NCBI RefSeq assembly: GCF_001956585.1
Contig: NZ_MSRR01000003.1
Span: 97,891 to 161,890 of the forward strand
DNA length: 64,000 nucleotides
Direction of reading: 5' to 3'
From: Actinomyces naeslundii
GTDB taxonomy: Bacteria; Actinomycetota; Actinomycetes; Actinomycetales; Actinomycetaceae
In this document: positions 1 through 64,000 of the stretch, one piece after another
Position numbering within the stretch: position 1 is the stretch's first letter
Layout of the letters: each line of letters begins with the position of its first letter
The notes under the pieces: model-generated
The model's database searches: none
The model's input: only the letters and a program-made list of their open reading frames with translations
What the model was told of the DNA's origin: nothing
Position numbers and translations under genes: made by a program

Positions 1-118
1 CGACCTCGAGCAGGGGCTCGTCGGCCTCAACGGTGTCACCCACGGCCTTGAGCCAGGAGGAGACCGTCCCCTCGGTGACGGACTCACCCAGAGCGGGCAT
101 CTTCACGGACTCTGACAT
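1..118 (-). CDS. sucB: Dihydrolipoamide acyltransferase (E2), 5' end only
   Basis: The first 39 codons of an E2 component of a 2-oxo acid dehydrogenase complex, read from the ATG at 118 and running off the left edge. The visible peptide begins [19 protein letters not shown] and continues with a [18 protein letters not shown] pattern, the start of a lipoyl (biotinyl-lipoyl) domain; the lipoylated lysine lies just outside the window. An AAGGAA Shine-Dalgarno precedes the ATG. It sits 30 nt downstream of lpdA on the same strand, so E3 and E2 are probably co-transcribed. The [16 protein letters not shown] wording fits the SucB/succinyltransferase type used in actinobacteria, but a pyruvate-type E2 cannot be excluded from the lipoyl domain alone. 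Confidence 0.85.
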
Positions 119-148
119 TGCTGTCTTCCTTACTCTCGTCTAGCTGGA

Positions 149-1522
149 TCAGCCGTGGTTGTGCAGCGGCTTGCCGGCGAGGGCCATGGCGGCCTCGCCG
201 AGGGTCTCGTTCTGGGTGGGGTGGGCGTGGACCAGGGAGGCGACGTCGTCGGCGTCGGCCTCCCAGGACACCATGAGCTGGCCCTCTCCGACCTGCTCGC
301 CCATGCGGGCGCCGATGGCGTGGAAGCCCACGATGGGGCCGTCCTTGAGGGAGACGAGCTTGACGAAGCCCTGGGTCCCCAGGATCTGGCTCTTGGCATT
401 GCCTGCCACGTTGAACTCGGCGGTGGTGATGTTGTCCTTGCCGTGGACCTCGGCGGCCTTGGCCTCGGACAGGCCCACCGAGGCGATCTCGGGCTCGCAG
501 AAGGTCACCTTGGGGACCAGGACGTCATCGACCGGGGTCGGGTCCAGGCCCGCGATCTTCTCCGCCACGACGATGCCCTGGGCAAAGCCGCGGTGGGCGA
601 GCTGGACACCGGGGACGATGTCACCCACGGCCCACACGCCCGGGACGTTGGTGCGGCCGTACTCGTCGGCCAGGACGAAGCCGCGGTCCATGGCGAGCCC
701 GACCTCCTCGTAGCCGAGGTTGGCGGTCGCCGGTCCACGGCCCACGGCGATGAGGAGGACCTCGGCCTCATGGGTCTTGCCGTCCTGGGTGCGCACGGTC
801 ACCCCGCCGTCGTGGCGCTCGACCGACTCGAACATCGTGTTGGTGCGGAAGGTGATCTTGCGCTTGCGGAAGGCGCGCTCGAGCTGCTTGGAGATCGCCT
901 CGTCCTCGTTGGGCACCAGGTGGGGCAGCCCCTCGATGATAGTGACCTGGCTGCCCATGGAGGCCCAGGCCGAGGCGAACTCCACCCCGATGACGCCGCC
1001 ACCCAGAATCACTGCCGAGGCGGGGACGTGGTCCATCTCCAGGGCCTCCTCGGAGGTGATGACGCCTCCGGAGATCTCCTGCCCGATGGTCTTGGAGTAG
1101 GAGCCGGAGGCGAGGACCACGTTGCGGCCGGTGATGCGACGGCCGTCAACCTCGACGGCGTCGGCGGCCACCAGACGTCCCCACCCCTGGATCAGATCGA
1201 TGCCCCGCGAGGACACCAGGCCCTCCAGGCCCTTGTGCATCCGCGAGACGATGCTGTTCTTGTACTTCTGGACGCCAGGCATGTCCACGCCCTCGAAGGC
1301 GGCCTTGATGCCCACAGTGGCGGCCTCGCGCACGGCATCGGCGGTCTCGGCGGCGTGCAGCAGGGCCTTGGTGGGCACGCAGCCGCGGTGGAGGCAGGTG
1401 CCCCCCAGCTTGTCCGCCTCGATGAGGGCGACCTTGAGGCCCAGTTGGGCGCCACGCAGGGCGGCGGCGTAGCCCCCTGATCCCGCGCCCAGAATGACCA
1501 TGTCGTAGACGGTCTCTGTCAC
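149..1522 (-). CDS. lpdA: Dihydrolipoyl dehydrogenase (E3)
   Basis: Flavoprotein E3 subunit that reoxidises dihydrolipoyl groups of 2-oxo acid dehydrogenase complexes with NAD+. From the GTG at 1522 it is 457 aa, the usual length. Visible features are the FAD Rossmann motif GAGSGG (residues 12-17), the redox-active disulfide GGTCLHRGCVPTK (Cys43, Cys48), a second nucleotide motif GGGVIGVEFASAW for NAD, and the C-terminal HAHPTQNETLGE segment carrying the catalytic His-Glu pair of the partner subunit. The GTG start is chosen because AAGGAG lies just upstream at ordinary spacing and the fold begins immediately; the open frame runs further upstream to 1666 but that part is not protein-like. It is followed by the E2 gene. 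Confidence 0.96.
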   Translation of the reverse strand: MTETVYDMVILGAGSGGYAAALRGAQLGLKVALIEADKLGGTCLHRGCVPTKALLHAAETADAVREAATVGIKAAFEGVDMPGVQKYKNSIVSRMHKGLEGLVSSRGIDLIQGWGRLVAADAVEVDGRRITGRNVVLASGSYSKTIGQEISGGVITSEEALEMDHVPASAVILGGGVIGVEFASAWASMGSQVTIIEGLPHLVPNEDEAISKQLERAFRKRKITFRTNTMFESVERHDGGVTVRTQDGKTHEAEVLLIAVGRGPATANLGYEEVGLAMDRGFVLADEYGRTNVPGVWAVGDIVPGVQLAHRGFAQGIVVAEKIAGLDPTPVDDVLVPKVTFCEPEIASVGLSEAKAAEVHGKDNITTAEFNVAGNAKSQILGTQGFVKLVSLKDGPIVGFHAIGARMGEQVGEGQLMVSWEADADDVASLVHAHPTQNETLGEAAMALAGKPLHNHG

Positions 1523-1759
1523 GAACTCACTCCTTGTTGATTGGTCACGACGCCCTTGTGGGGCGGCTCGGCACGGGGCCATTGTTCCACCTGAGGAGTG
1601 GACACAGGAGTCAGCGGGGTTGCTGTTTAGGGACCAGAGTCCTGAAAACGGGGTGATACGTGTCACCGCGCGTGGGTGCTGCCGGCACGAGTCGTCACAG
1701 AACCCGCGACCAAGAACGCGGCGGGGATCCCGGCGACTCGTTGCCGGCAGACGGGAGGG

Positions 1760-3694
1760 TCAGGAAAGGATACTGACCTCGGCGGACAGCGAACGAAGCA
1801 GCTCCACCAGGGTGGAGACTCCCATCCCCGTGCCGCCAGTCGGTGTCAGCCCCCAGGGGGCGGAGTCGTTGTAGGCGGGGCCGGCGATGTCGAGGTGCGC
1901 CCACTGCCGGCGTCCGACGAACTCGCGCAGGAACAGTCCGGCCGAGAGCATCCCACCGGCCCGGGAACCGATCTTGGCGTTGCGCAGGTCGGCGAAGGGG
2001 GAGTCGAGGGTCGCACGCAGGTGCGCGGGCAGGGGCATCGGCCAGAAGGACTCTCCCGCCCGCTGGGCCGCGGCCACGACCTCCTCACGCAGGTCCGGCG
2101 TGCCCATCACGGCGGCCACGTGGTCGCCCAGGGCCACGATCTGCGCTCCGGTCAGGGTGGCCACATCCAGGACGGCGTCGGGTTCCTCCGTGACGGCCCG
2201 GGCCAGGGCGTCGGCCATGACCAGGCGGCCCTCAGCGTCGGTGTTGGTCACCTCCACGGTGGTGCCGTCGAACATCGTGACGACGTCGCTGGGGCGCTGG
2301 GCGTCGGCGCCCGGCATGTTCTCGGCCAGTGCCAACCAGGCGGTGACGCGGATGGGCAGAGCCAGGCGCGCAGCGGAGATGACGGCTCCCAGCACGGTGG
2401 CGGCGCCGGCCATGTCGGACTTCATCTCCGGCATGGAGGCCGCCGGTTTGAGGGACAGACCGCCAGAGTCGAAGGTGATGCCCTTGCCGATGAGCGCGAC
2501 GTGCTTGGGGTGGGCCGGGGCGCTGTCACCCTCGGTCTGCGCGCTCGCCTGGCCGGCAGCGCTCTCTGCGGCCTGCGACGGCACCCACTCCAGACGAACC
2601 AGGCGAGCCGGGTGCACCGAGCCCTGAGCCACCCCGAGAATTCCACCGAATCCCTGCTCGATCAGCGCTGGGGCGTCCCAGACCTCGACCCTGAGCCCGG
2701 CCTCCTGACCGGCCGAGCGGGCTCGCTCCGCGAAGACCTCCGGAGTCAGGCGGTTGGGCGGCTCGTTGACGAGGTCGCGGGTCAGGGACGTGGCCTCGGC
2801 CAGCGCCAGGGCGCCCGCCAAGGTCTCCTGCCCCTCCGGGGTGTCGGACAGAGGCGAGACGATGGAGATGCTCTTCAGGGGCGTGCTCTGCTTCGAGGAG
2901 CTCTCCTGGTCAGGACGGTCCTCGTTCTTCGTGGCCTTCCAGGAATAGGCTCCCAGAGCGGCTCCGTTCGCCACGGCGGCCAGCTGCTGCCCGCTGAGCG
3001 TGGGCAGAGCCAGGATCGCGGAGTCGGTTCCGGCCAGCGCCCGGGTGGCGCGTCCGGCGGCCCGGCGCAGCAGACCCGTCTGGTCGTAGCCCAGGGCGGC
3101 CTCATCATCGGTGGTCACGGCGAGCGGATCGGTGTCGGCCCACCCCGTTCCCACACCGACGACGAGAATGGTTCGCGGGCCGTGGTAGCCCGCGGTGCTC
3201 ACCGACGAGGAGGGCAGTCGCACGACGGAGTCCTGGGCTCCCAAGAACCCCAGAGCGGGAAGCAGGGACACCAGTGCGTCGATGTCCAGGCCCTCCAGAG
3301 CGTTGCTGGAGGGTGGCTCAAGGCCCTCCAGGAGGATCTCGGGAGCCTCAGCGCCCTCCCTCCCCGGTGCTGCGGCCAGGACGAGGACGTCAGCTGCGGG
3401 CTCGGCATCGAGGGGGAGGTCTGAGGCGTCGGATGCGCCGTCGGAGCCAGCGGTGCTGTCGGCATCGTCCTCGTCGTCGCCGGCGGCCTGGCGCTCCTTC
3501 GCGTCGCCCTCGGCGTCCTCAGTGTCCTGCTCTGCGCTTGCGGAGCCGGACTGGTCCTCGTCGCCGGTGGCTTCGGAGTCCCCGGGCTCTTCGACCGTGT
3601 CAACCTCGGCCTGATTGCTGAGATCGGTATCCTTACGGTCGTCGTCCACCGAGGCGTGTGCGTTCAGGGATTTGGTCAACTTAATGGTGCTCAC
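1760..3694 (-). CDS. pepA: Leucyl aminopeptidase (M17) with acidic insertion
   Basis: Cytosolic di-zinc aminopeptidase of family M17, releasing N-terminal residues from peptides. The C-terminal catalytic domain is intact: GKGITFDSGGLSLKP (metal lysine and aspartate), MKSDMAGAA (metal aspartate) and the signature NTDAEGRLVMADAL (metal Asp/Glu and active-site Arg). At 644 aa it is well over 100 aa longer than usual. Most of the excess is a low-complexity acidic stretch at residues about 17-100 (roughly thirty Asp/Glu, four basic residues) inserted between the first strand (STIKLTKSL) and the rest of the N-terminal domain (ADVLVLAAAPG). The GTG at 3694 is preferred: there is no Shine-Dalgarno, but a TACTAT -10-like hexamer ends 7 nt upstream, suggesting leaderless expression. 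Divergent from the membrane protein gene at 3782. Confidence 0.93.
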   Translation of the reverse strand: MSTIKLTKSLNAHASVDDDRKDTDLSNQAEVDTVEEPGDSEATGDEDQSGSASAEQDTEDAEGDAKERQAAGDDEDDADSTAGSDGASDASDLPLDAEPAADVLVLAAAPGREGAEAPEILLEGLEPPSSNALEGLDIDALVSLLPALGFLGAQDSVVRLPSSSVSTAGYHGPRTILVVGVGTGWADTDPLAVTTDDEAALGYDQTGLLRRAAGRATRALAGTDSAILALPTLSGQQLAAVANGAALGAYSWKATKNEDRPDQESSSKQSTPLKSISIVSPLSDTPEGQETLAGALALAEATSLTRDLVNEPPNRLTPEVFAERARSAGQEAGLRVEVWDAPALIEQGFGGILGVAQGSVHPARLVRLEWVPSQAAESAAGQASAQTEGDSAPAHPKHVALIGKGITFDSGGLSLKPAASMPEMKSDMAGAATVLGAVISAARLALPIRVTAWLALAENMPGADAQRPSDVVTMFDGTTVEVTNTDAEGRLVMADALARAVTEEPDAVLDVATLTGAQIVALGDHVAAVMGTPDLREEVVAAAQRAGESFWPMPLPAHLRATLDSPFADLRNAKIGSRAGGMLSAGLFLREFVGRRQWAHLDIAGPAYNDSAPWGLTPTGGTGMGVSTLVELLRSLSAEVSILS

Positions 3695-3781
3695 GTTGTG
3701 AATAGTAACGTTCAAGCATCCGATGGAGGCTGAGTTGGCGCCGCGCGTGCCGGAGGTCATCACGTGGAAAGGTCGTTCCTC

Positions 3782-4390
3782 ATGGACGAGCACTCATCAG
3801 TACGCCCGGTCCAGGACACCCGCCGCCCCGCCTATGGAGGGGGACGCGTCCTGGTCGGTGTCTTCGCCGTCTTCGGAGCGATCGTGCTGGTTCCCTCCTT
3901 GGTCTCACTGCTTCGGAGTCCCGACGAGGCGCCTGCGGTGTGGTCCTTCAACCTCCTGGGAGGCGGCCTGTACATTCTCCTGGCCGTGTGTGTCGCTCAT
4001 AACGGGCGGAGGATGCGCAACATCGGCTGGATGTGCCTGGGGGCGCTGGCCACGATGGCCGTGCTCATCGGCGTCCTCACGATGACGGTCCCCTCACCCA
4101 CGCCTGCCGACCTCAACGCGTCGGTATGGGCTCACTGGGGCAGGTCCCGGTGGTACCTGCCCGCGATCCTCCCGGTGGTGGCTGCTGCATGGATGTGGAT
4201 GTCCGATCCTCGGCGCATCGTGGCCAACGCCGAACGCATCACCGAGCTGTCCGACACCCTGACCGAGAGCTTCACTGAGAAGGCTCGGGCGGTCCAGGAG
4301 AGCCGCGGTCTCAAGAGCCTCCGGAGCAGTGAGACGGAGGTCTCGGAGACGTCCTCCCAGACCGATCCCACCGGGTCGGCGGCCGGGTAA
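3782..4390 (+). CDS. Four-helix membrane protein, unknown function
   Basis: A 202-aa protein I cannot assign to a family. It has a short polar N-terminus, then four hydrophobic segments (starting near VLVGVFAVFGAIVLV, VWSFNLLGGGLYILLAV, IGWMCLGALATMAVL and WYLPAILPVVAAAWM), and a polar C-terminal tail of about 60 residues rich in Ser, Thr and Glu, probably cytoplasmic. The ATG at 3782 is preferred over an in-frame GTG at 3764 because GGAAAGG lies about 9 nt upstream of the ATG. It is divergent from pepA (87 nt apart) and convergent with the ClC gene, with only 31 nt between the stop codons. No motif suggests transport or enzymatic activity. Confidence 0.75.
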   Translation: MDEHSSVRPVQDTRRPAYGGGRVLVGVFAVFGAIVLVPSLVSLLRSPDEAPAVWSFNLLGGGLYILLAVCVAHNGRRMRNIGWMCLGALATMAVLIGVLTMTVPSPTPADLNASVWAHWGRSRWYLPAILPVVAAAWMWMSDPRRIVANAERITELSDTLTESFTEKARAVQESRGLKSLRSSETEVSETSSQTDPTGSAAG

Positions 4391-4421
4391 GGCGGGCAGC
4401 CCTAAGGAACGGGCCTGCGAC

Positions 4422-6425
4422 TCAATCCGAGTGGCCCGGGTGCCGGCGGGCTCCACGGCGCCGGAAGCGGCGCGAGCCGCGTGAGCTGATCCGGCTGATT
4501 CTGCTGATCCTGCGCGCGGGTACGGGGCGGGCGTGCCACCTGTCCTGCAGCCGTGAGCCCAGCGAGGTGTAGGCGGATGCTGCGGCGCGAGCCCGGGCCT
4601 GAACCTCGTAGATCCTCTCCACGACGATCCGCTGGCACACCCACCCCACCAGCTGGTCAGCCGGCTGATCCGGTCGTTGATCACTGGCGGAGCCCGACTC
4701 CCCGGCGACCACCGGAAGCCCCTCCAGATGGGTTCGGGTCAGGGCCTCGAGCACGTCGGTCGCCTCTGCCTCGCGGGACAGACGGTCGGAGACCAGAGGC
4801 AGCTCTGCCACTGTCGTCGCGAGGGGAGCGTCGTCCACGGCGTCGTCGGCCTCATCTCCGAGGAGCGCTGCGGTGAGCTGCGCTGCCGTGACGCAGCCGA
4901 GCAGCTCGCGGGTGTCGTCGCTCCTCGCCCGGACCACGGGCAGGACCGAGGCTCCGTGCCGACTCATGAGGGCGGCTGCCTGGTGCACTGTCGCCGTGGC
5001 TTGAACCACGGCGGGTGGATCGATCATGAGCTGGGAGGCGCGGGTGCGTCCCAGAAGAGTGGTGGACATGGGGTCCTCGACGTCCTCCCCGCGACGGCGC
5101 AGCTCCTCGGTGAACAACGTGCCCCGTGACAGGAAGCGGCTGGCGAAGGTGGCCAGTACGGTGGCGAGCATGAGGGGCAGCAGCAGCGCGTGCTGGCCGG
5201 TCATCTCGATGATGAGCAGGACCGCCGTCATCGGAGCGCGGGCCGCACCTGCGAATACCGCCCCCATTCCGATCACCCCGAAGACCCCGGCCGCCGGCGC
5301 ATAGCTGGGCGCCACCAGGGTTCCGAAGGCCGCTCCCAGTGTTCCGCCGATGAACAGCGACGGCGCGAAGACCCCGCCGACGAACCCCATTCCCAGCGTC
5401 AACGAGGTCGCCAGCATCTTGCCCACGCACAGCACCAGCAGGAGCGTCAGGGTGTAGCGGCCGGCCAGCGCCCGGTTGAGCGCCGCCGAGGACTCCCCGT
5501 ACATCTCGGGCAGGACCAGAAGGACTGCTCCCACGGCGAGCCCCCCGATCGCTGGGCGCACCCAGATCGGCACGCCCAACCGCTGCCAGCCACGGGTCAG
5601 GGCGTCGAGCACGATGAATCGAAGACGCATGAAACCGATACCGACGCCTCCACCTGTCACACCCAGGAGGGCGACCCACCCCAGCTGGGCGTCCCCGGAC
5701 AGGTCCAGGTAGGGGAGCGACAACGACAGCGTCGTTCCCAGCAGATGGTGCGACAGGACCGTGGAGGCCACGCAGGCCAGGACGATGACGATGAAGGCGT
5801 CGGCGCTGAAGCCCATGAGCACGACCTCCAGCGCGAAGAAGGCCCCCGCCAGCGGAGCGTTGAAGGCCGCGGCGATCCCGGCCGCGGTTCCGGCTGCCGC
5901 CAGGTAACGGACCGGGAGCTTGGGCAGGTTCAGACCCCGCCCGATGACGTTGGCCGTGGAGGCGCCCAGCTCCGCGATCGGCCCCTCCGGACCCACTGAG
6001 CCGCCGCCCCCGATTGTCAGGGCGGACGACGTCGTCATCGCCAGGGCGGGAATCGGCGCCATCGTGCCGTTGCCGTGGCGCGTGGACCAGATGACCCCGG
6101 CCACCCCGTGGCCTGTGGGAGTGTGGCCCAGCCGGGACATGAGCGGGCCCACGATGAGGCCCGAGAGGACAGGCGCGACGAGGACGAACCATGTGCCGAG
6201 TGCAGCCAGCGAGCCCACCGAGGGCCCCATCGACAGCGTGTAGTCATCGGCCCCGCTGAGCAGCTGGGACCAGGCGTCGATCCCCATCCGGAACAGCACG
6301 GCTCCCAGACCCGAGGCGAGCCCTACCAGCACGGCCAGGAGGTAGAGCCCGAGGCGATGGTGGCGGAAGAGGCTGCCCGCGCGCCGCGACAGGGGCCGGG
6401 ACAGCCTCCTCCAGGCGTGATCCAT
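4422..6425 (-). CDS. ClC-family chloride channel/antiporter with C-terminal CBS domains
   Basis: A 667-aa ClC membrane protein. The selectivity-filter motifs are visible: GHGVAG (first Cl- motif), GSVGPEGPIAELG with the gating glutamate (Glu147), and GGVFAPSLFIGG. After the membrane domain come two CBS-type segments (near RASQLMIDPPAVVQATATV and LPLVSDRLSREAEATDVLEAL), then a basic tail with the repeat RISRISRISSRGSRR. In the helix carrying E. coli ClC Glu202-Glu203 the sequence is FALEVV, so the position of the internal proton glutamate is Val201. The start ATG (6425) overlaps the stop of the upstream S9 peptidase by one base (TGATG), so the two are probably coupled. Exchanger or channel mode is not settled by sequence. 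Confidence 0.9.
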   Translation of the reverse strand: MDHAWRRLSRPLSRRAGSLFRHHRLGLYLLAVLVGLASGLGAVLFRMGIDAWSQLLSGADDYTLSMGPSVGSLAALGTWFVLVAPVLSGLIVGPLMSRLGHTPTGHGVAGVIWSTRHGNGTMAPIPALAMTTSSALTIGGGGSVGPEGPIAELGASTANVIGRGLNLPKLPVRYLAAAGTAAGIAAAFNAPLAGAFFALEVVLMGFSADAFIVIVLACVASTVLSHHLLGTTLSLSLPYLDLSGDAQLGWVALLGVTGGGVGIGFMRLRFIVLDALTRGWQRLGVPIWVRPAIGGLAVGAVLLVLPEMYGESSAALNRALAGRYTLTLLLVLCVGKMLATSLTLGMGFVGGVFAPSLFIGGTLGAAFGTLVAPSYAPAAGVFGVIGMGAVFAGAARAPMTAVLLIIEMTGQHALLLPLMLATVLATFASRFLSRGTLFTEELRRRGEDVEDPMSTTLLGRTRASQLMIDPPAVVQATATVHQAAALMSRHGASVLPVVRARSDDTRELLGCVTAAQLTAALLGDEADDAVDDAPLATTVAELPLVSDRLSREAEATDVLEALTRTHLEGLPVVAGESGSASDQRPDQPADQLVGWVCQRIVVERIYEVQARARAAASAYTSLGSRLQDRWHARPVPARRISRISRISSRGSRRFRRRGARRHPGHSD

Positions 6426-8452
6426 CAGTGCAGGTTCTCCACCTTGACCATGAAGGTGTCCTCCTCGCCACGGCGCTCGGCCTCGGGGCAGGAGGAACCG
6501 ATACTCCATACCTGACGGTAGAAGCTCAGCTCGGCCTCGTAGCGGCGTCGGATGTTCGCAGCCAGGCGGAACCCGTGTCCCTCGCCCTGGAAGATCTCCA
6601 GGGCCACCGGTGCGCCTGCGGTCTTGAGGGCCTCGTACATGGCGGTGGCCTGCTCAGCGGGGACGATCGGGTCCTCAGAGCCCTGGATGAGCAGCAGCGG
6701 GACCCTGATGTCATCAATGTGGTTGATGGGGCTGCGCTCGTCCAGGACCGGGTCATCGATGTCCTGGGTCCCCATGAGCTGGCCGATGTAGTGCGACTCG
6801 AACTTGTGGGTCGTACGCACCAGCCTCTTGAGGTCGGTCACCCCGAAGCATGAGCTGGCAGCCGTGAACACCGTGGAGCGAGTGATGGCCGACAGCACCG
6901 TGAAGCCGCCTGCCGACCCGCCACGGATCGCGATACGTCGGGGATCGACGAGCCCGGCGTCCACCAGGTGCTGGGCGCCGCTGACGCAGTCATCGACATC
7001 GTAGATGCCCCACTTGCCCTCCAGAGCCTTGCGGTAGCCGGTGCCGTAGCCCATGGAGCCGCGGTAGTTGACGTCGAGGTAGGCGAAGCCCCGGCTGGTC
7101 CAGTACTGGATGCGCAGGTCGTAGCCGGGCACGGCTGTCGCCGTCGGGCCGCCGTGGACGTTGACGATGAGCGGCGGCAGCTCGTCCTCGCCGCCCTCGT
7201 AGGCGGCCGACGTCGGAGGGTAGTAGAAGCCGTGAGCCGTCGCGCCGTCACTCGTGGGCCAGGAGACCGGGTCGGGGAAGGACACCCCGACGCCCTCGGG
7301 CTCGAACTCGCCCGAGCCGCGCAGCACCTGCACCGTGCCGTTCTTGACCTCAACGATGCTGGGCATCGCCATCTCGTTGGAGGCCAGCATGACGACGCGA
7401 CCGGCGCTGGAGGCCACGTTGCCGATCGGCTGCCATCCCACGTTCCACTCCTCGAGCTCACCATTGGCGAGCTTGATGGTCCCCAGGTGCGACACCGCGT
7501 CCCGGGCCCAGGAGGTGATGATGTGCTCGGCGTCGAGCACATCGAAGGAGTGCGGCCCCAGCTGCCAGGCCGGATTGGTGAAGGTGGCCTCGGCCGGGTG
7601 CAGCGGCCGGGTTCGCAGGTTCTCCGGCCAGCCCGGGCGATTGGTGCCCCGTACCGGGAAGCCCTCGGTGCGGTAGAGGTTCCAGAAGCCCGACGCGTTC
7701 GAGCCGTGAACCAGCTCGCACTCCTCGGTCCACCGAGGCTCGGACACCGAGTGCCCGTCGCCGCCGTCGACCAGCACCTGCTCGATGATCGTCCCGTCCG
7801 GGCCCAGGTCCCCCACATGCAGGGAGGCGTTGTCCCACGGCATCCCCGGGTGGTCCCAGGTGATCCAGGCCAGGTGCTCGCCGTCGGGTGAGAGCGTCGG
7901 AGCGACCACGAAGTCCGTTCCCGACACGAGCGTGCGCACGAGCGAGTCGTCGCGCGCGGCCGAGCCGTCCAGGGGGATCGCCACCAGGGTGTTGACGGCC
8001 TCGCCCTCACCTCGGTGGTCCTCACGGACTGCGTAGACCAGGCCCCGGCCCGTGTCGATCTCCAGGTCGCCGTGGCGCACGTCTCCGTAGATGGTCAGCG
8101 GGACCAGGCCGCGCAGGCGGTGGGCCACGTCGTACCGGTAGAGGCGCCCGTCCCCGGCGTGGGAGACCACGATGATCCCGCCGTCGACGGCGTAGGCCCG
8201 CCCTCCGTACTCGTGCACCCGGGTACGCACGTCCACCAGCTCGTCGGCCGGCGTCAGCGGAAGCACCTCGCCGATCTGGCCGTCGCCGTCACGGCGCAGC
8301 AGGACGTTGCGTCCGGCCTGCGAGGCGCGCTGCTCCACCCAGTAGGTGTCACCGCCGTCCACGCGAACCTGGGACAGCAGGACCGTCCGGGTCGTGATCG
8401 TGCCTGGAGTGATAGGCGAGGGCCAGGTGCCGAAGGGGGCGGTGGTGCTCAT
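6425..8452 (-). CDS. S9 family prolyl-oligopeptidase-like serine peptidase
   Basis: A 675-aa cytosolic serine peptidase of family S9 (dipeptidyl aminopeptidase/acylaminoacyl peptidase type). The N-terminal part is a degenerate beta-propeller (for example the RVHEYGGRAYAV and SPDGEHLAWITWDHPGMPWD blades) and the C-terminal third is an alpha/beta hydrolase domain. The catalytic triad is visible: Ser513 in RGGSAGGF, Asp594 in QGSEDPIVP and His626 in GEGHGFR. No signal peptide is seen. The ATG at 8452 follows a perfect AGGAGG six bases upstream. It is the promoter-proximal gene of a pair with the ClC gene, whose start overlaps its stop. Likely role is turnover of short peptides, perhaps from dietary or host protein; the substrate is unknown. 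Confidence 0.92.
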   Translation of the reverse strand: MSTTAPFGTWPSPITPGTITTRTVLLSQVRVDGGDTYWVEQRASQAGRNVLLRRDGDGQIGEVLPLTPADELVDVRTRVHEYGGRAYAVDGGIIVVSHAGDGRLYRYDVAHRLRGLVPLTIYGDVRHGDLEIDTGRGLVYAVREDHRGEGEAVNTLVAIPLDGSAARDDSLVRTLVSGTDFVVAPTLSPDGEHLAWITWDHPGMPWDNASLHVGDLGPDGTIIEQVLVDGGDGHSVSEPRWTEECELVHGSNASGFWNLYRTEGFPVRGTNRPGWPENLRTRPLHPAEATFTNPAWQLGPHSFDVLDAEHIITSWARDAVSHLGTIKLANGELEEWNVGWQPIGNVASSAGRVVMLASNEMAMPSIVEVKNGTVQVLRGSGEFEPEGVGVSFPDPVSWPTSDGATAHGFYYPPTSAAYEGGEDELPPLIVNVHGGPTATAVPGYDLRIQYWTSRGFAYLDVNYRGSMGYGTGYRKALEGKWGIYDVDDCVSGAQHLVDAGLVDPRRIAIRGGSAGGFTVLSAITRSTVFTAASSCFGVTDLKRLVRTTHKFESHYIGQLMGTQDIDDPVLDERSPINHIDDIRVPLLLIQGSEDPIVPAEQATAMYEALKTAGAPVALEIFQGEGHGFRLAANIRRRYEAELSFYRQVWSIGSSCPEAERRGEEDTFMVKVENLH

Positions 8453-8842
8453 GATTCCTCCTGGAAGGCTTTCCTGAGAGCGGTCGGGCGATCGGGAACG
8501 ATGCCGCTGGCCCGGCGCGGGGGTGAACGGTTCCGACGGTCAAGGCATACAGTACGTGCTCGTCCGTGACCCCGTGTGACACATGACCGAACACCGGACG
8601 GACCGCCCTATGCTGGGGACCGCCCCGGAGCCTCGCGAACCGCTACGGAGCATCAAGGATGCATGACGGAGCCCTGCTGAGCCGGGGTGCCGGAGAATCA
8701 ATCGTCACAAAAACATCACGGGCGGCTTAACCGATACCCTTTCCCCGGTGCCGTTCCGGCATCCCGCCAACCTGGTCGTCAGCGATGCACCCGCATGACC
8801 GATCCGCCATCATCACCCTCACCTTCGACAAGGAGGCGCACC
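8453..8842. other. Divergent intergenic region between S9 peptidase and dxs
   Basis: 390 bases between two divergently transcribed genes, so both promoters should lie here. I see no convincing -35/-10 pair on either strand, no riboswitch-like structure and no tRNA. An in-frame ATG at 8795 is a possible earlier dxs start, but it has no good Shine-Dalgarno. A short TGTGACACA dyad occurs near 8575. Confidence 0.4.
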
Positions 8843-10915
8843 GTGCCAGCAGCTGAGCACACTGGTCGGCCCGCCGAGCAGACCAGCAGAGCGCTCCTGG
8901 CCTCTGTGCGAAAGCCCGCCGACCTCGACCGGCTCACCAGCGAGGACCTGGTGGCGCTCGCGGCCGAGATCCGTCGCCACCTCGTCGCCTCGGTTGCGCG
9001 CACCGGCGGCCACCTGGGTCCCAACCTCGGGGTCGTCGAGCTGACGATCGCCCTGCACCGCACCTTCCGCTCACCGCGGGACACCATCGTCTTCGACACC
9101 GGTCACCAGGCCTACGTCCACAAGCTGCTCACCGGCCGACAGGACTTCGCCCACCTGCGTGAGCGGGGTGGGCTGTCCGGCTACCCGTCACGGGCCGAGT
9201 CCGTTCACGACGTCGTGGAGAACTCTCACGCCTCCACCTCGCTGTCCTGGGCCGACGGCATCGCCCGGGCCAACCACCTCCAGGGGCACGACGAGCGCCA
9301 CGTCGTCGCCGTCATCGGTGATGGAGCCATGACCGGGGGCATGGCCTGGGAGGCCCTGGACAACATCGCCGACTCCTCCGACCGCCACCTGGTCATCGTC
9401 GTCAACGACAACGGTCGCTCCTACGCACCCACCATCGGGGGACTGGCTCATCACCTCGACGCGCTGCGCACCAACCCCGGCTACGAGCGCGTCCTGTCCG
9501 GGGTCAAGCGCACGCTCCTGTCCCAGGGGGCTCCCGGCCGGGCCGCCTTCGACGCCCTCCACGGCCTCAAGCGGGGGCTCAAGGACGTCCTGGTGCCCTC
9601 GGCCTTCTTCGAGGACCTGGGAATCAAGTACACCGGACCCGTCGACGGTCACGACATCACCGCCATCGAGTTCGCCCTCACCCGGGCACGCGAGTACGCC
9701 GAGCCGGTCATCGTCCATGTCATCACCGAGAAGGGGCACGGATACACCCCCGCCGAGGAGCACGTCCCCGACCGCTTCCACGCCGTGGGCAAGATCCACC
9801 CCGAGACGGGGCTGCCGGTTGTGGCCGAGCGCTTCGGATGGACGGCCGTCTTCGCCGAGGAGATCGTCTCCTTGGCGCAGCGCGACGAGCGGATCGTCGG
9901 AGTCACGGCGGCCATGCAGGCTCCCGTGGGCCTTCAGCCCCTGGCCGACGCCATGCCGGAGCGGGTCATTGACGTCGGTATCGCCGAGCAGCACGCGCTC
10001 ACCTTCTCCGCCGGGCTCGCCTTCGCCGGCATGCACCCGGTGGTGGCGCTCTACGCCACCTTCCTCAACCGAGCCTTCGACCAGGTGCTCATGGACGTCG
10101 CCCTGCACCGCGCGGGAGTGACGATCGTGCTGGACCGGGCCGGGATCACCGGAACCGACGGGGCCAGCCACAACGGCATGTGGGACATGGCGCTGCTGGC
10201 TCATGTCCCGGGTCTGCGCCTGGCCGCTCCCCGGGACGAGGCGACACTGCGCGACAGCCTGCGCCAGGCCGTGAGCGTCGGTGACGCCCCCACCGTGGTG
10301 CGCTATCCCAAGGGCACCCTGCCCGAGCCTCTGGCGGCGGTGCGTCGCCTCGGGCTGGAGGATGCTGAGAAGAGCCCGTACGACGCAGGCGTCGAGGGGG
10401 ACGCATCGGCGGGTGGGGCCTTGGGAGAGGTCTCCGCATTCGACGTCGTCGACGTGCTGCTCGAGAACCGCGAACCGGCTGACGCCCCGCAGCTCCTGCT
10501 GGTCGGCGTCGGAGCCATGGCGGCCCACGCCCATGAGGCCGGCCGGGCCCTCGAGCAGGAGGACCGAGCCGTCACCGTCGTGCACCCGCACTGGGTCATT
10601 CCGCCCCCTGGGCCTCTCGTGGCGGCAGCAGCCCAGGCCGACGTCGTCATCGTGGTCGAGGACGGCTTGGTTGATGGCGGCATCGGGTCCCAGCTGCGCG
10701 ATGCCGTTGAGGACTATCGGGCCGGCCGTCCCGATGCAGCCGGCCCACGGGTCTGGCGTCGCATCGGCATTCCGCGGCAGTTCATCGACACCGCCACCCG
10801 GGACCAGCTCCTCGAGGACTTCGGTATGCGCGCCCCCGATATCGCGGAGGCGGCCCGGGCCGCGGCCGACGGCGCTGCACGCGCTCCCGGCGTCCGGGAC
10901 CTTGGGGCCGAATAA
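8843..10915 (+). CDS. dxs: 1-deoxy-D-xylulose-5-phosphate synthase
   Basis: Thiamine-diphosphate enzyme condensing pyruvate and glyceraldehyde 3-phosphate, the first step of the MEP isoprenoid pathway. Visible motifs: GHLGPNLGVVELTIALH, HQAYVHKLLTGR, the ThDP-binding GDGAMTGGMAWEALDN..VNDNG block, TGPVDGHD, and the transketolase-type DVGIAEQHALTFSAGLA with the catalytic glutamate, then DRAGITGTDGASHNG. The GTG at 8843 is chosen because AGGAGG lies six bases upstream; this gives 690 aa, somewhat longer than the usual 620-640. The extra length is an N-terminal leader and a loop near ESPYDAGVEGD-type residues in the C-terminal third. It stands alone, divergent from the S9 peptidase, and upstream of the pfl locus. 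Confidence 0.95.
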   Translation: MPAAEHTGRPAEQTSRALLASVRKPADLDRLTSEDLVALAAEIRRHLVASVARTGGHLGPNLGVVELTIALHRTFRSPRDTIVFDTGHQAYVHKLLTGRQDFAHLRERGGLSGYPSRAESVHDVVENSHASTSLSWADGIARANHLQGHDERHVVAVIGDGAMTGGMAWEALDNIADSSDRHLVIVVNDNGRSYAPTIGGLAHHLDALRTNPGYERVLSGVKRTLLSQGAPGRAAFDALHGLKRGLKDVLVPSAFFEDLGIKYTGPVDGHDITAIEFALTRAREYAEPVIVHVITEKGHGYTPAEEHVPDRFHAVGKIHPETGLPVVAERFGWTAVFAEEIVSLAQRDERIVGVTAAMQAPVGLQPLADAMPERVIDVGIAEQHALTFSAGLAFAGMHPVVALYATFLNRAFDQVLMDVALHRAGVTIVLDRAGITGTDGASHNGMWDMALLAHVPGLRLAAPRDEATLRDSLRQAVSVGDAPTVVRYPKGTLPEPLAAVRRLGLEDAEKSPYDAGVEGDASAGGALGEVSAFDVVDVLLENREPADAPQLLLVGVGAMAAHAHEAGRALEQEDRAVTVVHPHWVIPPPGPLVAAAAQADVVIVVEDGLVDGGIGSQLRDAVEDYRAGRPDAAGPRVWRRIGIPRQFIDTATRDQLLEDFGMRAPDIAEAARAAADGAARAPGVRDLGAE

Positions 10916-11301
10916 GGGCTCCGAGACGGTGCTCGGCGCCTCCCGGACCGCCCATCCGTGGTGGAGTGCCCGATGACGATTGGGACGCCCGTCCTAATTG
11001 ACTCAGCGATGCCGGAATCTGGGGATATGCCCGGACTCGCTGGATGTTGTCGGAGGAAGAGCGGCTTTGTCATCAGGTGGCGAATGCCTTTCTGAACAGC
11101 AGATGGAAGGACTTATGTCCCAGATTGGATCGATGCCGATTGGCCTGTGAGTCATCACACCGGGACTTCTTGGGACTAGTGGCCCACAAGGCCTCCTTCG
11201 AGTTCTACTCTGAGACCGACGGCGCGCCGATGTGCCGCCTCGCCTCACAAGGGCGACAGCAACCGGGTGGCTCTCCGGTCACCCACACGAGGAGGGCACG
11301 G
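10916..11301. other. Leader region upstream of pflB
   Basis: 386 bases without a convincing gene between dxs and pflB. A small hairpin right after dxs (10921-10936, CCGAG/CTCGG) might be its weak terminator. TTGACT (from about 10996) followed at long spacing by GGATAT is a poor promoter candidate. A dyad TGTGAGTCATCACA at 11146-11159 is described separately. The pflB Shine-Dalgarno GAGGAGG is at the right end. An open frame in phase with pflB begins upstream at 11044 but is not protein-like until the ATG at 11302. Confidence 0.5.
11146..11159. promoter_or_regulatory. Possible CRP/FNR-type dyad upstream of pflB
   Basis: TGTGA and TCACA half-sites separated by four bases (GTCA), 143 bases before the pflB start. 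CRP/GlxR and Rex operators use the same half-sites but with six bases between them, so the spacing is not canonical. It is a candidate for redox or carbon control of pfl on the basis of position only. Confidence 0.25.
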
Positions 11302-13416
11302 ATGACCACTGAGGTCACAACATCTGCCACCACGGCGAGCGGCAATGACGCCTGGGAGGGCTTCGTTACCGGACCGTGGACCGAGGACATTGACGTCCGC
11401 GACTTCATCCAGCGCAACTACACCCCCTACGACGGTGACGCCTCGTTCCTCGCCGGCGCCACGGACAAGACTCTGCGCCTTTGGGACACCCTGGAGAAGA
11501 AGTACCTCTCCGAGGAGCGCAAGGTCCGCATCCTCGACGTCGACACCCACACTCCCGCCGACATCGACGCATTCCCGGCCGGCTACATCAGCGAGGACGA
11601 CGACGTCATCGTCGGCCTGCAGACGGACTCACCGCTGCGCCGTGCCATGATGCCCAACGGCGGCTGGCGCATGGTGGAGACCGCCATCAAGGAGGCGGGC
11701 AAGGAGGTCGACCCCGAGGTCAAGAAGATCTTCACCCGCTACCGCAAGACCCACAACGACGCGGTCTTCGACATCTACACCCCGCGCATCCGCGCGGCGC
11801 GCTCGAGCCACATCATCACCGGCCTGCCCGACGCCTACGGCCGTGGCCGCATCATCGGCGACTACCGCCGTGTGGCGCTCTACGGCGTCGACTTCCTCAT
11901 CGAGGAGAAGCAGAAGGCCAAGGACGCCGTGGCCGACGAGCCCTTCTCCGAGCACTGGGCCCGCTACCGCGAGGAGCACTCCGAGCAGATCAAGGCGCTC
12001 AAGAAGCTCAAGGTCATGGCCGCCTCCTACGGCTACGACATCTCCGGCCCGGCCAAGAACGCCCACGAGGCGGTCCAGTGGACCTACTTCGCCTACCTGG
12101 CCTCCGTGAAGTCCCAGGACGGTGCCGCTATGAGCATCGGCCGGCTCTCCGGCTTCCTGGACATCTACTTCGAACGGGACCTGCGCAACGGGGTCATCGA
12201 CGAGACCCGCGCCCAGGAGCTCATCGACAACATCGTCATGAAGCTGCGCATCACGCGCTTCCTGCGCACCATCGACTACGACCAGATCTTCTCCGGCGAC
12301 CCCTACTGGGCCACGTGGTCCGACGCCGGCTTCGGTGAGGACGGTCGTGCCCTGGTCACCAAGACCTCCTTCCGTCTGCTGCAGACCCTGCGCAACCTCG
12401 GGCCGGCCCCGGAGCCGAACATCACGATCTTCTGGGACGAGAACCTGCCGCAGGGCTACAAGGACTTCTGCGCCCTCATCTCCATCACGACCTCCTCCAT
12501 CCAGTACGAGGCCGACGAGCAGATCCGTGACCACTGGGGTGACGACGCCGCGATCGCCTGCTGCGTCTCCCCGATGCGCGTGGGCAAGCAGATGCAGTTC
12601 TTCGGCGCCCGCGTCAACTCCGCCAAGGCCCTGCTCTACGCCATCAACGGTGGGCGCGATGAGATGACCGGCAAGCAGGTCGTCACCGGGCTGCCCGGCG
12701 TCGAGGGCGACGGCCCCCTCGACTTCGACGACGTGTGGGACAAGTACGAGAAGATGCTCGACTGGGTGGTGGCCACCTACGTCGAGGCCCTCAACATCAT
12801 CCACTACTGCCACGACCGCTACGCCTACGAGTCCATCGAGATGGCGCTGCACGACTCCGAGATCGTGCGCACCATGGGCTGCGGCATCGCCGGCCTGTCG
12901 ATCGTGGCCGACTCGCTGGCGGCCATCAAGTACGCCAAGGTCACCCCGGTTCGTGACGAGACCGGCCTGGTGGTCGACTACGTCACCGAGGGCGACTTCC
13001 CGATCTACGGCAACGACGACGACCGCGCCGACGACATCGCCGCCACCGTGGTCCACACGATCATGTCGAAGATCAAGGCCCAGCCCTTCTACCGGGACGC
13101 CATCCCGACGCAGTCGGTGCTGACCATCACCTCCAACGTCGTCTACGGCAAGGCCACGGGATCCTTCCCCTCGGGGCACCAGAAGGGCACTCCCTTCTCT
13201 CCCGGTGCCAACCCGGAGAACGGCATGGACACCCACGGCATGGTCGCCTCGATGCTCAGCGTCGGCAAGCTCGACTACAACGACGCCCTCGACGGGATCT
13301 CGCTGACCAACACGATCACCCCGCAGGGGCTGGGGCGCACGCTCGATGAGCGCGTCGCCAACCTTGTGGGCATCCTCGACGCCGGCTTCGTCCCCGACGA
13401 CTGCGCCGAGATCTGA
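11302..13416 (+). CDS. pflB: Pyruvate formate-lyase catalytic body lacking its glycyl-radical domain
   Basis: Formate C-acetyltransferase, converting pyruvate and CoA to acetyl-CoA and formate in anaerobic metabolism. The 704-aa product matches the PFL barrel throughout ([54 protein letters not shown]) and carries the catalytic cysteine pair in [21 protein letters not shown] (Cys420-Cys421) and the [19 protein letters not shown] region. It stops just after [12 protein letters not shown], the point where one-piece PFLs (E. coli 760 aa) continue into the RVSGYA glycyl-radical domain; that domain is the next gene, 76 nt downstream. The ATG at 11302 follows GAGGAGG. Alone the product cannot form the glycyl radical, so activity should require the small subunit. 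Confidence 0.94.
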
Positions 13417-13492
13417 TCCAGCCATCTGTCGGCTGATCGCACCGCAGCAATTTCTCCACACATCAGTAACACCACCTCAGAAAGGGGCCACC

Positions 13493-13738
13493 ATGGCCAC
13501 GTACGAAGAGCGCCTCGCCTCCATGAAGGCACAGCGTCAGGACAACGGCGGCGTCAAGGGCCTGTACCACGCCAACATCAACGTTCTGGACCGCAACACC
13601 CTCGAGGACGCGATGGAGCACCCGGAGAACTACCCGAACCTCACCGTTCGCGTCTCCGGCTACGCCGTCAACTTCGTCAAGCTGACTCGCGAGCAGCAGC
13701 TTGACGTTCTCCACCGCACCTTCCACGCCCAGGCCTGA
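13493..13738 (+). CDS. grcA: Stand-alone glycyl-radical subunit of pyruvate formate-lyase (GrcA-like)
   Basis: An 81-aa protein equivalent to the C-terminal domain of one-piece PFL. Residues 1-20 ([20 protein letters not shown]) have no counterpart in that domain; from about residue 22 the sequence follows it closely: [20 protein letters not shown], then [15 protein letters not shown], with Gly56 in RVSGYA as the predicted radical site. E. coli GrcA (YfiD, 127 aa) is a spare copy of this domain used to rescue damaged PFL; here it is the only copy seen, because the adjacent pflB lacks the domain. It has its own Shine-Dalgarno (AAAGGGG) before the ATG at 13493 and lies between pflB and pflA, fitting an obligate two-subunit enzyme. 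Confidence 0.93.
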
Positions 13739-13761
13739 GCCCTGGAGCACGGCGAGCGGTC

Positions 13762-14637
13762 ATGACGCAGACCACGACGACCGTGCGCGACGGCGGTCGG
13801 GACCAGGACTTCCTGGCCCCGGCCGCTCGCTTGCGCGGGGCGGGTATCGGCGGCCTCGAGGAGCTGACGGATCTTCAGCGCTCTGAGCGCCTGGAGCGGA
13901 TGCGGGCCGGCGAGCTGGGCTCGATCCACTCCTGGGAGCTCGTCACCGCGGTGGACGGTCCCGGTACCCGGATGACCGTCTTCCTCAACGGATGCCCTCT
14001 GCGGTGCCTGTACTGCCACAACCCCGACACCTTCCTCATGAAGGACGGGGAACCGGTGGAGGCCGAGGAGCTTCTGCGTCGTATGCGCCGCTATCGGGGA
14101 GTGTTCCGCGCGTCCAAGGGCGGAATCACGCTGTCAGGCGGCGAGGTACTCATGCAACCCGCCTTCGCGGGCAGGCTCCTGGCCGGTGCCAAGAAGATGG
14201 GCATTCACACCTGCATCGACACCTCCGGGTTCCTGGGGGCCAATGCCAGCGACGAGATGCTCGACAACATCGACCTGGTCCTGCTCGACGTCAAGAGCGG
14301 TGACGAGGAGACCTACAAGAAGGTGACGGGTCGTTCCCTGGCGCCGACGATCACCTTCGGTGACCGCTTGGCGGCCAAGGGGATCGAGATCTGGGCCCGG
14401 TTCGTCCTGGTCCCGGACCTGACGGACGACCCCGAGAACGTTCACAACGTGGCCCGGATCATTGAGCGCTGGGGCTCGGTCAGCCGTGTTGAGGTGCTGC
14501 CCTTCCACCAGATGGGGACCGACAAGTGGGATGCCCTGGGGCTGACCTATCAGCTGCGGGACACCAGGCCACCGGAGCCGGAGCTCGTGGAGTCCACGCG
14601 CGCGATCTTCCGTTCCTACGGTTTCGAGGTCCACTGA
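13762..14637 (+). CDS. pflA: Pyruvate formate-lyase activating enzyme (radical SAM)
   Basis: Radical S-adenosylmethionine enzyme that installs the glycyl radical on PFL. The 4Fe-4S cluster motif CPLRCLYC is visible (Cys78, Cys82, Cys85), followed by the GGITLSGGE SAM-binding segment and FLGANASDEMLDNIDLVLLDVKS. At 291 aa it is longer than E. coli PflA (246 aa), mainly by about 50 N-terminal residues before GSIHSWELVTAVDGPGTR. It starts 23 nt after the small glycyl-radical subunit, so the three genes form one functional unit. Its substrate should be Gly56 of the small subunit, presumably presented on the PflB body. A strong hairpin follows the gene. Confidence 0.95.
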   Translation: MTQTTTTVRDGGRDQDFLAPAARLRGAGIGGLEELTDLQRSERLERMRAGELGSIHSWELVTAVDGPGTRMTVFLNGCPLRCLYCHNPDTFLMKDGEPVEAEELLRRMRRYRGVFRASKGGITLSGGEVLMQPAFAGRLLAGAKKMGIHTCIDTSGFLGANASDEMLDNIDLVLLDVKSGDEETYKKVTGRSLAPTITFGDRLAAKGIEIWARFVLVPDLTDDPENVHNVARIIERWGSVSRVEVLPFHQMGTDKWDALGLTYQLRDTRPPEPELVESTRAIFRSYGFEVH

Positions 14638-14682
14638 GTTCCGCAGGGGCGGCTGGTTCCTGACGATCCTGCCACGACGACA

Positions 14683-14722
14683 GCGGTGCGCCTCTCACTG
14701 GTTCCGGTGAGAGGCGCACCGC
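14683..14722. terminator. Bidirectional hairpin between pflA and rnd
   Basis: A perfect 16-bp stem (GCGGTGCGCCTCTCAC at 14683-14698, its complement at 14707-14722) with an 8-nt loop, between two convergent genes. No T tract on either side, so termination would rest on the strong stem alone. Confidence 0.75.
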
Positions 14723-14742
14723 CGCACATGATCGGTGTGTGT

Positions 14743-16065
14743 TCAGCGCAGTGCTGTCGCGAGGGCCGGGGTGGCCTGCTCGATCTGCCACGGCCTGGCT
14801 CCCATGACGGCCAGGCGCTCACTGATCTTCTGAGCACTGACGCCGCCGGCGTGTCCCGACTCGATCTCCTCACCAAGGTCCCAGGCCAGACGGCGCTGGC
14901 ATCCCGGCGCCAGGAGGAGCTCCTGGGGCACGCGAATCTCCTCGGCGCGCTGCCTGATGGCTCCACGTACGCGGTTGAGCTGGTCCGCCGCTTCAGCGTG
15001 GTGGCGCTGCCAGGTGCGCGGGTGGGGGAGCTCCTCGGGGCCCATGGGAGCACGGGTGGGGGGGAGCTCCTCCTCGGGCATCTCCAGGGCGCGCTCAATG
15101 GCCCGCCACCAGCGCTCCTGGTTCTGGCGCGCCTGTCGGGAGGAGAACTCCTTCAGTGCGTTCATCTTGCGCCGTGACCGAGGCCGGGCGACAGCGGCGG
15201 CAATGAGCGCCTGGTGGGACAGGACCTTGGACGGCGTCCGGTCGAGCTCGGCGGCCAGCTCTTCGCGTGAGGTCCACAGCTCACGCAGGATCGCGAGGGA
15301 CCGGGGAGAGCGTACGGTGCTTCCGGCACGCGGTGTCTTACGCCATGGGTCGATCTTGGCGGGCTTGGCCGGCCTGGTCCGTATGTGCTCGAACTCCTGA
15401 GTCGCCCACTGGGCCTTACCGGCTGCCTCGAGCTCAACGGCCAGGGCGTCGCGCAGGTCGATGAGGAGCTCGACGTCGAGGGCGGCGTAGATGAGCCAGG
15501 AGGTGGGCAGGGGCCTGGTGGACCAGTCTGCTGCCGCGTGGTCCTTGGCCAGGCGAAGGCCCAGGGTCTCCTCGATGACGGCGCCGAGCCCGACGTGCTG
15601 ACGGCCCAGGAGGCGGGCGGCCAACTCGGTGTCGAACAGGGACGCGGCTTTCAGCCCGAGCATGGTCAGGCAGGGGATGTCCTGGTCGGCGGCGTGAAGA
15701 ATCCACTCAGGACCATCGAGAGCGGTGGCCAGGTCGGTCAGCGGACCGCAGGTGATGGGATCAATGAGAAGGGTGCCGACACCCTCACGTCTGAGCTGGA
15801 CGAGATAGGCGTCCTGTCCGTAGCGGAAGCCGGAGGCGCGCTCGGCGTCGAGGGCCACAGGGCCCTGTCCAGCGGCCAGGCTCCGGGCGGCCCGGCTCAG
15901 CTGGGCGGGAGTACCGATGATCTCCGGCAGGCCGTCCCGGGGACGCGGGTAGTCGACGACGTCGTGCGGGCTGATGGGGTGATCTGTTGTGCCGGGGGGG
16001 ACGGCTGGGTGGGGTACGGCCGAGGACGCGGCTGGGCGCGAGGCGCCGGTTGCGCGGGTGGTCAC
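14743..16065 (-). CDS. rnd: Ribonuclease D family 3'-5' exonuclease
   Basis: DEDD-superfamily exoribonuclease trimming RNA 3' ends, probably tRNA precursors and structured RNAs. Visible are Exo I (VALDAERASGF, Asp73 and Glu75), Exo II (HAADQDIPCL) and Exo III (YAALDVELLIDLRDAL), then a C-terminal HRDC-type helical region (KVLSHQALIAAAVARP). 440 aa, with about 40 disordered N-terminal residues. The GTG start at 16065 overlaps the stop of the upstream DUF3000 gene (GTGA), implying coupling; this pairing is common in actinobacteria. The minus-strand unit ends at the hairpin shared with pflA. Confidence 0.92.
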   Translation of the reverse strand: MTTRATGASRPAASSAVPHPAVPPGTTDHPISPHDVVDYPRPRDGLPEIIGTPAQLSRAARSLAAGQGPVALDAERASGFRYGQDAYLVQLRREGVGTLLIDPITCGPLTDLATALDGPEWILHAADQDIPCLTMLGLKAASLFDTELAARLLGRQHVGLGAVIEETLGLRLAKDHAAADWSTRPLPTSWLIYAALDVELLIDLRDALAVELEAAGKAQWATQEFEHIRTRPAKPAKIDPWRKTPRAGSTVRSPRSLAILRELWTSREELAAELDRTPSKVLSHQALIAAAVARPRSRRKMNALKEFSSRQARQNQERWWRAIERALEMPEEELPPTRAPMGPEELPHPRTWQRHHAEAADQLNRVRGAIRQRAEEIRVPQELLLAPGCQRRLAWDLGEEIESGHAGGVSAQKISERLAVMGARPWQIEQATPALATALR

Positions 16066-16667
16066 CTGGCGACTCCGGCGAGGGTGAGCGGGTGGACCGC
16101 TGCAGGTTCGTGGCCGGAGGCGACCAGGAGGAGCTCGTGCCAGGCAGTGAGGTGCGGGCCGAGGTGAGCGGTGGTGGGCGACCAGGAGGCTCGGATCTCA
16201 GCGTGGGCGCAGGAGTCGGTGAGCGTCAGCCCTCCGAAGGTCTCGGACAGGACCTTGGTGACGGTCCCTACGAGCGCCCGGTAGCCGGCGCGCGAGTCGT
16301 TGAGGCCGTCGGTGAGCCAGCTCCAGGCAGCGGACTCGAAGACGGGGTCCATGCCGACCTCTTCGTCGATACGGGCGCGCGCCTGAACCACGATGCGGAA
16401 GTCTCCGTCCCAGGCGTCCTGGCCGTTGGGGTCATGGAGGACGACGAAGCGTCCGGTGGCGATGGGCGTGGCGCCCATGGTCTCGATGGTCTCAGCGCTC
16501 AGCGCGGCGGAGTAGGGGGCCAGCTTCTTGGGGGCGGGAACCTCCTCCATGAGGAGTCCGCGTGGGCGGGGCGCATCACGAAGGGACAGGAGCGCTTCCT
16601 CGAATCGCTCGGGGATGGCACCTGCCTCGTTCTGGCGCGGCCGACCATTGACAGTCACGGATGACAC
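16062..16667 (-). CDS. DUF3000 family protein
   Basis: A 201-aa soluble protein of a conserved actinobacterial family of unknown function usually encoded just upstream of RNase D. Recognisable stretches are RPRGLLMEEVPAPKKLAPYS, WDGDFRIVVQARARIDEEVG and LSETFGGLTLTDSCAHAEIRASWSP. No signal peptide, membrane segment or catalytic motif is evident. The GTG at 16667 is the likely start, without a clear Shine-Dalgarno; a GTG three codons later is an alternative. Its stop overlaps the rnd start by four bases. The context suggests a link to RNA processing, but that is only association. Confidence 0.8.
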   Translation of the reverse strand: MSSVTVNGRPRQNEAGAIPERFEEALLSLRDAPRPRGLLMEEVPAPKKLAPYSAALSAETIETMGATPIATGRFVVLHDPNGQDAWDGDFRIVVQARARIDEEVGMDPVFESAAWSWLTDGLNDSRAGYRALVGTVTKVLSETFGGLTLTDSCAHAEIRASWSPTTAHLGPHLTAWHELLLVASGHEPAAVHPLTLAGVAR

Positions 16668-16827
16668 GCTAGTGCGCTACCGCGGTGGGTACACGAAGCC
16701 ACGCCGCGCGGGGGATTGCATTGTGTCAACGAGGTACCTGCCTTTCTGAGCTGATGTGAGTCGGTTGGGTCTCGGTGAGCGGTATGTCTTGCCCCTGGTT
16801 CGCCATGAGCATCCCCGGCGTGGTCCG

Positions 16828-18615
16828 TCAGCGCCGGGCGATGAGCGTCTGGCCGGGAGACAGGGACGGAGCGGCGGCATCGAATGGGTCCCAGGACAGC
16901 AGCACCGTGCTCAGGGCGGGTGCGGGACGCTCCTGACCGGAGAGGTTGGCCGCCACGACGATGTCGTCGTAGGTCACCATGAGCACGTCATCGATCTCGT
17001 CGACCTGCGGCCAGGCGGTGCGTTGGGACCAATCCAGGTTGCGGCGCAGGGTGGTCAGCGCCTGGTACCAGGCCAGTACGCGGGCGTGCTCGGCCTCGTC
17101 CAGCTCGGACCAGCGCAGGCGCGAGGCCTCAACGGTCGCGGCGGCCTGGGGGTCGGGGATCTCATCGGCGTCCCAGCCGAATCCGGCGAACTCCCTGACA
17201 CGCCCCTCGCTGACGCTACGGGCCAGGTCGTCCTCCTCGTGGTCGGTGAAGAACTGGAAGGGAGTGCGCGTTCCCCACTCCTCGCCCATGAAGAGCATCG
17301 GTGTGTAGGGCGACAGGAGCACCAGGGCGGCGGTGGCTGCCAGGGCGGCATCGTCGAGGATGACCGAGGGACGGTCTCCGACGGCGCGGTTGCCTACCTG
17401 GTCGTGGTCGGAGCCGAAGACCACGAAGCGGCGGGGGTCGGTGTCCTCGGGCACGGGTGCCCCCCAGTTCCGCTCCCGGAAGGTGGACCAGGTGCCGTTG
17501 TGGAGGAAGGCCCGGCCATAGGCCTTGGCCCAGGCGCCGACCTCGGCGAAGTCGCCGTAGTAGCCCTGATCCTCCCCGGTGAGTCGGACGTGCAGGGCGT
17601 GGTGGACGTCGTCGGCCCACTGGGCGGTCATGCCCAGGCTCGGGACCTTGGCCGGCGGCTCCTCACTGGTGGGGGTGATGACCCCGACGTCGTTGAGGTC
17701 GGCCTCGGCCACCAGGCTCAGGGGGCGTCCGAGCTCGATGGACAGGGCGGCCACGGCGTCCGAGAGCTCGGCCAGAACGTGCCTCTGAGGCGTGGCGGCG
17801 GCTGCGGCGTCGTCCTTGATCTCGTGGATGGCGTCCAGGCGCAGGGCGTCGATGTGGAAGTCCCGCATCCAGCGCAGGGCGGAGTCGATGACGAAGGCGC
17901 GCACCTGCTGACTGCCGTCGTGGTCGTAGTTGACGGCCTCGCCCCAGGGAGTGTGGTGGGCGGGGGTGAAGTAGGGTCCGAAGACGCTGAGGTAGTTGCC
18001 CGATGGACCCAGGTGGTTGTAGACGACGTCGAGGCACACGCCGATGCCGGCGTTGTGGGCGGCGTCGACGAAGCGGGCCAGGGCGTCGGGGCCGCCGTAT
18101 GCCTCGTGGACGGCCCACAGTCCCACCCCGTCGTAGCCCCAGCCGGCCTTGCCGGGGAAGGCCGCCAGCGGCATGAGCTCAACGATGTCGACGCCCAGAT
18201 CGACCAGGTGTCCCAGGCGTGAGACGGCGGCATCCAGGGTGCCCTCGGGGGTGAAGGTGCCCACGTGGAGCTCGTAGATGACCGAGCCGCGCAGGTCCTT
18301 GCCCGCCCAATTCTGGTCGGTCCACCGCCAGGTGTCCGGGTCCACGGTGCGTGAGGGACCGTGGACGCCGTCGGGCTGCAGGGCGCTGCGAGGGTCGGGG
18401 CGATTCGGCGAGCCGTCGACGCGGAAGGCGTAGTCGGTGCCCGGCTCCAGGTCGAAAGGAGCGGTCCACCAGCCGCCCGGGACAGGGATCATGCCGACCA
18501 GACGGTCCTGGCCCGGCAGGTACAGGTCGACGGTCTGTGCCGCGGGGGCCCACACGGGCACCCGCGGTCCCACGGGAAGGGCGGGGGAGGTCCAGGTCTG
18601 GGGCTTGGGGCTCAT
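16828..18615 (-). CDS. treZ: Malto-oligosyltrehalose trehalohydrolase
   Basis: GH13 enzyme that cleaves trehalose from the end of maltooligosyl-trehalose, the last step of the TreY/TreZ route. The 595-aa protein has an N-terminal beta-sandwich (VPVWAPAAQTVDLYLPG), then the GH13 blocks: DVVYNHLGPSGNYL, IDALRLDAIHEIKDD with the nucleophile Asp, LVAEADLNDVG with the acid/base Glu, and VVFGSDHDQVGNR with the third Asp. A C-terminal beta domain ends the protein. The ATG at 18615 overlaps the treY stop (ATGA). Last gene of the glgX-treY-treZ unit. Confidence 0.95.
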   Translation of the reverse strand: MSPKPQTWTSPALPVGPRVPVWAPAAQTVDLYLPGQDRLVGMIPVPGGWWTAPFDLEPGTDYAFRVDGSPNRPDPRSALQPDGVHGPSRTVDPDTWRWTDQNWAGKDLRGSVIYELHVGTFTPEGTLDAAVSRLGHLVDLGVDIVELMPLAAFPGKAGWGYDGVGLWAVHEAYGGPDALARFVDAAHNAGIGVCLDVVYNHLGPSGNYLSVFGPYFTPAHHTPWGEAVNYDHDGSQQVRAFVIDSALRWMRDFHIDALRLDAIHEIKDDAAAAATPQRHVLAELSDAVAALSIELGRPLSLVAEADLNDVGVITPTSEEPPAKVPSLGMTAQWADDVHHALHVRLTGEDQGYYGDFAEVGAWAKAYGRAFLHNGTWSTFRERNWGAPVPEDTDPRRFVVFGSDHDQVGNRAVGDRPSVILDDAALAATAALVLLSPYTPMLFMGEEWGTRTPFQFFTDHEEDDLARSVSEGRVREFAGFGWDADEIPDPQAAATVEASRLRWSELDEAEHARVLAWYQALTTLRRNLDWSQRTAWPQVDEIDDVLMVTYDDIVVAANLSGQERPAPALSTVLLSWDPFDAAAPSLSPGQTLIARR

Positions 18616-21248
18616 GGGGTGACCTCCTCAGTGGGCTGGATGGACGGGACAGTGCCAGCCGGGGAGGTCGGGGAGGCGACCTTGGCCAGGACGACGACGG
18701 GAGCGTCTCCGACCACGTCGGCCAGGGGCTGGTTGCCGCCCTCCACGGTCCCGCCGTGCAGGACGTCCTCCCAGGTCCCCTCGGGCAGGACGATGCTCTC
18801 CTCACGCCACCCTCCCAGCTGCTCGAGCCGCTTGGACAGGCGCCTGACGATGATGACGACATCAGGGACCTCGTCGAGCAGACGGGTGTAGGCGAAGGCG
18901 AAGGATGTGGTCACCGGAATCGTCCGGTAGCCCGACCGGGGGCCGACGAAGGTATCGGGTCTTGAGGCGCGCAGGCGCGCCAGACGAGAGGTCAGGAAGA
19001 GCTTGTCCTCGTCGAGGTTGCGCGGGGCGGCGCCGGAGTCGAGACGCGCCAGGGTGGTGATGAGGCCGCTGGGCCCGGCGTAGTCGACCGCGCGGCGGTT
19101 GTCGGGGTCCACCAGGGAGGTGCGGGTGGTCTCGCTGCCCTGGTAGATGTCGCTGACCCCCATCCAGGTCAGGGCGAGCGCCTTGCTGGCCAGGATGGCG
19201 GTGCGCACGGCCTTGGCCGTCAGGGTCGCGAAGGCCTCGATCTCACGAGTGACCTCCTCGTGGGTGAGCAGGTGGGTGGCGTAGTCGGTCAGGGCCTGCT
19301 CACGGGGCAGGTCAGGGGCGGTCCAGGTGGTCCAGATCTTCTGCTCCCGTGAGGCCTTGATGAGATAGGCGCTCAGGCGCTCGGGGGTCATCGGGTCGTC
19401 ACTGTCGGGTGCCCAGGTGCCCCACAGGGTCTGCCACAACAGGTTCTCACTGCGTCCATCAAGGTCCAGCGGGCGGGCCTGGGCGGTCATGGCACGTAGA
19501 CGGTGGACGAGATCGCTCCACTCGTCGGCGTAGGAGGCCAGCACGTCCAGGCGCGCGCGCACGTCCTCACCGCGCTTGGTGTCGTGGGTGGTGGAGGTGA
19601 CCATCGTGTCGGGCCAGATGTTCTGGACCCGGTCGGCCCACGCGTGGGCCTCGTCGGCACTCAGCGCGAAGCCGGCCGGGTTGCCGCCGACCTCGGTGAG
19701 GCTGGTCAGATGGGTCCAGCGGTAGAAGGCCGTGTCCTCCACGCCCTTGGCGGTGACGGCTCCGCACACCTGCTGGAAGCGGATGACTGCCTCGGCGCGC
19801 TCCGGGGACTCCGACAGCCCCTCGGATCCGACCGGCTCGCCCAGGAGGATGGCGACCACGAGGTCGAGGGTCTCGCTCTGATCCGGTTCGAGACGCTGAC
19901 GGGCGCGCTCGGCGTCGTCATGCAGGATGGCGGCCGTCTCTGGGTTGGTGGGTGTTCCCGGGACGACGTAGACCCGGTACTGGTCCGCGGCCACGAGCAG
20001 TTCGACGATGCAGGCCCGCAGATCACGCAGGGTGTGGTCGCGCAGGCGAACGTCCTGCGAGGTCAGGGAGTCCAGGACCCGGGCCAGCCGGTCCACCTCC
20101 GAGGCCAGCGAACCGGCGATGACCTCACGCTTGGCCTCCTCGACGATGCGGTCGTAGTCCACCGGGGCGTCCCCGGTGAGCTCCTGCATGAGCGCCCCCA
20201 GCCGGGCGGCACCGGCGGGGTCGACCTGGAGCTGGTCGATTCTCCAGGCGGCGTCGTAGCCGGTGGTCCCGGCCACCGGCCACGAGGTGGGCAGGGACTC
20301 GTCAGGAGCCAGGATCTTCTCCGCTGCGATCCACGATCCTGCGGTGGCCTCGGCCAGCTGGGTGAGGTAGCCGCCGGGGTCGGCCAGGCCGTCGGGGTGG
20401 TCGACGCGCAGCGCACTGATGACTCCGGCACTCATCAGCTCCAGGATGAGGCCGTGGCTGCCGGCAAAGACATCGGGGTTCTCGACCCGGATCGCGGCCA
20501 GCGTGCCGACGTCGAAGAACCGCCGGTAGTTGATCTCCTCGTCGCCGACCTTCCAGTAGGCCAGACGGTAGTGCTGGCGCTCGACGAGCACGTGCATCGG
20601 CAGGGCCTCGGTGCCCTGGGCGACGGGGAAGGCGTGGTCGTAGTAGCGCAGCACCCACTGCTCCCCCAGCTCCTCCTGGCCGGGCACAACCACCTGCTCC
20701 AGGGTGAGCTCCTCGTCGGCCAGGACGGCACCGATGCGCTTGCCCAGGATCGGCATGAGAATGGGCTCGTCCAGGGAGAGGTCGAACCAGGCGGCATAGG
20801 GGGAGTCCGGCCCCTCGCGCAGCACTGACCACAGGGGCAGGTTGTGCCAGCCGGGGGTCGGAACCGCCATGTGGTTGGGAACGATGTCCACCACGATGCC
20901 CATCTTGTGGGCTGCGGCCTCGGCGGCCAGGGACTCCAGCTGGTCGCGCCCACCCATGACGGCGGAGATACGGCGGTGGTCGACGACGTCGTAGCCATGG
21001 GTGGAGCCCGGCGCAGCTGCCAGCACCGGGGAGAGGTAGAGGTCGGTGACCCCGAGGTCGGCCAGGTAGGGGACCAGCGCCTTGGCATCGGCGAAGGTGA
21101 GGTCCGCTCCCAGCTGGAGGCGGTAGGTGGTCACCGGCGTGCGCTGCTCAGGGGCCGGCACGTGCCCGGACCAGGGGGCGTAGGCGGGAGTCTCCGCCGA
21201 GTCCACGGAGACGGATGAATCCACTGCTGCGTCCACTGCGTCGGTCAT
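18612..21248 (-). CDS. treY: Maltooligosyltrehalose synthase
   Basis: GH13 transglycosidase that isomerises the reducing-end alpha-1,4 bond of maltodextrins to alpha-1,1, making maltooligosyl-trehalose for TreZ. The 878-aa protein begins after about 35 variable residues with TTYRLQLGADLTFADAKALVPYLADLGVTD-like family sequence and contains STHGYDVVDH, VDIVPNHMA, ALRVDHPDGLADP (nucleophile region), EKIL (acid/base Glu) and a late TSTTHDTKRGEDVRARL block. The ATG at 21248 has AGGAAG close upstream. It lies 83 nt downstream of glgX, with a small hairpin in the gap, and its stop overlaps treZ. Confidence 0.95.
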   Translation of the reverse strand: MTDAVDAAVDSSVSVDSAETPAYAPWSGHVPAPEQRTPVTTYRLQLGADLTFADAKALVPYLADLGVTDLYLSPVLAAAPGSTHGYDVVDHRRISAVMGGRDQLESLAAEAAAHKMGIVVDIVPNHMAVPTPGWHNLPLWSVLREGPDSPYAAWFDLSLDEPILMPILGKRIGAVLADEELTLEQVVVPGQEELGEQWVLRYYDHAFPVAQGTEALPMHVLVERQHYRLAYWKVGDEEINYRRFFDVGTLAAIRVENPDVFAGSHGLILELMSAGVISALRVDHPDGLADPGGYLTQLAEATAGSWIAAEKILAPDESLPTSWPVAGTTGYDAAWRIDQLQVDPAGAARLGALMQELTGDAPVDYDRIVEEAKREVIAGSLASEVDRLARVLDSLTSQDVRLRDHTLRDLRACIVELLVAADQYRVYVVPGTPTNPETAAILHDDAERARQRLEPDQSETLDLVVAILLGEPVGSEGLSESPERAEAVIRFQQVCGAVTAKGVEDTAFYRWTHLTSLTEVGGNPAGFALSADEAHAWADRVQNIWPDTMVTSTTHDTKRGEDVRARLDVLASYADEWSDLVHRLRAMTAQARPLDLDGRSENLLWQTLWGTWAPDSDDPMTPERLSAYLIKASREQKIWTTWTAPDLPREQALTDYATHLLTHEEVTREIEAFATLTAKAVRTAILASKALALTWMGVSDIYQGSETTRTSLVDPDNRRAVDYAGPSGLITTLARLDSGAAPRNLDEDKLFLTSRLARLRASRPDTFVGPRSGYRTIPVTTSFAFAYTRLLDEVPDVVIIVRRLSKRLEQLGGWREESIVLPEGTWEDVLHGGTVEGGNQPLADVVGDAPVVVLAKVASPTSPAGTVPSIQPTEEVTP

Positions 21249-21273
21249 ATGACTTCCTGAGCTCGTCTGGCGT

Positions 21274-21302
21274 GCGTCGGACGGTGTGCCTGTGTCCGAC
21301 GC
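21274..21302. terminator. Hairpin between glgX and treY
   Basis: A 9-bp perfect stem (GCGTCGGAC / GTCCGACGC) with an 11-nt loop in the 83-nt gap between glgX and treY. No T tract. It could reduce read-through from glgX into treYZ or stabilise the glgX message; which is not clear. Confidence 0.4.
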
Positions 21303-21331
21303 TCTGGGTTGTGTGTCAGCCGCTCCGGCTC

Positions 21332-23539
21332 CTAGTGCTGGAGCCGCTCCGTCGTGGCGGTCGAGTCGGGGGCGTCCATGAGGAAGAGCATGGAGCGGGC
21401 CTCAACCACGACGGTCTCGTCCGCGGCGAGAACCGGGTCGGAGTCCCCGTCCACGGCAGGCGCCGTGTCCAGGGCGACCTTCCAGGTGGGGGAGTAGCCC
21501 TCGCCCGGGAGAGTGAAGGTGATGTCCTCGTCGGAGGCGTTGATGAGCACGAGGAAGGAGTTGTCCACGATCCTCTGGCCTCGTTCATCGGGCTCGGCAA
21601 TGGCCTCCCCGTTGAGGAAGACCATCATGGCGCGGGCGTACCAGGTGGTCCAGTCCTGATCGGTCATCGACTCACCGGCCGGAGTGAGCCACTCGATCTC
21701 GCCGAGCTCGCTCTCGCCGCCGTGGCCGGCGTCCCCGGTGAAGAAACGCCGACGCCGCAGCACCGGGTGGTCCCGACGCAGCCACATGATGGTTCGAGTG
21801 AACTCCAGCAGGTCCTTGTCCTGCTCATCGAGGTTCCAGTCGATCCAGGAGATCTCGTTGTCCTGACAGTAGGCGTTGTTGTTGCCTCCCTGGGTCCTGC
21901 CCAGCTCATCTCCGTGGCAGATCATGGGCACGCCCTGACTGAACAGGATGGTGGCCAGGAAGTTGCGGGTCTGGCGATGACGCAGCTCGGTGATCGTCGG
22001 GTCGTCGGTGGGCCCTTCGGTGCCGCAGTTCCAGGAGCGGTTGTTGTTGCTGCCGTCGGCGTTGCCCTCGAGGTTGGCCTCGTTGTGCTTCTCGTTGTAG
22101 GAGACCAGGTCGTGCATCGTGAAGCCGTCGTGGGCGGTGACGAAGTTGATGCTGGCCACCGGGGTGCGCCCGGCGTGCTGATAGAGGTCGGAGGAACCGG
22201 TGATGCGGGAGGCGAACTCGCCCAGCGTGGAGGGCTCTCCGCGCCAGAAGTCGCGCACGGTGTCGCGGTACTTCCCGTTCCACTCGCTCCACAGGGCCGG
22301 GAACCCGCCCACGTTGTAACCGCCGTCGCCCACGTCCCAGGGCTCGGCGATGAGCTTGACCTGGGAGAGCACCGGGTCCTGGTGAATGATGTCGAAGAAG
22401 GCGCTGAGCTTGTCGACCTCGTGGAACTGGCGGGCCAGGGTGGAGGCCAGGTCGAAGCGGAACCCGTCCACGTGCATCTCAGTGACCCAGTAACGCAGCG
22501 AGTCCATGATGAGCTGGAGCACGGCCGGTGAGCGCATGAGCAGCGAGTTGCCGGTGCCGGTGGTGTCGAAGTAGTGGGTCGGCGAGCCGTCGACGAGCCG
22601 GTAGTAGGAGCTGTTGTCGATGCCGCGGAAGGACAGGGTGGGGCCCAGGTGGTTGCCCTCGGCCGTGTGGTTGTAGACCACGTCCAGGATGACCTCGATG
22701 CCTGCCTCGTGGAAGGCCTTGACCATCGACTTGAACTCCTGGACCTGCTGCCCCTCGGATCCGTAGGCGGCGTAGGTGTTGTGCGGGGCGAAGAACCCGA
22801 TCGTGTTGTAGCCCCAGTAGTTCGACAGCCCCTTCTCCTGCAGGTGGGTGTCATTGACGAACTGGTGGACCGGCATGAGCTCGATGGCGGTGACGCCCAG
22901 GTTCTTGAGGTGGTCGATGACGGCCGGCTGGGCCAGGCCGGCATAGGTGCCCCGCAGGTTCTCGGGAACCAGGGGGTGCAGCTGGGTCATGCCCTTGACA
23001 TGGGCCTCGTAGATGATCGTCTCGTGGTACTCGTGACCCGGGGGACGGTCATGACCCCAGTCGAAGTAGGGGGTGATGACCACTGAGCGCATGGTGTGTC
23101 CCGCCGAGTCCTCCTCGTTGCGCACCTCCGGGTTGTCGAAGGAGTAGGAGTACAGCGTCTGGGACGGGGTCACCTCGCCGGAGATCGCCTTGGCGTAGGG
23201 GTCCAGCAGCAGCTTGGACGGGTCGCAGCGGTGACCGGAGGCGGGCTCATAGGGGCCGGTCACGCGGTAACCGTACTTCTGTCCCGGTGAGACCCCGGGG
23301 AGGTAGGCGTGCCAGACATCGCCGTCGACCTCCTTGAGCGCCACCCGCTCCTCGTGACCGTCGTCGTCGAACAGGCACAGATCGACGCCGGTCGCGGCCG
23401 AGGAGTAGAGGGCGAAGTTCGTTCCTGAGCCGTCGTAGGTCGCCCCGAGCGGGTAGGGGTGACCGGGCCAGATCTGGCGCTGCGGAGCTTCCTGAGGTTC
23501 CTGAGTGGCCTGAGGCGTCGGTGTCGTCGGCGTGGTCAT
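21332..23539 (-). CDS. glgX: Glycogen debranching enzyme (GlgX/TreX type)
   Basis: GH13 isoamylase-type enzyme hydrolysing alpha-1,6 branches of glycogen or maltodextrin. An N-terminal CBM48-like domain (PGHPYPLGATYDGSGTNFALYS) precedes the catalytic domain: DVVYNHTAEGNHLGPT, DGFRFDLASTLAR (nucleophile Asp), LIAEPWDVGDGGYNVG (acid/base Glu) and VTAHDGFTMHDLVSYNEKHN. It is 735 aa from the ATG at 23539, which I prefer because the following residues are the disordered MTTPTTPTPQ leader typical of the family; no clear Shine-Dalgarno is seen, and an in-frame ATG at 23599 is possible. Upstream of treY and treZ on the same strand, it supplies linear maltodextrins to the trehalose route, the role called TreX elsewhere. 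Confidence 0.93.
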   Translation of the reverse strand: MTTPTTPTPQATQEPQEAPQRQIWPGHPYPLGATYDGSGTNFALYSSAATGVDLCLFDDDGHEERVALKEVDGDVWHAYLPGVSPGQKYGYRVTGPYEPASGHRCDPSKLLLDPYAKAISGEVTPSQTLYSYSFDNPEVRNEEDSAGHTMRSVVITPYFDWGHDRPPGHEYHETIIYEAHVKGMTQLHPLVPENLRGTYAGLAQPAVIDHLKNLGVTAIELMPVHQFVNDTHLQEKGLSNYWGYNTIGFFAPHNTYAAYGSEGQQVQEFKSMVKAFHEAGIEVILDVVYNHTAEGNHLGPTLSFRGIDNSSYYRLVDGSPTHYFDTTGTGNSLLMRSPAVLQLIMDSLRYWVTEMHVDGFRFDLASTLARQFHEVDKLSAFFDIIHQDPVLSQVKLIAEPWDVGDGGYNVGGFPALWSEWNGKYRDTVRDFWRGEPSTLGEFASRITGSSDLYQHAGRTPVASINFVTAHDGFTMHDLVSYNEKHNEANLEGNADGSNNNRSWNCGTEGPTDDPTITELRHRQTRNFLATILFSQGVPMICHGDELGRTQGGNNNAYCQDNEISWIDWNLDEQDKDLLEFTRTIMWLRRDHPVLRRRRFFTGDAGHGGESELGEIEWLTPAGESMTDQDWTTWYARAMMVFLNGEAIAEPDERGQRIVDNSFLVLINASDEDITFTLPGEGYSPTWKVALDTAPAVDGDSDPVLAADETVVVEARSMLFLMDAPDSTATTERLQH

Positions 23540-23702
23540 AAGGACAACCCTGCCACGACTGCGGTGTGAAGGCAGGAGTGTGGGAGAAAGACATGTCACG
23601 TCGATCCGTCATCCGCCCGAGCCCCGCCACATTCTCCTATGGTCGTCAGAGGAGCTTCCTGAAGCGTGAGACACCTCATGAAGGAACGGGGTCGGGCCGG
23701 TT

Positions 23703-23731
23703 TTGCCTCCGGGGGATACCTCTGCTAACTT
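23703..23731 (+). promoter_or_regulatory. Promoter of the tRNA-Gly/tRNA-Val transcript
   Basis: TTGCCT (23703-23708), a 17-bp spacer and TAACTT (23726-23731), ending 27 bases before the tRNA-Gly gene; a housekeeping sigma-type promoter by sequence. Confidence 0.55.
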
Positions 23732-23758
23732 TCTTCCCGCACCCCACAAGGGTGTCAC

Positions 23759-23831
23759 GCGGATGTGGCTCAGTTGGTAGAGCATCACCTTGCCAAGGTG
23801 AGGGTCGCGGGTTCGAGTCCCGTCATCCGCT
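23759..23831 (+). tRNA. tRNA-Gly (anticodon GCC)
   Basis: A complete 73-nt cloverleaf: acceptor GCGGATG pairs with CATCCGC, D arm GCTCAGTTGGTAGAGC, anticodon stem TCACC/GGTGA with loop TTGCCAA (anticodon GCC), and T arm with GGTTCGAGTCC. Discriminator T; no CCA is encoded. One base separates it from tRNA-Val. Confidence 0.97.
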
Positions 23832-23832
23832 C

Positions 23833-23907
23833 GGGCGATTGGCGCAGCGGGAGCGCGCTTCCCTGACACGGAAGAGGTCACTGGTTCGATCCCAGTATCG
23901 CCCACCA
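23833..23907 (+). tRNA. tRNA-Val (anticodon GAC)
   Basis: Acceptor GGGCGAT pairs with ATCGCCC, followed by discriminator A and an encoded CCA (23905-23907). The anticodon stem CTTCC/GGAAG holds loop CTGACAC, anticodon GAC; the T arm contains GGTTCGATCCC. Co-transcribed with tRNA-Gly. Confidence 0.97.
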
Positions 23908-23924
23908 GGATTGAAGAGCAGGTG

Positions 23925-23956
23925 AGTCCGGAGCATGATGCTTCGGACTTTTTCTT
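23925..23956 (+). terminator. Rho-independent terminator after the tRNA genes
   Basis: Stem AGTCCGGAGC (23925-23934) with GCTTCGGACT (23940-23949; one G-T pair), 5-nt loop ATGAT, then TTTTTCTT. It is the only classical hairpin plus T-tract terminator I see in the window. Confidence 0.88.
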
Positions 23957-24217
23957 GCTGTGGTCCGGGTTCCCTGCGGGGCGGGGGTGTCGAGGGCTAT
24001 CGGTGTGCTCCTGGTGGTGTGTGTCACCGCGAGACTGCGCCCCCGTCGACGACTACGGTGGGAATCGACTGGAATCCTGCAGGATGCTCCCGGTTGCTGC
24101 GCGGTGTCCGACGTCGGGTGCGTGTTCGGATCGTGATGTCTCGTCGAGGCCCGGGAACGGTGCGTGCCGGTGTGCTCTACCATCTGGGGAGGAGTTGGTC
24201 CCCGCGGCAAGAAACGG
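23957..24217. other. Region between tRNA terminator and ATP-grasp gene
   Basis: About 260 bases with no convincing gene. TACCAT (around 24179) could be a -10 for the downstream genes, without a recognisable -35. A GGGGA/TCCCC pairing surrounds a GGAGG 20-30 bases before the start codon. Confidence 0.35.
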
Positions 24218-25465
24218 ATGGTTATGACGGAACGCTTCAGGCATCTGCTGCCCGTGGTCCTCGGCGGTGACATCGGTGCCTACGCCCTGGCGCGACAGCT
24301 TCACGAGGTCACCGGTACCCCGGTGACGATCGTGGCCTCGGACCCGATCGTGGCGATCAGTGAGTCGGCCTACATCACCGTCGTCCACCAGGAGGCCGGT
24401 GCGGCGCCGGAGCGGACGATCGCGCTGCTGCAGCGTCTGGTTCAGGGGCGCGACCCTCGCAGCGCGGTCCTCATGGCCAACACCGACGCCGCAGCGGCCA
24501 TGATCTCCGCCCACCGCAGTGAGCTCGAGCCCACCTACGTGCTGCCCTTCCCGGACATCGACGTGCTCGACGCCGTCAGCGACAAGGCCTCCTTCTCCCG
24601 GCTGTGCGCTGAGGTGGGAGTGCTCACGCCCCGGGAGGTCGTCGTCGACCTGGCAGATCCCGACTGCGAGCCCCCGACCTCCGCCTCCGAGCTCGGCCTG
24701 GAGTTCCCGCTCGTGGCCAAGGCGGCCATCGGCGCCGACTACGATCGCATCTCCTTCCCCGGCAAGCGCAAGATCTGGTTCATCGACGACGACGCCGAGC
24801 TGGCCGGCATGTGGCGAAGCCTGAAGGACGCCGGATACCGCTCGACCTTCTTGGTCCAGGAGTGCATTCCCGGTGATGACACCGCCATGCGCTCGGTGAC
24901 CGCCTACATGGACTCCACCGGCGAGCTGCGCCTCATCGGCTCGGCGCGAGTTCTCCTGCAGGACCACGCCCCGACCATGATCGGCAACCCGGTTGCCATG
25001 ATCACCGAGGCCTTCCCCGACCTGTGGGACGCCACGAGCCGTCTGCTGCGCCACGCCGGGTACCGTGGATTCGCCAACCTCGACATCAAGGTGGACCCCC
25101 GCGATGGGCGAGAGCTCTTCTTCGAGGTCAACCCCCGTATCGGCCGCAACTCCTTCTACCTGACCGCCGCCGGCGCCAACCCCATGGCCGTCATGCTCAA
25201 GGACCTGGTCCTGGACCAGCGCGACGAGCCCGTCGAGGTCACCCGGCAGGTCCTCTACTCCCTGGTTCCCGACGGCGTCATCGCACGCTACGTGTCCGAT
25301 GAGGCGCTGCGCCGCAAGGCCAAGAGCCTGGGGCGGGGCATCGACCCGCTGCGCGACCCGGCCGAGCGATCGCTTCGCCGGCGCGTCACGATCGAGCTCC
25401 AGCGCCTCAACCACTACCGCAAGTTCGCCCGCAACTATCCGCAACGAGTCGACAGGTCCCGCTGA
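24218..25465 (+). CDS. ATP-grasp carboxylate-amine ligase, likely peptidoglycan D-amino acid ligase
   Basis: A 415-aa ATP-grasp ligase of the predicted carboxylate-amine ligase group (COG3919-like), which joins a carboxylate to an amine through an acyl phosphate. The N-terminus (LLPVVLGGDIGAYALARQLHE) resembles the Enterococcus D-aspartate ligase group; central FPLVAKAAIGADYDRISFPGKRK and LVQECIPGDD segments and the metal-binding FEVNPRIGRNSFY are ATP-grasp hallmarks. The stop abuts the FemAB-type gene with no gap. Together they suggest synthesis of an interpeptide bridge: FemAB adds an L-amino acid and the ligase a D-Glu or D-Asp. That role is inferred; Actinomyces peptidoglycans with a Lys-D-Glu-type bridge are known. 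ATG 24218 or 24224 both fit; the Shine-Dalgarno is weak. Confidence 0.8.
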   Translation: MVMTERFRHLLPVVLGGDIGAYALARQLHEVTGTPVTIVASDPIVAISESAYITVVHQEAGAAPERTIALLQRLVQGRDPRSAVLMANTDAAAAMISAHRSELEPTYVLPFPDIDVLDAVSDKASFSRLCAEVGVLTPREVVVDLADPDCEPPTSASELGLEFPLVAKAAIGADYDRISFPGKRKIWFIDDDAELAGMWRSLKDAGYRSTFLVQECIPGDDTAMRSVTAYMDSTGELRLIGSARVLLQDHAPTMIGNPVAMITEAFPDLWDATSRLLRHAGYRGFANLDIKVDPRDGRELFFEVNPRIGRNSFYLTAAGANPMAVMLKDLVLDQRDEPVEVTRQVLYSLVPDGVIARYVSDEALRRKAKSLGRGIDPLRDPAERSLRRRVTIELQRLNHYRKFARNYPQRVDRSR

Positions 25466-26737
25466 ATGCCCGAGAACGAGAACATGCCCGACAGCACCAC
25501 CCCCGACGCCACGACTGACGCCACGGCCGATACTGCCGCACAGACCCCCGAGAAGGCTCAGACGACTCAGCTGAACGAGAAGGGGCGGAAGGACGGCGAG
25601 CCCGAGCAGCCCGAGCAGAAGGTCGACACGACCGACAAGTCTGCCAAGACCGACAAACCCAAGGCCTCTCGGCCCACGCACCCTGAGCCGGTGCACTCCA
25701 CCTCGGACCGCTCCGAGACCCTGCGGCGGGTCGACGGGCGCGAGATGCGCCTGGCCGTGGGCAACAGCCCTTTCCCGGTCGAGCAGACCGAGGCCTGGGA
25801 GCGCTTCGAGGAGGCCATGGGGCGTCCCCTGTGGGGGCGCTACCTCTATGAGGACGAGGGCAAGCCCGTAGCCGCCATCGCCCTGTACCGCTACGAGATG
25901 GGAGGTCAGACCTTCCTGTGGGCCAAGCACGGTCCGGTCTGGCTCAAGGAGCAGTCGCCCGAGCGTGAGGCGCACCTGCGCCGGCTGCTGCGCGCAGTGG
26001 TCAAGGAGCGCGACCGCTCCGTGCGCTTCATCCGCATGCACGCCCGCTACCGCGACACCGACCTGCGAGAGCTGCTGTCCACCATCACCTACGACCGTAC
26101 CTACGTCATCGACCTGGTGCCCAAGACGCCTGAGAAGATGGCGGCGGTCATGCCCAAGGACGGGCGCCGCGCGGTCAAGCGCGCCGAGCGCGTGGCCCGG
26201 GAGGCCGGCTGCACCATCAGCGACGAGACCGGTCTGAGCCGTGAGGAGTTCGACAAGGTCTACGAGGTCCTGCGTGAGACCGCTGAGCGCGACGGCTTCA
26301 AGCCTCACGACGCCGAGGTCTACTGGACCATGTTGACGGCCCTGGGGGAGAAGAACGCCCGCCTGTTCGTCCTGCGCAAGGACGGGGTCCCCCACGCCTG
26401 GGACCTCATCCTCACCTCCGGTAAGGACTCCGTGGCGTACTACGGCGCCTCCTCCAACGAGTCGCGTACCTTCCGCGGAGCAGAGGCCCTGGACTGGTGG
26501 GCCGCCTGCACCCTCGCTCAGGAGGGCTACCGCGGCCTGGACCTCATGGGCGCCGGCTCCACCCGTGTCCCCTCGCTCTACACGGTGGGTCAGTACAAGA
26601 AGCGCTACGCCCAGCACGTCACCGAGGTCGACGGCGCCTGGGACGTCCCGGTCTCCCGGGTCATCTACTCCGGGATGGCCACTGCCAAGCGCCTGCGTGA
26701 CGCACTGCGCGCGCGGCGTGGCTCACGGGAGCACTGA
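25466..26737 (+). CDS. FemAB-type peptidoglycan aminoacyltransferase
   Basis: A 423-aa GNAT-fold transferase of the FemABX/peptidyl-lipid II family, which moves an amino acid from aminoacyl-tRNA to the side chain of a peptidoglycan precursor on the cytoplasmic face. Residues 1-80 are disordered and charged, rich in Thr, Glu, Lys and Pro. The catalytic part shows [73 protein letters not shown] and [26 protein letters not shown], the usual C-terminal signature. Its ATG directly follows the TGA of the ATP-grasp ligase. The amino acid transferred cannot be read from sequence; a Lys donor would suit an Orn-Lys-D-Glu bridge. Confidence 0.85.
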
Positions 26738-26755
26738 GTCCGCGCGCCCACGACG

Positions 26756-26761
26756 TAGACT
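26756..26761 (+). promoter_or_regulatory. Possible -10 element of the thrS operon
   Basis: TAGACT, 62 bases before the thrS start and 19 bases after the upstream stop codon. The -35 region is unconvincing (ACTGAG at 17-bp spacing). Confidence 0.3.
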
Positions 26762-26822
26762 CGCGGCCGAACCGGGGTGCACCAGTACAGCGCCCCATAC
26801 CGATGCAAGAGGAGACGAGCCC

Positions 26823-28874
26823 GTGTCAGACAAGCCCACGATCGATATCACCCTCGACGGCGCACCGCGCACCATCGAGGCGGGCACCACGGGGACGCTC
26901 CTCCTGCAGGACGCCGTCAAGAAGGACGGCGTCGTCGCGATGCGCGTCAACGGCGAGCCCTGGGACCTGGACCGCCAGGTCCCGGCAGGCGCCGTCGTCG
27001 AGCCCATCACCCTGTCCAGCGAGGACGGCCTGAACATCCTGCGCCACAGTGCCACCCACGTCATGGCGCAGGCCGTTCAGGAGATGTTCCCGGGGGTCGA
27101 TCTCGGCATCGGCCCCTTCATCACTGACGGCTTCTACTACGACTTCGGCGCCATCGACGCCGTCACCCCCGAGATGCTGCGCGAGATCGAGAAGCGCATG
27201 AAGCGGATCGTCAAGGAGGGGCAGCGCTTCGTGCGCCGTGACATCTCCGAGGCCGAGGGGCGCGAGGAGCTGGCGGACCAGCCCTACAAGCTCGAGCTCA
27301 TCACGACCAAGGGCGCGGGTGCCGAGGGGGCCTCGGTGGAGGTCGGTGCCGGGGGACTCACCATGTACGACAACGTCCGGCGCGACGGGAGCGTCGCCTG
27401 GACGGATCTGTGCCGCGGCCCCCACCTGCCCTCGACCCGCCTCATCGGACGGGGCTTCGCGCTGACCAAGTCCTCGTCGGCCTACTGGAAGGGCGACCAG
27501 TCCGGCGACTCCCTCCAGCGCATCTACGGAACCGCCTGGGCCAGCAAGGATGACCTCAAGGCCTACCAGACCCGTCTGGCCGAGGCCGCCAAGCGCGACC
27601 ACCGCAAGCTCGGCGCCGAGCTCGACCTCTACTCCTTCCCCGAGGAGATCGGCCCCGGCCTCGTGGTCTTCCATCCCAAGGGCGCCATGCTGCGCCACCA
27701 GATCGAGCAGTACGTCGTCGACCGCCACCAGGACTACGGCTTCGACTTCGTCCACACCCCCGAGATCTCCAAGGGCGGGCTCTTCCACACCTCGGGCCAT
27801 CTGCCCTACTACGCCGACACCATGTTCCCGCCCATGCTCGCCGATGAGGAGCGCGACGCCGAGGGCAACATCACCAAGGCCGGCCAGGAGTACTACCTCA
27901 AGGCCATGAACTGCCCGATGCACAACCTCATCTTCCGCTCCCGGGGGCGCTCCTACCGCGAGCTGCCGCTGCGCTTCTTCGAGATGGGCCACGACTACCG
28001 CTACGAGAAGTCCGGCGTCGTCCACGGCCTGACCCGCATGCGCGGTTTCACCCAGGACGACTCGCACACCTACTGCACGCCTGAGCAGGCCGGTGAGGAG
28101 ATCCGCTCCCAGATCGACTTCTTCCTGTCCATCCTCAAGGCCTTCGGGCTGACCGACTTCTACCTCGAGCTGTCCACCCGCGACGAGGACGGCGCCAAGA
28201 AGGACAAGTTCATCGGCTCCGACGCCGACTGGGCCGCCGCCACGCAGGCCCTTCAGGACGCCTGCGACGCCTCCGGGCTCGAGGTCGTCCCGGACCCCGG
28301 TGGTGCGGCCTTCTACGGTCCCAAGGTCTCGGTGCAGGTCAAGGACGCCATCGGCCGCACCTGGCAGATGTCCACCATCCAGTACGACTTCAACCAGCCC
28401 GAGCGCTTCGACCTGGAGTACACGGCCGCCGACGGTACCCACCAGCGCCCCATCATGATCCACTCCGCCAAGCTGGGCAGCGTGGAGCGTTTCATCGGGG
28501 TGCTCACCGAGCACTACGCTGGCGCCTTCCCCGCCTGGCTCTCGCCGGTGCAGGTCCGCCTCATCCCCGTCGCCGAGGCCTTCGACGCCTATGTCGACGA
28601 CGTCGCCGCCCAGCTGCGCGCCCAGGGTGTGCGCGTCGAGGTGGACCACTCCGACGACCGCTTCGGCAAGAAGATCCGCAACGCCTCGAAGGACAAGGTC
28701 CCCTTCACTCTCATCGCCGGTGGGGAGGACGCCGAGGCCGGCGCCGTCTCCTTCCGGTTCCGTGACGGCGAGCAGACCAACGGTGTTCCCGCCAAGGAGG
28801 CCGTGGCGCACATCGTCAGCGTCATCGACGCCCGTATCAACGACCCGGCGGGGGAGAAGCTGCACAGTGACTGA
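26823..28874 (+). CDS. thrS: Threonyl-tRNA synthetase
   Basis: Class II synthetase charging tRNA-Thr. The 683-aa protein has an N-terminal TGS domain (residues 1-60), the SAD editing domain with [12 protein letters not shown] and the zinc-like histidines, then the catalytic core: motif 2 [30 protein letters not shown], the zinc cysteine in KAMNCPMHN, and motif 3 [21 protein letters not shown], ending with the anticodon-binding domain ([14 protein letters not shown]). The GTG at 26823 has GAGGAG about eight bases upstream. First gene of the conserved actinobacterial thrS-HIT-pgsA-pimA run. No T-box structure was recognised upstream. Confidence 0.97.
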
Positions 28875-29493
28875 GGACGTGAGCGAGGAGAGGACTGAGG
28901 AGAGGCCCACAGGCCTCCCCGCCGGTGACGGTGTCGCGGCGGAGGTGCCCTTCTACCACGAGGACGCCCCGCAGGCCTTTCAGCGCCTGTGGACGCCGCA
29001 CCGCATGGTCTACATCGGTGGGCAGAACAGGCCCACCGACGACACCCCTGACCAGTGCCCCTTCTGTACGGGACCGACTCGCAGCGACGAGGAGGCACTG
29101 ATCGTCCACCGGGGTGAGACCAGTTACGTCATCATGAATCTCTACCCCTACAACACCGGCCACCTGTTGGTGTGCCCCTACCGGCACATCTCCGACTGGA
29201 CCGAGGCCACCGCGGCTGAGCGCGAGGAGATCGGTCGACTGACCGCCACGGCTATGAGCGTCGTGCGCTCGGTGAGCCACCCCCACGGCTTCAACCTGGG
29301 GATGAATCAGGGAGAGGTCGCCGGAGCGGGAATCGCCGCCCACCTCCACCAGCACATCGTGCCGCGCTGGAAGGGGGACGCGAACTTCATGCCCATCATC
29401 GGTCGGACCAAGCCGGTTCCCCAGCTCCTCGGCGAGCAGCGGGACATGCTCGCCTCGGCCTGGACCACCGGTGCTCAGGGGCCTGGGGACTGA
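28867..29493 (+). CDS. HIT family nucleotide hydrolase/phosphorylase
   Basis: A 208-aa histidine-triad protein. The catalytic [10 protein letters not shown] motif (His159, His161, His163) and a CPFC pair (Cys64-Cys67), probably zinc-binding, are visible, with [17 protein letters not shown] between them. Close relatives in actinobacteria (the Mycobacterium Rv2613c type) act as diadenosine tetraphosphate phosphorylases; the substrate here is inferred. The GTG at 28867 overlaps the thrS stop by eight bases, so it is translationally coupled. The first 25 residues are a charged, variable extension. It is followed after 115 nt by pgsA, the same order as in mycobacteria. Confidence 0.88.
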
Positions 29494-29528
29494 TACCCCT
29501 TGTCACTCCGCGACGATCACCGCCATGC

Positions 29529-29550
29529 TGAGACGCTCCTGCCCGTCTCA
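29529..29550 (+). terminator. Small hairpin between HIT gene and pgsA
   Basis: TGAGACG/CGTCTCA, 7-bp stem with an 8-nt loop in the 115-nt gap. No T tract; it may be an attenuating or mRNA-end structure rather than a full terminator. Confidence 0.3.
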
Positions 29551-29608
29551 GCTCACCTTGTTCGGCTGATCGACTCACCGACTCCTTCATCTCAGAACTA
29601 AGGACTCC

Positions 29609-30241
29609 ATGCTCGGCAACCACGGACGTGGTCTGACCAAGGCCCTGTTCACCCGCCCCGCCCTCGCTCTCGGTCGGCTCGGGGTGACTCCCAACATGCT
29701 CACCGTCACCGGGACGATCCTGTCGGTGACGGCAGCGGTCACCCTCCTGCCCCGAGGGCACTTCGTGGCAGGCCCTCTTGTCCTGCTCGTGGTACTGGTG
29801 GCCGACTCCTTCGACGGGATCCTGGCACGGGCCACCGCCAGGAGCTCGGTCTTCGGAGCCTTCCTGGACTCCACCATGGATCGTCTGGCCGACGGCGCCG
29901 TCCTGGGATCCCTGGCGGCCTGGGCCGCGCTGTCCATGCCTGCCGGCACGCTGCGTACCACGACGATCGTGGCCGCCCTGGCCGCCATGATCCTGGCGGC
30001 CACCGTCCCCTACGCCCGGGCTCGGGCCGAGTCGATCGGTGCCACGGCCAAGGTGGGGATCGCTGAGCGCACCGACCGTCTCCTCGTGGCGCTCGGCGCC
30101 ACTTTCGTCGTAGGACTAGGCGCGCCCCAGTGGGTGCTGACCGCGGCGCTCGGCTACGTGGCGATCGCCTCCTTCATCACCGTGATCCAACGCGTGTGGA
30201 CCGTCTACCGCCAGACCCAGCGGACAGGAGAACCTGCATGA
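29609..30241 (+). CDS. pgsA: CDP-alcohol phosphatidyltransferase (phosphatidylinositol phosphate synthase)
   Basis: A 210-aa integral membrane enzyme with the complete CDP-alcohol phosphotransferase signature D-x2-DG-x2-AR-x8-G-x3-D-x3-D at residues 66-91 (Asp66, Asp69, Gly70, Arg74, Gly83, Asp87, Asp91). Five or six hydrophobic helices surround it. By position between the HIT gene and the PIM acyltransferase it matches mycobacterial PgsA1, which makes phosphatidylinositol phosphate from CDP-diacylglycerol and inositol phosphate. The ATG at 29609 has AAGGA upstream. Its stop overlaps the next start (ATGA). Confidence 0.92.
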   Translation: MLGNHGRGLTKALFTRPALALGRLGVTPNMLTVTGTILSVTAAVTLLPRGHFVAGPLVLLVVLVADSFDGILARATARSSVFGAFLDSTMDRLADGAVLGSLAAWAALSMPAGTLRTTTIVAALAAMILAATVPYARARAESIGATAKVGIAERTDRLLVALGATFVVGLGAPQWVLTAALGYVAIASFITVIQRVWTVYRQTQRTGEPA

Positions 30242-31236
30242 GGATGCGACTGCCCACGGTCTCCGACGCCTACCGCCTGGCCTGGCTCGGTACCCGCCGC
30301 CTGCCCGCTCCGGTGGGCTACGGCCTGGCGCATACCGTCGCGGACGCTCTGTGGGCCTGGCACCGTCTGCGGCGCTCCACCACCGGTGTCGGACAGCTTG
30401 AGCGCAACCTGTCCCGTGTCCTTCCCAGTGGGACACCACCGCGCTCACTGCGCCGGGCCACGCGAGCGGGAATGCGCTCCTACATGCGCTACTTCTACGA
30501 GGCCTTCGCCCTGCCCGGAATCACCTCGGAGCAGGTCCTTGCGCGGGTACGCGCGGATCTCGACCCCCAGCTGCACGAGGACGTACGCGCAGGCAGCATC
30601 GTCATGGCGCTGCCGCATATGGGTAACTGGGACCTCATCGGCGCCTGGGCCTGCCGTGAGCTCGCCACCGTCCTCACTGTTGCCGAGCGTCTCAAGCCTG
30701 ACGACCTCTTCGAGCAGTTCGTCTCCTTCCGAGAGGGACTGGGGATGCGGATCATCGGCCAGGCCCACGGGGAGAAGGTCTTCGACCGGCTCCTTGAGGT
30801 GGCCGGTCAAGGTCACTACGTCGTGGCCCTTCTGGCCGACCGGGACCTGTCCTCGGCCGGTATCACCGTCCAGCTGGGTGACGCCACCGCCCGGGTCGCG
30901 GCTGGACCGGCCGCGATCGCCCAGCGTCTGGGACGGCCCCTGTACGCCGCTGCGATCCACTACGAGCCCCTGACCGGTGAGCGACGCCGTCGGGCAGGGT
31001 CTCCCTGGGGGCTGGTCCTGACCGCCCGCAAGGTTCCGGCGCCGTCCCAGCTGGTGGGGCGGGACCAGGTAGCAGCGCACACCCGGGCCTGGGTCGCCGA
31101 GCTCGCGCCGTTGATCGCCGAGCACGCCGAGGACTGGCACATGCTTCAACCCGTCTTCGACGCCGACCTGGACCAGGAGCGCCTGGCCCGCAGCCATGCC
31201 CGCGAGCAGCAGGTCGCCAACAAGGAGGACGTATGA
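30238..31236 (+). CDS. Phosphatidylinositol mannoside acyltransferase
   Basis: A 332-aa membrane-associated acyltransferase of the lauroyl/myristoyl (LpxL/HtrB-like) family. The catalytic HX4D motif is in MALPHMGNWDLIGAW (His127, Asp132), with FLADRDLSS-like and GPAAIAQRLGRPLYAAAIHYEP segments later. Its place between pgsA and pimA matches mycobacterial Rv2611c (PatA), which acylates the mannose of phosphatidylinositol mannosides. The ATG overlaps the pgsA stop and follows AGGAG; the stop overlaps the pimA start (ATGA). Confidence 0.9.
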   Translation: MRMRLPTVSDAYRLAWLGTRRLPAPVGYGLAHTVADALWAWHRLRRSTTGVGQLERNLSRVLPSGTPPRSLRRATRAGMRSYMRYFYEAFALPGITSEQVLARVRADLDPQLHEDVRAGSIVMALPHMGNWDLIGAWACRELATVLTVAERLKPDDLFEQFVSFREGLGMRIIGQAHGEKVFDRLLEVAGQGHYVVALLADRDLSSAGITVQLGDATARVAAGPAAIAQRLGRPLYAAAIHYEPLTGERRRRAGSPWGLVLTARKVPAPSQLVGRDQVAAHTRAWVAELAPLIAEHAEDWHMLQPVFDADLDQERLARSHAREQQVANKEDV

Positions 31237-32414
31237 GGATCGGCATTGTCTGCCCGTACTCCTTCGACGCGCACGGAGGCGTCCAGGTTCATGTCATGGA
31301 CCTGGCCGGTGAGCTGTTCCGACGCGGCCATGAGGTTCAGGTCCTCGCACCGGCGTCCCAGGACACCGAACTGCCGGACTGGGTCACCAGCGCCGGGGAC
31401 TCCATCGCCATCCCCTACAACGGCTCGGTGGCGCGCCTGAACTTCGGTGCGCTCGTGGCCCGACGGGCCAGGCGGTGGCTGGAGGCCGGCGACTTCGACA
31501 TCCTGCACATCCACGAGCCCATCACCCCCAGTGTCGGGATGCTGACCCTCCAGGCAGCCACCGGCCCGGTCGTGGGCACCTTCCACGCCGCCATGGACCG
31601 TTCGCTGGCTCGTGAGCTGCTGAGCCCGGCGACGGTGCCGCTCATAGAGAAGCTCTCGGCGCGCATCGCCGTCTCGGAGGAGGCTCGCCGCACCCTCATC
31701 CAGTACCACGGCGGCGACGCCGTCGTCATCCCCAACGGGGTCAACGTCGCTCCCTTCGCCGGCGCGCCCAAGGACGACCCCCGCTTCCAAGGGACTGAGG
31801 ACGCCCCCACCATCTCCTTCCTGGGGCGTCTCGACGAGCCTCGCAAGGGGCTGCGAGTCCTGGCTGACGCCATTCCCACCGTGCTGGAGTCCGTACCGGG
31901 GGCGCGCTTCCTCATCGCCGGTCGCGGCCAGGCCCAGGAGATCCGCGATGAGCTCGCACGTTTCGGTGACTCCGTGGTCTTCCTGGGGGGAGTCAGTGAC
32001 GAGGACAAGGCCGCTATGCTGGCCTCGGCCACCTGCTACGTGGCTCCGCAGACCGGTGGGGAGTCCTTCGGGATCGTCCTGGTCGAGGCCATGGCCGCAG
32101 GCACCCGGGTCATCGCCTCCGACCTCAAGGCCTTCTCCGACGTACTCGCCGAAGGACGCTACGGGGCGCTGTTCAGCAACGAGGACGGCGGCGACCTGGC
32201 CCGAGTCATCATTGACACCTTGCGGGATGTTCCCGCGGCTCAGGCCCGTCAGAAGGCGGCCTCCCGGGTCGTGGGACGCTACGATTGGGCAACGGTCACC
32301 GATGAGGTGCTCGACGTCTACGACATGGCTCTGTCCACGGCCCACACCCGCGTGACTCCCGCACCCGGCTCACGGACGATGCTGGGCCGGCTGCGCGACG
32401 CCCTGGACGACTAG
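31233..32414 (+). CDS. pimA: Phosphatidylinositol alpha-mannosyltransferase
   Basis: A 393-aa GT4 glycosyltransferase adding the first mannose from GDP-mannose to phosphatidylinositol on the cytoplasmic face of the membrane. Visible are the N-terminal Gly-rich donor-side loop FDAHGGVQVHVMDLAGEL, FHAAMDRS, SEEARRTLIQYHGGDAVVIPNGV, SFLGRLDEPRKGLRVL and the EX7E block GGESFGIVLVEAMAAG. AAGGAGG precedes the ATG, which overlaps the upstream stop. With pgsA and the acyltransferase it forms the early PIM pathway. Confidence 0.94.
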   Translation: MRIGIVCPYSFDAHGGVQVHVMDLAGELFRRGHEVQVLAPASQDTELPDWVTSAGDSIAIPYNGSVARLNFGALVARRARRWLEAGDFDILHIHEPITPSVGMLTLQAATGPVVGTFHAAMDRSLARELLSPATVPLIEKLSARIAVSEEARRTLIQYHGGDAVVIPNGVNVAPFAGAPKDDPRFQGTEDAPTISFLGRLDEPRKGLRVLADAIPTVLESVPGARFLIAGRGQAQEIRDELARFGDSVVFLGGVSDEDKAAMLASATCYVAPQTGGESFGIVLVEAMAAGTRVIASDLKAFSDVLAEGRYGALFSNEDGGDLARVIIDTLRDVPAAQARQKAASRVVGRYDWATVTDEVLDVYDMALSTAHTRVTPAPGSRTMLGRLRDALDD

Positions 32415-32446
32415 CAGCTGATTTCAGGAGTGACGAGGGACCGACC

Positions 32447-33211
32447 ATGACGACCATGACGACAGCGGTGACCGAAGCGACCGGCATCCCCACCGGCATC
32501 CCCACCAACACGGTCGCAGTGCTCCCAGCGGTGTCCTCCGGGACGCCGGCCGCGATGCTGTCGGCGTGGAGCCTTGTCGCGGTGCTCGTCGGGCTGGCCG
32601 TGGCCATCGGATGGGCCCTGTACGCCCGAGCAGTTCGCGTCGACCGCCTGCACCGCCAGGTCCTGGGATCACGCGCCACGCTCGAGGCCCAGCTCGTCCA
32701 TCGGGCCGAGGCCGCGGCGGACCTGGCCACTACCCGTGCTCTGGACCCCGCCTCCAGCCTGCTGCTCACCAGGGCCGCCCGCGAGGCGCTCGATGCCGAG
32801 GGCCCCATCGTCGACGACGGACTCGACACCTCGCCGCGCCTCGATGCCGCAACTGATGCCGCAGGCGTGGCGGCCGGGGCCGTGCGGGCCACGCGCAGCC
32901 GTGCCCTCATTGAGTCCGATCTCAGCCGGGTCCTTCGCACGGTGGTCTCCGAGTCCGCTCGCTGCGAGCTGTCCGAGGACCCGTTGAGCAGGCCTGCTCT
33001 CAGTCGGCTGGATCGGGCCTGCTCCCGCCTGATTCTGGCCCGCAGGTTCCACAACACCCATGTCAGCGAGGCCCAGGCGCTCAGGAGCCGGCTGCTCGTT
33101 CGGGTGTGTCACCTGGCCGGGCACGCTCCCATGCCCCAGACCTTCGACGCCGACGACGACACCACCCCCGAGGCGCAGCCGACCCACGACGACGAGGTGC
33201 AACCGAGGTGA
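32447..33211 (+). CDS. LemA-like single-pass membrane protein
   Basis: A 254-aa protein with about 40 variable N-terminal residues, one transmembrane segment (AWSLVAVLVGLAVAIGWALYA) and a long helical cytoplasmic part. The run VDRLHRQVLGSRATLEAQLVHRAEAAADLA after the membrane helix and the C-terminal LILARRFHNTHVSEAQALRSRLLV..LAGHAPMPQTFD resemble divergent LemA-family proteins often found after pimA in actinobacteria. The tail is acidic. GAGGGA precedes the ATG; a second ATG nine bases later is possible. It ends four bases before the PrsW gene and may act with it, but no function is established. Confidence 0.7.
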   Translation: MTTMTTAVTEATGIPTGIPTNTVAVLPAVSSGTPAAMLSAWSLVAVLVGLAVAIGWALYARAVRVDRLHRQVLGSRATLEAQLVHRAEAAADLATTRALDPASSLLLTRAAREALDAEGPIVDDGLDTSPRLDAATDAAGVAAGAVRATRSRALIESDLSRVLRTVVSESARCELSEDPLSRPALSRLDRACSRLILARRFHNTHVSEAQALRSRLLVRVCHLAGHAPMPQTFDADDDTTPEAQPTHDDEVQPR

Positions 33212-33215
33212 ACCA

Positions 33216-34496
33216 ATGAGCATGCCCCCCAGCCCCTGGGCACCCCGCCCCGGATACCAGCGCTCCAGCGCATTGCCGCAGACCTCCACCGGTACCAGTG
33301 CGCGTCCCGGCATCGGGCAGCGTTACCAGGTCCACCGGGAGAGTGCGCCCTTCGCTCCAGAGGGACGGGCTGATCCGCAGGCCGTGCCGGCCTGGACTCG
33401 CCCAGGTCCGCACTCCGAGAGAAGAACGGGTGAGTTCATCGCACGGCTGGTTCTCGCACTGCTCGGTGCTGGTCTCATGCTCGTCGTCATCTGGCTCGCC
33501 TCTCAGTCGGCCTCGGACCTCTCCGTGCTGTCCGCGGCTATTCTCCTGGCTCTCATCCCCCTGGGGCTCGTACTCCTCGTCGTGTTCTGGATCGACCGCT
33601 GGGAGCCCGAGCCACTCCCTACTCTTATCGTCGCCTTCCTGTGGGGAGCCGGTGTGTCCACCGCCATCTCCATGCTGGTCAACACCACGGTGCTCTACGC
33701 CGCGGCCGAGTCCACACTCAGCCTGGAGGGGGCCTTCCAGATCTCGGCAGTGGTCTCTGCGCCGCTCATCGAGGAGACCACCAAGGGCCTCGGCGTCCTC
33801 ATCATCTTCCTCATCTGGAGACGTACCTTCAACGGGGCCGTCGACGGGCTCGTCTACGCCTCCGTCGTCGCGGCTGGCTTCGCCTTCGCCGAGAACATCG
33901 GCTACTTCATCAGGTACTGGGACTCCATCACCGGCATCTTCATCGTCAGGGGTCTGTTCTCGCCCTTCGCTCACGTGACCTTCACCGCCTGCACGGGATT
34001 GGCCATCGGCATGTCCGCAAGGCGCCGCTCACCGGCGGCCTGGGTCTGGATGACCCCGATCGGCCTGGTCTGCGCGATCACCTTGCACGCCATCTGGAAC
34101 GGAGTCATCGCCAGCGGGAACCCCGTCGTGATGTTCGTTCTGGTGAGTGTTCCGGTGTTCATCGTCAGCATGGGGATCGTGGCGTGGTTGCGTTGGGCCG
34201 AACGTATGACCATGCGCAGCAGGCTCGATGACTACGCCCGTGCAGGCTGGTTCGCACCGGCCGAGGTCCAGATGCTCACCACCGGAAAGGGTCGCCGGTT
34301 GGGCAGGCGCTGGGCCGTCTCCCGAGGACCGCAGGCGGTGCACGCGATGGCCGTCTTCCAGAAGACTGCCGCGGAGCTCGCCCAGCTGCGTCAGCAGGCC
34401 GTGGACGGTCACGCCCAGGCCGATTTCTCCGCCAAGGAGTCCGAGCTGCTCGACCGTATCACCTTGGCTCGCCGTACCTTCCTCGGAGGCCAGTAG
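33216..34496 (+). CDS. PrsW family intramembrane metalloprotease
   Basis: A 426-aa multi-pass membrane protein of the PrsW family (CPBP/Abi-like), which in Bacillus cleaves an anti-sigma factor. A proline-rich cytoplasmic leader of about 70 residues precedes about eight hydrophobic segments. Family motifs are clear: EETTK in SAPLIEETTKGLG (Glu186, Glu187), FAFAENIGYFIRYW, SPFAHVTFTACTG and LHAIWNG, which supply the metal ligands. A soluble C-terminal tail of about 90 residues follows. GAGGTG lies five bases before the ATG, and the gene starts four bases after the LemA-like gene. The substrate is unknown; no sigma/anti-sigma pair is adjacent. Confidence 0.9.
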   Translation: MSMPPSPWAPRPGYQRSSALPQTSTGTSARPGIGQRYQVHRESAPFAPEGRADPQAVPAWTRPGPHSERRTGEFIARLVLALLGAGLMLVVIWLASQSASDLSVLSAAILLALIPLGLVLLVVFWIDRWEPEPLPTLIVAFLWGAGVSTAISMLVNTTVLYAAAESTLSLEGAFQISAVVSAPLIEETTKGLGVLIIFLIWRRTFNGAVDGLVYASVVAAGFAFAENIGYFIRYWDSITGIFIVRGLFSPFAHVTFTACTGLAIGMSARRRSPAAWVWMTPIGLVCAITLHAIWNGVIASGNPVVMFVLVSVPVFIVSMGIVAWLRWAERMTMRSRLDDYARAGWFAPAEVQMLTTGKGRRLGRRWAVSRGPQAVHAMAVFQKTAAELAQLRQQAVDGHAQADFSAKESELLDRITLARRTFLGGQ

Positions 34497-34599
34497 GAAC
34501 CACGTGAAAGTCACGCCGATCCGGCGGGCGCCTGCGGACGCGGGCGGCCCGGGGCTCACAGCACGAGCGAGTCGAGCCGGTCGCGGACCGAGGAGTAGC

Positions 34600-34689
34600 A
34601 TGCGCAGCGTCAGCATCTTTTCACGGAGCCGTCGGTCCTGCTCCGGCGTGGACACGACCGACGGCTCACGGACCGAGGATCACGATTGA
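34600..34689 (+). CDS. 29-aa leader reading frame coupled to pdxS
   Basis: An ATG at 34600, four bases after GAGGAG, opens a 29-codon frame ([20 protein letters not shown]..) that ends with a TGA at 34687-34689 overlapping the TTG start of pdxS (TTGA). The frame contains the 12-bp hairpin described at 34626-34667. The arrangement is that of a translationally coupled leader peptide, but it could also be chance in this GC-rich DNA: a TAGCAT hexamer overlapping the ATG could instead be a -10 element. No similarity to a known peptide was recognised. Confidence 0.35.
34626..34667 (+). promoter_or_regulatory. Long-stem hairpin just upstream of the pdxS ribosome-binding site
   Basis: A perfect 12-bp stem GAGCCGTCGGTC/GACCGACGGCTC with an 18-nt loop, ending about seven bases before the pdxS Shine-Dalgarno. 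It may terminate transcription from the PrsW gene or act as a leader structure for pdxS. Confidence 0.5.
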
Positions 34690-35588
34690 GTACAGAGCAG
34701 ACCACTCCCAGCACCGGCACCCTCACCGTCAAGCGCGGCATGGCGGACATGCTCAAGGGCGGCGTCATCATGGATGTCGTCACACCTGAGCAGGCCCGTA
34801 TCGCCCAGGACGCGGGTGCCGTCGCCGTCATGGCTCTCGAGCGCGTCCCTGCGGACATTCGCGCTCAGGGCGGCGTGGCGCGGATGAGCGATCCCGACCT
34901 CATCACCGGCATCATCGAGGCCGTCTCCATCCCGGTCATGGCCAAGGCCCGCATCGGTCACTTCGTGGAGGCCCAGGTGCTCCAGAGCCTCGGCGTGGAC
35001 TACATCGACGAGTCCGAGGTCCTGACCCCGGCCGACTACGCCCACCACATCGACAAGCAGGCCTTCACGGTCCCCTTCGTCTGCGGAGCCACCAACCTGG
35101 GTGAGGCGCTGCGCCGCATCACCGAGGGCGCGGCCATGATCCGCTCCAAGGGAGAGGCCGGCACCGGCGACGTCTCCAACGCGGTGACGCATATGCGCAC
35201 CATTCGCGACGAGATCCGCCGTCTGACCTCCCTTCCTGAGGATGAGCTCTACGTGGCCGCCAAGGAGCTCGCTGCGCCGTACGAGCTCGTCGCCGAGGTC
35301 GCCCGCACCGGGCACCTACCCGTCGTCCTGTTCACCGCCGGCGGCATCGCCACCCCGGCTGACGCCGCCATGATGATGCAGATGGGTGCCGAGGGCGTGT
35401 TCGTGGGCTCGGGCATCTTCAAGTCCGGTGACCCCGCCAAGCGCGCCGCCGCCATCGTCCGCGCCACCGCCCAGTTCGACGATCCCGACGTCATCGCCGA
35501 GGTCTCACGCGGCCTGGGCGAGGCGATGGTCGGGATCAACGTCGACGAGATCCCCGAGCCGCACCGGCTCGCGGAACGCGGCTGGTGA
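34686..35588 (+). CDS. pdxS: Pyridoxal 5'-phosphate synthase, synthase subunit
   Basis: The (beta/alpha)8 subunit of the ribose 5-phosphate-dependent vitamin B6 pathway, making PLP from ribose 5-phosphate, glyceraldehyde 3-phosphate and ammonia supplied by PdxT. 300 aa, very well conserved: [23 protein letters not shown], the substrate lysine in [15 protein letters not shown] (Lys87), and [30 protein letters not shown]. The start is TTG at 34686 with GAGGAT upstream; no ATG is available before the conserved region. The stop overlaps the NUDIX gene (GTGA). Confidence 0.96.
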
Positions 35589-36262
35589 GCCGGTCCCCGG
35601 ACTGCGCTGCTCCCGCTCCGAGTCGTCACCCGGTGCTGGTCCCCGAGGACTGGGACCAGCACCTCGACAGCTCCGAGTGGCGCCTGGGCGACGACGGTCT
35701 GCCCTTCAGAACGGCTGCGCGGGTCCTGGTCGTCACCCGGGACGCCGACATGCTGCTCCTGGTGGGGCACGACGCCGCCAACCCGGATCACACCTGGGTC
35801 TTCACCCCGGGAGGAGGGCTCCGCCCCGGCGAGGACCCGCGCGCCGGAGCCGTGCGCGAGCTGGCCGAGGAGTCCGGGATTGACGTCGCCCCCGTCGATC
35901 TCGAAGGCCCCGTCGCCCACCGGGAGGCGATCTTCCGCTTCGCCTCCGTCACCTGCCGTCAGGACGAGCTCTTCTTCCTTCTGCGCCTGCCGACCAGGTG
36001 CCCTGTTGGCAAGGAGGACTGGACCGATCTGGAACGCGATGTCGTCGACTCGATCTCCTGGTGGAGCCCCCATGACCTGCGGGTCGCCCAGGAACGAGGT
36101 CGGGAGATCTACCCGGTGCGTCTGCCGGTGCTCGCACGTGAGCTCGCCGCCGGGTGGAGCGGTGAGCCGATCGACTTCACCGATCCGGTGGACGCCGAGG
36201 TCCTGGCCGAGCTCTCTGCCCACCGGCCTCCCGTACCGACCTCCAAGGACCCCAATGACTGA
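35585..36262 (+). CDS. NUDIX hydrolase
   Basis: A 225-aa NUDIX protein. The box GX5EX7REUXEEXGU is complete in [22 protein letters not shown], after a [11 protein letters not shown] turn. The GTG at 35585 overlaps the pdxS stop and its own end overlaps pdxT by eight bases, so it lies inside the B6 operon. The substrate is not apparent; the position hints at housecleaning of nucleotide or cofactor derivatives, but this is not established. A residue stretch of about 25 before the domain is variable. Confidence 0.9.
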
Positions 36263-36992
36263 ATCGAACCGCCCCTACCGCCTGGCCCACACGATGGATG
36301 TGCGCCATCCGCGGGCGCTCTTCCCCGCGCCCGCACCGGCCGACGCCCGCCCTGCGATCGGTGTCCTGGCGCTTCAGGGTGACGTACGGGAGCACTCCTT
36401 GGCCCTGGAGGCCGCGGGCGCGCGCCCCGTCGTCGTACGCCGCGCCACCGACCTGGGCGACGCTCCTGGCGACCGGCTCGACGGTCTGGTGATCCCCGGC
36501 GGGGAGTCGACGACGATGAGCACGTTGCTGGTCGCCTTCGGCATGCTCGAGCCCCTGCGCGAGCTGATCGGCGCGGGCCTGCCCGCCTACGGATCGTGCG
36601 CCGGAATGATCATGCTGGCCGACCGTGTCGAGGGTGCGGAGGAGAGGCAGCCCTTCCTGGGCGGCATCGACATGACCGTGCGCCGCAACGCCTTCGGCCG
36701 CCAGGTCGACTCCTACGAGGAGGACCTTGTCGCCCCGGAGCTGGGCGCGGACAAGGACCGGCCGCTGCACGCCGTCTTCATCCGAGCGCCCTGGGTGGAG
36801 GAGGTGGGCTCGGACGTCGAGATCCTCGCCACGACCCGCGCAGGACGCGCGGCTGGGGCCAGCGGGGCCGACGGCGGTAGGATCGTCGCGGTTCGTCAAG
36901 GGACCCTGCTCGCCACGTCCTTCCACCCGGAGGTCGGCGGCGACCACCGGGTCCACGACGTCTTCGTCTCCATGGTGACGCGCCGGGCCTGA
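36255..36992 (+). CDS. pdxT: Pyridoxal 5'-phosphate synthase, glutaminase subunit
   Basis: Class I glutamine amidotransferase that delivers ammonia to PdxS. Visible: [35 protein letters not shown] (oxyanion region), the nucleophile in YGSCAGM (Cys115), and the His-Glu pair in SFHPEVGGD. 245 aa, about 45 longer than typical, mainly from a 34-residue N-terminal extension before the conserved start. The ATG at 36255 follows AAGGAC and overlaps the NUDIX gene by eight bases; later in-frame starts without the extension are possible but lack a Shine-Dalgarno. Confidence 0.94.
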
Positions 36993-37036
36993 GCAGGTCC
37001 GGCAGCGTCTCCATCATCGACTCCCAAGGAGCACAT

Positions 37037-37801
37037 ATGTCGGGTCACTCCAAGTGGGCCACCACCAAGCACAAGAAGGCCGCCATCGACGCCAAGCGCG
37101 GCAAGCTCTTCGCACGCCTCATCAAGAACATCGAGGTCGCCGCCCGTACCGGCGGCGGTGACCCGACCGGCAACCCCACCCTGTTCGACGCCATCCAGAA
37201 GGCGAAGAAGAACTCCGTGCCGGCGGACAACATCACCCGAGCCGTCAAGCGCGGCAGCGGTGAGGAGGCCGGTGGGGCCGACTGGCAGACCATCATGTAC
37301 GAGGGCTACGGCCCCGGTGGCGTCGCCTTCCTCGTCGAGTGCCTCACCGACAACCGCAACCGAGCAGCCTCCGACGTGCGCGTCGCCTTCTCCCGCAACG
37401 GCGGCAACCTGGCCGACCCCGGCTCGGTGGCCTACAACTTCACCCGCAAGGGCGTCGTCGAGGTGGCCAAGGCCGACGGCGTGGACGAGGACTCCATCCT
37501 CATGGCCGTCCTGGACGCCGGTGCCGAAGAGGTCGAGGACATGGGGGAGTCCTTCGAGATCTACTCCGAGCCCAGTGACATCGTCGCCGTGCGCACCGCT
37601 CTGACGGAGGCCGGCATGGACTACGACTCCGCCGAGGTCCAGTTCGTCGCCGGAACCAAGGTCGAGGTCGATGTCGACGGGGCCCGCAAGGTCTTCCGCC
37701 TCATCGACGCCCTGGAGGACTCCGACGACGTCCAGAACGTCTACACCTCTGTGGATCTCAGCCCGGAGGTGGCCGCCGAGTTCGCCAACGACGAGGACTG
37801 A
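37037..37801 (+). CDS. YebC/TACO1 family protein
   Basis: A 254-aa protein of the YebC/PmpR family, beginning [22 protein letters not shown] and containing [35 protein letters not shown] and [19 protein letters not shown]. The family is annotated as transcriptional regulators, and YebC and TACO1 are also described as translation factors aiding proline-rich stretches. AGGAG lies just upstream of the ATG. It precedes ruvC, the usual actinobacterial order, without implying a shared function. Confidence 0.95.
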
Positions 37802-37862
37802 TCCTCTGGCTACCGCGGGCCCCCGGCCGCGTTCGGCGCGCGCCGTTGTCGCCCAGCAGCGG

Positions 37863-38477
37863 GTGCTGGGGATCGATCCCGGGCTCACCCGTTGCGGGCT
37901 GGGATGCGTGGATGTCGACCCCCGCCGCCAGGTCCGGCTGGTGGAGGTCGGGGTCGTGCGCACCCCGCCCTCGCAGAGCCCCGAGCTGCGACTGCTGGCC
38001 ATTACCGAGGCCATCGAGGACTGGATCGCTCGCCTGGGCCCCTCGGTGGTCTCCATCGAGCGGGTCTTCGCCCAGGACAACCTGCGATCCGTCATCGGGG
38101 TCGCCCAGGTGATGGGTACGGCGATGGCCACTGCGGCGCGCGCGGGGCTGGAGGTCGCTCAGCACACGCCCAGCGAGGCCAAGGCCGCCGTCACCGGCTC
38201 GGGGACTGCAGACAAGACCCAGGTCCAGGCCATGGTCACCCGCATCCTCGGCCTCGACGCACCGCCCCGGCCGGCAGACGCCGCCGACGCCCTGGCCCAG
38301 GCGATCTGCCACGGTTGGCGCGGAGGCGGGACGGGGACGGATGACGCCACCGAGATGGTCTCCGCCGGGGGAGCGGTCCGTGTCTCGGCCCGCACGCCGG
38401 CTCAGCGTCAGTGGGCCGCCGCCCAGGCCGCGGCCCGGCGCACCGGTGCTGTCGATCCGCGGCGGGTGCGGCGCTGA
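37863..38477 (+). CDS. ruvC: Holliday junction resolvase RuvC
   Basis: Endonuclease that resolves Holliday junctions. Catalytic acidic residues are visible in [12 protein letters not shown] (first Asp), [10 protein letters not shown] (Glu) and the C-terminal [14 protein letters not shown] (Asp-x-x-Asp), with [17 protein letters not shown] between. A basic, Ala-rich tail follows. The start is uncertain: GTG 37863 gives 204 aa and places VLGIDPG at the N-terminus as in relatives, but has no Shine-Dalgarno; a CTG at 37806, just after the yebC stop, has GAGGAC at good spacing and would add 19 residues. No ATG or TTG exists in between. Confidence 0.88.
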
Positions 38478-38500
38478 CGCCGATGGCAGCGAAGGCCTGT

Positions 38501-38521
38501 TAGGATCCGAACAGTTGTTCG
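38501..38521 (+). promoter_or_regulatory. LexA-type SOS box over the ruvAB promoter
   Basis: CGAAC-AGTT-GTTCG (38508-38521) is a perfect GAAC-N4-GTTC dyad, the actinobacterial/Gram-positive LexA operator. TAGGAT (38501-38506) directly before it reads as a -10 element, so the operator would cover the transcription start. It lies 112 bases upstream of ruvA and after ruvC, so SOS control would act on ruvAB separately. Confidence 0.75.
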
Positions 38522-38632
38522 AGTTCCGCCCCTCTGGCCGAGCCCGTTCTGAGTCTCTCCGAGCTCCTCGGAGCCTGCGCGACTCTGTCCGGATCGGTTC
38601 AACTCTCTGAGAATCACCAGGAGAAGCTGCCC

Positions 38633-39289
38633 ATGATCGCCTCGCTGCGCGGCACTGTCCTCAGTGTCGGCCTGACTGGCGCCGTCGTCGAGACCGGCGG
38701 CGTCGGCATGAGCTTCCAGGCAACGCCCGCCACGCTGTCAGGCCTCAGGGTCGGTGAGGAGACCCTCGTTCACACCGAGATGGTTGTCCGCGAGGACTCA
38801 TTGACGCTGTTCGGATTCGCCGACGTCGATGAGCGGGACAGCTTCCGCACCCTCATGAGTGCCAAGGGGGTCGGGGCCAAGCTGGCGCTGGCGATGCTGG
38901 CCGTTCACACTCCCAACACGCTCAGGCGCGCCATCGCCTCTCAGGACGTCGCGGCTCTCACCCGGGTGCCCGGGCTCGGGCCCAAGGGCGCCCAGCGTGT
39001 CATTCTGGATGTCGCCGACAAGCTCGGCCCCGTCACGGGGGACGATCTCGGTACGGCGGTGCTGGGTGCGCAGACACACGGGCGAGAGAGCTCGGAGGCA
39101 TCCGAGGACGGTGGGGAGCCCAACGCCGACGTCGTCGCCGCCCTGGTTCAGCTCGGCTGGAACGAGGCCAGTGCCCGTCAGGCCGTGACCGCCGTCGAGG
39201 CTGACTACGCCGAGGCCGGTGAGAACCCGGACATGGCGGCTTTGCTGCGGGCCTCACTGAGGTGGCTGGGAGGCGGGCACCGTGGCTGA
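38633..39289 (+). CDS. ruvA: Holliday junction helicase subunit RuvA
   Basis: Tetrameric DNA-binding subunit that positions RuvB on Holliday junctions. 218 aa with the N-terminal OB fold ([34 protein letters not shown]), two helix-hairpin-helix motifs ([15 protein letters not shown] and [16 protein letters not shown]) and the mobile C-terminal domain ([17 protein letters not shown]) that contacts RuvB. AGGAGA is eight bases before the ATG. It overlaps ruvB by eight bases and follows the LexA-type operator. Confidence 0.96.
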
Positions 39290-40322
39290 TACGGGGCAGG
39301 ACGGCCACGAGCGTCTGGTCGGCGGCGGAGCCGATGCCACCGAGCGAGCCGCCGAGGCCGCCCTGAGACCCAAGCGTCTGGAGGACTTCACCGGTCAGGA
39401 GGTGGTGCGCGGTCAGCTCTCGGTGGTCCTGCGCTCGGCCCTGGCCCGCGGGGTGACGGCCGATCACGTTCTGCTGTCCGGCCCACCCGGGCTGGGCAAG
39501 ACCACCCTGGCCATGATCATCGCCGCCGAGGTGGACGGCTCTCTGCGCCTGACCTCAGGACCGGCCATCCAGCACGCCGGAGACCTCGCCGCCATCCTAT
39601 CCTCCCTGGAGGAGGGCGACGTGCTGTTCATCGACGAGATCCACCGGCTGGCACGAACCGCCGAGGAGATGCTTTACCTGGCGATGGAGGACTTCCGGGT
39701 CGACATCGTCGTCGGAAAGGGACCCGGCGCCACCTCCATCCCCCTGTCGTTGCCCCCCTTCACAGTTGTCGGCGCCACGACGCGTGCGGGACTGCTCCCC
39801 GCTCCGCTGCGGGACCGCTTCGGCTTCACCGGACACCTGGACTACTACGGGCCGGGTGAGCTCACTCGGATCCTCACGCGCAGTGCGGGCCTGCTGGGCG
39901 TGAGCCTTGAGAGGGACGCCGCTGAGGAGCTGGCCTCGCGCTCACGCGGCACGCCCCGTATCGCCAACCGGCTGCTGCGTCGGGTCCAGGACTGGGCGGA
40001 GGTCCACGGACAGCCCGGCCGACTCGACCTCACGGCGGCCCGCAGCGCCCTGGACATCTTCGAGGTCGACGCCCTGGGGCTGGACCGCCTTGATCGCCAG
40101 GTGCTCGAGGCGCTGTGCACCCGGTTCGGTGGCGGCCCGGTGGGGCTGACGACGCTGGCGGTCAGCGTGGGGGAGGAGCCTGAGACGGTGGAGACCGTGG
40201 CCGAGCCCTACCTGGTACGTGAAGGACTGGTCGTACGCACTCCGCGGGGACGGGCGGCCACGTCGGCGGCCTACATCCACCTGGGGCTTGAGCCCCCTGC
40301 GGACGGGGCATTGTTCTCCTGA
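39282..40322 (+). CDS. ruvB: Holliday junction helicase ATPase RuvB
   Basis: AAA+ motor for branch migration, 346 aa. Visible: [12 protein letters not shown] at the start of the family region, Walker [10 protein letters not shown], Walker B FIDEIHRL, sensor 1 in VVGATTRAG, the arginine-finger region [12 protein letters not shown], sensor 2 [15 protein letters not shown] and the winged-helix domain. The GTG at 39282 lies inside the ruvA end, with GGAGG upstream, so the two are coupled. Confidence 0.97.
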
Positions 40323-40418
40323 CCGGCAACCGGGTAATGTAATCATTTTGTGACCGGTTGGTACCTACTTGTGCCCGACCACTCGCAAGCGATCGGGAAC
40401 GTGCTGGCCCGCGTGCCC

Positions 40419-40424
40419 TAGACT
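40419..40424 (+). promoter_or_regulatory. Possible -10 element for yajC-secDF
   Basis: TAGACT in the 174-nt gap after ruvB, 72 bases before the yajC start; no good -35 is seen. Confidence 0.35.
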
Positions 40425-40496
40425 CACCACCGCTGGCCTGTGACAGCCGTGGGTCTGCGTCAGCCGAGACTGCCTAGTCGAAACGGAGAAGCCTCC

Positions 40497-40859
40497 ATGC
40501 CGTCGTATTTCCTCTGGATCATGCTCATCGGGATGCTCCTGATGATGTGGTTCGTCAGCCGTAGGCAGCGCGCGATGCAGGAGGAGCAGCGGCGTCGTAC
40601 CGAGAAGGGGCTGGTGCCCGGAAGCTGGGTGCGTACTATCGGTGGCTTCTACGGAACGGTGGTGGAGGTCGACGGTGACGTGGTCACTCTGGCCACTCCT
40701 CTGGGCGATGAGACCCTGTGGAGCAAGCGGGCCATCGCTGCCATCGAGGAGCCCCCCTTCGGCTCGGCCGGTGCCCACGAGGACAGTGAGGGCGACGTCG
40801 AGCAGGCCGACGACGAGGCCCTGGAGCCGGAGCAGGACGCGACCGACCCGCGGTCCTGA
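40497..40859 (+). CDS. yajC: Preprotein translocase subunit YajC
   Basis: A 120-aa single-pass membrane protein of the SecDF-YajC complex. The N-terminal helix (YFLWIMLIGMLLMMWFV) is followed by a basic stretch and the conserved LVPGSWVRTIGGFYGTVVEVDGDVVTL domain, then an acidic C-terminal tail (EDSEGDVEQADDEALEPEQD). The ATG at 40497 follows GGAGAA; an open frame extends upstream but is not protein-like. It precedes secD. Confidence 0.94.
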   Translation: MPSYFLWIMLIGMLLMMWFVSRRQRAMQEEQRRRTEKGLVPGSWVRTIGGFYGTVVEVDGDVVTLATPLGDETLWSKRAIAAIEEPPFGSAGAHEDSEGDVEQADDEALEPEQDATDPRS

Positions 40860-41012
40860 CAACGCGCGACCGGGAAATCGCCCGTGGAGGCCCCGCCTGA
40901 GCCCTGAGCCCACCGCTCCGGCTCTTTGGAGCGCCTGCACCCCGACAAGTACCCCGCACTCACCCCTGCATCGGGCCACGCCCCGAGCACCCCCACCCCA
41001 GGAAGGGACCAC

Positions 41013-43121
41013 GTGTCCAGCAAGCAGCGAAAGCGCCCAGGGCGCCGCCTCCTGATGTTCATCCTCGTCATCATCATCGGTTTCGGTGCGTTGGTGGCGG
41101 GAACCATGCGACACAAGGCGTCGCTGACGCCCGGCCTCGCCCTCGACCTCGAAGGCGGCACCCAGATCATTCTGACGCCGACGACCTCCGACGGCTCGGC
41201 CATCAGCGACGAGGACGTCGAGCAGGCCATCGAGGTGATCCGCCAGCGCGTGGACGCCTCCGGTGTCTCCGAGGCCCAGATCTCCCGCCAGGGCGGGCAG
41301 AACATCGTGGTCTCGCTACCCGGAAAGCCCAGCCAGGCCACTCTGGAGCTGGTGCGGACCTCCGCCGTCATGTACTTCCGGCCGGTCCTCCGCATCCTGC
41401 CGGGCAGCGCCCAGCAGGCCGCTAAGAACATCGCCAGCCAGAACCCCTCCGGTGCGGCAACCCCGGCCCCGACGGGCCAGCCCACTGCCCAGGCCGAGGC
41501 TCAGCCCGACTCGGGCGCCAGCGGGGAGGCGACCCAGGCGGCGGAGGACTCGGCAGGCACCGAGGAGGGCTCGAGCGAGAGCGATCAGCCCACCGCCACG
41601 CCGACCCCCTCCGCGCAGCCCACGGCCCAGTCCACGGCGCAGCCCAGGACACCCGAGGAGATCGCCAAGCAGCTGGCGGACGTGAACCAGGACGGCGTCA
41701 TCTCCTCCGACCCGCTGCCCGCCACGTCCCAGGACAACTCCTCGGACTCCTGGATCACTGAGAAGCTCCTCTACGACGGCTACATGACCGACTGCTCTGA
41801 TCCGAAGAACCTCACCGGTCAGACGCAGGACCCCAAGGTCGCCGTCATCTCCTGCTCCAAGGACGCGGGCTCTCAGCAGCACGGCGCCTACATCCTCGGC
41901 CCGGCCGATATCACCGGCACCGAGCTCAAGAGCGCCAACTCGGGTCTGGAGACCGACTCCCGGGGGCAGACCACCAACAAGTGGGTCGTCTCGCTGGCCT
42001 TCAACCCCGACGGCACCAAGAAGTTCTCCGAGCTGTCCAAGCGGCTGCTGGCCTACCGCGACCAGGCGAGTGCCGCGGGAGCCCAGGGCGCTCAGAACCC
42101 GCAGGCCCAGAACAACCAGGACAAGGCCCAGTTCGCCATCGTCCTGGACGGGCTGACCATCATGGCCTCCGGGTTCAACCAGGACGTCCACTCGCCGATC
42201 ACCGACGGCCGGGTCCAGATCACTGGTAACTTCAACCAGAACCAGGCCAACACCCTGGCGAACCAGCTCTCCTTCGGCTCGCTGCCGCTGAGCTTCACGG
42301 TCCAGTCCGAGCAGCAGATCTCCGCCACGCTGGGGACCGAGCAGCTGCGCAACGGTCTGATCGCCGGGCTCATCGGCTTCGGCCTCATCATCCTCTACCT
42401 GGCCTGGCAGTACCGCGGCCTGGCGGTGGTGGCCGTGGCCTCGCTGGCCGTGGCCGCGGCCGGCACCTACCTGGTCATCGCCGCGCTGAGCGCGACCATG
42501 GGATATCGCCTGTCCCTGGCGGGTGTGGCCGGCCTCATCATCTCCATCGGCATCACGGTGGACTCCTTCATCATCTACTTCGAACGCGTCCGTGACGAGG
42601 TGCGTCAGGGACGGACACTCAGGACGGCGATCGACGAGGGGTGGAAGCACGCCAGGCGTACGATCCTCGTCTCCGACGCGGTCAACCTCGTGGCCGCGAT
42701 CGTGCTCTACTTCCTCGCCGTCGGCGGAGTGCAGGGCTTCGCGTTCACGCTGGGTGTGACCACCTGCGTGGACCTGACCATCATCATCTTCTTCACCCAC
42801 CCGTTCATGGAGTGGATCATCCGCTTCCGCTTCTTCGGTGAGGGTCACCGACTCTCCGGCCTCGACCCCGAGCACCTCGGGGCCACGTCCTCCACCTACG
42901 GCAAGGGGCGCGAGGCCGTTGCCGACCGCGTGGCCGGCTCGCTGGCACGTCGCAAGGCCGAGGCCCGCCGGGCCTCCGAGAACCCGGACGAGGTCGCCGC
43001 TGACGACGCCGACGACGACTCGGATGACACGCACGACGTCGTCGACGAGGCGGCGGAGCAGGGGGAGGTCGACGCGATCGATGTCGCGGCCGACGGCGGA
43101 AAGGACGGTGAGACGAAGTGA
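41013..43121 (+). CDS. secD: Protein translocase subunit SecD
   Basis: RND-type membrane protein that uses the proton gradient to help pull exported proteins out of SecYEG. It has one N-terminal helix, a large extracytoplasmic region with TPGLALDLEGGTQIILTP and a beta-barrel-like P1 fold, and five clustered C-terminal helices from LIAGLIGFGLIILYLAW, including GLIISIGITVDSFIIYFERVRDE. 702 aa, longer than usual, in part because residues about 140-212 are low-complexity Ala/Gln/Pro/Thr/Glu sequence inserted in the external domain. The C-terminal tail is charged and Asp-rich. GTG 41013 follows AGGAAGG. The stop overlaps secF (GTGA). Confidence 0.95.
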   Translation: MSSKQRKRPGRRLLMFILVIIIGFGALVAGTMRHKASLTPGLALDLEGGTQIILTPTTSDGSAISDEDVEQAIEVIRQRVDASGVSEAQISRQGGQNIVVSLPGKPSQATLELVRTSAVMYFRPVLRILPGSAQQAAKNIASQNPSGAATPAPTGQPTAQAEAQPDSGASGEATQAAEDSAGTEEGSSESDQPTATPTPSAQPTAQSTAQPRTPEEIAKQLADVNQDGVISSDPLPATSQDNSSDSWITEKLLYDGYMTDCSDPKNLTGQTQDPKVAVISCSKDAGSQQHGAYILGPADITGTELKSANSGLETDSRGQTTNKWVVSLAFNPDGTKKFSELSKRLLAYRDQASAAGAQGAQNPQAQNNQDKAQFAIVLDGLTIMASGFNQDVHSPITDGRVQITGNFNQNQANTLANQLSFGSLPLSFTVQSEQQISATLGTEQLRNGLIAGLIGFGLIILYLAWQYRGLAVVAVASLAVAAAGTYLVIAALSATMGYRLSLAGVAGLIISIGITVDSFIIYFERVRDEVRQGRTLRTAIDEGWKHARRTILVSDAVNLVAAIVLYFLAVGGVQGFAFTLGVTTCVDLTIIIFFTHPFMEWIIRFRFFGEGHRLSGLDPEHLGATSSTYGKGREAVADRVAGSLARRKAEARRASENPDEVAADDADDDSDDTHDVVDEAAEQGEVDAIDVAADGGKDGETK

Positions 43122-44221
43122 AGTCTCTCGCCACACTCGGTAACGAGCTCTACTCGGGCAAGACCTCCATTCCCTTCGTCGGCAGACGACGGATCTGGTA
43201 CCTCATCGCGGTCATCATCATCGCCGGGTCGGCCACGCTCCTGGCCACCGTGGGCCTCACCCCGGGCATCGACTTCAAGGGTGGCTCCGAGATCACCGTG
43301 ACGGGGCTGTCCTCACCCTCGGAGCGCCCCGCCAACGACGTCCTGTCCAAGAAGGACCTGACCGCCGGCTCCTCGGTGACGACCATGGGATCGTCCTCGG
43401 TGCGGGTGCAGACCAGCCAGCTGAGCAAGGAGCGCCTCGACTCGCTGGCAGGTGAGCTCGCCACCGCCTACAAGACCGACACCTCCAACGTGTCGGCCAC
43501 GACCGTGGGACCGACCTGGTCCTCCGACGTCACCAAGAAGGCCGCCCGCGGCCTGGTCCTGTTCTTCATCTTCGTCGGACTGCTCATCTGGGCCTACTTC
43601 CGCACCTGGAAGATGGCTGCGGCGGCGTTGCTGGCACTGTGCCACGACGTCGTCGTCACGGTGGGCATCTACGCCCTGTCCGGTTTCGAGGTCACCCCGG
43701 CCACGATCATCGGTGTACTGACGATCCTGGGGTACTCCCTCTACGACACGGTGGTGGTCTTCGACAAGATCCGTGAGAACACCCAGGGCTATGAGTCCCA
43801 GAGCCGCTCCACCTACGCCGAGCTCGCGAACCTCGCGGTCAACCAGACCTTCATCCGCTCGATCAACACCTCCGTGGTCGGCGTGCTCCCGGTGGCGTCG
43901 TTGCTGGTGGTCGGCGCCTTCATTCTGGGGGCCGGAACCCTGCGAGACATCGCTCTGACGCTGTTCATCGGCATGATCGCGGGAACCCTCTCCTCGATCT
44001 TCCTGGCAACTCCGCTCCTGGTGGATCTGCGTTCACGTGAGAAGGCGATCAAGAAGCAGGCCGCCAAGGTCTCGGCGGCGCGTCAGCATCGGCGCGAGGA
44101 GGCGGGCGACGACGTCGAGGAGCTGGCTAAGATAGACGCGGCCCCGGCCGCCTCGCCCGTCACCCCCGGCCACCACCTCGGCGTGGCGGCTCAGCCCAAG
44201 AGGAAGAAGAAGCGCAGATGA
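43118..44221 (+). CDS. secF: Protein translocase subunit SecF
   Basis: Partner of SecD, 367 aa with six helices: the first (WYLIAVIIIAGSATLLATVG) followed by GIDFKGGSEITVTG, then five from LVLFFIFVGLLIWAYF, including IIGVLTILGYSLYDTVVVFDKIREN and NQTFIRSINTSVVGVLPV. The C-terminal tail is basic. The GTG start overlaps the secD stop and the stop overlaps apt (ATGA). Confidence 0.96.
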   Translation: MKSLATLGNELYSGKTSIPFVGRRRIWYLIAVIIIAGSATLLATVGLTPGIDFKGGSEITVTGLSSPSERPANDVLSKKDLTAGSSVTTMGSSSVRVQTSQLSKERLDSLAGELATAYKTDTSNVSATTVGPTWSSDVTKKAARGLVLFFIFVGLLIWAYFRTWKMAAAALLALCHDVVVTVGIYALSGFEVTPATIIGVLTILGYSLYDTVVVFDKIRENTQGYESQSRSTYAELANLAVNQTFIRSINTSVVGVLPVASLLVVGAFILGAGTLRDIALTLFIGMIAGTLSSIFLATPLLVDLRSREKAIKKQAAKVSAARQHRREEAGDDVEELAKIDAAPAASPVTPGHHLGVAAQPKRKKKRR

Positions 44222-44775
44222 CCACCTCTGTGGCCTACTCCGAGACGGTCCCCGAGTCCTTGACCAGGCTGGTCTTAAGCCACCTGCGGGAGATTCCAGA
44301 CTTCCCCGAGCCGGGGGTGCTCTTCCGGGACATCACCCCGCTTCTCGCGGACGGAGGTGCCTTCACCGAGCTCGTCGACGGGCTCGCGGACCTCTACCGT
44401 GGTCGGATCGACGCGGTGGCGGGCCTGGAGTCACGAGGTTTTATCCTCGCGGCGCCCTTGGCGGTCAGGCTCGGTATCGGGATGATCACCGTGCGCAAGG
44501 GCGGTAAGCTCCCCGGCCCGGTCATCGGTGTCGACTACGCCCTCGAGTACGGCACGGCTCGTATGGAGCTGCGCCCCGAGACCGTCACCCAGGGGTCACG
44601 GGTCCTGGTGATCGACGACGTCCTGGCCACCGGGGGAACTGCTGCGGCATCTATCTCCCTCATTGAGCAGGCCGGCGCCTCGGTGGCGGCCATCTGCATG
44701 CTCCTGGAGCTGTCCGACCTCGGTGGGCGGCGCCAGCTTCAGGGCCGCGAGGTCGACTCCATCGTCATCTTCTGA
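44218..44775 (+). CDS. apt: Adenine phosphoribosyltransferase
   Basis: Purine salvage enzyme forming AMP from adenine and PRPP, 185 aa. The PRPP-binding motif VLVIDDVLATGGTAAAS and the FPEPGVLFRDITPLLADGG, GLESRGFILAAPLAVRLG and RKGGKLPG segments are typical. Translationally coupled to secF through ATGA; the secDF-apt-rel order is standard for actinobacteria. Followed by a hairpin. Confidence 0.96.
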   Translation: MTTSVAYSETVPESLTRLVLSHLREIPDFPEPGVLFRDITPLLADGGAFTELVDGLADLYRGRIDAVAGLESRGFILAAPLAVRLGIGMITVRKGGKLPGPVIGVDYALEYGTARMELRPETVTQGSRVLVIDDVLATGGTAAASISLIEQAGASVAAICMLLELSDLGGRRQLQGREVDSIVIF

Positions 44776-44829
44776 GGCTGCAGCTCGTCGCAAGGCCTGC
44801 TGCTCGACGGGTAGCCGGGGCTGTTTCTC

Positions 44830-44866
44830 GTGCGGTGTCGTGCTCCTGAAGGACGCGACACCGCAC
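44830..44866 (+). terminator. Hairpin after apt
   Basis: GTGCGGTGTCG (44830-44840) pairs with CGACACCGCAC (44856-44866) and the stem continues inward through TCCT/AGGA with small mismatches. No T tract. It lies between apt and the rel promoter. Confidence 0.7.
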
Positions 44867-44908
44867 GCCTACCGGTAGCACCGGCGGGTCTCAGTGCGCG
44901 GGTCGCTA

Positions 44909-44923
44909 TATGATGCCTCAATG
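44909..44923 (+). promoter_or_regulatory. -10 element of a probable leaderless rel promoter
   Basis: TATGAT (44909-44914), six bases, then the rel ATG at 44921. No Shine-Dalgarno is present in the gap. A -35 hexamer is not obvious. Initiation at the usual distance would start the message at the A of the ATG. Confidence 0.55.
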
Positions 44924-47248
44924 ACGGAGACGAAGAGCACCCCAGACACGTCAGGTGACAGTGTTGTCCCCGGCTCGCGTGTGCGCAGCCGCCTGGCGTG
45001 GTTCGGCTCCCGTGGACACTCCACCCCGGCCGCTATCGAGCCGCTGCTGCGCGCGGTGCGCGCCAACCACCCCAAGGCGGACACGAGTCTTATCGTGCGC
45101 GCCTACGAGGTCGCGGAGAAGGCCCATGCCGGTCAGCGTCGTAAGTCCGGAGAGCCCTACATCACTCATCCGGTTGCCGTGGCGACGATCCTCGCCGAGC
45201 TCGGTATGACGGCCCAGACCCTGGCGGCCGCAGTTCTGCATGACACCGTGGAGGACACCGACTACACCCTTGAGCGCCTGCGTGCCGACTTCGGCGACGA
45301 GATCACGCTGCTCGTCGATGGCGTCACCAAGCTCGACAAGCTCCAGTACGGGGAGGCCGCTCAGGCTGAGACCGTGCGCAAGATGATCATCGCGATGTCC
45401 AAGGACATCCGGGTCCTGGTCATCAAGCTCGGCGACCGCCTCCACAACGCCCGTACCTGGAAGTACGTCTCCGCGGAGAACGCCGCGCGCAAGGCCAAGG
45501 AGACTCTGGAGATCTACGCGCCGCTCGCTCACCGGCTGGGGATGAACACGATCAAGTGGGAGCTGGAGGACCGTTCCTTCAAGGCCCTCTATCCCGGCGT
45601 CTACGAGGAGATCGAGCACATGGTGGCCGAGCGGGCCCCGGCCCGCGAGGAGTACCTGCGCCAGGTGCGTCTCCAGATCGAGGAGGACCTGCGGGTCAAC
45701 AAGATCAAGGGTGCCGTTACCGGTCGGCCCAAGCACTACTACTCGATCTACCAGAAGATGATCGTGCGGGGTAAGGACTTCGACGACATCTACGACCTGG
45801 TGGCGGTGCGAGTCATCGTCGATACCGTCCAGGACTGCTACGCGGTGCTCGGCTCCCTGCACTCGCGCTGGACCCCTATGAGCGGGCGCTTCAAGGACTA
45901 CATCGCCGTCCCCAAGTTCAACCTCTACCAGTCGCTGCACACCACGGTCGTGGGGCCGGGCGGTAAGCCGGTGGAGATCCAGATCCGTACCCATGAGATG
46001 CACCGTATGGCCGAGTACGGCGTGGCCGCGCACTGGCGCTACAAGGAGGACCCCAATGCCCAGGGGCCCAGCGCGCTGGGGGGCAGGCCCGGGGGCTCCG
46101 ACCAGGGCGACATGGGCTGGCTGCGCCAGCTCGTCGACTGGCAGCAGGAGACCCAGGACCCCTCCGAGTTCCTCGACGCCCTGCGCTACGAGATGGCCGG
46201 CGACCAGGTCTACGTCTTCACCCCCAAGGGCGATGTCCGAGCCCTCCCCGCGGGGGCCACCCCTGTTGACTTCGCCTACGCCGTGCATACCGAGGTGGGG
46301 CACCGCACCGTGGGGGCACGCGTCAACAGCCGTCTGGTGCCCCTGGACACGCGCCTGGAGAACGGCGACACGGTGGAGGTCTTCACCTCCAAGGCCATCA
46401 ACGCGGGCCCCTCCCGGGACTGGCTCAGCTTCGTCGCCTCCACCCGCGCCCGCAACAAGATCCGCTCCTGGTTCTCCAAGGAGCGCCGCGAGGAGGCCAT
46501 TGAGGAGGGCAAGGGCGCCATCGCCCGAACCCTGCGCAAGCAGAACCTGCCCATCCAGCGTCTCATGAGTCACGAGACCCTCATGAACGTGGCCAAGACC
46601 CTGGACAAGGTCGACATCGACGGCCTCTACGCGGCTGTGGGCCAGGGACATGTCTCCGCCCAGCACGTCGTCGACACCCTGGTCACTACCATGGGCGGGG
46701 AGGACGGCGCCGAGGAGACCCTCGCCGAGGGGGTTCTGCCCACCCGGGCGACGGCGCACCGGCGTACGCGCACGGCCGACGCCGGAGTCGTCGTGGCCGG
46801 CATGGATGAGGGCGATGTCTACGTGAAGCTGGCGCGCTGCTGCACGCCCATGCCGGGCGACCCCATCGTCGGCTTCATCACCAGGGGCTCGGGCGTCTCG
46901 GTTCACCGGGCCGACTGCCAGAACGTCGACCAGCTCCAGCGCGAGCCCGAGCGGCTCATCACCGTGTCCTGGGCGGATCACGCCCAGTCCGCCTACCTGG
47001 TCCAGGTAGAGGTCGAGGCCCTCGATCGCGGGGGGCTGCTCGCCGACGTCACCCGGGCGCTGGCGGACAGTCACGTCAACCTCATGAGTGCCAACATCGC
47101 CACCAGCCGCGACCGGGTCGTCACCGGCCGGTTCGTCGTCGAGCTGGCGGAGGTCGGGCACCTGGACCACACGCTGGCGGCCCTGCGGCGTATTGACGGC
47201 GTCTTCGAGGCCCGCAGGAGCCTGTCTGCAGCCCGCCGCTCCGGTTGA
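44921..47248 (+). CDS. rel: Bifunctional (p)ppGpp synthetase/hydrolase
   Basis: RelA/SpoT-type enzyme controlling the stringent response, 775 aa. In order: HD hydrolase domain with [14 protein letters not shown] (HDxxED intact), synthetase domain with [26 protein letters not shown] (RGKD, the bifunctional RxKD form), TGS domain ([27 protein letters not shown]), a conserved-cysteine domain ([30 protein letters not shown]) and a C-terminal ACT domain. ATG 44921 is preferred over an in-frame upstream ATG because a TATGAT -10 ends six bases before it. Last member of the conserved block before a more variable stretch. Confidence 0.96.
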
Positions 47249-47287
47249 CACCGTGGTGCCGCCCTGGCCGAAGTACCTAGGAAGTAC

Positions 47288-47884
47288 CTATGACGCCTTC
47301 GGTATGACCGCCTCGATGATGCGCTGCGCCCGGGGACAGCCTCGGCTGGCCGCTCCCCGGCAGTGGTTGAGTGTGAGCAGCAGCTGGACTCGGCTGACGT
47401 CGTGGTCACGGGCGGTCATGATGGCCTGGACGGCATCCACCGGTGGTCCCAGGCGGGCGATGTCGACGGCGGCCCGAGCGATGGTGGCGCAGGTGACGCC
47501 GTCGATCACGGTGGTGTCGCAGCGGGGCAGCCTCCCTCGCCTGGTCACCAGGTAGGACAGCCGACTTCGACGTCCTCCGGGCAGACAGACCTCCAAGATG
47601 CCGGGCGGCGGCCCGCCGACATGCACCCACAGGGCGGTGCTCGCCAGAAGCACGCCCTGACAGGGCATGGCGGTGGCGACGGCCCGCATGCGTCCCTCGA
47701 CCGAGTGCAGAAGATCGGCCGGTTGCAGACTGCCCAGGACACTGACCAGCAGCCGGGAATCGAGCCCGTCGCACCGCAGCACCTGCATGTCCTGAGGAGG
47801 CAGAGCGCTCATCACGGGGGAGAGGGGCCGGGCGGACAGATGGGCCACGGCGGCATGACCCGGTACCGGAACGAAATGAGCCAT
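47288..47884 (-). CDS. AbiEi-like/DUF559-associated protein lacking the nuclease domain
   Basis: A 198-aa soluble protein I can place only loosely. The pattern GVLLASTALWVHVGGPPPGILEVCLPGG..LPRCDTTVIDGVTCATIARAAVDIARLG resembles the N-terminal part of actinobacterial proteins carrying an AbiEi-like antitoxin domain and, usually, a C-terminal DUF559 (Vsr-like) nuclease domain, which is absent here. The ATG at 47884 has AGGAT upstream. It is convergent with rel and divergent from the MerR gene. No toxin partner is adjacent, so it is a solitary gene or a decayed member of such a family. Confidence 0.55.
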   Translation of the reverse strand: MAHFVPVPGHAAVAHLSARPLSPVMSALPPQDMQVLRCDGLDSRLLVSVLGSLQPADLLHSVEGRMRAVATAMPCQGVLLASTALWVHVGGPPPGILEVCLPGGRRSRLSYLVTRRGRLPRCDTTVIDGVTCATIARAAVDIARLGPPVDAVQAIMTARDHDVSRVQLLLTLNHCRGAASRGCPRAQRIIEAVIPKAS

Positions 47885-47965
47885 ACGCCATCCTGAGACT
47901 CTCCTCGCTCTGAGCGCCACAGGGAACCGGCTGCCTGTGGATAACCTCGTTGTGAGCGCGAGGAC

Positions 47966-47996
47966 TTGACCCTCCCGTTGCGTGAGGTACCAATGT
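47966..47996 (+). promoter_or_regulatory. MerR-type promoter with 19-bp spacer
   Basis: TTGACC (47966-47971) and CAATGT (47991-47996) are 19 bp apart, the long spacer typical of promoters remodelled by MerR-family activators. An imperfect dyad (TTGacCCTC .. GAGGtacCAA) spans it. It lies 58 bases before the MerR-family gene start, suggesting autoregulation. Confidence 0.45.
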
Positions 47997-48053
47997 GGAC
48001 GACACGTACCAGGACACTCACCAGACAGGACAAAGGCTGACAAAGGAGACACG

Positions 48054-48926
48054 GTGACGGATTCCGAGCAGGAGCACGACGGAGCCGGGAGGCGTGGCAC
48101 GGCTGTTGATACTGCGGTCAACGCAGCAGCGGGTGACGCGGACATCGCCATGACGGTCGGTGAGGTCTCAACGCTCCTGGGCGTCAGTGTCAGGGCGCTG
48201 CACCACTGGGACGAGACCGGTCTGGTGCATCCATCCCGACGCAGTGCCGCCGGCTACCGGCTCTACTGCGAGGCAGACATCATGCGCATCCAGCAGGTCC
48301 TCGTCTACCGGCAGACCGGCATGAACCTGGCCGATATCAAGATGGTCCTCGATGAGCCGGAGACAGATGCCATGACGCACCTGCGCCGTCAGCGTGAGCT
48401 GGTGCAAGGACAGGTCTCCCACCTGCAGCAGATGCTCAACTCGATCGACATGGTGATGGAGATCCATCAGTCTGGAGCGAGGATCTCCGTGGCTGAGATG
48501 GCGGAGATCTGGGGGACCGACTGGGACCCCGTCTATATCGAGGATGCCCACGCCCAGTGGGGTGACACTGAGGACTGGGCCGAGTCCTACCGGCGCAAGG
48601 CCCAGATGTCTCGCGCCGACTGGGAACGGGCGCACGAGGAGACTGTCGCTCTGGAGACCGCGCTGGCCGAGGCGATGCGCAGCGGCGTCAAGCCGGGCAG
48701 CCCCGAGGCCAATGCCCTGGCGCGGTGGCACCGCAAGGACTTCAACCGGTGGTTCGAGGTCTCCACCTCCAAGCAGGTGCTCATCGCCCGCGGCTACGTT
48801 GCGGACGAGCGCTACGCCCGGTACTACGACAAGCGCGCGCCAGGGCTGGCGGCCTGGCTCAAGGACGTCATCGACGCCAGCGCCAGGTCTGAGGGAGTGG
48901 ACCCCGCGACCGCCACCTGGGAGTAG
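48054..48926 (+). CDS. MerR family regulator with TipAS drug-sensing domain
   Basis: A 290-aa TipAL-like regulator. After about 30 disordered residues comes the MerR winged helix (MTVGEVSTLLGVSVRALHHWDETGLVHPSRR, residues 33-63, with GYRLYCEADIMRIQ following), a dimerisation coiled coil (LRRQRELVQGQVSHLQQMLNSID) and a C-terminal TipAS domain (AQWGDTEDWAESYRRKAQMSRADWE, FNRWFEVSTSKQVLIARGYVADERYARYYDK). TipAS domains bind thiopeptide antibiotics in Streptomyces; the ligand here is unknown. GTG 48054 has AAAGGAG upstream. It ends at a strong hairpin. Confidence 0.92.
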   Translation: MTDSEQEHDGAGRRGTAVDTAVNAAAGDADIAMTVGEVSTLLGVSVRALHHWDETGLVHPSRRSAAGYRLYCEADIMRIQQVLVYRQTGMNLADIKMVLDEPETDAMTHLRRQRELVQGQVSHLQQMLNSIDMVMEIHQSGARISVAEMAEIWGTDWDPVYIEDAHAQWGDTEDWAESYRRKAQMSRADWERAHEETVALETALAEAMRSGVKPGSPEANALARWHRKDFNRWFEVSTSKQVLIARGYVADERYARYYDKRAPGLAAWLKDVIDASARSEGVDPATATWE

Positions 48927-48961
48927 CAGATCTCCCGACGAGGGACGCCAGGACGAGACAC

Positions 48962-49002
48962 GAGGCGGGGCCGACACCGGTGGGTGGTGTCGGCCCCGCC
49001 TC
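48962..49002. terminator. Bidirectional hairpin between the MerR and DUF349 genes
   Basis: A perfect 17-bp stem (GAGGCGGGGCCGACACC at 48962-48978, complement at 48986-49002) with a 7-nt loop between convergent genes; no T tract. Confidence 0.78.
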
Positions 49003-49043
49003 AGGCGCTCCTGAGTCTCAGAGATGAGCGGAACGTGCTCGGG

Positions 49044-50708
49044 TCACGCCTTGGCCGAGCGCAGCACCTGCTCGAGCCAGGCACGGCGAGCCGTCAGCGC
49101 GGCCTCGGCCTCAGCGATCTTCTTGGCGTCGCCGGCGGCCTGTGCCGCAGCCAGATCCTTCTCCAGGCCGGCGATCGCGTCCTGGAGCTGACCGGCCAGG
49201 CCCTCGGCGCGGGCCTTGGTCTCCGGGTCGGTGCGGCGCCACTCGGCGTTCTCCGCCTCGCGGATGGCGTCCTCGACGGCACGCATGCGGCCCTCGATGC
49301 GACGTACGGCTCCGCGGGGGACCCGTCCGGCCTCCTCCCAGGCGTCCTGAATGGGGCGCAGGGCCTTCTTGGCGGCCTTGACGTCCTTGATGGGCAGGAG
49401 AGCCTCGGCCTTGGCCACGAGCGCCTCCTTGACCTTGAGGTTCTCGGCGAACTCGGCGTCGACAGCCTCGTCCTTGGCGCGGCGGGCGTCGTAGAAGACC
49501 TGCTGGGCGGCCCGGAAGCGCGCCCACAGGGCGTCGTCCTCCTTGCGGGAGGCGCGTCCGGCCTTCTTCCACTCGGCCAGAAGGTCGCGGTACTTCGCGG
49601 AGGTACCGGCCCAGTCGGTGGAGTTCTGCATCTCCTCGGCGCGCTTGATGAGCGCCTCCTTGGCGGCCCGCACCTGCGCCTGCTTGGCGTCCAGCTCGCT
49701 GAAGAACTGGCGACGGTGGCGGTCGAAGGTGGTGCGTGCGTGGGAGAAGCGCTTCCACAGCCCGTCCTCGGTGGGGCGGTCCAGGCGCGGACCACGCCGC
49801 TGTGCCGCCTTCCAGGACTCGAGCAGCTCGCGCAGCTCGGCGCCGGAGTTCTTCCACTGCGTACGGGCAGGGTCCTGCTCGGCGATGGCCTCGGCACGCT
49901 CAACGATCGCCGTGCGCTCCTTGAGCGCCTGCTCCTTGGCTGCCGTGCGCTCGGCGGCCACGGCCTCGCGGCGCTCGGCGGCCACGGTCTTCAGAGCGGC
50001 GAAGCGGGCACGCAGCCCCTCCAGGTCTCCGACGGCGGCCGGCTCCGTCAGGGACTCGGAGATCGAGGACAGGGTCGAGTCGATCTCACGGACGCTGAGC
50101 TGGGGCAGGCGGGTGGCGAACAGGTCGATGGTCGCCTTGAGGTCCAGGTACCGGCGCACGTAGAAGGCCATCGCCTCGGCGATCGGAGCATCGGGGAACT
50201 GGCCGACCTCGCGCTCGGCACCACCGTCCTGAACATAGACCCGGCCCTCGCCGTCCACGCGCCCCCACTTGGCGGCGTCCATCGCCTCCTGCGGGTCGAC
50301 GGCCGGCTCGGCAGGCGCCGTGGGAGCCGCAGCCGGGGCGGGAACCTCGGCGGGCGTCGGTGTGGCGTCCTCCTGGGTGGCCTCAGCGGTCTCGGGCCGC
50401 TGAGCGTCCTCAGCAGGCTGCTCGGTCGGCGCGGGATCCTCAGAAGCCGGAGAGACCGACTCGTCAGAGACGGCCTGCGCGGGCTCCTCGGTGGGCCGGT
50501 CGGAAGGCTCGCTGGGCTCGGACTCCTTCGGGGCGGCGACGTCGGCCGTGGCGTCGGCCGCTACGTCGGTGACGGGGGAGGAGACGGTGTCAGGCGCCGG
50601 CTCCGTCGGGGTGGGCGCTGCCGACTCGTCAAGGCCGGTCGGCTGGTCGGCCTGCTCAGCCTTGGGCTGGTCGTCAGGCCGGTTGTCGGGCTGGTTCCGC
50701 TCAGTCAC
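49044..50708 (-). CDS. DUF349 domain protein
   Basis: A 554-aa cytoplasmic protein with a disordered, Pro/Ala/Glu-rich N-terminus of about 150 residues and then a run of helical DUF349 repeats, recognisable as recurring WKxAGR.. RFRAAQQVFYDAR-like units (LRELLESWKAAQRRGPRLD, YRDLLAEWKKAGRASRKEDDALWARFRAA, IQDAWEEAGRVPRGAVRRIEGRMR). The repeats are probably coiled-coil. Function is unknown. The GTG at 50708 is chosen because AAGGAG lies six bases upstream; an in-frame ATG five codons earlier covers that site. In streptomycetes a DUF349 gene also lies between rel and hisS. Confidence 0.85.
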   Translation of the reverse strand: MTERNQPDNRPDDQPKAEQADQPTGLDESAAPTPTEPAPDTVSSPVTDVAADATADVAAPKESEPSEPSDRPTEEPAQAVSDESVSPASEDPAPTEQPAEDAQRPETAEATQEDATPTPAEVPAPAAAPTAPAEPAVDPQEAMDAAKWGRVDGEGRVYVQDGGAEREVGQFPDAPIAEAMAFYVRRYLDLKATIDLFATRLPQLSVREIDSTLSSISESLTEPAAVGDLEGLRARFAALKTVAAERREAVAAERTAAKEQALKERTAIVERAEAIAEQDPARTQWKNSGAELRELLESWKAAQRRGPRLDRPTEDGLWKRFSHARTTFDRHRRQFFSELDAKQAQVRAAKEALIKRAEEMQNSTDWAGTSAKYRDLLAEWKKAGRASRKEDDALWARFRAAQQVFYDARRAKDEAVDAEFAENLKVKEALVAKAEALLPIKDVKAAKKALRPIQDAWEEAGRVPRGAVRRIEGRMRAVEDAIREAENAEWRRTDPETKARAEGLAGQLQDAIAGLEKDLAAAQAAGDAKKIAEAEAALTARRAWLEQVLRSAKA

Positions 50709-50952
50709 GGGATGCTCCTTCATGGGTTGACGGGGAGGGAGCAGCATGACTGCTCCGTTCCGTTCGCGCCCGGCCTTCAGACCGGGTGGTGGTGACGTGC
50801 CGTCGGAGGACGGCAGTGCCGAGAGTCTACGTTCCTGCGGGCGGCAACCACCATCCCCGGCCCCAATGATTTCAGTTGATTCGTTGACCGCCGATGTCCC
50901 TCACGAGCGGGCCGGTGTCGGTTCCCCAGGCCTCGTCGACGGCTGGCGCTGT

Positions 50953-50976
50953 TAGCATGTGACCATGCTCGCGTGA
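50953..50976 (+). promoter_or_regulatory. Possible leaderless mini-ORF upstream of the ABC-F gene
   Basis: TAGCAT (50953-50958) ends six bases before an ATG that opens a three-codon frame (Met-Leu-Ala-stop, 50965-50976). The ABC-F start follows at 51018. Genes of antibiotic-resistance ABC-F proteins are often governed by short leader peptides, so this may be an attenuator, but no clear terminator hairpin is seen. Confidence 0.35.
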
Positions 50977-51017
50977 CTCGCCCCTGCGCCCCCACCGCCT
51001 CATGTCAAGGACGAGTC

Positions 51018-52631
51018 ATGCCTGCGATCAGTTTCTCCCATGTCAGCTTCTCCTACACCTCCGCCCCCTTGCTGGAGAGCATCAACTTGACGGTCTCCGA
51101 CGACGAACGCGTCTGCGTCGTCGGCCCCAACGGATCGGGGAAGTCCACGCTCCTGCGCCTGGCCACCGGTGAGTTGTCCCCTGACCACGGGGCTGTCAGC
51201 ATTCCCGAGCATCATGGCCCGCCGGCGACCGACTCGGCGGAGTCGACTGCAACGTCGATCGAGGGCTACCTCGACGCCGTCTGCGCTGAGACCCTGGACA
51301 CGCTTGATCGTTTCGAGCGCATGGGCGAGGCCATTGCCCAGGCCGGAGCTGAAGCCGGCTCCCTCGCTGAGGACTACGACTCGTTACTGACCCGGCTTGA
51401 GTCGCTCGACGCCTGGAACCTGCCGGCTCGACGGGCTGAGGCGCTCGCCGGGCTGGGACTGGGGCGCGTGGATACAGGCCGCCTTGTCTCCTCGCTGTCG
51501 CCGGGGCAACGGGGGAGGCTGGAGATCGCCGCTCTGCTTCTTTCAGCCGGTCAAGCGCTGGTGCTCGACGAGCCCACCAACCACCTGGATGCCGGTAGCA
51601 GTAGCTACCTGAGCGAGATAATGGCGTCATGGCCCGGACCGGTCCTGTTCTCCTCTCACGATCGTGCCTTCATCGACGAGGTGGCCACCGCCGTCGTCGA
51701 CCTCGACACAGCGCCGTGGCAGGCACTCGCCACCGCCTCCGGGGACAGCGGCCCCATGGGTGCCTACCGGTGCACGGGGCGATACAGCGACTACCTCGTG
51801 GAGAAGGCGCACGCCAGGTCGTCCCACCACAGTCTTCACCAGCGTCAGCAGGAGCAGCGGCGCAAGCTCGCGCGTCACCGTCGCGACTCCGAGATCGTTG
51901 GGCACAGCGGGGCAGCGCCCCGGACCGAGGCCCGCATAGCCCGGAAGTTCTACGCCGACCGCGCCCAGCGCGTCTCCACCCGGCGCCAGACTCAGGACGA
52001 CCGCCGGCTGGAGGCGCTCGCCAGTACCGAGGTGCGCAGGCCCCGCTCCTACGACCTGCAGCTGCGTCTGACTGAACCGGCGCCGCGAACAGGGATGGCG
52101 GTCTCGGCCCGGTCAGCCGCCGTACCCGGGCGCCTTGCACCGGTCACGGTCGACGTCATGGCAGGCGAGCACCTGCTGGTCACCGGCGCCAATGGGAGCG
52201 GCAAGTCCACGCTTCTGACCTGGATGGGTAGGCGGTCAGCACCCACGGAGGACTCCGTCGGCAGCCTCACGGTATCCGGTTCGGTGCTCCGGATACCCCA
52301 GCACCTGCCGAATCTCGGCGACCCTGGGGTGGATGAGAACGTGTGGACCAAGGGGATCGGGGACCGTGGCCGGGGAGCTCTGCACCCGCGCCTGTGGAAC
52401 CGTCCCATCAGCGAGCTCTCCGACGGCAACCAGCGCCGCGTTCAGCTGGCCCTGGCCGCTGCTGCTGGGCCTGAGGTGCTTGTCGTCGACGAGCCCACGA
52501 ACTACCTGGACCTGGACGCCCTCGAGATGCTCGAGGCCGCTCTGAGGACATGGACGGGCACGCTCATCGTCGCCAGCCACGACCGCTGGCTCATTGAGCA
52601 CTGGTGGGGGCGGCGGCTTCACCTTCGGTGA
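51018..52631 (+). CDS. ABC-F family ATPase, possible ribosome-protection protein
   Basis: A 537-aa cytoplasmic protein with two ABC ATPase domains and no membrane segment. First domain: Walker A GPNGSGKST (residues 36-44), signature SLSPGQRGRLEIA, Walker B ALVLDEPTNHLD. Second domain: GANGSGKST (about 390-398), signature ELSDGNQRRVQLA, Walker B VLVVDEPTNYLD. Between them is a long basic linker (SSHHSLHQRQQEQRRKLARHRRDSEIVG) that in ABC-F proteins reaches into the ribosome. The divergent signatures and long linker are closer to the antibiotic-resistance ABC-F proteins (TlrC/Vga-like) than to EttA; the drug class is not predictable. AAGGAC precedes the ATG. A TipA-like regulator lies nearby. 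Confidence 0.87.
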   Translation: MPAISFSHVSFSYTSAPLLESINLTVSDDERVCVVGPNGSGKSTLLRLATGELSPDHGAVSIPEHHGPPATDSAESTATSIEGYLDAVCAETLDTLDRFERMGEAIAQAGAEAGSLAEDYDSLLTRLESLDAWNLPARRAEALAGLGLGRVDTGRLVSSLSPGQRGRLEIAALLLSAGQALVLDEPTNHLDAGSSSYLSEIMASWPGPVLFSSHDRAFIDEVATAVVDLDTAPWQALATASGDSGPMGAYRCTGRYSDYLVEKAHARSSHHSLHQRQQEQRRKLARHRRDSEIVGHSGAAPRTEARIARKFYADRAQRVSTRRQTQDDRRLEALASTEVRRPRSYDLQLRLTEPAPRTGMAVSARSAAVPGRLAPVTVDVMAGEHLLVTGANGSGKSTLLTWMGRRSAPTEDSVGSLTVSGSVLRIPQHLPNLGDPGVDENVWTKGIGDRGRGALHPRLWNRPISELSDGNQRRVQLALAAAAGPEVLVVDEPTNYLDLDALEMLEAALRTWTGTLIVASHDRWLIEHWWGRRLHLR

Positions 52632-52711
52632 GGCAGCCGGGTCCTGTGGACCTGAGCAGCTCTTTTACCCGTATTGACACTGTTCCCAGGCGGCCCAAGT
52701 AGGCTGGGGGC

Positions 52712-53527
52712 ATGATCTTGGAGCGCACCATCGCACCTGTGTTCGCAGCCAACTGCTACGTCCTGGCCTCCGGCCCGGGCGAGCCCGCACTCGTCGTCGA
52801 CCCCGGAGCCGGCGCCGCCGGCGGCGCCCTGGCCCTGCTTCGCTCCCATCGGCTCACCCTGGGCGCCATCCTGCTCACCCACGGACACGCCGACCACGTA
52901 TGGGACACCCAGGCCCTCATCGAGGCGGCGCATGCCGAGGGCATGCTCGCCAGCGACGACGCCGTCGACGTGCCGGTCTACATCCCCGAGCGCGACCGGT
53001 ACCGGCTCGAGGAGCCTGACATCACCACCGGCATCAGCTCGAACGGCATGACCTTCACCGACATGGCCGGCACCCCTTGGAGGCAGCCCGCCGATATCCG
53101 TCTCTTCCCCGGAGACGGCTTCTCCCGCGCCGTCGAGATGGTTCCCGGCATCGCTCTGCGCGCGATCCCCGCTCCGGGTCACTCGGAGGGCTCCACCCTG
53201 TTCTTCTTCGAGGCCCGGTTGGCGGACAACGCCCTGCTCTACGAGGCCGAGGTCATTGAGGACGACCCCTCCACCGCCGACGAGGAGCACACCTACCTCA
53301 TGGCCCTTGACGGTGACGTCATCTTCAAGGGGTCCGTCGGGCGCACCGACCTGCCCGGTGGGGACCAGGTGCAGATGCTCGGTACCCTGCGGTTCCTGGC
53401 CAGCGCCATCGACCCGGCCACCGTCCTGCTGCCCGGGCACGGTGCGGTGACCACCATGGAGCATGAGCACCACGGCAACCCCTACCTCGCTGAGGCCAAG
53501 ATCCGTGGAGGAGACCTCAAGGCCTGA
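52712..53527 (+). CDS. MBL-fold metallo-hydrolase (glyoxalase II-like)
   Basis: A 271-aa metallo-beta-lactamase-fold hydrolase. The metal site THGHADH is clear, with FAANCYVLASG and VVDPGAG before it and PAPGHSEGSTLFFFE, LLPGHGAVTTMEHE after it. The arrangement is that of glyoxalase II-like hydrolases found next to hisS in actinobacteria; the substrate is unknown. About 45 residues after the metal motif (HAEGMLASDDAVDVPVYIPERDRYRL) are variable. No good Shine-Dalgarno is seen; TAGGCT ends six bases before the ATG and TTGACA lies 20 bp further upstream, a leaderless layout with a long spacer. Confidence 0.88.
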   Translation: MILERTIAPVFAANCYVLASGPGEPALVVDPGAGAAGGALALLRSHRLTLGAILLTHGHADHVWDTQALIEAAHAEGMLASDDAVDVPVYIPERDRYRLEEPDITTGISSNGMTFTDMAGTPWRQPADIRLFPGDGFSRAVEMVPGIALRAIPAPGHSEGSTLFFFEARLADNALLYEAEVIEDDPSTADEEHTYLMALDGDVIFKGSVGRTDLPGGDQVQMLGTLRFLASAIDPATVLLPGHGAVTTMEHEHHGNPYLAEAKIRGGDLKA

Positions 53528-53571
53528 CGACGGTGCACCAGGGTGCTGCTCGTCATGACACAATGCCGACC

Positions 53572-54996
53572 ATGACACAGGTACGACAAGCGCTCTCCTC
53601 ACTGTCCGGCTTTCCCGAGTGGCTCCCGGCGGGCCGCATCGTCGAGCAGCACTTCGTCGACATCCTGCGTCGTACCTTCGAGCTCCATGGCTTCAGCGGT
53701 ATCGAGACCCGCGCCGTCGAGCCGCTGAGCGAGCTGACGAGGAAGGGCGAGACCTCGAAGGAGGTCTATCTCCTCAACCGTCTGCAGGCGGACCCCGCCG
53801 AGCCCGACGCCGAGGCGGACCCCCGTAAGCAGCTGGGCCTCCACTTCGACCTCACTGTCCCCTTCGCCCGTTACGTCGTTGACAACGCCGGGCTGCTCAC
53901 CTTCCCGTTCAAGCGCTACCAGATCCAGAAGGTCTGGCGCGGCGAGCGTCCTCAGGAGGGGCGCTTCCGCGAGTTCATCCAGGCCGATATCGACATCGTT
54001 GGTGACGGCACCCTGCCGTTCTACCACGACGTCGAGGTCCCCCTCATCATGCATGAGGCGCTCAGCTCCCTTCCGGTGCCCGCGGTCACCATCCACGTCT
54101 CCAACCGCAAGGTGGCCCAGGGCTTCTACCAGTCCATCGGCATTGACTCGGGCCGGCTCATCGAGGTCCTGCGCGTCGTCGACAAGCTCGACAAGATCGG
54201 CCCGGAGAAGGTTGCCGCCGAGCTCACCCAGAGTGTCGGCGTGAGTGCGCAGCAGGCGGCGCAGGCCCTCAGACTGGCCACTATCACCGGAACCGACGGC
54301 CAGGACGTCTCCGGGCAGGTCCTGCGTGCCCTGGCCGGGGCCGAGCCCACCGAGCTGCTCGAGGAGGGGCTGTCCGAGCTGACCGCCCTGCTCGAGGCCG
54401 CCGGCCGGCGCCGCCCCGGCGCCGTCATCGCCGACCTCAAGATCGCCCGCGGGCTGGACTACTACACCGGCACCGTCTACGAGTCCTTCATGTCCGGCCA
54501 CGAGGACCTCGGCTCGGTGTGCTCCGGCGGCCGCTACGACTCCCTGGCCACCAACGGCAAACGCACCTTCCCGGGGGTGGGCATCTCCATCGGTCTGTCA
54601 CGGCTCCTGGCCCGTGTCATCGGCGAGGGGCTTGTGGAGGTCAGCCGTCCTGTGCCCACGGTGGTCCTCGTGGCAGTCACCGATGAGGCGCACCGCTCCG
54701 CCTCCGACGCGATCGCCGACGCACTGCGAGCCCGCGGCATCAGCGCCGACGTCGCCCCCAGCGCCGCCAAGTTCGGCAAGCAGATCAAGGCTGCCGACAA
54801 GCGCTCCATCCCCTTCGTGTGGTTCCCCGGCGCCGAGGGAGCACCGGACTCGGTCAAGGACATCCGTTCCGGTGAGCAGGTTGAGGCCGATGCCGCCACC
54901 TGGCAGCCGCCCAGCGACGACGACGTCCCGCAGATCATGGTCGCTCGTGCCGCAGCCGGCACTGGTGCCGACGTTGAGGCTGACTCGGCCTCATGA
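53572..54996 (+). CDS. hisS: Histidyl-tRNA synthetase
   Basis: Class II synthetase charging tRNA-His, 474 aa. Visible: SGFPEWLPAGRIVEQHFVDILRRTF with motif 1, motif 2 WRGERPQEGRFREFIQADIDIVG, the histidine motif RGLDYYTGTVYESF, SGGRYDSL and motif 3 GVGISIGLSRLLARVI, then the anticodon domain. ATG 53572 is favoured over ATG 53563 three codons earlier because the hexamer CACAAT ends 7 nt before it and no Shine-Dalgarno serves either. The stop overlaps the following GTPase gene (ATGA). Confidence 0.95.
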   Translation: MTQVRQALSSLSGFPEWLPAGRIVEQHFVDILRRTFELHGFSGIETRAVEPLSELTRKGETSKEVYLLNRLQADPAEPDAEADPRKQLGLHFDLTVPFARYVVDNAGLLTFPFKRYQIQKVWRGERPQEGRFREFIQADIDIVGDGTLPFYHDVEVPLIMHEALSSLPVPAVTIHVSNRKVAQGFYQSIGIDSGRLIEVLRVVDKLDKIGPEKVAAELTQSVGVSAQQAAQALRLATITGTDGQDVSGQVLRALAGAEPTELLEEGLSELTALLEAAGRRRPGAVIADLKIARGLDYYTGTVYESFMSGHEDLGSVCSGGRYDSLATNGKRTFPGVGISIGLSRLLARVIGEGLVEVSRPVPTVVLVAVTDEAHRSASDAIADALRARGISADVAPSAAKFGKQIKAADKRSIPFVWFPGAEGAPDSVKDIRSGEQVEADAATWQPPSDDDVPQIMVARAAAGTGADVEADSAS

Positions 54997-56786
54997 CCAA
55001 GAGCCGGGGCGAGCCCAGCAGCAGCCAGAAGGTCCAGGAGGCGACCAGGGCCCTATCCGCGCTGCGAGACAGTCTGACCGCCTTGTCCATGCCCTACGTC
55101 CTGCAGGGAACGGCAGCCGCCTCGGACAAGGCCACGCTCATCCGCGACCAGCTCGGCGACTACATCCTGCCGCGCCTGGCCAGCCTGGACGCGCCTTTGC
55201 TGGCTGTCGTCGGAGGCTCCACCGGAGCGGGCAAGTCGACCCTCGTCTCCTCACTCGTACGCCGACACGTGGCCAGGGCCTCTGCGATCCGCCCCACCAC
55301 ACGCCGCCCCCTGCTGCTGCACGCGCCGACAGACGCGGCCTGGTTCGACAACGACCGGGTCCTGGGCTCACTGTCGCGCCTGCGCGTGGACCCGGACGCT
55401 CCGGCGAGTCCGCCCACCGACCACACGCCCAGAGAGCTCGAGCTACGCGCCTGCGAGGGCCTGCCCGAGGGGCTGGCGATCGTGGACGCCCCCGACGTCG
55501 ACTCGGTGGTCGAGGACAACCGTGACCTGGCAGCCACCCTGCTGGCCGGTGCGGACCTGTGGATCTTCGTCACCACGGCGGCGCGCTACGCCGACGCCGT
55601 CCCCTGGGAGCACCTGCGGGCCGCGGCGCAGCGGCACATCACGGTGGCCGTCGTCCTGGACCGGGTACCGGAGGGTGCGCAGAGCGAGGTGGAGGCCGAC
55701 CTGCGGCGACGGCTCGTGGCTGCCGGCCTGGGAGAGGCTCCCGTCTTCACCATTCCTGAGACAGCTCTTGACGACGACGGATTCCTGCCCGAGTCCTGCG
55801 TCTCGCCGGTGCGCCAGTGGCTGGGTGCGCTGGCCTCGGACGCGGCTGCGCGGCAGGACATCGCTCACCGCAGCCTCATCGGTGCCATCGGGTCCGTTAC
55901 AGCCCAGAGCGAGCTGCTCGCCGTCGAGCTCGACTCCCAGGAGGCGGAGCACGCCGAGCTGCGCCGCGCAGCCACCTCCGAGCACGATGACGCCCTGGAG
56001 CGTGTCATCGAGGCCACTGAGGACGGCTCCATGCTGCACGGGGAGGTGCTGGCCCGCTGGCAGGAGTTCGTGGGAACCGGTGATCTGTTCCGGTCGCTGG
56101 AGGTCCAGGTGGGGCGGGTCCGTGACCGCGTCACCTCGCTTCTGCGGGGACGTCCGGCGCCGGCCAAGCGCGTTGAGCAGGCGATCGGTTCGTCCCTGGT
56201 CGAGCTCCTGGTCGCCGAGTCCCAACGGGCCTGCCTGGCCACGGAGCGTTCCTGGCGGCGTGCCGGCACCTCCCAGCAGGCTCTCAACCGTGCTCTGGCG
56301 GAGGTACCGACCCAGGCCGGACTCGGGGTCATCGCCGCGGCCCTCGTCCACGACTGGCAGCGAGAGGTGCTCCGACTCATCCGAGCAGAGGGAGCCGACA
56401 AACGGCTCACCGCCAGGCTGCTGTCACTCGGGGTCAACGGTGCCGGCGTCGTCCTGATGATCCTCGTCTTCGCCCACACCGGCGGACTGACCGGGGGAGA
56501 GGTGGGGATCGCGGGAGGTACCGCCATCCTGGCCCAGCGGGTCCTGGAGGCCGTCTTCGGTGACCAGGCGATGCGTGGCATGACCAAGCGGGCCCGGGAG
56601 GACCTCACCAAGCGCGCCACCGCGCTGTTCGCCAACCAGGCGAAGTGCTTCACCGAGGCCCTTCCGGTTCCGGCGCCCAGCGCAGACGCGCTGCGTGAGC
56701 AGCTGCAGACCTGTCAGAAGGCGGCGACCTCGCTGCGCACCGCACCCGCTCGAGACCGACGGCCGGCCGGGAGGCGGGTGCGGTGA
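54993..56786 (+). CDS. Dynamin-like membrane GTPase, first of a pair
   Basis: A 597-aa P-loop protein. The G1 motif GGSTGAGKST (residues 74-83), a Thr-Thr pair (RPTTRRP) as G2 and G3 DAPDVD (165-170) are clear; at the G4 position the sequence is VVLDRVPEG rather than NKxD, so base recognition may be lost or altered. A long helical region follows, then a hydrophobic hairpin (VNGAGVVLMILVFAHTGGLTGGEVGIAGGTAILAQRVLEAVFG), giving the plan of bacterial dynamin-like proteins. It is coupled to hisS (ATGA) and to the second GTPase (GTGA). Paired dynamin-like GTPases are known in actinobacteria (Streptomyces DynA/DynB, mycobacterial IniA/IniC); similarity here is by plan, not proven orthology. Confidence 0.8.
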   Translation: MTKSRGEPSSSQKVQEATRALSALRDSLTALSMPYVLQGTAAASDKATLIRDQLGDYILPRLASLDAPLLAVVGGSTGAGKSTLVSSLVRRHVARASAIRPTTRRPLLLHAPTDAAWFDNDRVLGSLSRLRVDPDAPASPPTDHTPRELELRACEGLPEGLAIVDAPDVDSVVEDNRDLAATLLAGADLWIFVTTAARYADAVPWEHLRAAAQRHITVAVVLDRVPEGAQSEVEADLRRRLVAAGLGEAPVFTIPETALDDDGFLPESCVSPVRQWLGALASDAAARQDIAHRSLIGAIGSVTAQSELLAVELDSQEAEHAELRRAATSEHDDALERVIEATEDGSMLHGEVLARWQEFVGTGDLFRSLEVQVGRVRDRVTSLLRGRPAPAKRVEQAIGSSLVELLVAESQRACLATERSWRRAGTSQQALNRALAEVPTQAGLGVIAAALVHDWQREVLRLIRAEGADKRLTARLLSLGVNGAGVVLMILVFAHTGGLTGGEVGIAGGTAILAQRVLEAVFGDQAMRGMTKRAREDLTKRATALFANQAKCFTEALPVPAPSADALREQLQTCQKAATSLRTAPARDRRPAGRRVR

Positions 56787-58495
56787 GCGCTGACCATACG
56801 GGCCACACAGACCACGCCGAGGCCGGCGGCCTCGTGCCTGTTCTCGAGGACCTGGCGCGGGCCGTCGACCTGGGGGCTCAGCTCGGTCTGGACGATGAGC
56901 TCACCCAGGCCCGAGACGTCCTCGAGCAGGCCTCTCACCGTCGACGTCTGGCGCTGCAGACCACGGTGGTCGCTCTCCTCGGGGCCACCGGGTCGGGCAA
57001 GTCCAGTCTGACGAACGCTCTCGCCGGCGCCGAGGTGTCCCGTACTGCCCGCACCCGCCCGACCACGACCCAGCCCCTCGCCGTCGTCCCGGACACCACG
57101 GTGGAGGCCACCGCGCTGCTGGACTGGCTCGACATCAGCCAACGGGTGCGTGTCGACGGAGCCTGGGGACTGGGTGAGGACACGGTGCTGGTCGACCTGC
57201 CCGATATCGACTCCGAGGAGCTCGCGCACCGGGCCATTGCCGAGCGCATGGCGGGAAAGGTCGATGTCCTGGTATGGGTCCTCGATCCCGAGAAGTACGC
57301 CGACGGCGTCGTTCATCGCGACTTCCTCACTCCCATGGCGGCTCACGCCGAGGTCATGACGGTCGCCCTGAACCAGGTGGATCGGCTCGACGCCGAGGGG
57401 CGCGACGCCGTGCTCACGGACCTGCGGCGAATCCTGGATCGGGAGGGGCTGGGGAACGTTTCGGTCGTCCCCGTCAGTGCCCGTACCGGAGAGGGAATCG
57501 AGACCCTGGCTCGCACCGTGGCCGCGGTAGCCGCCGATCGTCTGGCCAGTGCCCGCAACCTCATTGCCCACGCCCGTCGCGCCGCCAAGGAGCTGGGGGA
57601 GCGGACAGGGCTCATCGCCCCGGCTCTGCCAGGCGCCGTTGGTACGCGTCCGGCTGACGCTCAGGCGCAGCACGTGCAGCAGCCCCTGGCAGAACTCAGA
57701 CTGGCGGCGGCCGGCGTCGCCGGGATCGACGTCGTCGCGCGGGCCGTCGAAGGATCCGACCGGCACCGGGCCCACACCCGGGTCGGCTGGTTCTGGACGC
57801 GGTGGATCGAGCGTCTGCGACGTGACCCGCTGAGAGCGCTTCACCTCGGGGGAGAGCGTCCGACCTCTTCTCGGCCTGATGCCGCCGAGCAGCCCGACGA
57901 CGGTCGTGAAGGCGCCGTCATCGACCTCAGCTCCCTGCCTCCCGCCGGTCCGGCGGCAACGGGTAACCTGCGCAGCACCGCTCACCTCTACGCCTTGGCA
58001 GTCAGCGCGGAGCTACCGGAGGACCTGGCGACGCAGGCCGTCTTCCGCAGCGACGAACGCGCCGACAACCTCGCAGCCCCCCTGGACCGGGCGGTGTCCG
58101 CGGTGGACTATGGGGCGTGGCGCCGACCGGCCTGGTGGACGATCGCCAATGTGCTGCAGTGGGTGACGGCGCTGACCGCACTGCTCGGCGGACTGTGGCT
58201 GGTGGCGATCCATGTCCTGGAGGAGTACCTCCTGCTGATCGCGGTTGACGTCCCCCGCTGGGGGAGAGTCCCCTGGCCCACCGTCCTGCTGCTCGGTGGA
58301 CTGCTGATCGGGCTGGTCCTGGCCGGCCTGGGAACATTCGTGGCCCGGCTCCAGGCCAGACGTCACAGCAAGCAGGTCTCCCGCCTCCTGCGCCGAGCGA
58401 CCGACGAGGTCATCGATACCGAGCTCATCGATCCACTCAGGACCGAGACACACCGATGGGCGGAGCTCGCGCGAGTTCTGGGGCGAATCACCTGA
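56783..58495 (+). CDS. Membrane-anchored Era/dynamin-like GTPase, second of a pair
   Basis: A 570-aa GTPase with complete motifs: G1 GATGSGKSS (67-75), G2 Thr in RPTTTQP, G3 DLPDID (138-143) and G4 NQVD (197-200), G5-like VPVSARTG. The middle is helical; near the C-terminus two hydrophobic segments (WTIANVLQWVTALTALLGGLWLVAI and WPTVLLLGGLLIGLVLAGLGTF) anchor it to the membrane, followed by a short basic tail. The GTG start overlaps the upstream stop. Because its partner has a degenerate G4 motif, this one may be the active member of a heteromeric complex; the role is unknown. Confidence 0.82.
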   Translation: MSADHTGHTDHAEAGGLVPVLEDLARAVDLGAQLGLDDELTQARDVLEQASHRRRLALQTTVVALLGATGSGKSSLTNALAGAEVSRTARTRPTTTQPLAVVPDTTVEATALLDWLDISQRVRVDGAWGLGEDTVLVDLPDIDSEELAHRAIAERMAGKVDVLVWVLDPEKYADGVVHRDFLTPMAAHAEVMTVALNQVDRLDAEGRDAVLTDLRRILDREGLGNVSVVPVSARTGEGIETLARTVAAVAADRLASARNLIAHARRAAKELGERTGLIAPALPGAVGTRPADAQAQHVQQPLAELRLAAAGVAGIDVVARAVEGSDRHRAHTRVGWFWTRWIERLRRDPLRALHLGGERPTSSRPDAAEQPDDGREGAVIDLSSLPPAGPAATGNLRSTAHLYALAVSAELPEDLATQAVFRSDERADNLAAPLDRAVSAVDYGAWRRPAWWTIANVLQWVTALTALLGGLWLVAIHVLEEYLLLIAVDVPRWGRVPWPTVLLLGGLLIGLVLAGLGTFVARLQARRHSKQVSRLLRRATDEVIDTELIDPLRTETHRWAELARVLGRIT

Positions 58496-58496
58496 A

Positions 58497-58583
58497 ATGA
58501 CACCACCTACCCTTACTATCTGGTGTCATTGAGGTGTCATGATCTCTAGACAAGGCTGATTTATGGTGTCATAATGGTGTCAT
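58497..58583 (+). promoter_or_regulatory. Promoter with five TGGTGTCAT-type operator repeats
   Basis: Copies: inverted ATGACACCA 58497-58505; direct TGGTGTCAT 58521-58529, AGGTGTCAT 58532-58540, TGGTGTCAT 58564-58572 and 58575-58583. A promoter fits between and through them: TAGACA (58547-58552), 17-bp spacer, CATAAT (58570-58575), six bases, then ATG 58582. The last two repeats overlap the -10 and the start, as expected of repressor sites. Confidence 0.75.
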
Positions 58584-59208
58584 GCACATGGATGCCTACA
58601 CCGAGACACTGCGCCGCACCCTCGTGGAGACCTCGTGCCTGGGGGACGAACGGACCCAGGAAGTGGCCCACTCCCTGACAGTTGCACTCGATCCGGCTCT
58701 GCGCCTCGTTGCCCTGCAGGTGCTCACGGACACCGCCGATGAGCTCAACAGCGAGCTCGATGGAGTGCATGTCGCCGTTGTGATGGACGGATCGACTCCC
58801 CATCTCCTGGTCACCCAGGCTGATCGGTCTGATGAGCAGGATCAGGGCAACGTGGCGGGTTCCGAGTGCCATACCGATACTCCGGCGCGTGCAGTGCCCG
58901 AGGTGCCGGAGGGACCGGAGGTCCGCACGACGCTGCGCCTGCCCGAGTCACTCAAGCAGCAGATCGATGCCGCAGCCCGGGCCCGGGGGTGCTCGGTCAA
59001 CGCCTGGCTGGTGGAAGCGGCTCGCAGCGCACTGTCAGAACAGACGTCCGCGTCGGGCTCCCGGCGCTCGGCGGGTGCCGGGAGCGACGGGGCAGGGTCT
59101 GCTCGCGCTGCGAGTGGTCCCGACGGTGGCGGAAGCCCCTCCGGCCGGCCCGCCAAACCGGCACAGCGCCGGTCCTCGGGCGCGACGCTCACCGGGTGGT
59201 TCGGCTGA
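58582..59208 (+). CDS. HicB/Arc-like ribbon-helix-helix protein
   Basis: A 208-aa protein. Residues 1-80 form a mixed domain of unknown type (LVETSCLGDERTQEVAHSLTVALDPALRLV). Residues about 115-153 (RTTLRLPESLKQQIDAAARARGCSVNAWLVEAARSAL) are a ribbon-helix-helix DNA-binding domain of the Arc/HicB kind. The tail is disordered, Gly/Ser/Ala-rich, ending in TGWFG. A leaderless start at 58582 is indicated by a -10 six bases upstream; a second ATG follows two codons later. The operator repeats over its promoter suggest autoregulation. It pairs with a DUF4097 gene 114 nt downstream. No HicA toxin is adjacent, so it is not a standard toxin-antitoxin pair. Confidence 0.78.
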   Translation: MHMDAYTETLRRTLVETSCLGDERTQEVAHSLTVALDPALRLVALQVLTDTADELNSELDGVHVAVVMDGSTPHLLVTQADRSDEQDQGNVAGSECHTDTPARAVPEVPEGPEVRTTLRLPESLKQQIDAAARARGCSVNAWLVEAARSALSEQTSASGSRRSAGAGSDGAGSARAASGPDGGGSPSGRPAKPAQRRSSGATLTGWFG

Positions 59209-59322
59209 CCTCCTACCACCGCATCGTCGTGCCACCGATCTGCCCCTAGCCCAATCACTTGCCCGCTGCCTGCCCACATCGTGGCGGCTTGCGCAGACAC
59301 CTGGAACCTGAGGAGACCACCC

Positions 59323-60057
59323 ATGCCGATCTGGACCTTTGACCTTCCCGATGACATTCAGCCGATTCTCGCCCTGGACTTGTCCACTCTGAGCGTGGTG
59401 ACCGCGCCAGGGGCGGGGCGCACAGTCACCGTCGAGGCGGATGAGATCCTGGAACCCCTCCTGGACGTCACTGCCGACGGTGCCAAGGTGAGCATCCGTC
59501 AGATCGCTCTTGTAGGACGAGAGCGATTCGCGGGCATCTGGCCATGGGGCTCGCAGACATCTCGGGTTCGGGTCACGGTGCCGGACGGCACGCGACTGGA
59601 TGCCCGTCTCGATGCCGGATCGATCAGTGCCGAGCACTCCTGGGAGCAGGTGCAGATACGGACCTCGGCGGGATCGATACGCCTGGGCGACTGCATGAGT
59701 GCGCAGGTGCACGCCGACGCCGGCTCCATCGTCATCGGTGCCCTGCATGACGGGAGCGTGCGGGCCCAAGCCGGTTCGGTGCGCATTTACTCCACCACCG
59801 GCACGGTGTCGGCCCACACGGAGGCCGGCTCGGTCAAGGTCGTCGAGGCGTATGAAGGATCCTTGGATCTGTCTAGTGAGATGGGAACCGTGTCGGTGGG
59901 AGTGCCTGAGGGAACTGCGGTCCTGGCCGACTGCCATTCCGACTTCGGTCGAGTGACAACCGACCTGCCCCGCCAGGACCACCCCGACGCCCTCGAGCGA
60001 CGCCTCGAGCTGCGGGCCCGCGCCCAGATGGGGACTGTGCGGGTGCGTCGAGCCTGA
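59323..60057 (+). CDS. DUF4097 family beta-repeat protein
   Basis: A 244-aa protein made of short recurring beta units (DAGSISAEHSWEQ, SAGSIRLGDC, DAGSIVIGAL, QAGSVRIYSTTG, EAGSVKVVE), the pattern of DUF4097 adhesin-like beta-helices. No signal peptide or membrane segment is evident, so it is probably cytoplasmic. GAGGAG is eight bases before the ATG. It follows the ribbon-helix-helix gene and may share its control; in other actinobacteria these two families also occur side by side. Function is unknown. Confidence 0.82.
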   Translation: MPIWTFDLPDDIQPILALDLSTLSVVTAPGAGRTVTVEADEILEPLLDVTADGAKVSIRQIALVGRERFAGIWPWGSQTSRVRVTVPDGTRLDARLDAGSISAEHSWEQVQIRTSAGSIRLGDCMSAQVHADAGSIVIGALHDGSVRAQAGSVRIYSTTGTVSAHTEAGSVKVVEAYEGSLDLSSEMGTVSVGVPEGTAVLADCHSDFGRVTTDLPRQDHPDALERRLELRARAQMGTVRVRRA

Positions 60058-60072
60058 GAGCACGGACACCGA

Positions 60073-60089
60073 GCCGGGCCCCGCCCGGC
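60073..60089. terminator. Short GC hairpin between convergent genes
   Basis: GCCGGGC/GCCCGGC with a 3-nt loop in the 46-nt gap between the DUF4097 and CPBP genes; no T tract. Confidence 0.4.
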
Positions 60090-60103
60090 CGCGGACAAGC
60101 GGG

Positions 60104-60967
60104 TCACCGGGACCGACCTCGGAGTCGGCCGGTGCGCCGGGCCCACAGCCCCAGGCCCGCCGCCAGGACGATGGCGTTGGGAATAATGCCCACCATCGGG
60201 GAGACCAGCAGTCCCCAGCCCGGTTTGATCGGCAGGCCGCCCAGGGTGAGGGGCGTATGGCTGAGGTTCGCGATCGAGTGCGCGATGAGGCCCGGCCAGA
60301 TACTGCCACTGAGGATCCGAAGCTCGGTGAACAAGGGGACCCAGCAGATCGTGACGGGAACTGCAATGAGGGCGAAGATGATCGGGGGGACGTCGTAGAC
60401 CGAGCGGATGAGCGACTCGTCCAGGAACCACAGGTAGTAGGGCAGGTGCCACGCACCCCACACGACTCCGACGACGAGCCAGACTGCAGGGTCGGGCAGC
60501 CGCCGACGCAGGAGCCCGGGAGTGAGGTAGCCGCGCCAAGCGCCCTCCTCCGCGATGTTTTTGAGCACGGTCGGCAGGACGTTCACGGCGACGGCGCTCC
60601 CGAAGGCCCCCAGCCCGCCGGGGCTGAGCACCCCCGCCGCCCAACCGACGGCGATGGCGACGACGAAGGACAGCGGGAAGACGCCGATCGCCACCCCGTA
60701 GGCCCGCAGCCTGCCCGGCAGCCACGAAACGGCGTAGGAGCGGCGCAGCGACGGGTCGCTCAGAGCCAGGACCGCACCGACCAGCAGCGGCGTCATGATC
60801 CATACGAGAGACCCCTGTCCCTTCATGGAGTGGGCGGTGCCCAGGGCGTCGTCGACGAGGAGCCCGATCCAGCCAGAGCCGAGGACGACGACACTGAAAA
60901 CGACGAGACGGGTCAAGGGGCTTACGGCGGGTGCACCGCCGGAGGGAGATGCTTCATCCATACTCAT
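60104..60967 (-). CDS. CPBP family intramembrane metalloprotease
   Basis: A 287-aa multi-pass membrane protein of the CPBP (CaaX protease/bacteriocin-processing) family. Motif 1 is NIAEEGAWRGYL (Glu140, Glu141, Arg145), motif 2 WGAWHLPYYLWF (His174) and a later IAHSIANLSH supplies a third ligand. About eight hydrophobic helices. In bacteria such proteins are linked to bacteriocin self-immunity or membrane protein processing; the substrate is unknown. ATG 60967 is preferred; the TTG ten codons earlier is less likely. It follows the PadR gene by 53 nt on the same strand, so PadR probably controls it. Confidence 0.85.
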   Translation of the reverse strand: MSMDEASPSGGAPAVSPLTRLVVFSVVVLGSGWIGLLVDDALGTAHSMKGQGSLVWIMTPLLVGAVLALSDPSLRRSYAVSWLPGRLRAYGVAIGVFPLSFVVAIAVGWAAGVLSPGGLGAFGSAVAVNVLPTVLKNIAEEGAWRGYLTPGLLRRRLPDPAVWLVVGVVWGAWHLPYYLWFLDESLIRSVYDVPPIIFALIAVPVTICWVPLFTELRILSGSIWPGLIAHSIANLSHTPLTLGGLPIKPGWGLLVSPMVGIIPNAIVLAAGLGLWARRTGRLRGRSR

Positions 60968-60973
60968 ACCATG

Positions 60974-60987
60974 CAATACGAGTATTG
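60974..60987. promoter_or_regulatory. Inverted repeat between padR-type gene and CPBP gene
   Basis: CAATAC-GA-GTATTG, a perfect 6-bp dyad seven bases before the CPBP start, in an AT-rich patch unusual for this DNA that also contains two TTGCAT copies (minus strand). Candidate operator for the PadR protein. Confidence 0.4.
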
Positions 60988-61020
60988 GACTATGCAAGTA
61001 TGTGATGTTGATGCGTCTCC

Positions 61021-61599
61021 TCAGTGGCTGTCCTCATCATTGGTTTCGGTTCCCTCGGTGGCTCTTGACCGTGTAGTGCCGGCGTCCGCGGCGATGGTGC
61101 GCCGGGTCTGGGCGACCCACTCCAGCTGGGTCTTTGTGCCGTCGATCCCATAACGAAGCACTGCCGCCTTCATTGCGGTGTCGAGATCCACCACGTCGAT
61201 GTCGATCGCCTCCAGTTCCTCCAGCTCCCGGCGGATCCTCTCCTCGGCCTTGGACAGGAACGCATCGACTCTCTCGTGACCCAGTCGAGCCGCGAAGAAG
61301 AGCCGCGCCAGCAGGGGGTCCTTCGTCGTAATGGGTTCGAGCGGGCTCATCAGCCAGGCATCGAGCTCGGCGCGACCCGACTCCGTCAGACTGTGCACCC
61401 GACGATCCGGCCGGCCGCTCTGAGGGATGACCTGCGTCGAAATGGCGCCATCGGCCTCAAGGCGGTCGAGGGTGCGATAGATCTGGGACTGGTCGGCGTA
61501 CCAGAAGTAGACGACCGAGCTGTTGAAGGCTCGGCTGAGGTCATAGCCGCTCTGTGGTTGATGGGACAGCAGCCCGAGGATGGCGTGTCTGAGTCTCAT
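61021..61599 (-). CDS. PadR family transcriptional regulator
   Basis: A 192-aa regulator with the PadR winged helix at residues 1-90 (MRLRHAILGLLSHQPQSGYDLSRAFN, YADQSQIYRTLDRLEADGAIS, PDRRVHSLTESGRAELDAWL) and a helical C-terminal dimerisation domain of the Vir type (FFAARLGHERVDAFLSKAEERIRRELEELEAI). Upstream, TACTGT ends six bases before the ATG and no Shine-Dalgarno is present. It lies directly upstream of the CPBP protease gene, its likely target. Confidence 0.92.
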   Translation of the reverse strand: MRLRHAILGLLSHQPQSGYDLSRAFNSSVVYFWYADQSQIYRTLDRLEADGAISTQVIPQSGRPDRRVHSLTESGRAELDAWLMSPLEPITTKDPLLARLFFAARLGHERVDAFLSKAEERIRRELEELEAIDIDVVDLDTAMKAAVLRYGIDGTKTQLEWVAQTRRTIAADAGTTRSRATEGTETNDEDSH

Positions 61600-61663
61600 G
61601 CGCTCACAGTATGCGAAGAAGATCCCGCAGCACCCATCGCCTCACGTGACCGGCTGCGATGAC

Positions 61664-61697
61664 GGGTGGGGCAGCAACACGCGTTGCTGCCCCACCC
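61664..61697. terminator. Hairpin downstream of the helicase gene
   Basis: GGGTGGGGCAGCAAC (61664-61678) and its perfect complement (61683-61697), 15-bp stem with a 4-nt loop, 26 bases beyond the helicase stop on the minus strand. No T tract. Confidence 0.78.
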
Positions 61698-61722
61698 ATC
61701 GTGTCAGTGAGCCGCCGGGGAC

Positions 61723-64000
61723 TCAGCGGTCGCCGCGTCCTCCACGGAAGCCGCCCCGGTTGCCGCCGAAGCGGTTCTGGTTGCGCTCACCATAGCCACG
61801 GCCGTTTCCACGGTCACTGCCGCGGTCACCCCGATAGCCGTCGCGGCCGTAGCCGCGGCCGCCCCGGTCCTCGCGGCCCCGGAAGCCGTCCCGGTCACCT
61901 CGGCGCTCCTCCCACCGGCGGTCCCCGCGGTCGTAACCGCCTCTGCCGCCGCGCCCGTCACGGTCCTTCCAGCCACGGTCACCGTCATCACGGCGCGGCC
62001 GGAAGCCGCGCTCGGAACGGTCTCTGCGCTCCCCGCGCTCACCCCGGTCGTCCCAGTCGCGCCGCTTGGGACGACGCTCTCCACTGTTGGGGCCGGACCA
62101 GCCGTGGCCCGGTCCCTCATCGGGGCGGATCCGCAGCTCGCGGCCGGCAAAGGTGGCCCGTCCCATGACGCTCAGCTGCTCAGGACTGAGGTCGGCGTAG
62201 ATCGTGACCAGGGAGAAGGACTGAAGGATATCGATCTTGCCGATGTCGGAGCCCTCGATACCGCCCTCGTTGGCCAGGGCACCGACGATCGCGCCCGGAA
62301 GGACCCGGTCTCGGTGGCCCACCTCGATGCGGTAGACGGTCCCGGGGCCCTCGTGCTCGCGGCGTCCGGAACGCGTGGCCGAGCGGCGTCCCTCGCCACG
62401 GTCTCCCCGCTCACCGTGACGGTTCTTCTCGCGCCCACCCTCGAAGGAGGCCGACAGGAAGGTCCCCTCGGAGTCGAGGTTCTCCTCCCGGCGTGCTCGC
62501 TGGGGGCGCTCACCGCCACGGTCCTCTCTCCTGCGCGGTCCCTCGTCACCCACGGCGAGCGCCAGCAGCGTGGCCGCCAGCTCCTCGACGTCGATGTCCA
62601 GATCCCGGGCAGAGTCACTGACCAGTGGCAGGTACATGTCCAGGCGGCCGCGCTCGTGGCGGGTGGCGGCCTTGGACAGGAGCTTCCGGGCACGGTGCTC
62701 GGAGACGTCGGCGGGGGAGGGCAGGGTGATCTCCTCCAGCCGGCTGCCGGTGAGGCGCTCGATCTGACGGAGCTTGCCCTTCTCCTTGGGGGTCAGGAAG
62801 GTAACGGCCTCGCCGTGGCGACCGGCGCGCCCCGTACGGCCGATGCGGTGAACGTAGGCCTCGGCCTCACGTGGCACATCGAAGTTGACGACCAGACCGA
62901 TCCGGTCCACGTCCAGTCCCCGGGCGGCGACATCCGTGGCCACCAGCACGTCGAGGGTGCCGGCGCGCAGACGCTCCACCAGACGCTCGCGCTCGCGCTG
63001 AGGCACGTCACCGGAGATTGCGGCGGCCTGGATACCCCGGCCCGCCAGCTCGATGGCGACGTCCTCGGCCGTGGACTTGGTGCGCACGAAGACGATGGCG
63101 GCCTCGGCGTCGGTGACGGCAAGGACCCGGGAGACGGCGCCGATCTTGTGGCGGAAGGGAACCACCGCATAGGTCTGGTGGACGGTGGCGACGGTGGAGG
63201 CCGGCCTGGAGACCTCGACTTGAACGGGCTCGTGAAGGTGCTGGCGCGCCACGGCCTGGATGGCCGGAGGCATCGTGGCCGAGAACAGGGCGGTGCGCCG
63301 CTCGGTGGGAAGGGACTCCGCAATCGTCTCAACGTCCTCGGCGAAGCCCATGCGCAGCATCTCGTCGGCCTCGTCCAGGACGAAGTAGCGCACGTCGTCG
63401 AGCTGGAGCGCGCCCTTGTCAATGAGGTCGATGACGCGTCCGGGGGTGCCGACGACGACCTGGGCACCGCCCTTGAGCGCGCCGATCTGGGGACCGTAGG
63501 GGGCACCGCCGTAGACGGCCACCACGTCCAGCCCGCGGGAGCGGGAGGCCATGTCGGTGATGGCCTCGGCGCTCTGGAGGGCGAGCTCGCGGGTCGGGGC
63601 CAGAACGAGGGCCTGGACCACACCGTCACGGGAGTCGACGGCGTCGAGGAGCGGGAGCCCGAAGGCCGCGGTCTTCCCGGTTCCGGTCTGAGCGACGCCG
63701 ACGACGTCGCGGCCGGCCAGCAGGACCGGGATCGCCTCCTTCTGGATGGCGGTGGGCGTCACGAAGCCCATGTCGGTGACGGCCTTGAGCAGGTCCCTGG
63801 GAAGACCCAGGTCGGCGAAGGTGATCTCTTCGTCCTCGTGATCCGCCTTCATCCCGCCCTTGTCCCTGTTGCGCGGGGACTTGGGGCGCTCGTCGTCCTG
63901 CTGGTGGTCGTTGGAATCGGCGTCGGAGTCGATGAAGGGGGTGTGGCCGTCGACCTCGTCCTCATCGATGTCGACGCCGTCATCCTCGTCGGAGTCGTCG
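61723..64000 (-). CDS. deaD: DEAD-box RNA helicase, 5' end beyond the window
   Basis: ATP-dependent RNA helicase of the DeaD/CsdA type. Motifs in order: Q motif (FADLGLPRDLLKAV..PTAIQKEAIP), AQTGTGKT, PTREL, TPGRVID, DEAD, SAT, then VFVRTKSTAED, ATDVAARGLD and HRIGRTGRAGR. After the core is a DbpA/RRM-like domain (YRIEVGHRDRVLPGAIVGALANEGG..FAGRELRI) and a tail of about 130 residues rich in Arg, Gly and Asp (RGG-type). An ATG at 63852 is a possible start, but the frame stays open to the window edge and encodes an acidic, coding-like stretch (DIDEDEVDGHTPFIDSDADS), so the true start probably lies outside. Likely role: ribosome assembly and mRNA decay. Confidence 0.93.
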   Translation of the reverse strand, partial: DDSDEDDGVDIDEDEVDGHTPFIDSDADSNDHQQDDERPKSPRNRDKGGMKADHEDEEITFADLGLPRDLLKAVTDMGFVTPTAIQKEAIPVLLAGRDVVGVAQTGTGKTAAFGLPLLDAVDSRDGVVQALVLAPTRELALQSAEAITDMASRSRGLDVVAVYGGAPYGPQIGALKGGAQVVVGTPGRVIDLIDKGALQLDDVRYFVLDEADEMLRMGFAEDVETIAESLPTERRTALFSATMPPAIQAVARQHLHEPVQVEVSRPASTVATVHQTYAVVPFRHKIGAVSRVLAVTDAEAAIVFVRTKSTAEDVAIELAGRGIQAAAISGDVPQRERERLVERLRAGTLDVLVATDVAARGLDVDRIGLVVNFDVPREAEAYVHRIGRTGRAGRHGEAVTFLTPKEKGKLRQIERLTGSRLEEITLPSPADVSEHRARKLLSKAATRHERGRLDMYLPLVSDSARDLDIDVEELAATLLALAVGDEGPRRREDRGGERPQRARREENLDSEGTFLSASFEGGREKNRHGERGDRGEGRRSATRSGRREHEGPGTVYRIEVGHRDRVLPGAIVGALANEGGIEGSDIGKIDILQSFSLVTIYADLSPEQLSVMGRATFAGRELRIRPDEGPGHGWSGPNSGERRPKRRDWDDRGERGERRDRSERGFRPRRDDGDRGWKDRDGRGGRGGYDRGDRRWEERRGDRDGFRGREDRGGRGYGRDGYRGDRGSDRGNGRGYGERNQNRFGGNRGGFRGGRGDR

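Follow-up and report, generated by a model that had tools for sequence, protein, structure and literature searches.

Pyruvate formate-lyase (PFL) of Actinomyces naeslundii is encoded by two separate genes, one for the catalytic body and one for the glycyl-radical domain. The split is confirmed in this genome, and we deal with a real, conserved two-gene PFL whose products most likely form a two-subunit enzyme. Moreover, we consider it very probable that these subunits are obligately dependent on each other. The locus was analyzed in a window of 64,000 nt (the whole stretch of DNA studied), where pflB, the small gene, pflA, and the sites within and between them lie on the plus strand. pflB (11302..13416) encodes the PFL catalytic body of 704 aa (PF02901, 664.9 bits), with the catalytic Cys420–Cys421 (codons at 12559..12564) in the ACCVSP motif, as located by alignment with PDB chains, and without the radical domain. 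The small gene (13493..13738, 81 aa, NCBI family GrcA2, NF008341) starts 76 nt past the pflB stop, is preceded by a Shine-Dalgarno-like sequence AAAGGGG (13481..13487), and carries the radical glycine Gly56 (codon at 13658..13660) in the RVSGYA loop, as identified from alignments. It is followed, after 23 nt, by pflA (13762..14637), encoding the radical SAM activating enzyme of 291 aa (TIGR02493, 302.3 bits with the cut-off of 231.75). The frame directly upstream of pflB (8687–10915) resembles dxs, the gene for 1-deoxy-xylulose-5-phosphate synthase.

Out of 106 positions of the PF01228 profile, PflB covers only 1–65, and the 81-aa product, only 65–106; similarly, in the TIGR01255 model (744 positions) the body corresponds to positions 1–681, and the small gene product, to 680–742. 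PflB is recognized as a PFL by TIGR01255 (997.5 bits, the curated cut-off being 994.2) and has the adjacent cysteines, while the glycyl-radical domain, which members of this family have in the same chain, is absent from it. In alignments with E. coli PFL, residues 16–696 of PflB match residues 9–693, and residues 18–78 of the small protein match residues 696–756. The sequence-only reading had described just this arrangement, that is, a body with the cysteine pair ending before the radical domain, this domain as an independent gene with its own Shine-Dalgarno site, and the activase next to it; the profile searches and the sequence itself agree with it in all three respects.

A second, full-length PFL elsewhere in the genome, which the same reading had proposed to search for, has not been found: profile searches of the genome (99.94% complete) yield no other Gly_radical (PF01228) match and only one PFL-like body (PF02901). 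The split was also looked for in relatives, as had been suggested, and is not confined to this strain. Matches to both halves are present in all 36 same-genus genomes searched, 31 of which have the halves only, and five, one additional full-length match each. Candidate natural fusions within the genus, with small-protein matches in open frames of 837–916 aa, were rejected, as seven such loci were read (L032–L038) and a stop was found in each. Extra enzymes were classified at three loci (two in the above five genomes and one in a further same-genus genome), and all are of the PFL2-3 type, with 746–759 bits (PFL2-3 cut-off 678.2) versus 169–180 bits by the PFL model (cut-off 994.2). In the same-genus loci L004, L007, and L066 we observe an additional glycyl-radical enzyme of the PFL2 type, in which GCVE replaces the Cys pair.

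Scanning with the N-terminal 47 aa of the small protein produced at least 80 named loci. Split enzymes of this type are found in Actinomyces, Trueperella, Arcanobacterium, Schaalia, Helcobacillus, Rothia, Propionibacterium, and Corynebacterium, as well as in one Dermabacteraceae and one Cellulomonadaceae genome; in a Trueperella contig only the small gene is clear, as an earlier interruption breaks the frame of pflB, and in L176 and L179 no body was detected. Among nine named split genomes that were checked, eight have exactly two halves, and the ninth, the Cellulomonadaceae metagenome-assembled genome of L163, contains two matches to the small radical gene and one to the body, with no PflA motif beside the pair.

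One-piece enzymes with the GL[YF]HANIN motif are present in Sanguibacter inulinus, an Oscillospiraceae genome, Candidatus Ancillula, and the family f3, which we take to be Bifidobacteriaceae, since it includes a genome with the junction seen in Ancillula, assigned to Bifidobacteriaceae by NCBI. No separate small gene has been found in the Sanguibacter and Oscillospiraceae genomes. In f3, the small protein matches 41 out of 61 genomes, and all matches listed are in open frames of at least 480 aa, that is, in one-piece enzymes. In a sample of 200 genomes from the family to which the window belongs, 184 have a match, approximately 107 of them partial matches only and approximately 77 at least one full-length match (counted by hand), hence both forms of the enzyme occur side by side in this family. 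Varibaculum cambriense, also from Actinomycetaceae, is described in the accessible part of one paper as having no PFL (PMC4177395). The idea that the split suits an oxygen-exposed oral fermenter is not supported by this taxonomic distribution, given the split genes of Corynebacterium, Propionibacterium, Arcanobacterium, and Schaalia, and the one-piece relatives in Sanguibacter and Bifidobacteriaceae.

Several explanations would not require a two-subunit enzyme. That a one-piece gene was broken up by faulty sequencing or assembly has practically negligible probability: we have found no point in its favor, whereas both halves occur in all 36 same-genus genomes searched, a stop separates the two genes in all 20 of those 36 loci that were read, the split is present in other families, and the region of the small gene start is conserved. 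A programmed read-through or frameshift fusing both frames into one chain could be imagined, as in some species both genes are in one frame with a single stop between them; we analyzed this possibility using 72 sources, 69 of which have the gene pair (the exceptions being L161, L176, and L179), reducing to 64 loci with distinct DNA. In these loci the gap between pflB and the small gene varies from –4 to 225 nt (median 63 nt), the relative frames fall into classes of 27, 22, and 15 loci, the pflB stop is TGA in 42, TAA in 20, and TAG in two cases, and an SD-like site precedes the small gene in 63. As gap, frame, and stop codon vary, and SD-like sites are nearly universal, the genes yield two polypeptides; a conserved recoding event is excluded, and programmed fusion in general seems highly improbable. 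That the halves are nonfunctional remnants of a decayed PFL is as hard to believe. This disagrees with the intact Cys pair and Gly loop, with the PflA cysteine motif encoded downstream in 61 of the 64 distinct loci (two of the three misses are contig ends), and with purifying selection on both the N-terminal extension of the small protein and the radical domain. For 23 distinct Actinomyces small genes pN/pS is 0.074 in the extension and 0.077 in the core, and for all 63 distinct small genes, 0.288 and 0.155, respectively, the extension thus being less constrained in the broader set. An apparent overlap between pflB and the small gene, of 1 nt in L126 and 4 nt in L163, hints at translational coupling there.

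The remaining alternative is that the small protein serves as a spare part of the GrcA/YfiD type, mending a one-piece PFL. It is suggested by the NCBI name of the GrcA2 family, “autonomous glycyl radical cofactor,” as the protein scores 166.3 bits by NF008341 with the cut-off of 145 (all 23 members of the small-protein set A3 also match this model, with E-values up to 0.001), and by the 65% identity of its radical domain to E. coli GrcA. On the other side, by the GrcA/YfiD model TIGR04365 it scores only 84.4 bits, below the cut-off of 170, and matches from residue 14 on. Its radical domain is closer to one-piece PFLs, being 77–86% identical to eight such enzymes (from Actinomycetota and the Oscillospiraceae genome) and 70% identical to the one-piece enzyme of Bacteroides, which favors a split PFL over a recruited GrcA as the origin. 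Moreover, a spare part needs a coexisting one-piece PFL to repair, and neither this genome nor the 31 relatives with halves only have a second radical domain, the body stops at the cut in all same-genus loci read, and the three classified extra full-length enzymes of the Actinomyces group are of the PFL2-3 type, not PFLs. Hence we regard the repair role as very unlikely here, if slightly less so than the three explanations above. The small protein is probably an obligatory subunit where no one-piece PFL exists, judging from genomic data: it is the only radical domain in the genome, conserved throughout the genus, under purifying selection, and with separate translation signals. The obligatory role proposed by the sequence-only reading thus stands as probable, with the correction that the protein already belongs to a named family, GrcA2, the name of which describes a spare part. 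Such a database label can mask a probably essential subunit.

The N-terminal extension of the small subunit (T3–R15, 13499..13537) has a predicted helix with a face formed by R7, M11, and R15. Among 81 distinct extension segments, collected with no selection for the motif, residues at fixed spacing are Arg in 81, Met in 80, Lys in 77, and Arg in 81; the R-M-R residues constitute the i, i+4, i+8 face of this predicted helix. In the structure model the extension is helical with pLDDT about 40–51 and is not confidently docked, while the placement of the radical domain is to be expected, as the underlying alignment contains one-piece PFLs.

In the body, 475 positions show conservation in 90% or more of the 52 split enzymes. 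The two of them least shared with one-piece enzymes are A581 and T582, each present in 50 of 52 split enzymes, in none of the nine one-piece enzymes nested in the split clade, and in one of 59 other one-piece enzymes. The third is F696 (codon at 13387..13389; 50 of 52, one of nine, and one of 59, respectively), a split-specific residue in the PflB tail past the cut point. The next turn after A581 and T582 carries H585, which is present in 51 of 52 split enzymes; as it also occurs in one of the nine nested one-piece enzymes and in 11 of the 59 others, it is not exclusive to the split type. Within the clade, only positions 581 and 582, out of the body positions up to 692, are conserved in at least 96% of split enzymes (51 rows) yet changed in all nine one-piece enzymes, where they are replaced by Q/K and L/K/W, respectively; as six of these nine are closely related, the contrast counts for no more than two or three independent observations. 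Among split rows there are four exceptions, each with a change at a single one of the three positions (two of A to S, one of T to A, and one of H to Y). In E. coli PFL the equivalent residues are V578, D579, and E582, as counted by hand on the alignment. We predict that A581, T582, and H585, situated on one helix (codons 581–585, 13042..13056), line a groove serving as the docking site for the small-subunit helix.

PFL is a textbook radical enzyme, and oxygen destroys it at the radical glycine. In the two-component enzyme the body would provide the substrate site, the CoA site, and the Cys-Cys pair, and the small subunit, the barrel strand that the body lacks, together with the glycyl-radical loop and the final helix. 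The N-terminal helix of the latter presumably docks on the split-specific patch around A581/T582/H585, and the docked subunit would then be activated by PflA encoded by the neighboring gene, so that the radical is held near Cys420–Cys421. We infer assembly, activation, catalysis, the docking site, and exchange after oxygen damage from the above comparisons; the benefit, also inferred, may be that a damaged part is swapped without remaking the body.

The fold, the Cys-Cys pair, and the RVSGYA loop are the same as in the one-piece E. coli PflB (1h16, 2pfl, 1mzo), the difference being that the chain in the window is cut at approximately E. coli 693–696, and the small subunit is translated from a start of its own and bears a conserved extension. 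Other small free glycyl-radical domains are GrcA/YfiD and T4 Y06I, but these, according to PMC8683613, act on oxygen-cleaved one-piece PFL, and no one-piece PFL has been found here. The same paper describes E. coli PFL truncated in the laboratory, tPFL(1–695), in complex with YfiD, where the chain ends only a few residues away from the cut point seen in nature. This artificial complex is active (kcat 121 per s compared to 105 for PFL), is activated 32-fold less than cleaved PFL with YfiD, and has YfiD with a disordered N-terminal half, unlike the predicted R-M-R helix of the small subunit here; the extra C-terminal residues and the YfiD N-terminus matter for binding (PMC8683613). The 32-fold loss indicates that a cut at this site is not free, and, as the natural cut falls almost exactly there, the conserved helix and patch may plausibly compensate for such a weakness.

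Formate secretion by A. naeslundii is noted in the accessible part of PMC6493303, and that of PMC12208373 characterizes Mobiluncus mulieris as a hypophosphite-sensitive formate producer. Searches of open-access literature other than preprints listed no article that describes a split PFL from Actinomycetota, and we have found nothing on split enzymes in the accessible part of PMC11528403. In several Actinomycetota associated with humans and animals the two-part version is the sole PFL detected; a natural two-part PFL would make PFL recovery after oxygen directly testable and give engineers a split radical enzyme that already exists.

Phylogenetic trees were built quickly, with rows thinned by hand from 126 to 87, then to 49 including new rows, and L161 with its broken pflB frame dropped. 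In the 87-row tree, the Actinomyces type forms a well-separated clade of 49 rows (SH-aLRT 100, branch length 1.0), comprising 44 split enzymes and five one-piece enzymes that fall inside it. Re-fusion of a split gene was considered and is not claimed, as the AU test does not reject a single clade of split rows (p 0.456, 33 versus 16 rows); the trees are compatible with one fission and later re-fusion as well as with one fission that started from a one-piece stem.

A second type of split is observed in the families f35 and f56 from another class of the same phylum, we suppose Coriobacteriia. It resembles the locus in the window in having a pflB body and a separate small radical gene. The differences are that the body ends approximately 25 residues earlier, in a tail that is either Cys-rich or acidic, and that the small gene starts with the preceding helix (all eight loci read, L261–L268), its product having no R-M-R helix. 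Three such small proteins that were tested all score above the NCBI GrcA3 cut-off, and seven of the bodies group apart in a clade of their own (SH-aLRT 100). Given the different cut and tree position, independent splits are the simplest reading. Many f35 genomes also hold full-length radical enzymes, therefore we do not claim this split to be obligate. A broader scenario may be offered tentatively, as possible and rather doubtful in its entirety: PFL would have been cut independently at least twice, the helix and patch of the Actinomyces type would have co-evolved, the radical domain would be a cartridge exchanged after oxygen damage, and the one-piece PFLs of Bifidobacteriaceae and Sanguibacter would be later re-fusions that lost the helix and patch.

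The radical domain is also absent from two PDB chains annotated as “formate acetyltransferase,” 38la_A and 38lb_A; solved bodies thus exist, and split PFLs may already be known to others. 38lb aligns with the GrcA3-type body, including the tail, whereas 38la ends just after the SLGK motif, perhaps representing a third cut point or a construct.

At the protein level, the small protein matches 1533 phage records, with no Actinomyces phage among the matches listed, and the scan of viral contigs gave four weak loci. L274 (MT838895), labeled as a phage, contains GrcA3-type pflB, the small gene, and pflA, with an additional frame that we take to be malic-enzyme-like, and looks bacterial.
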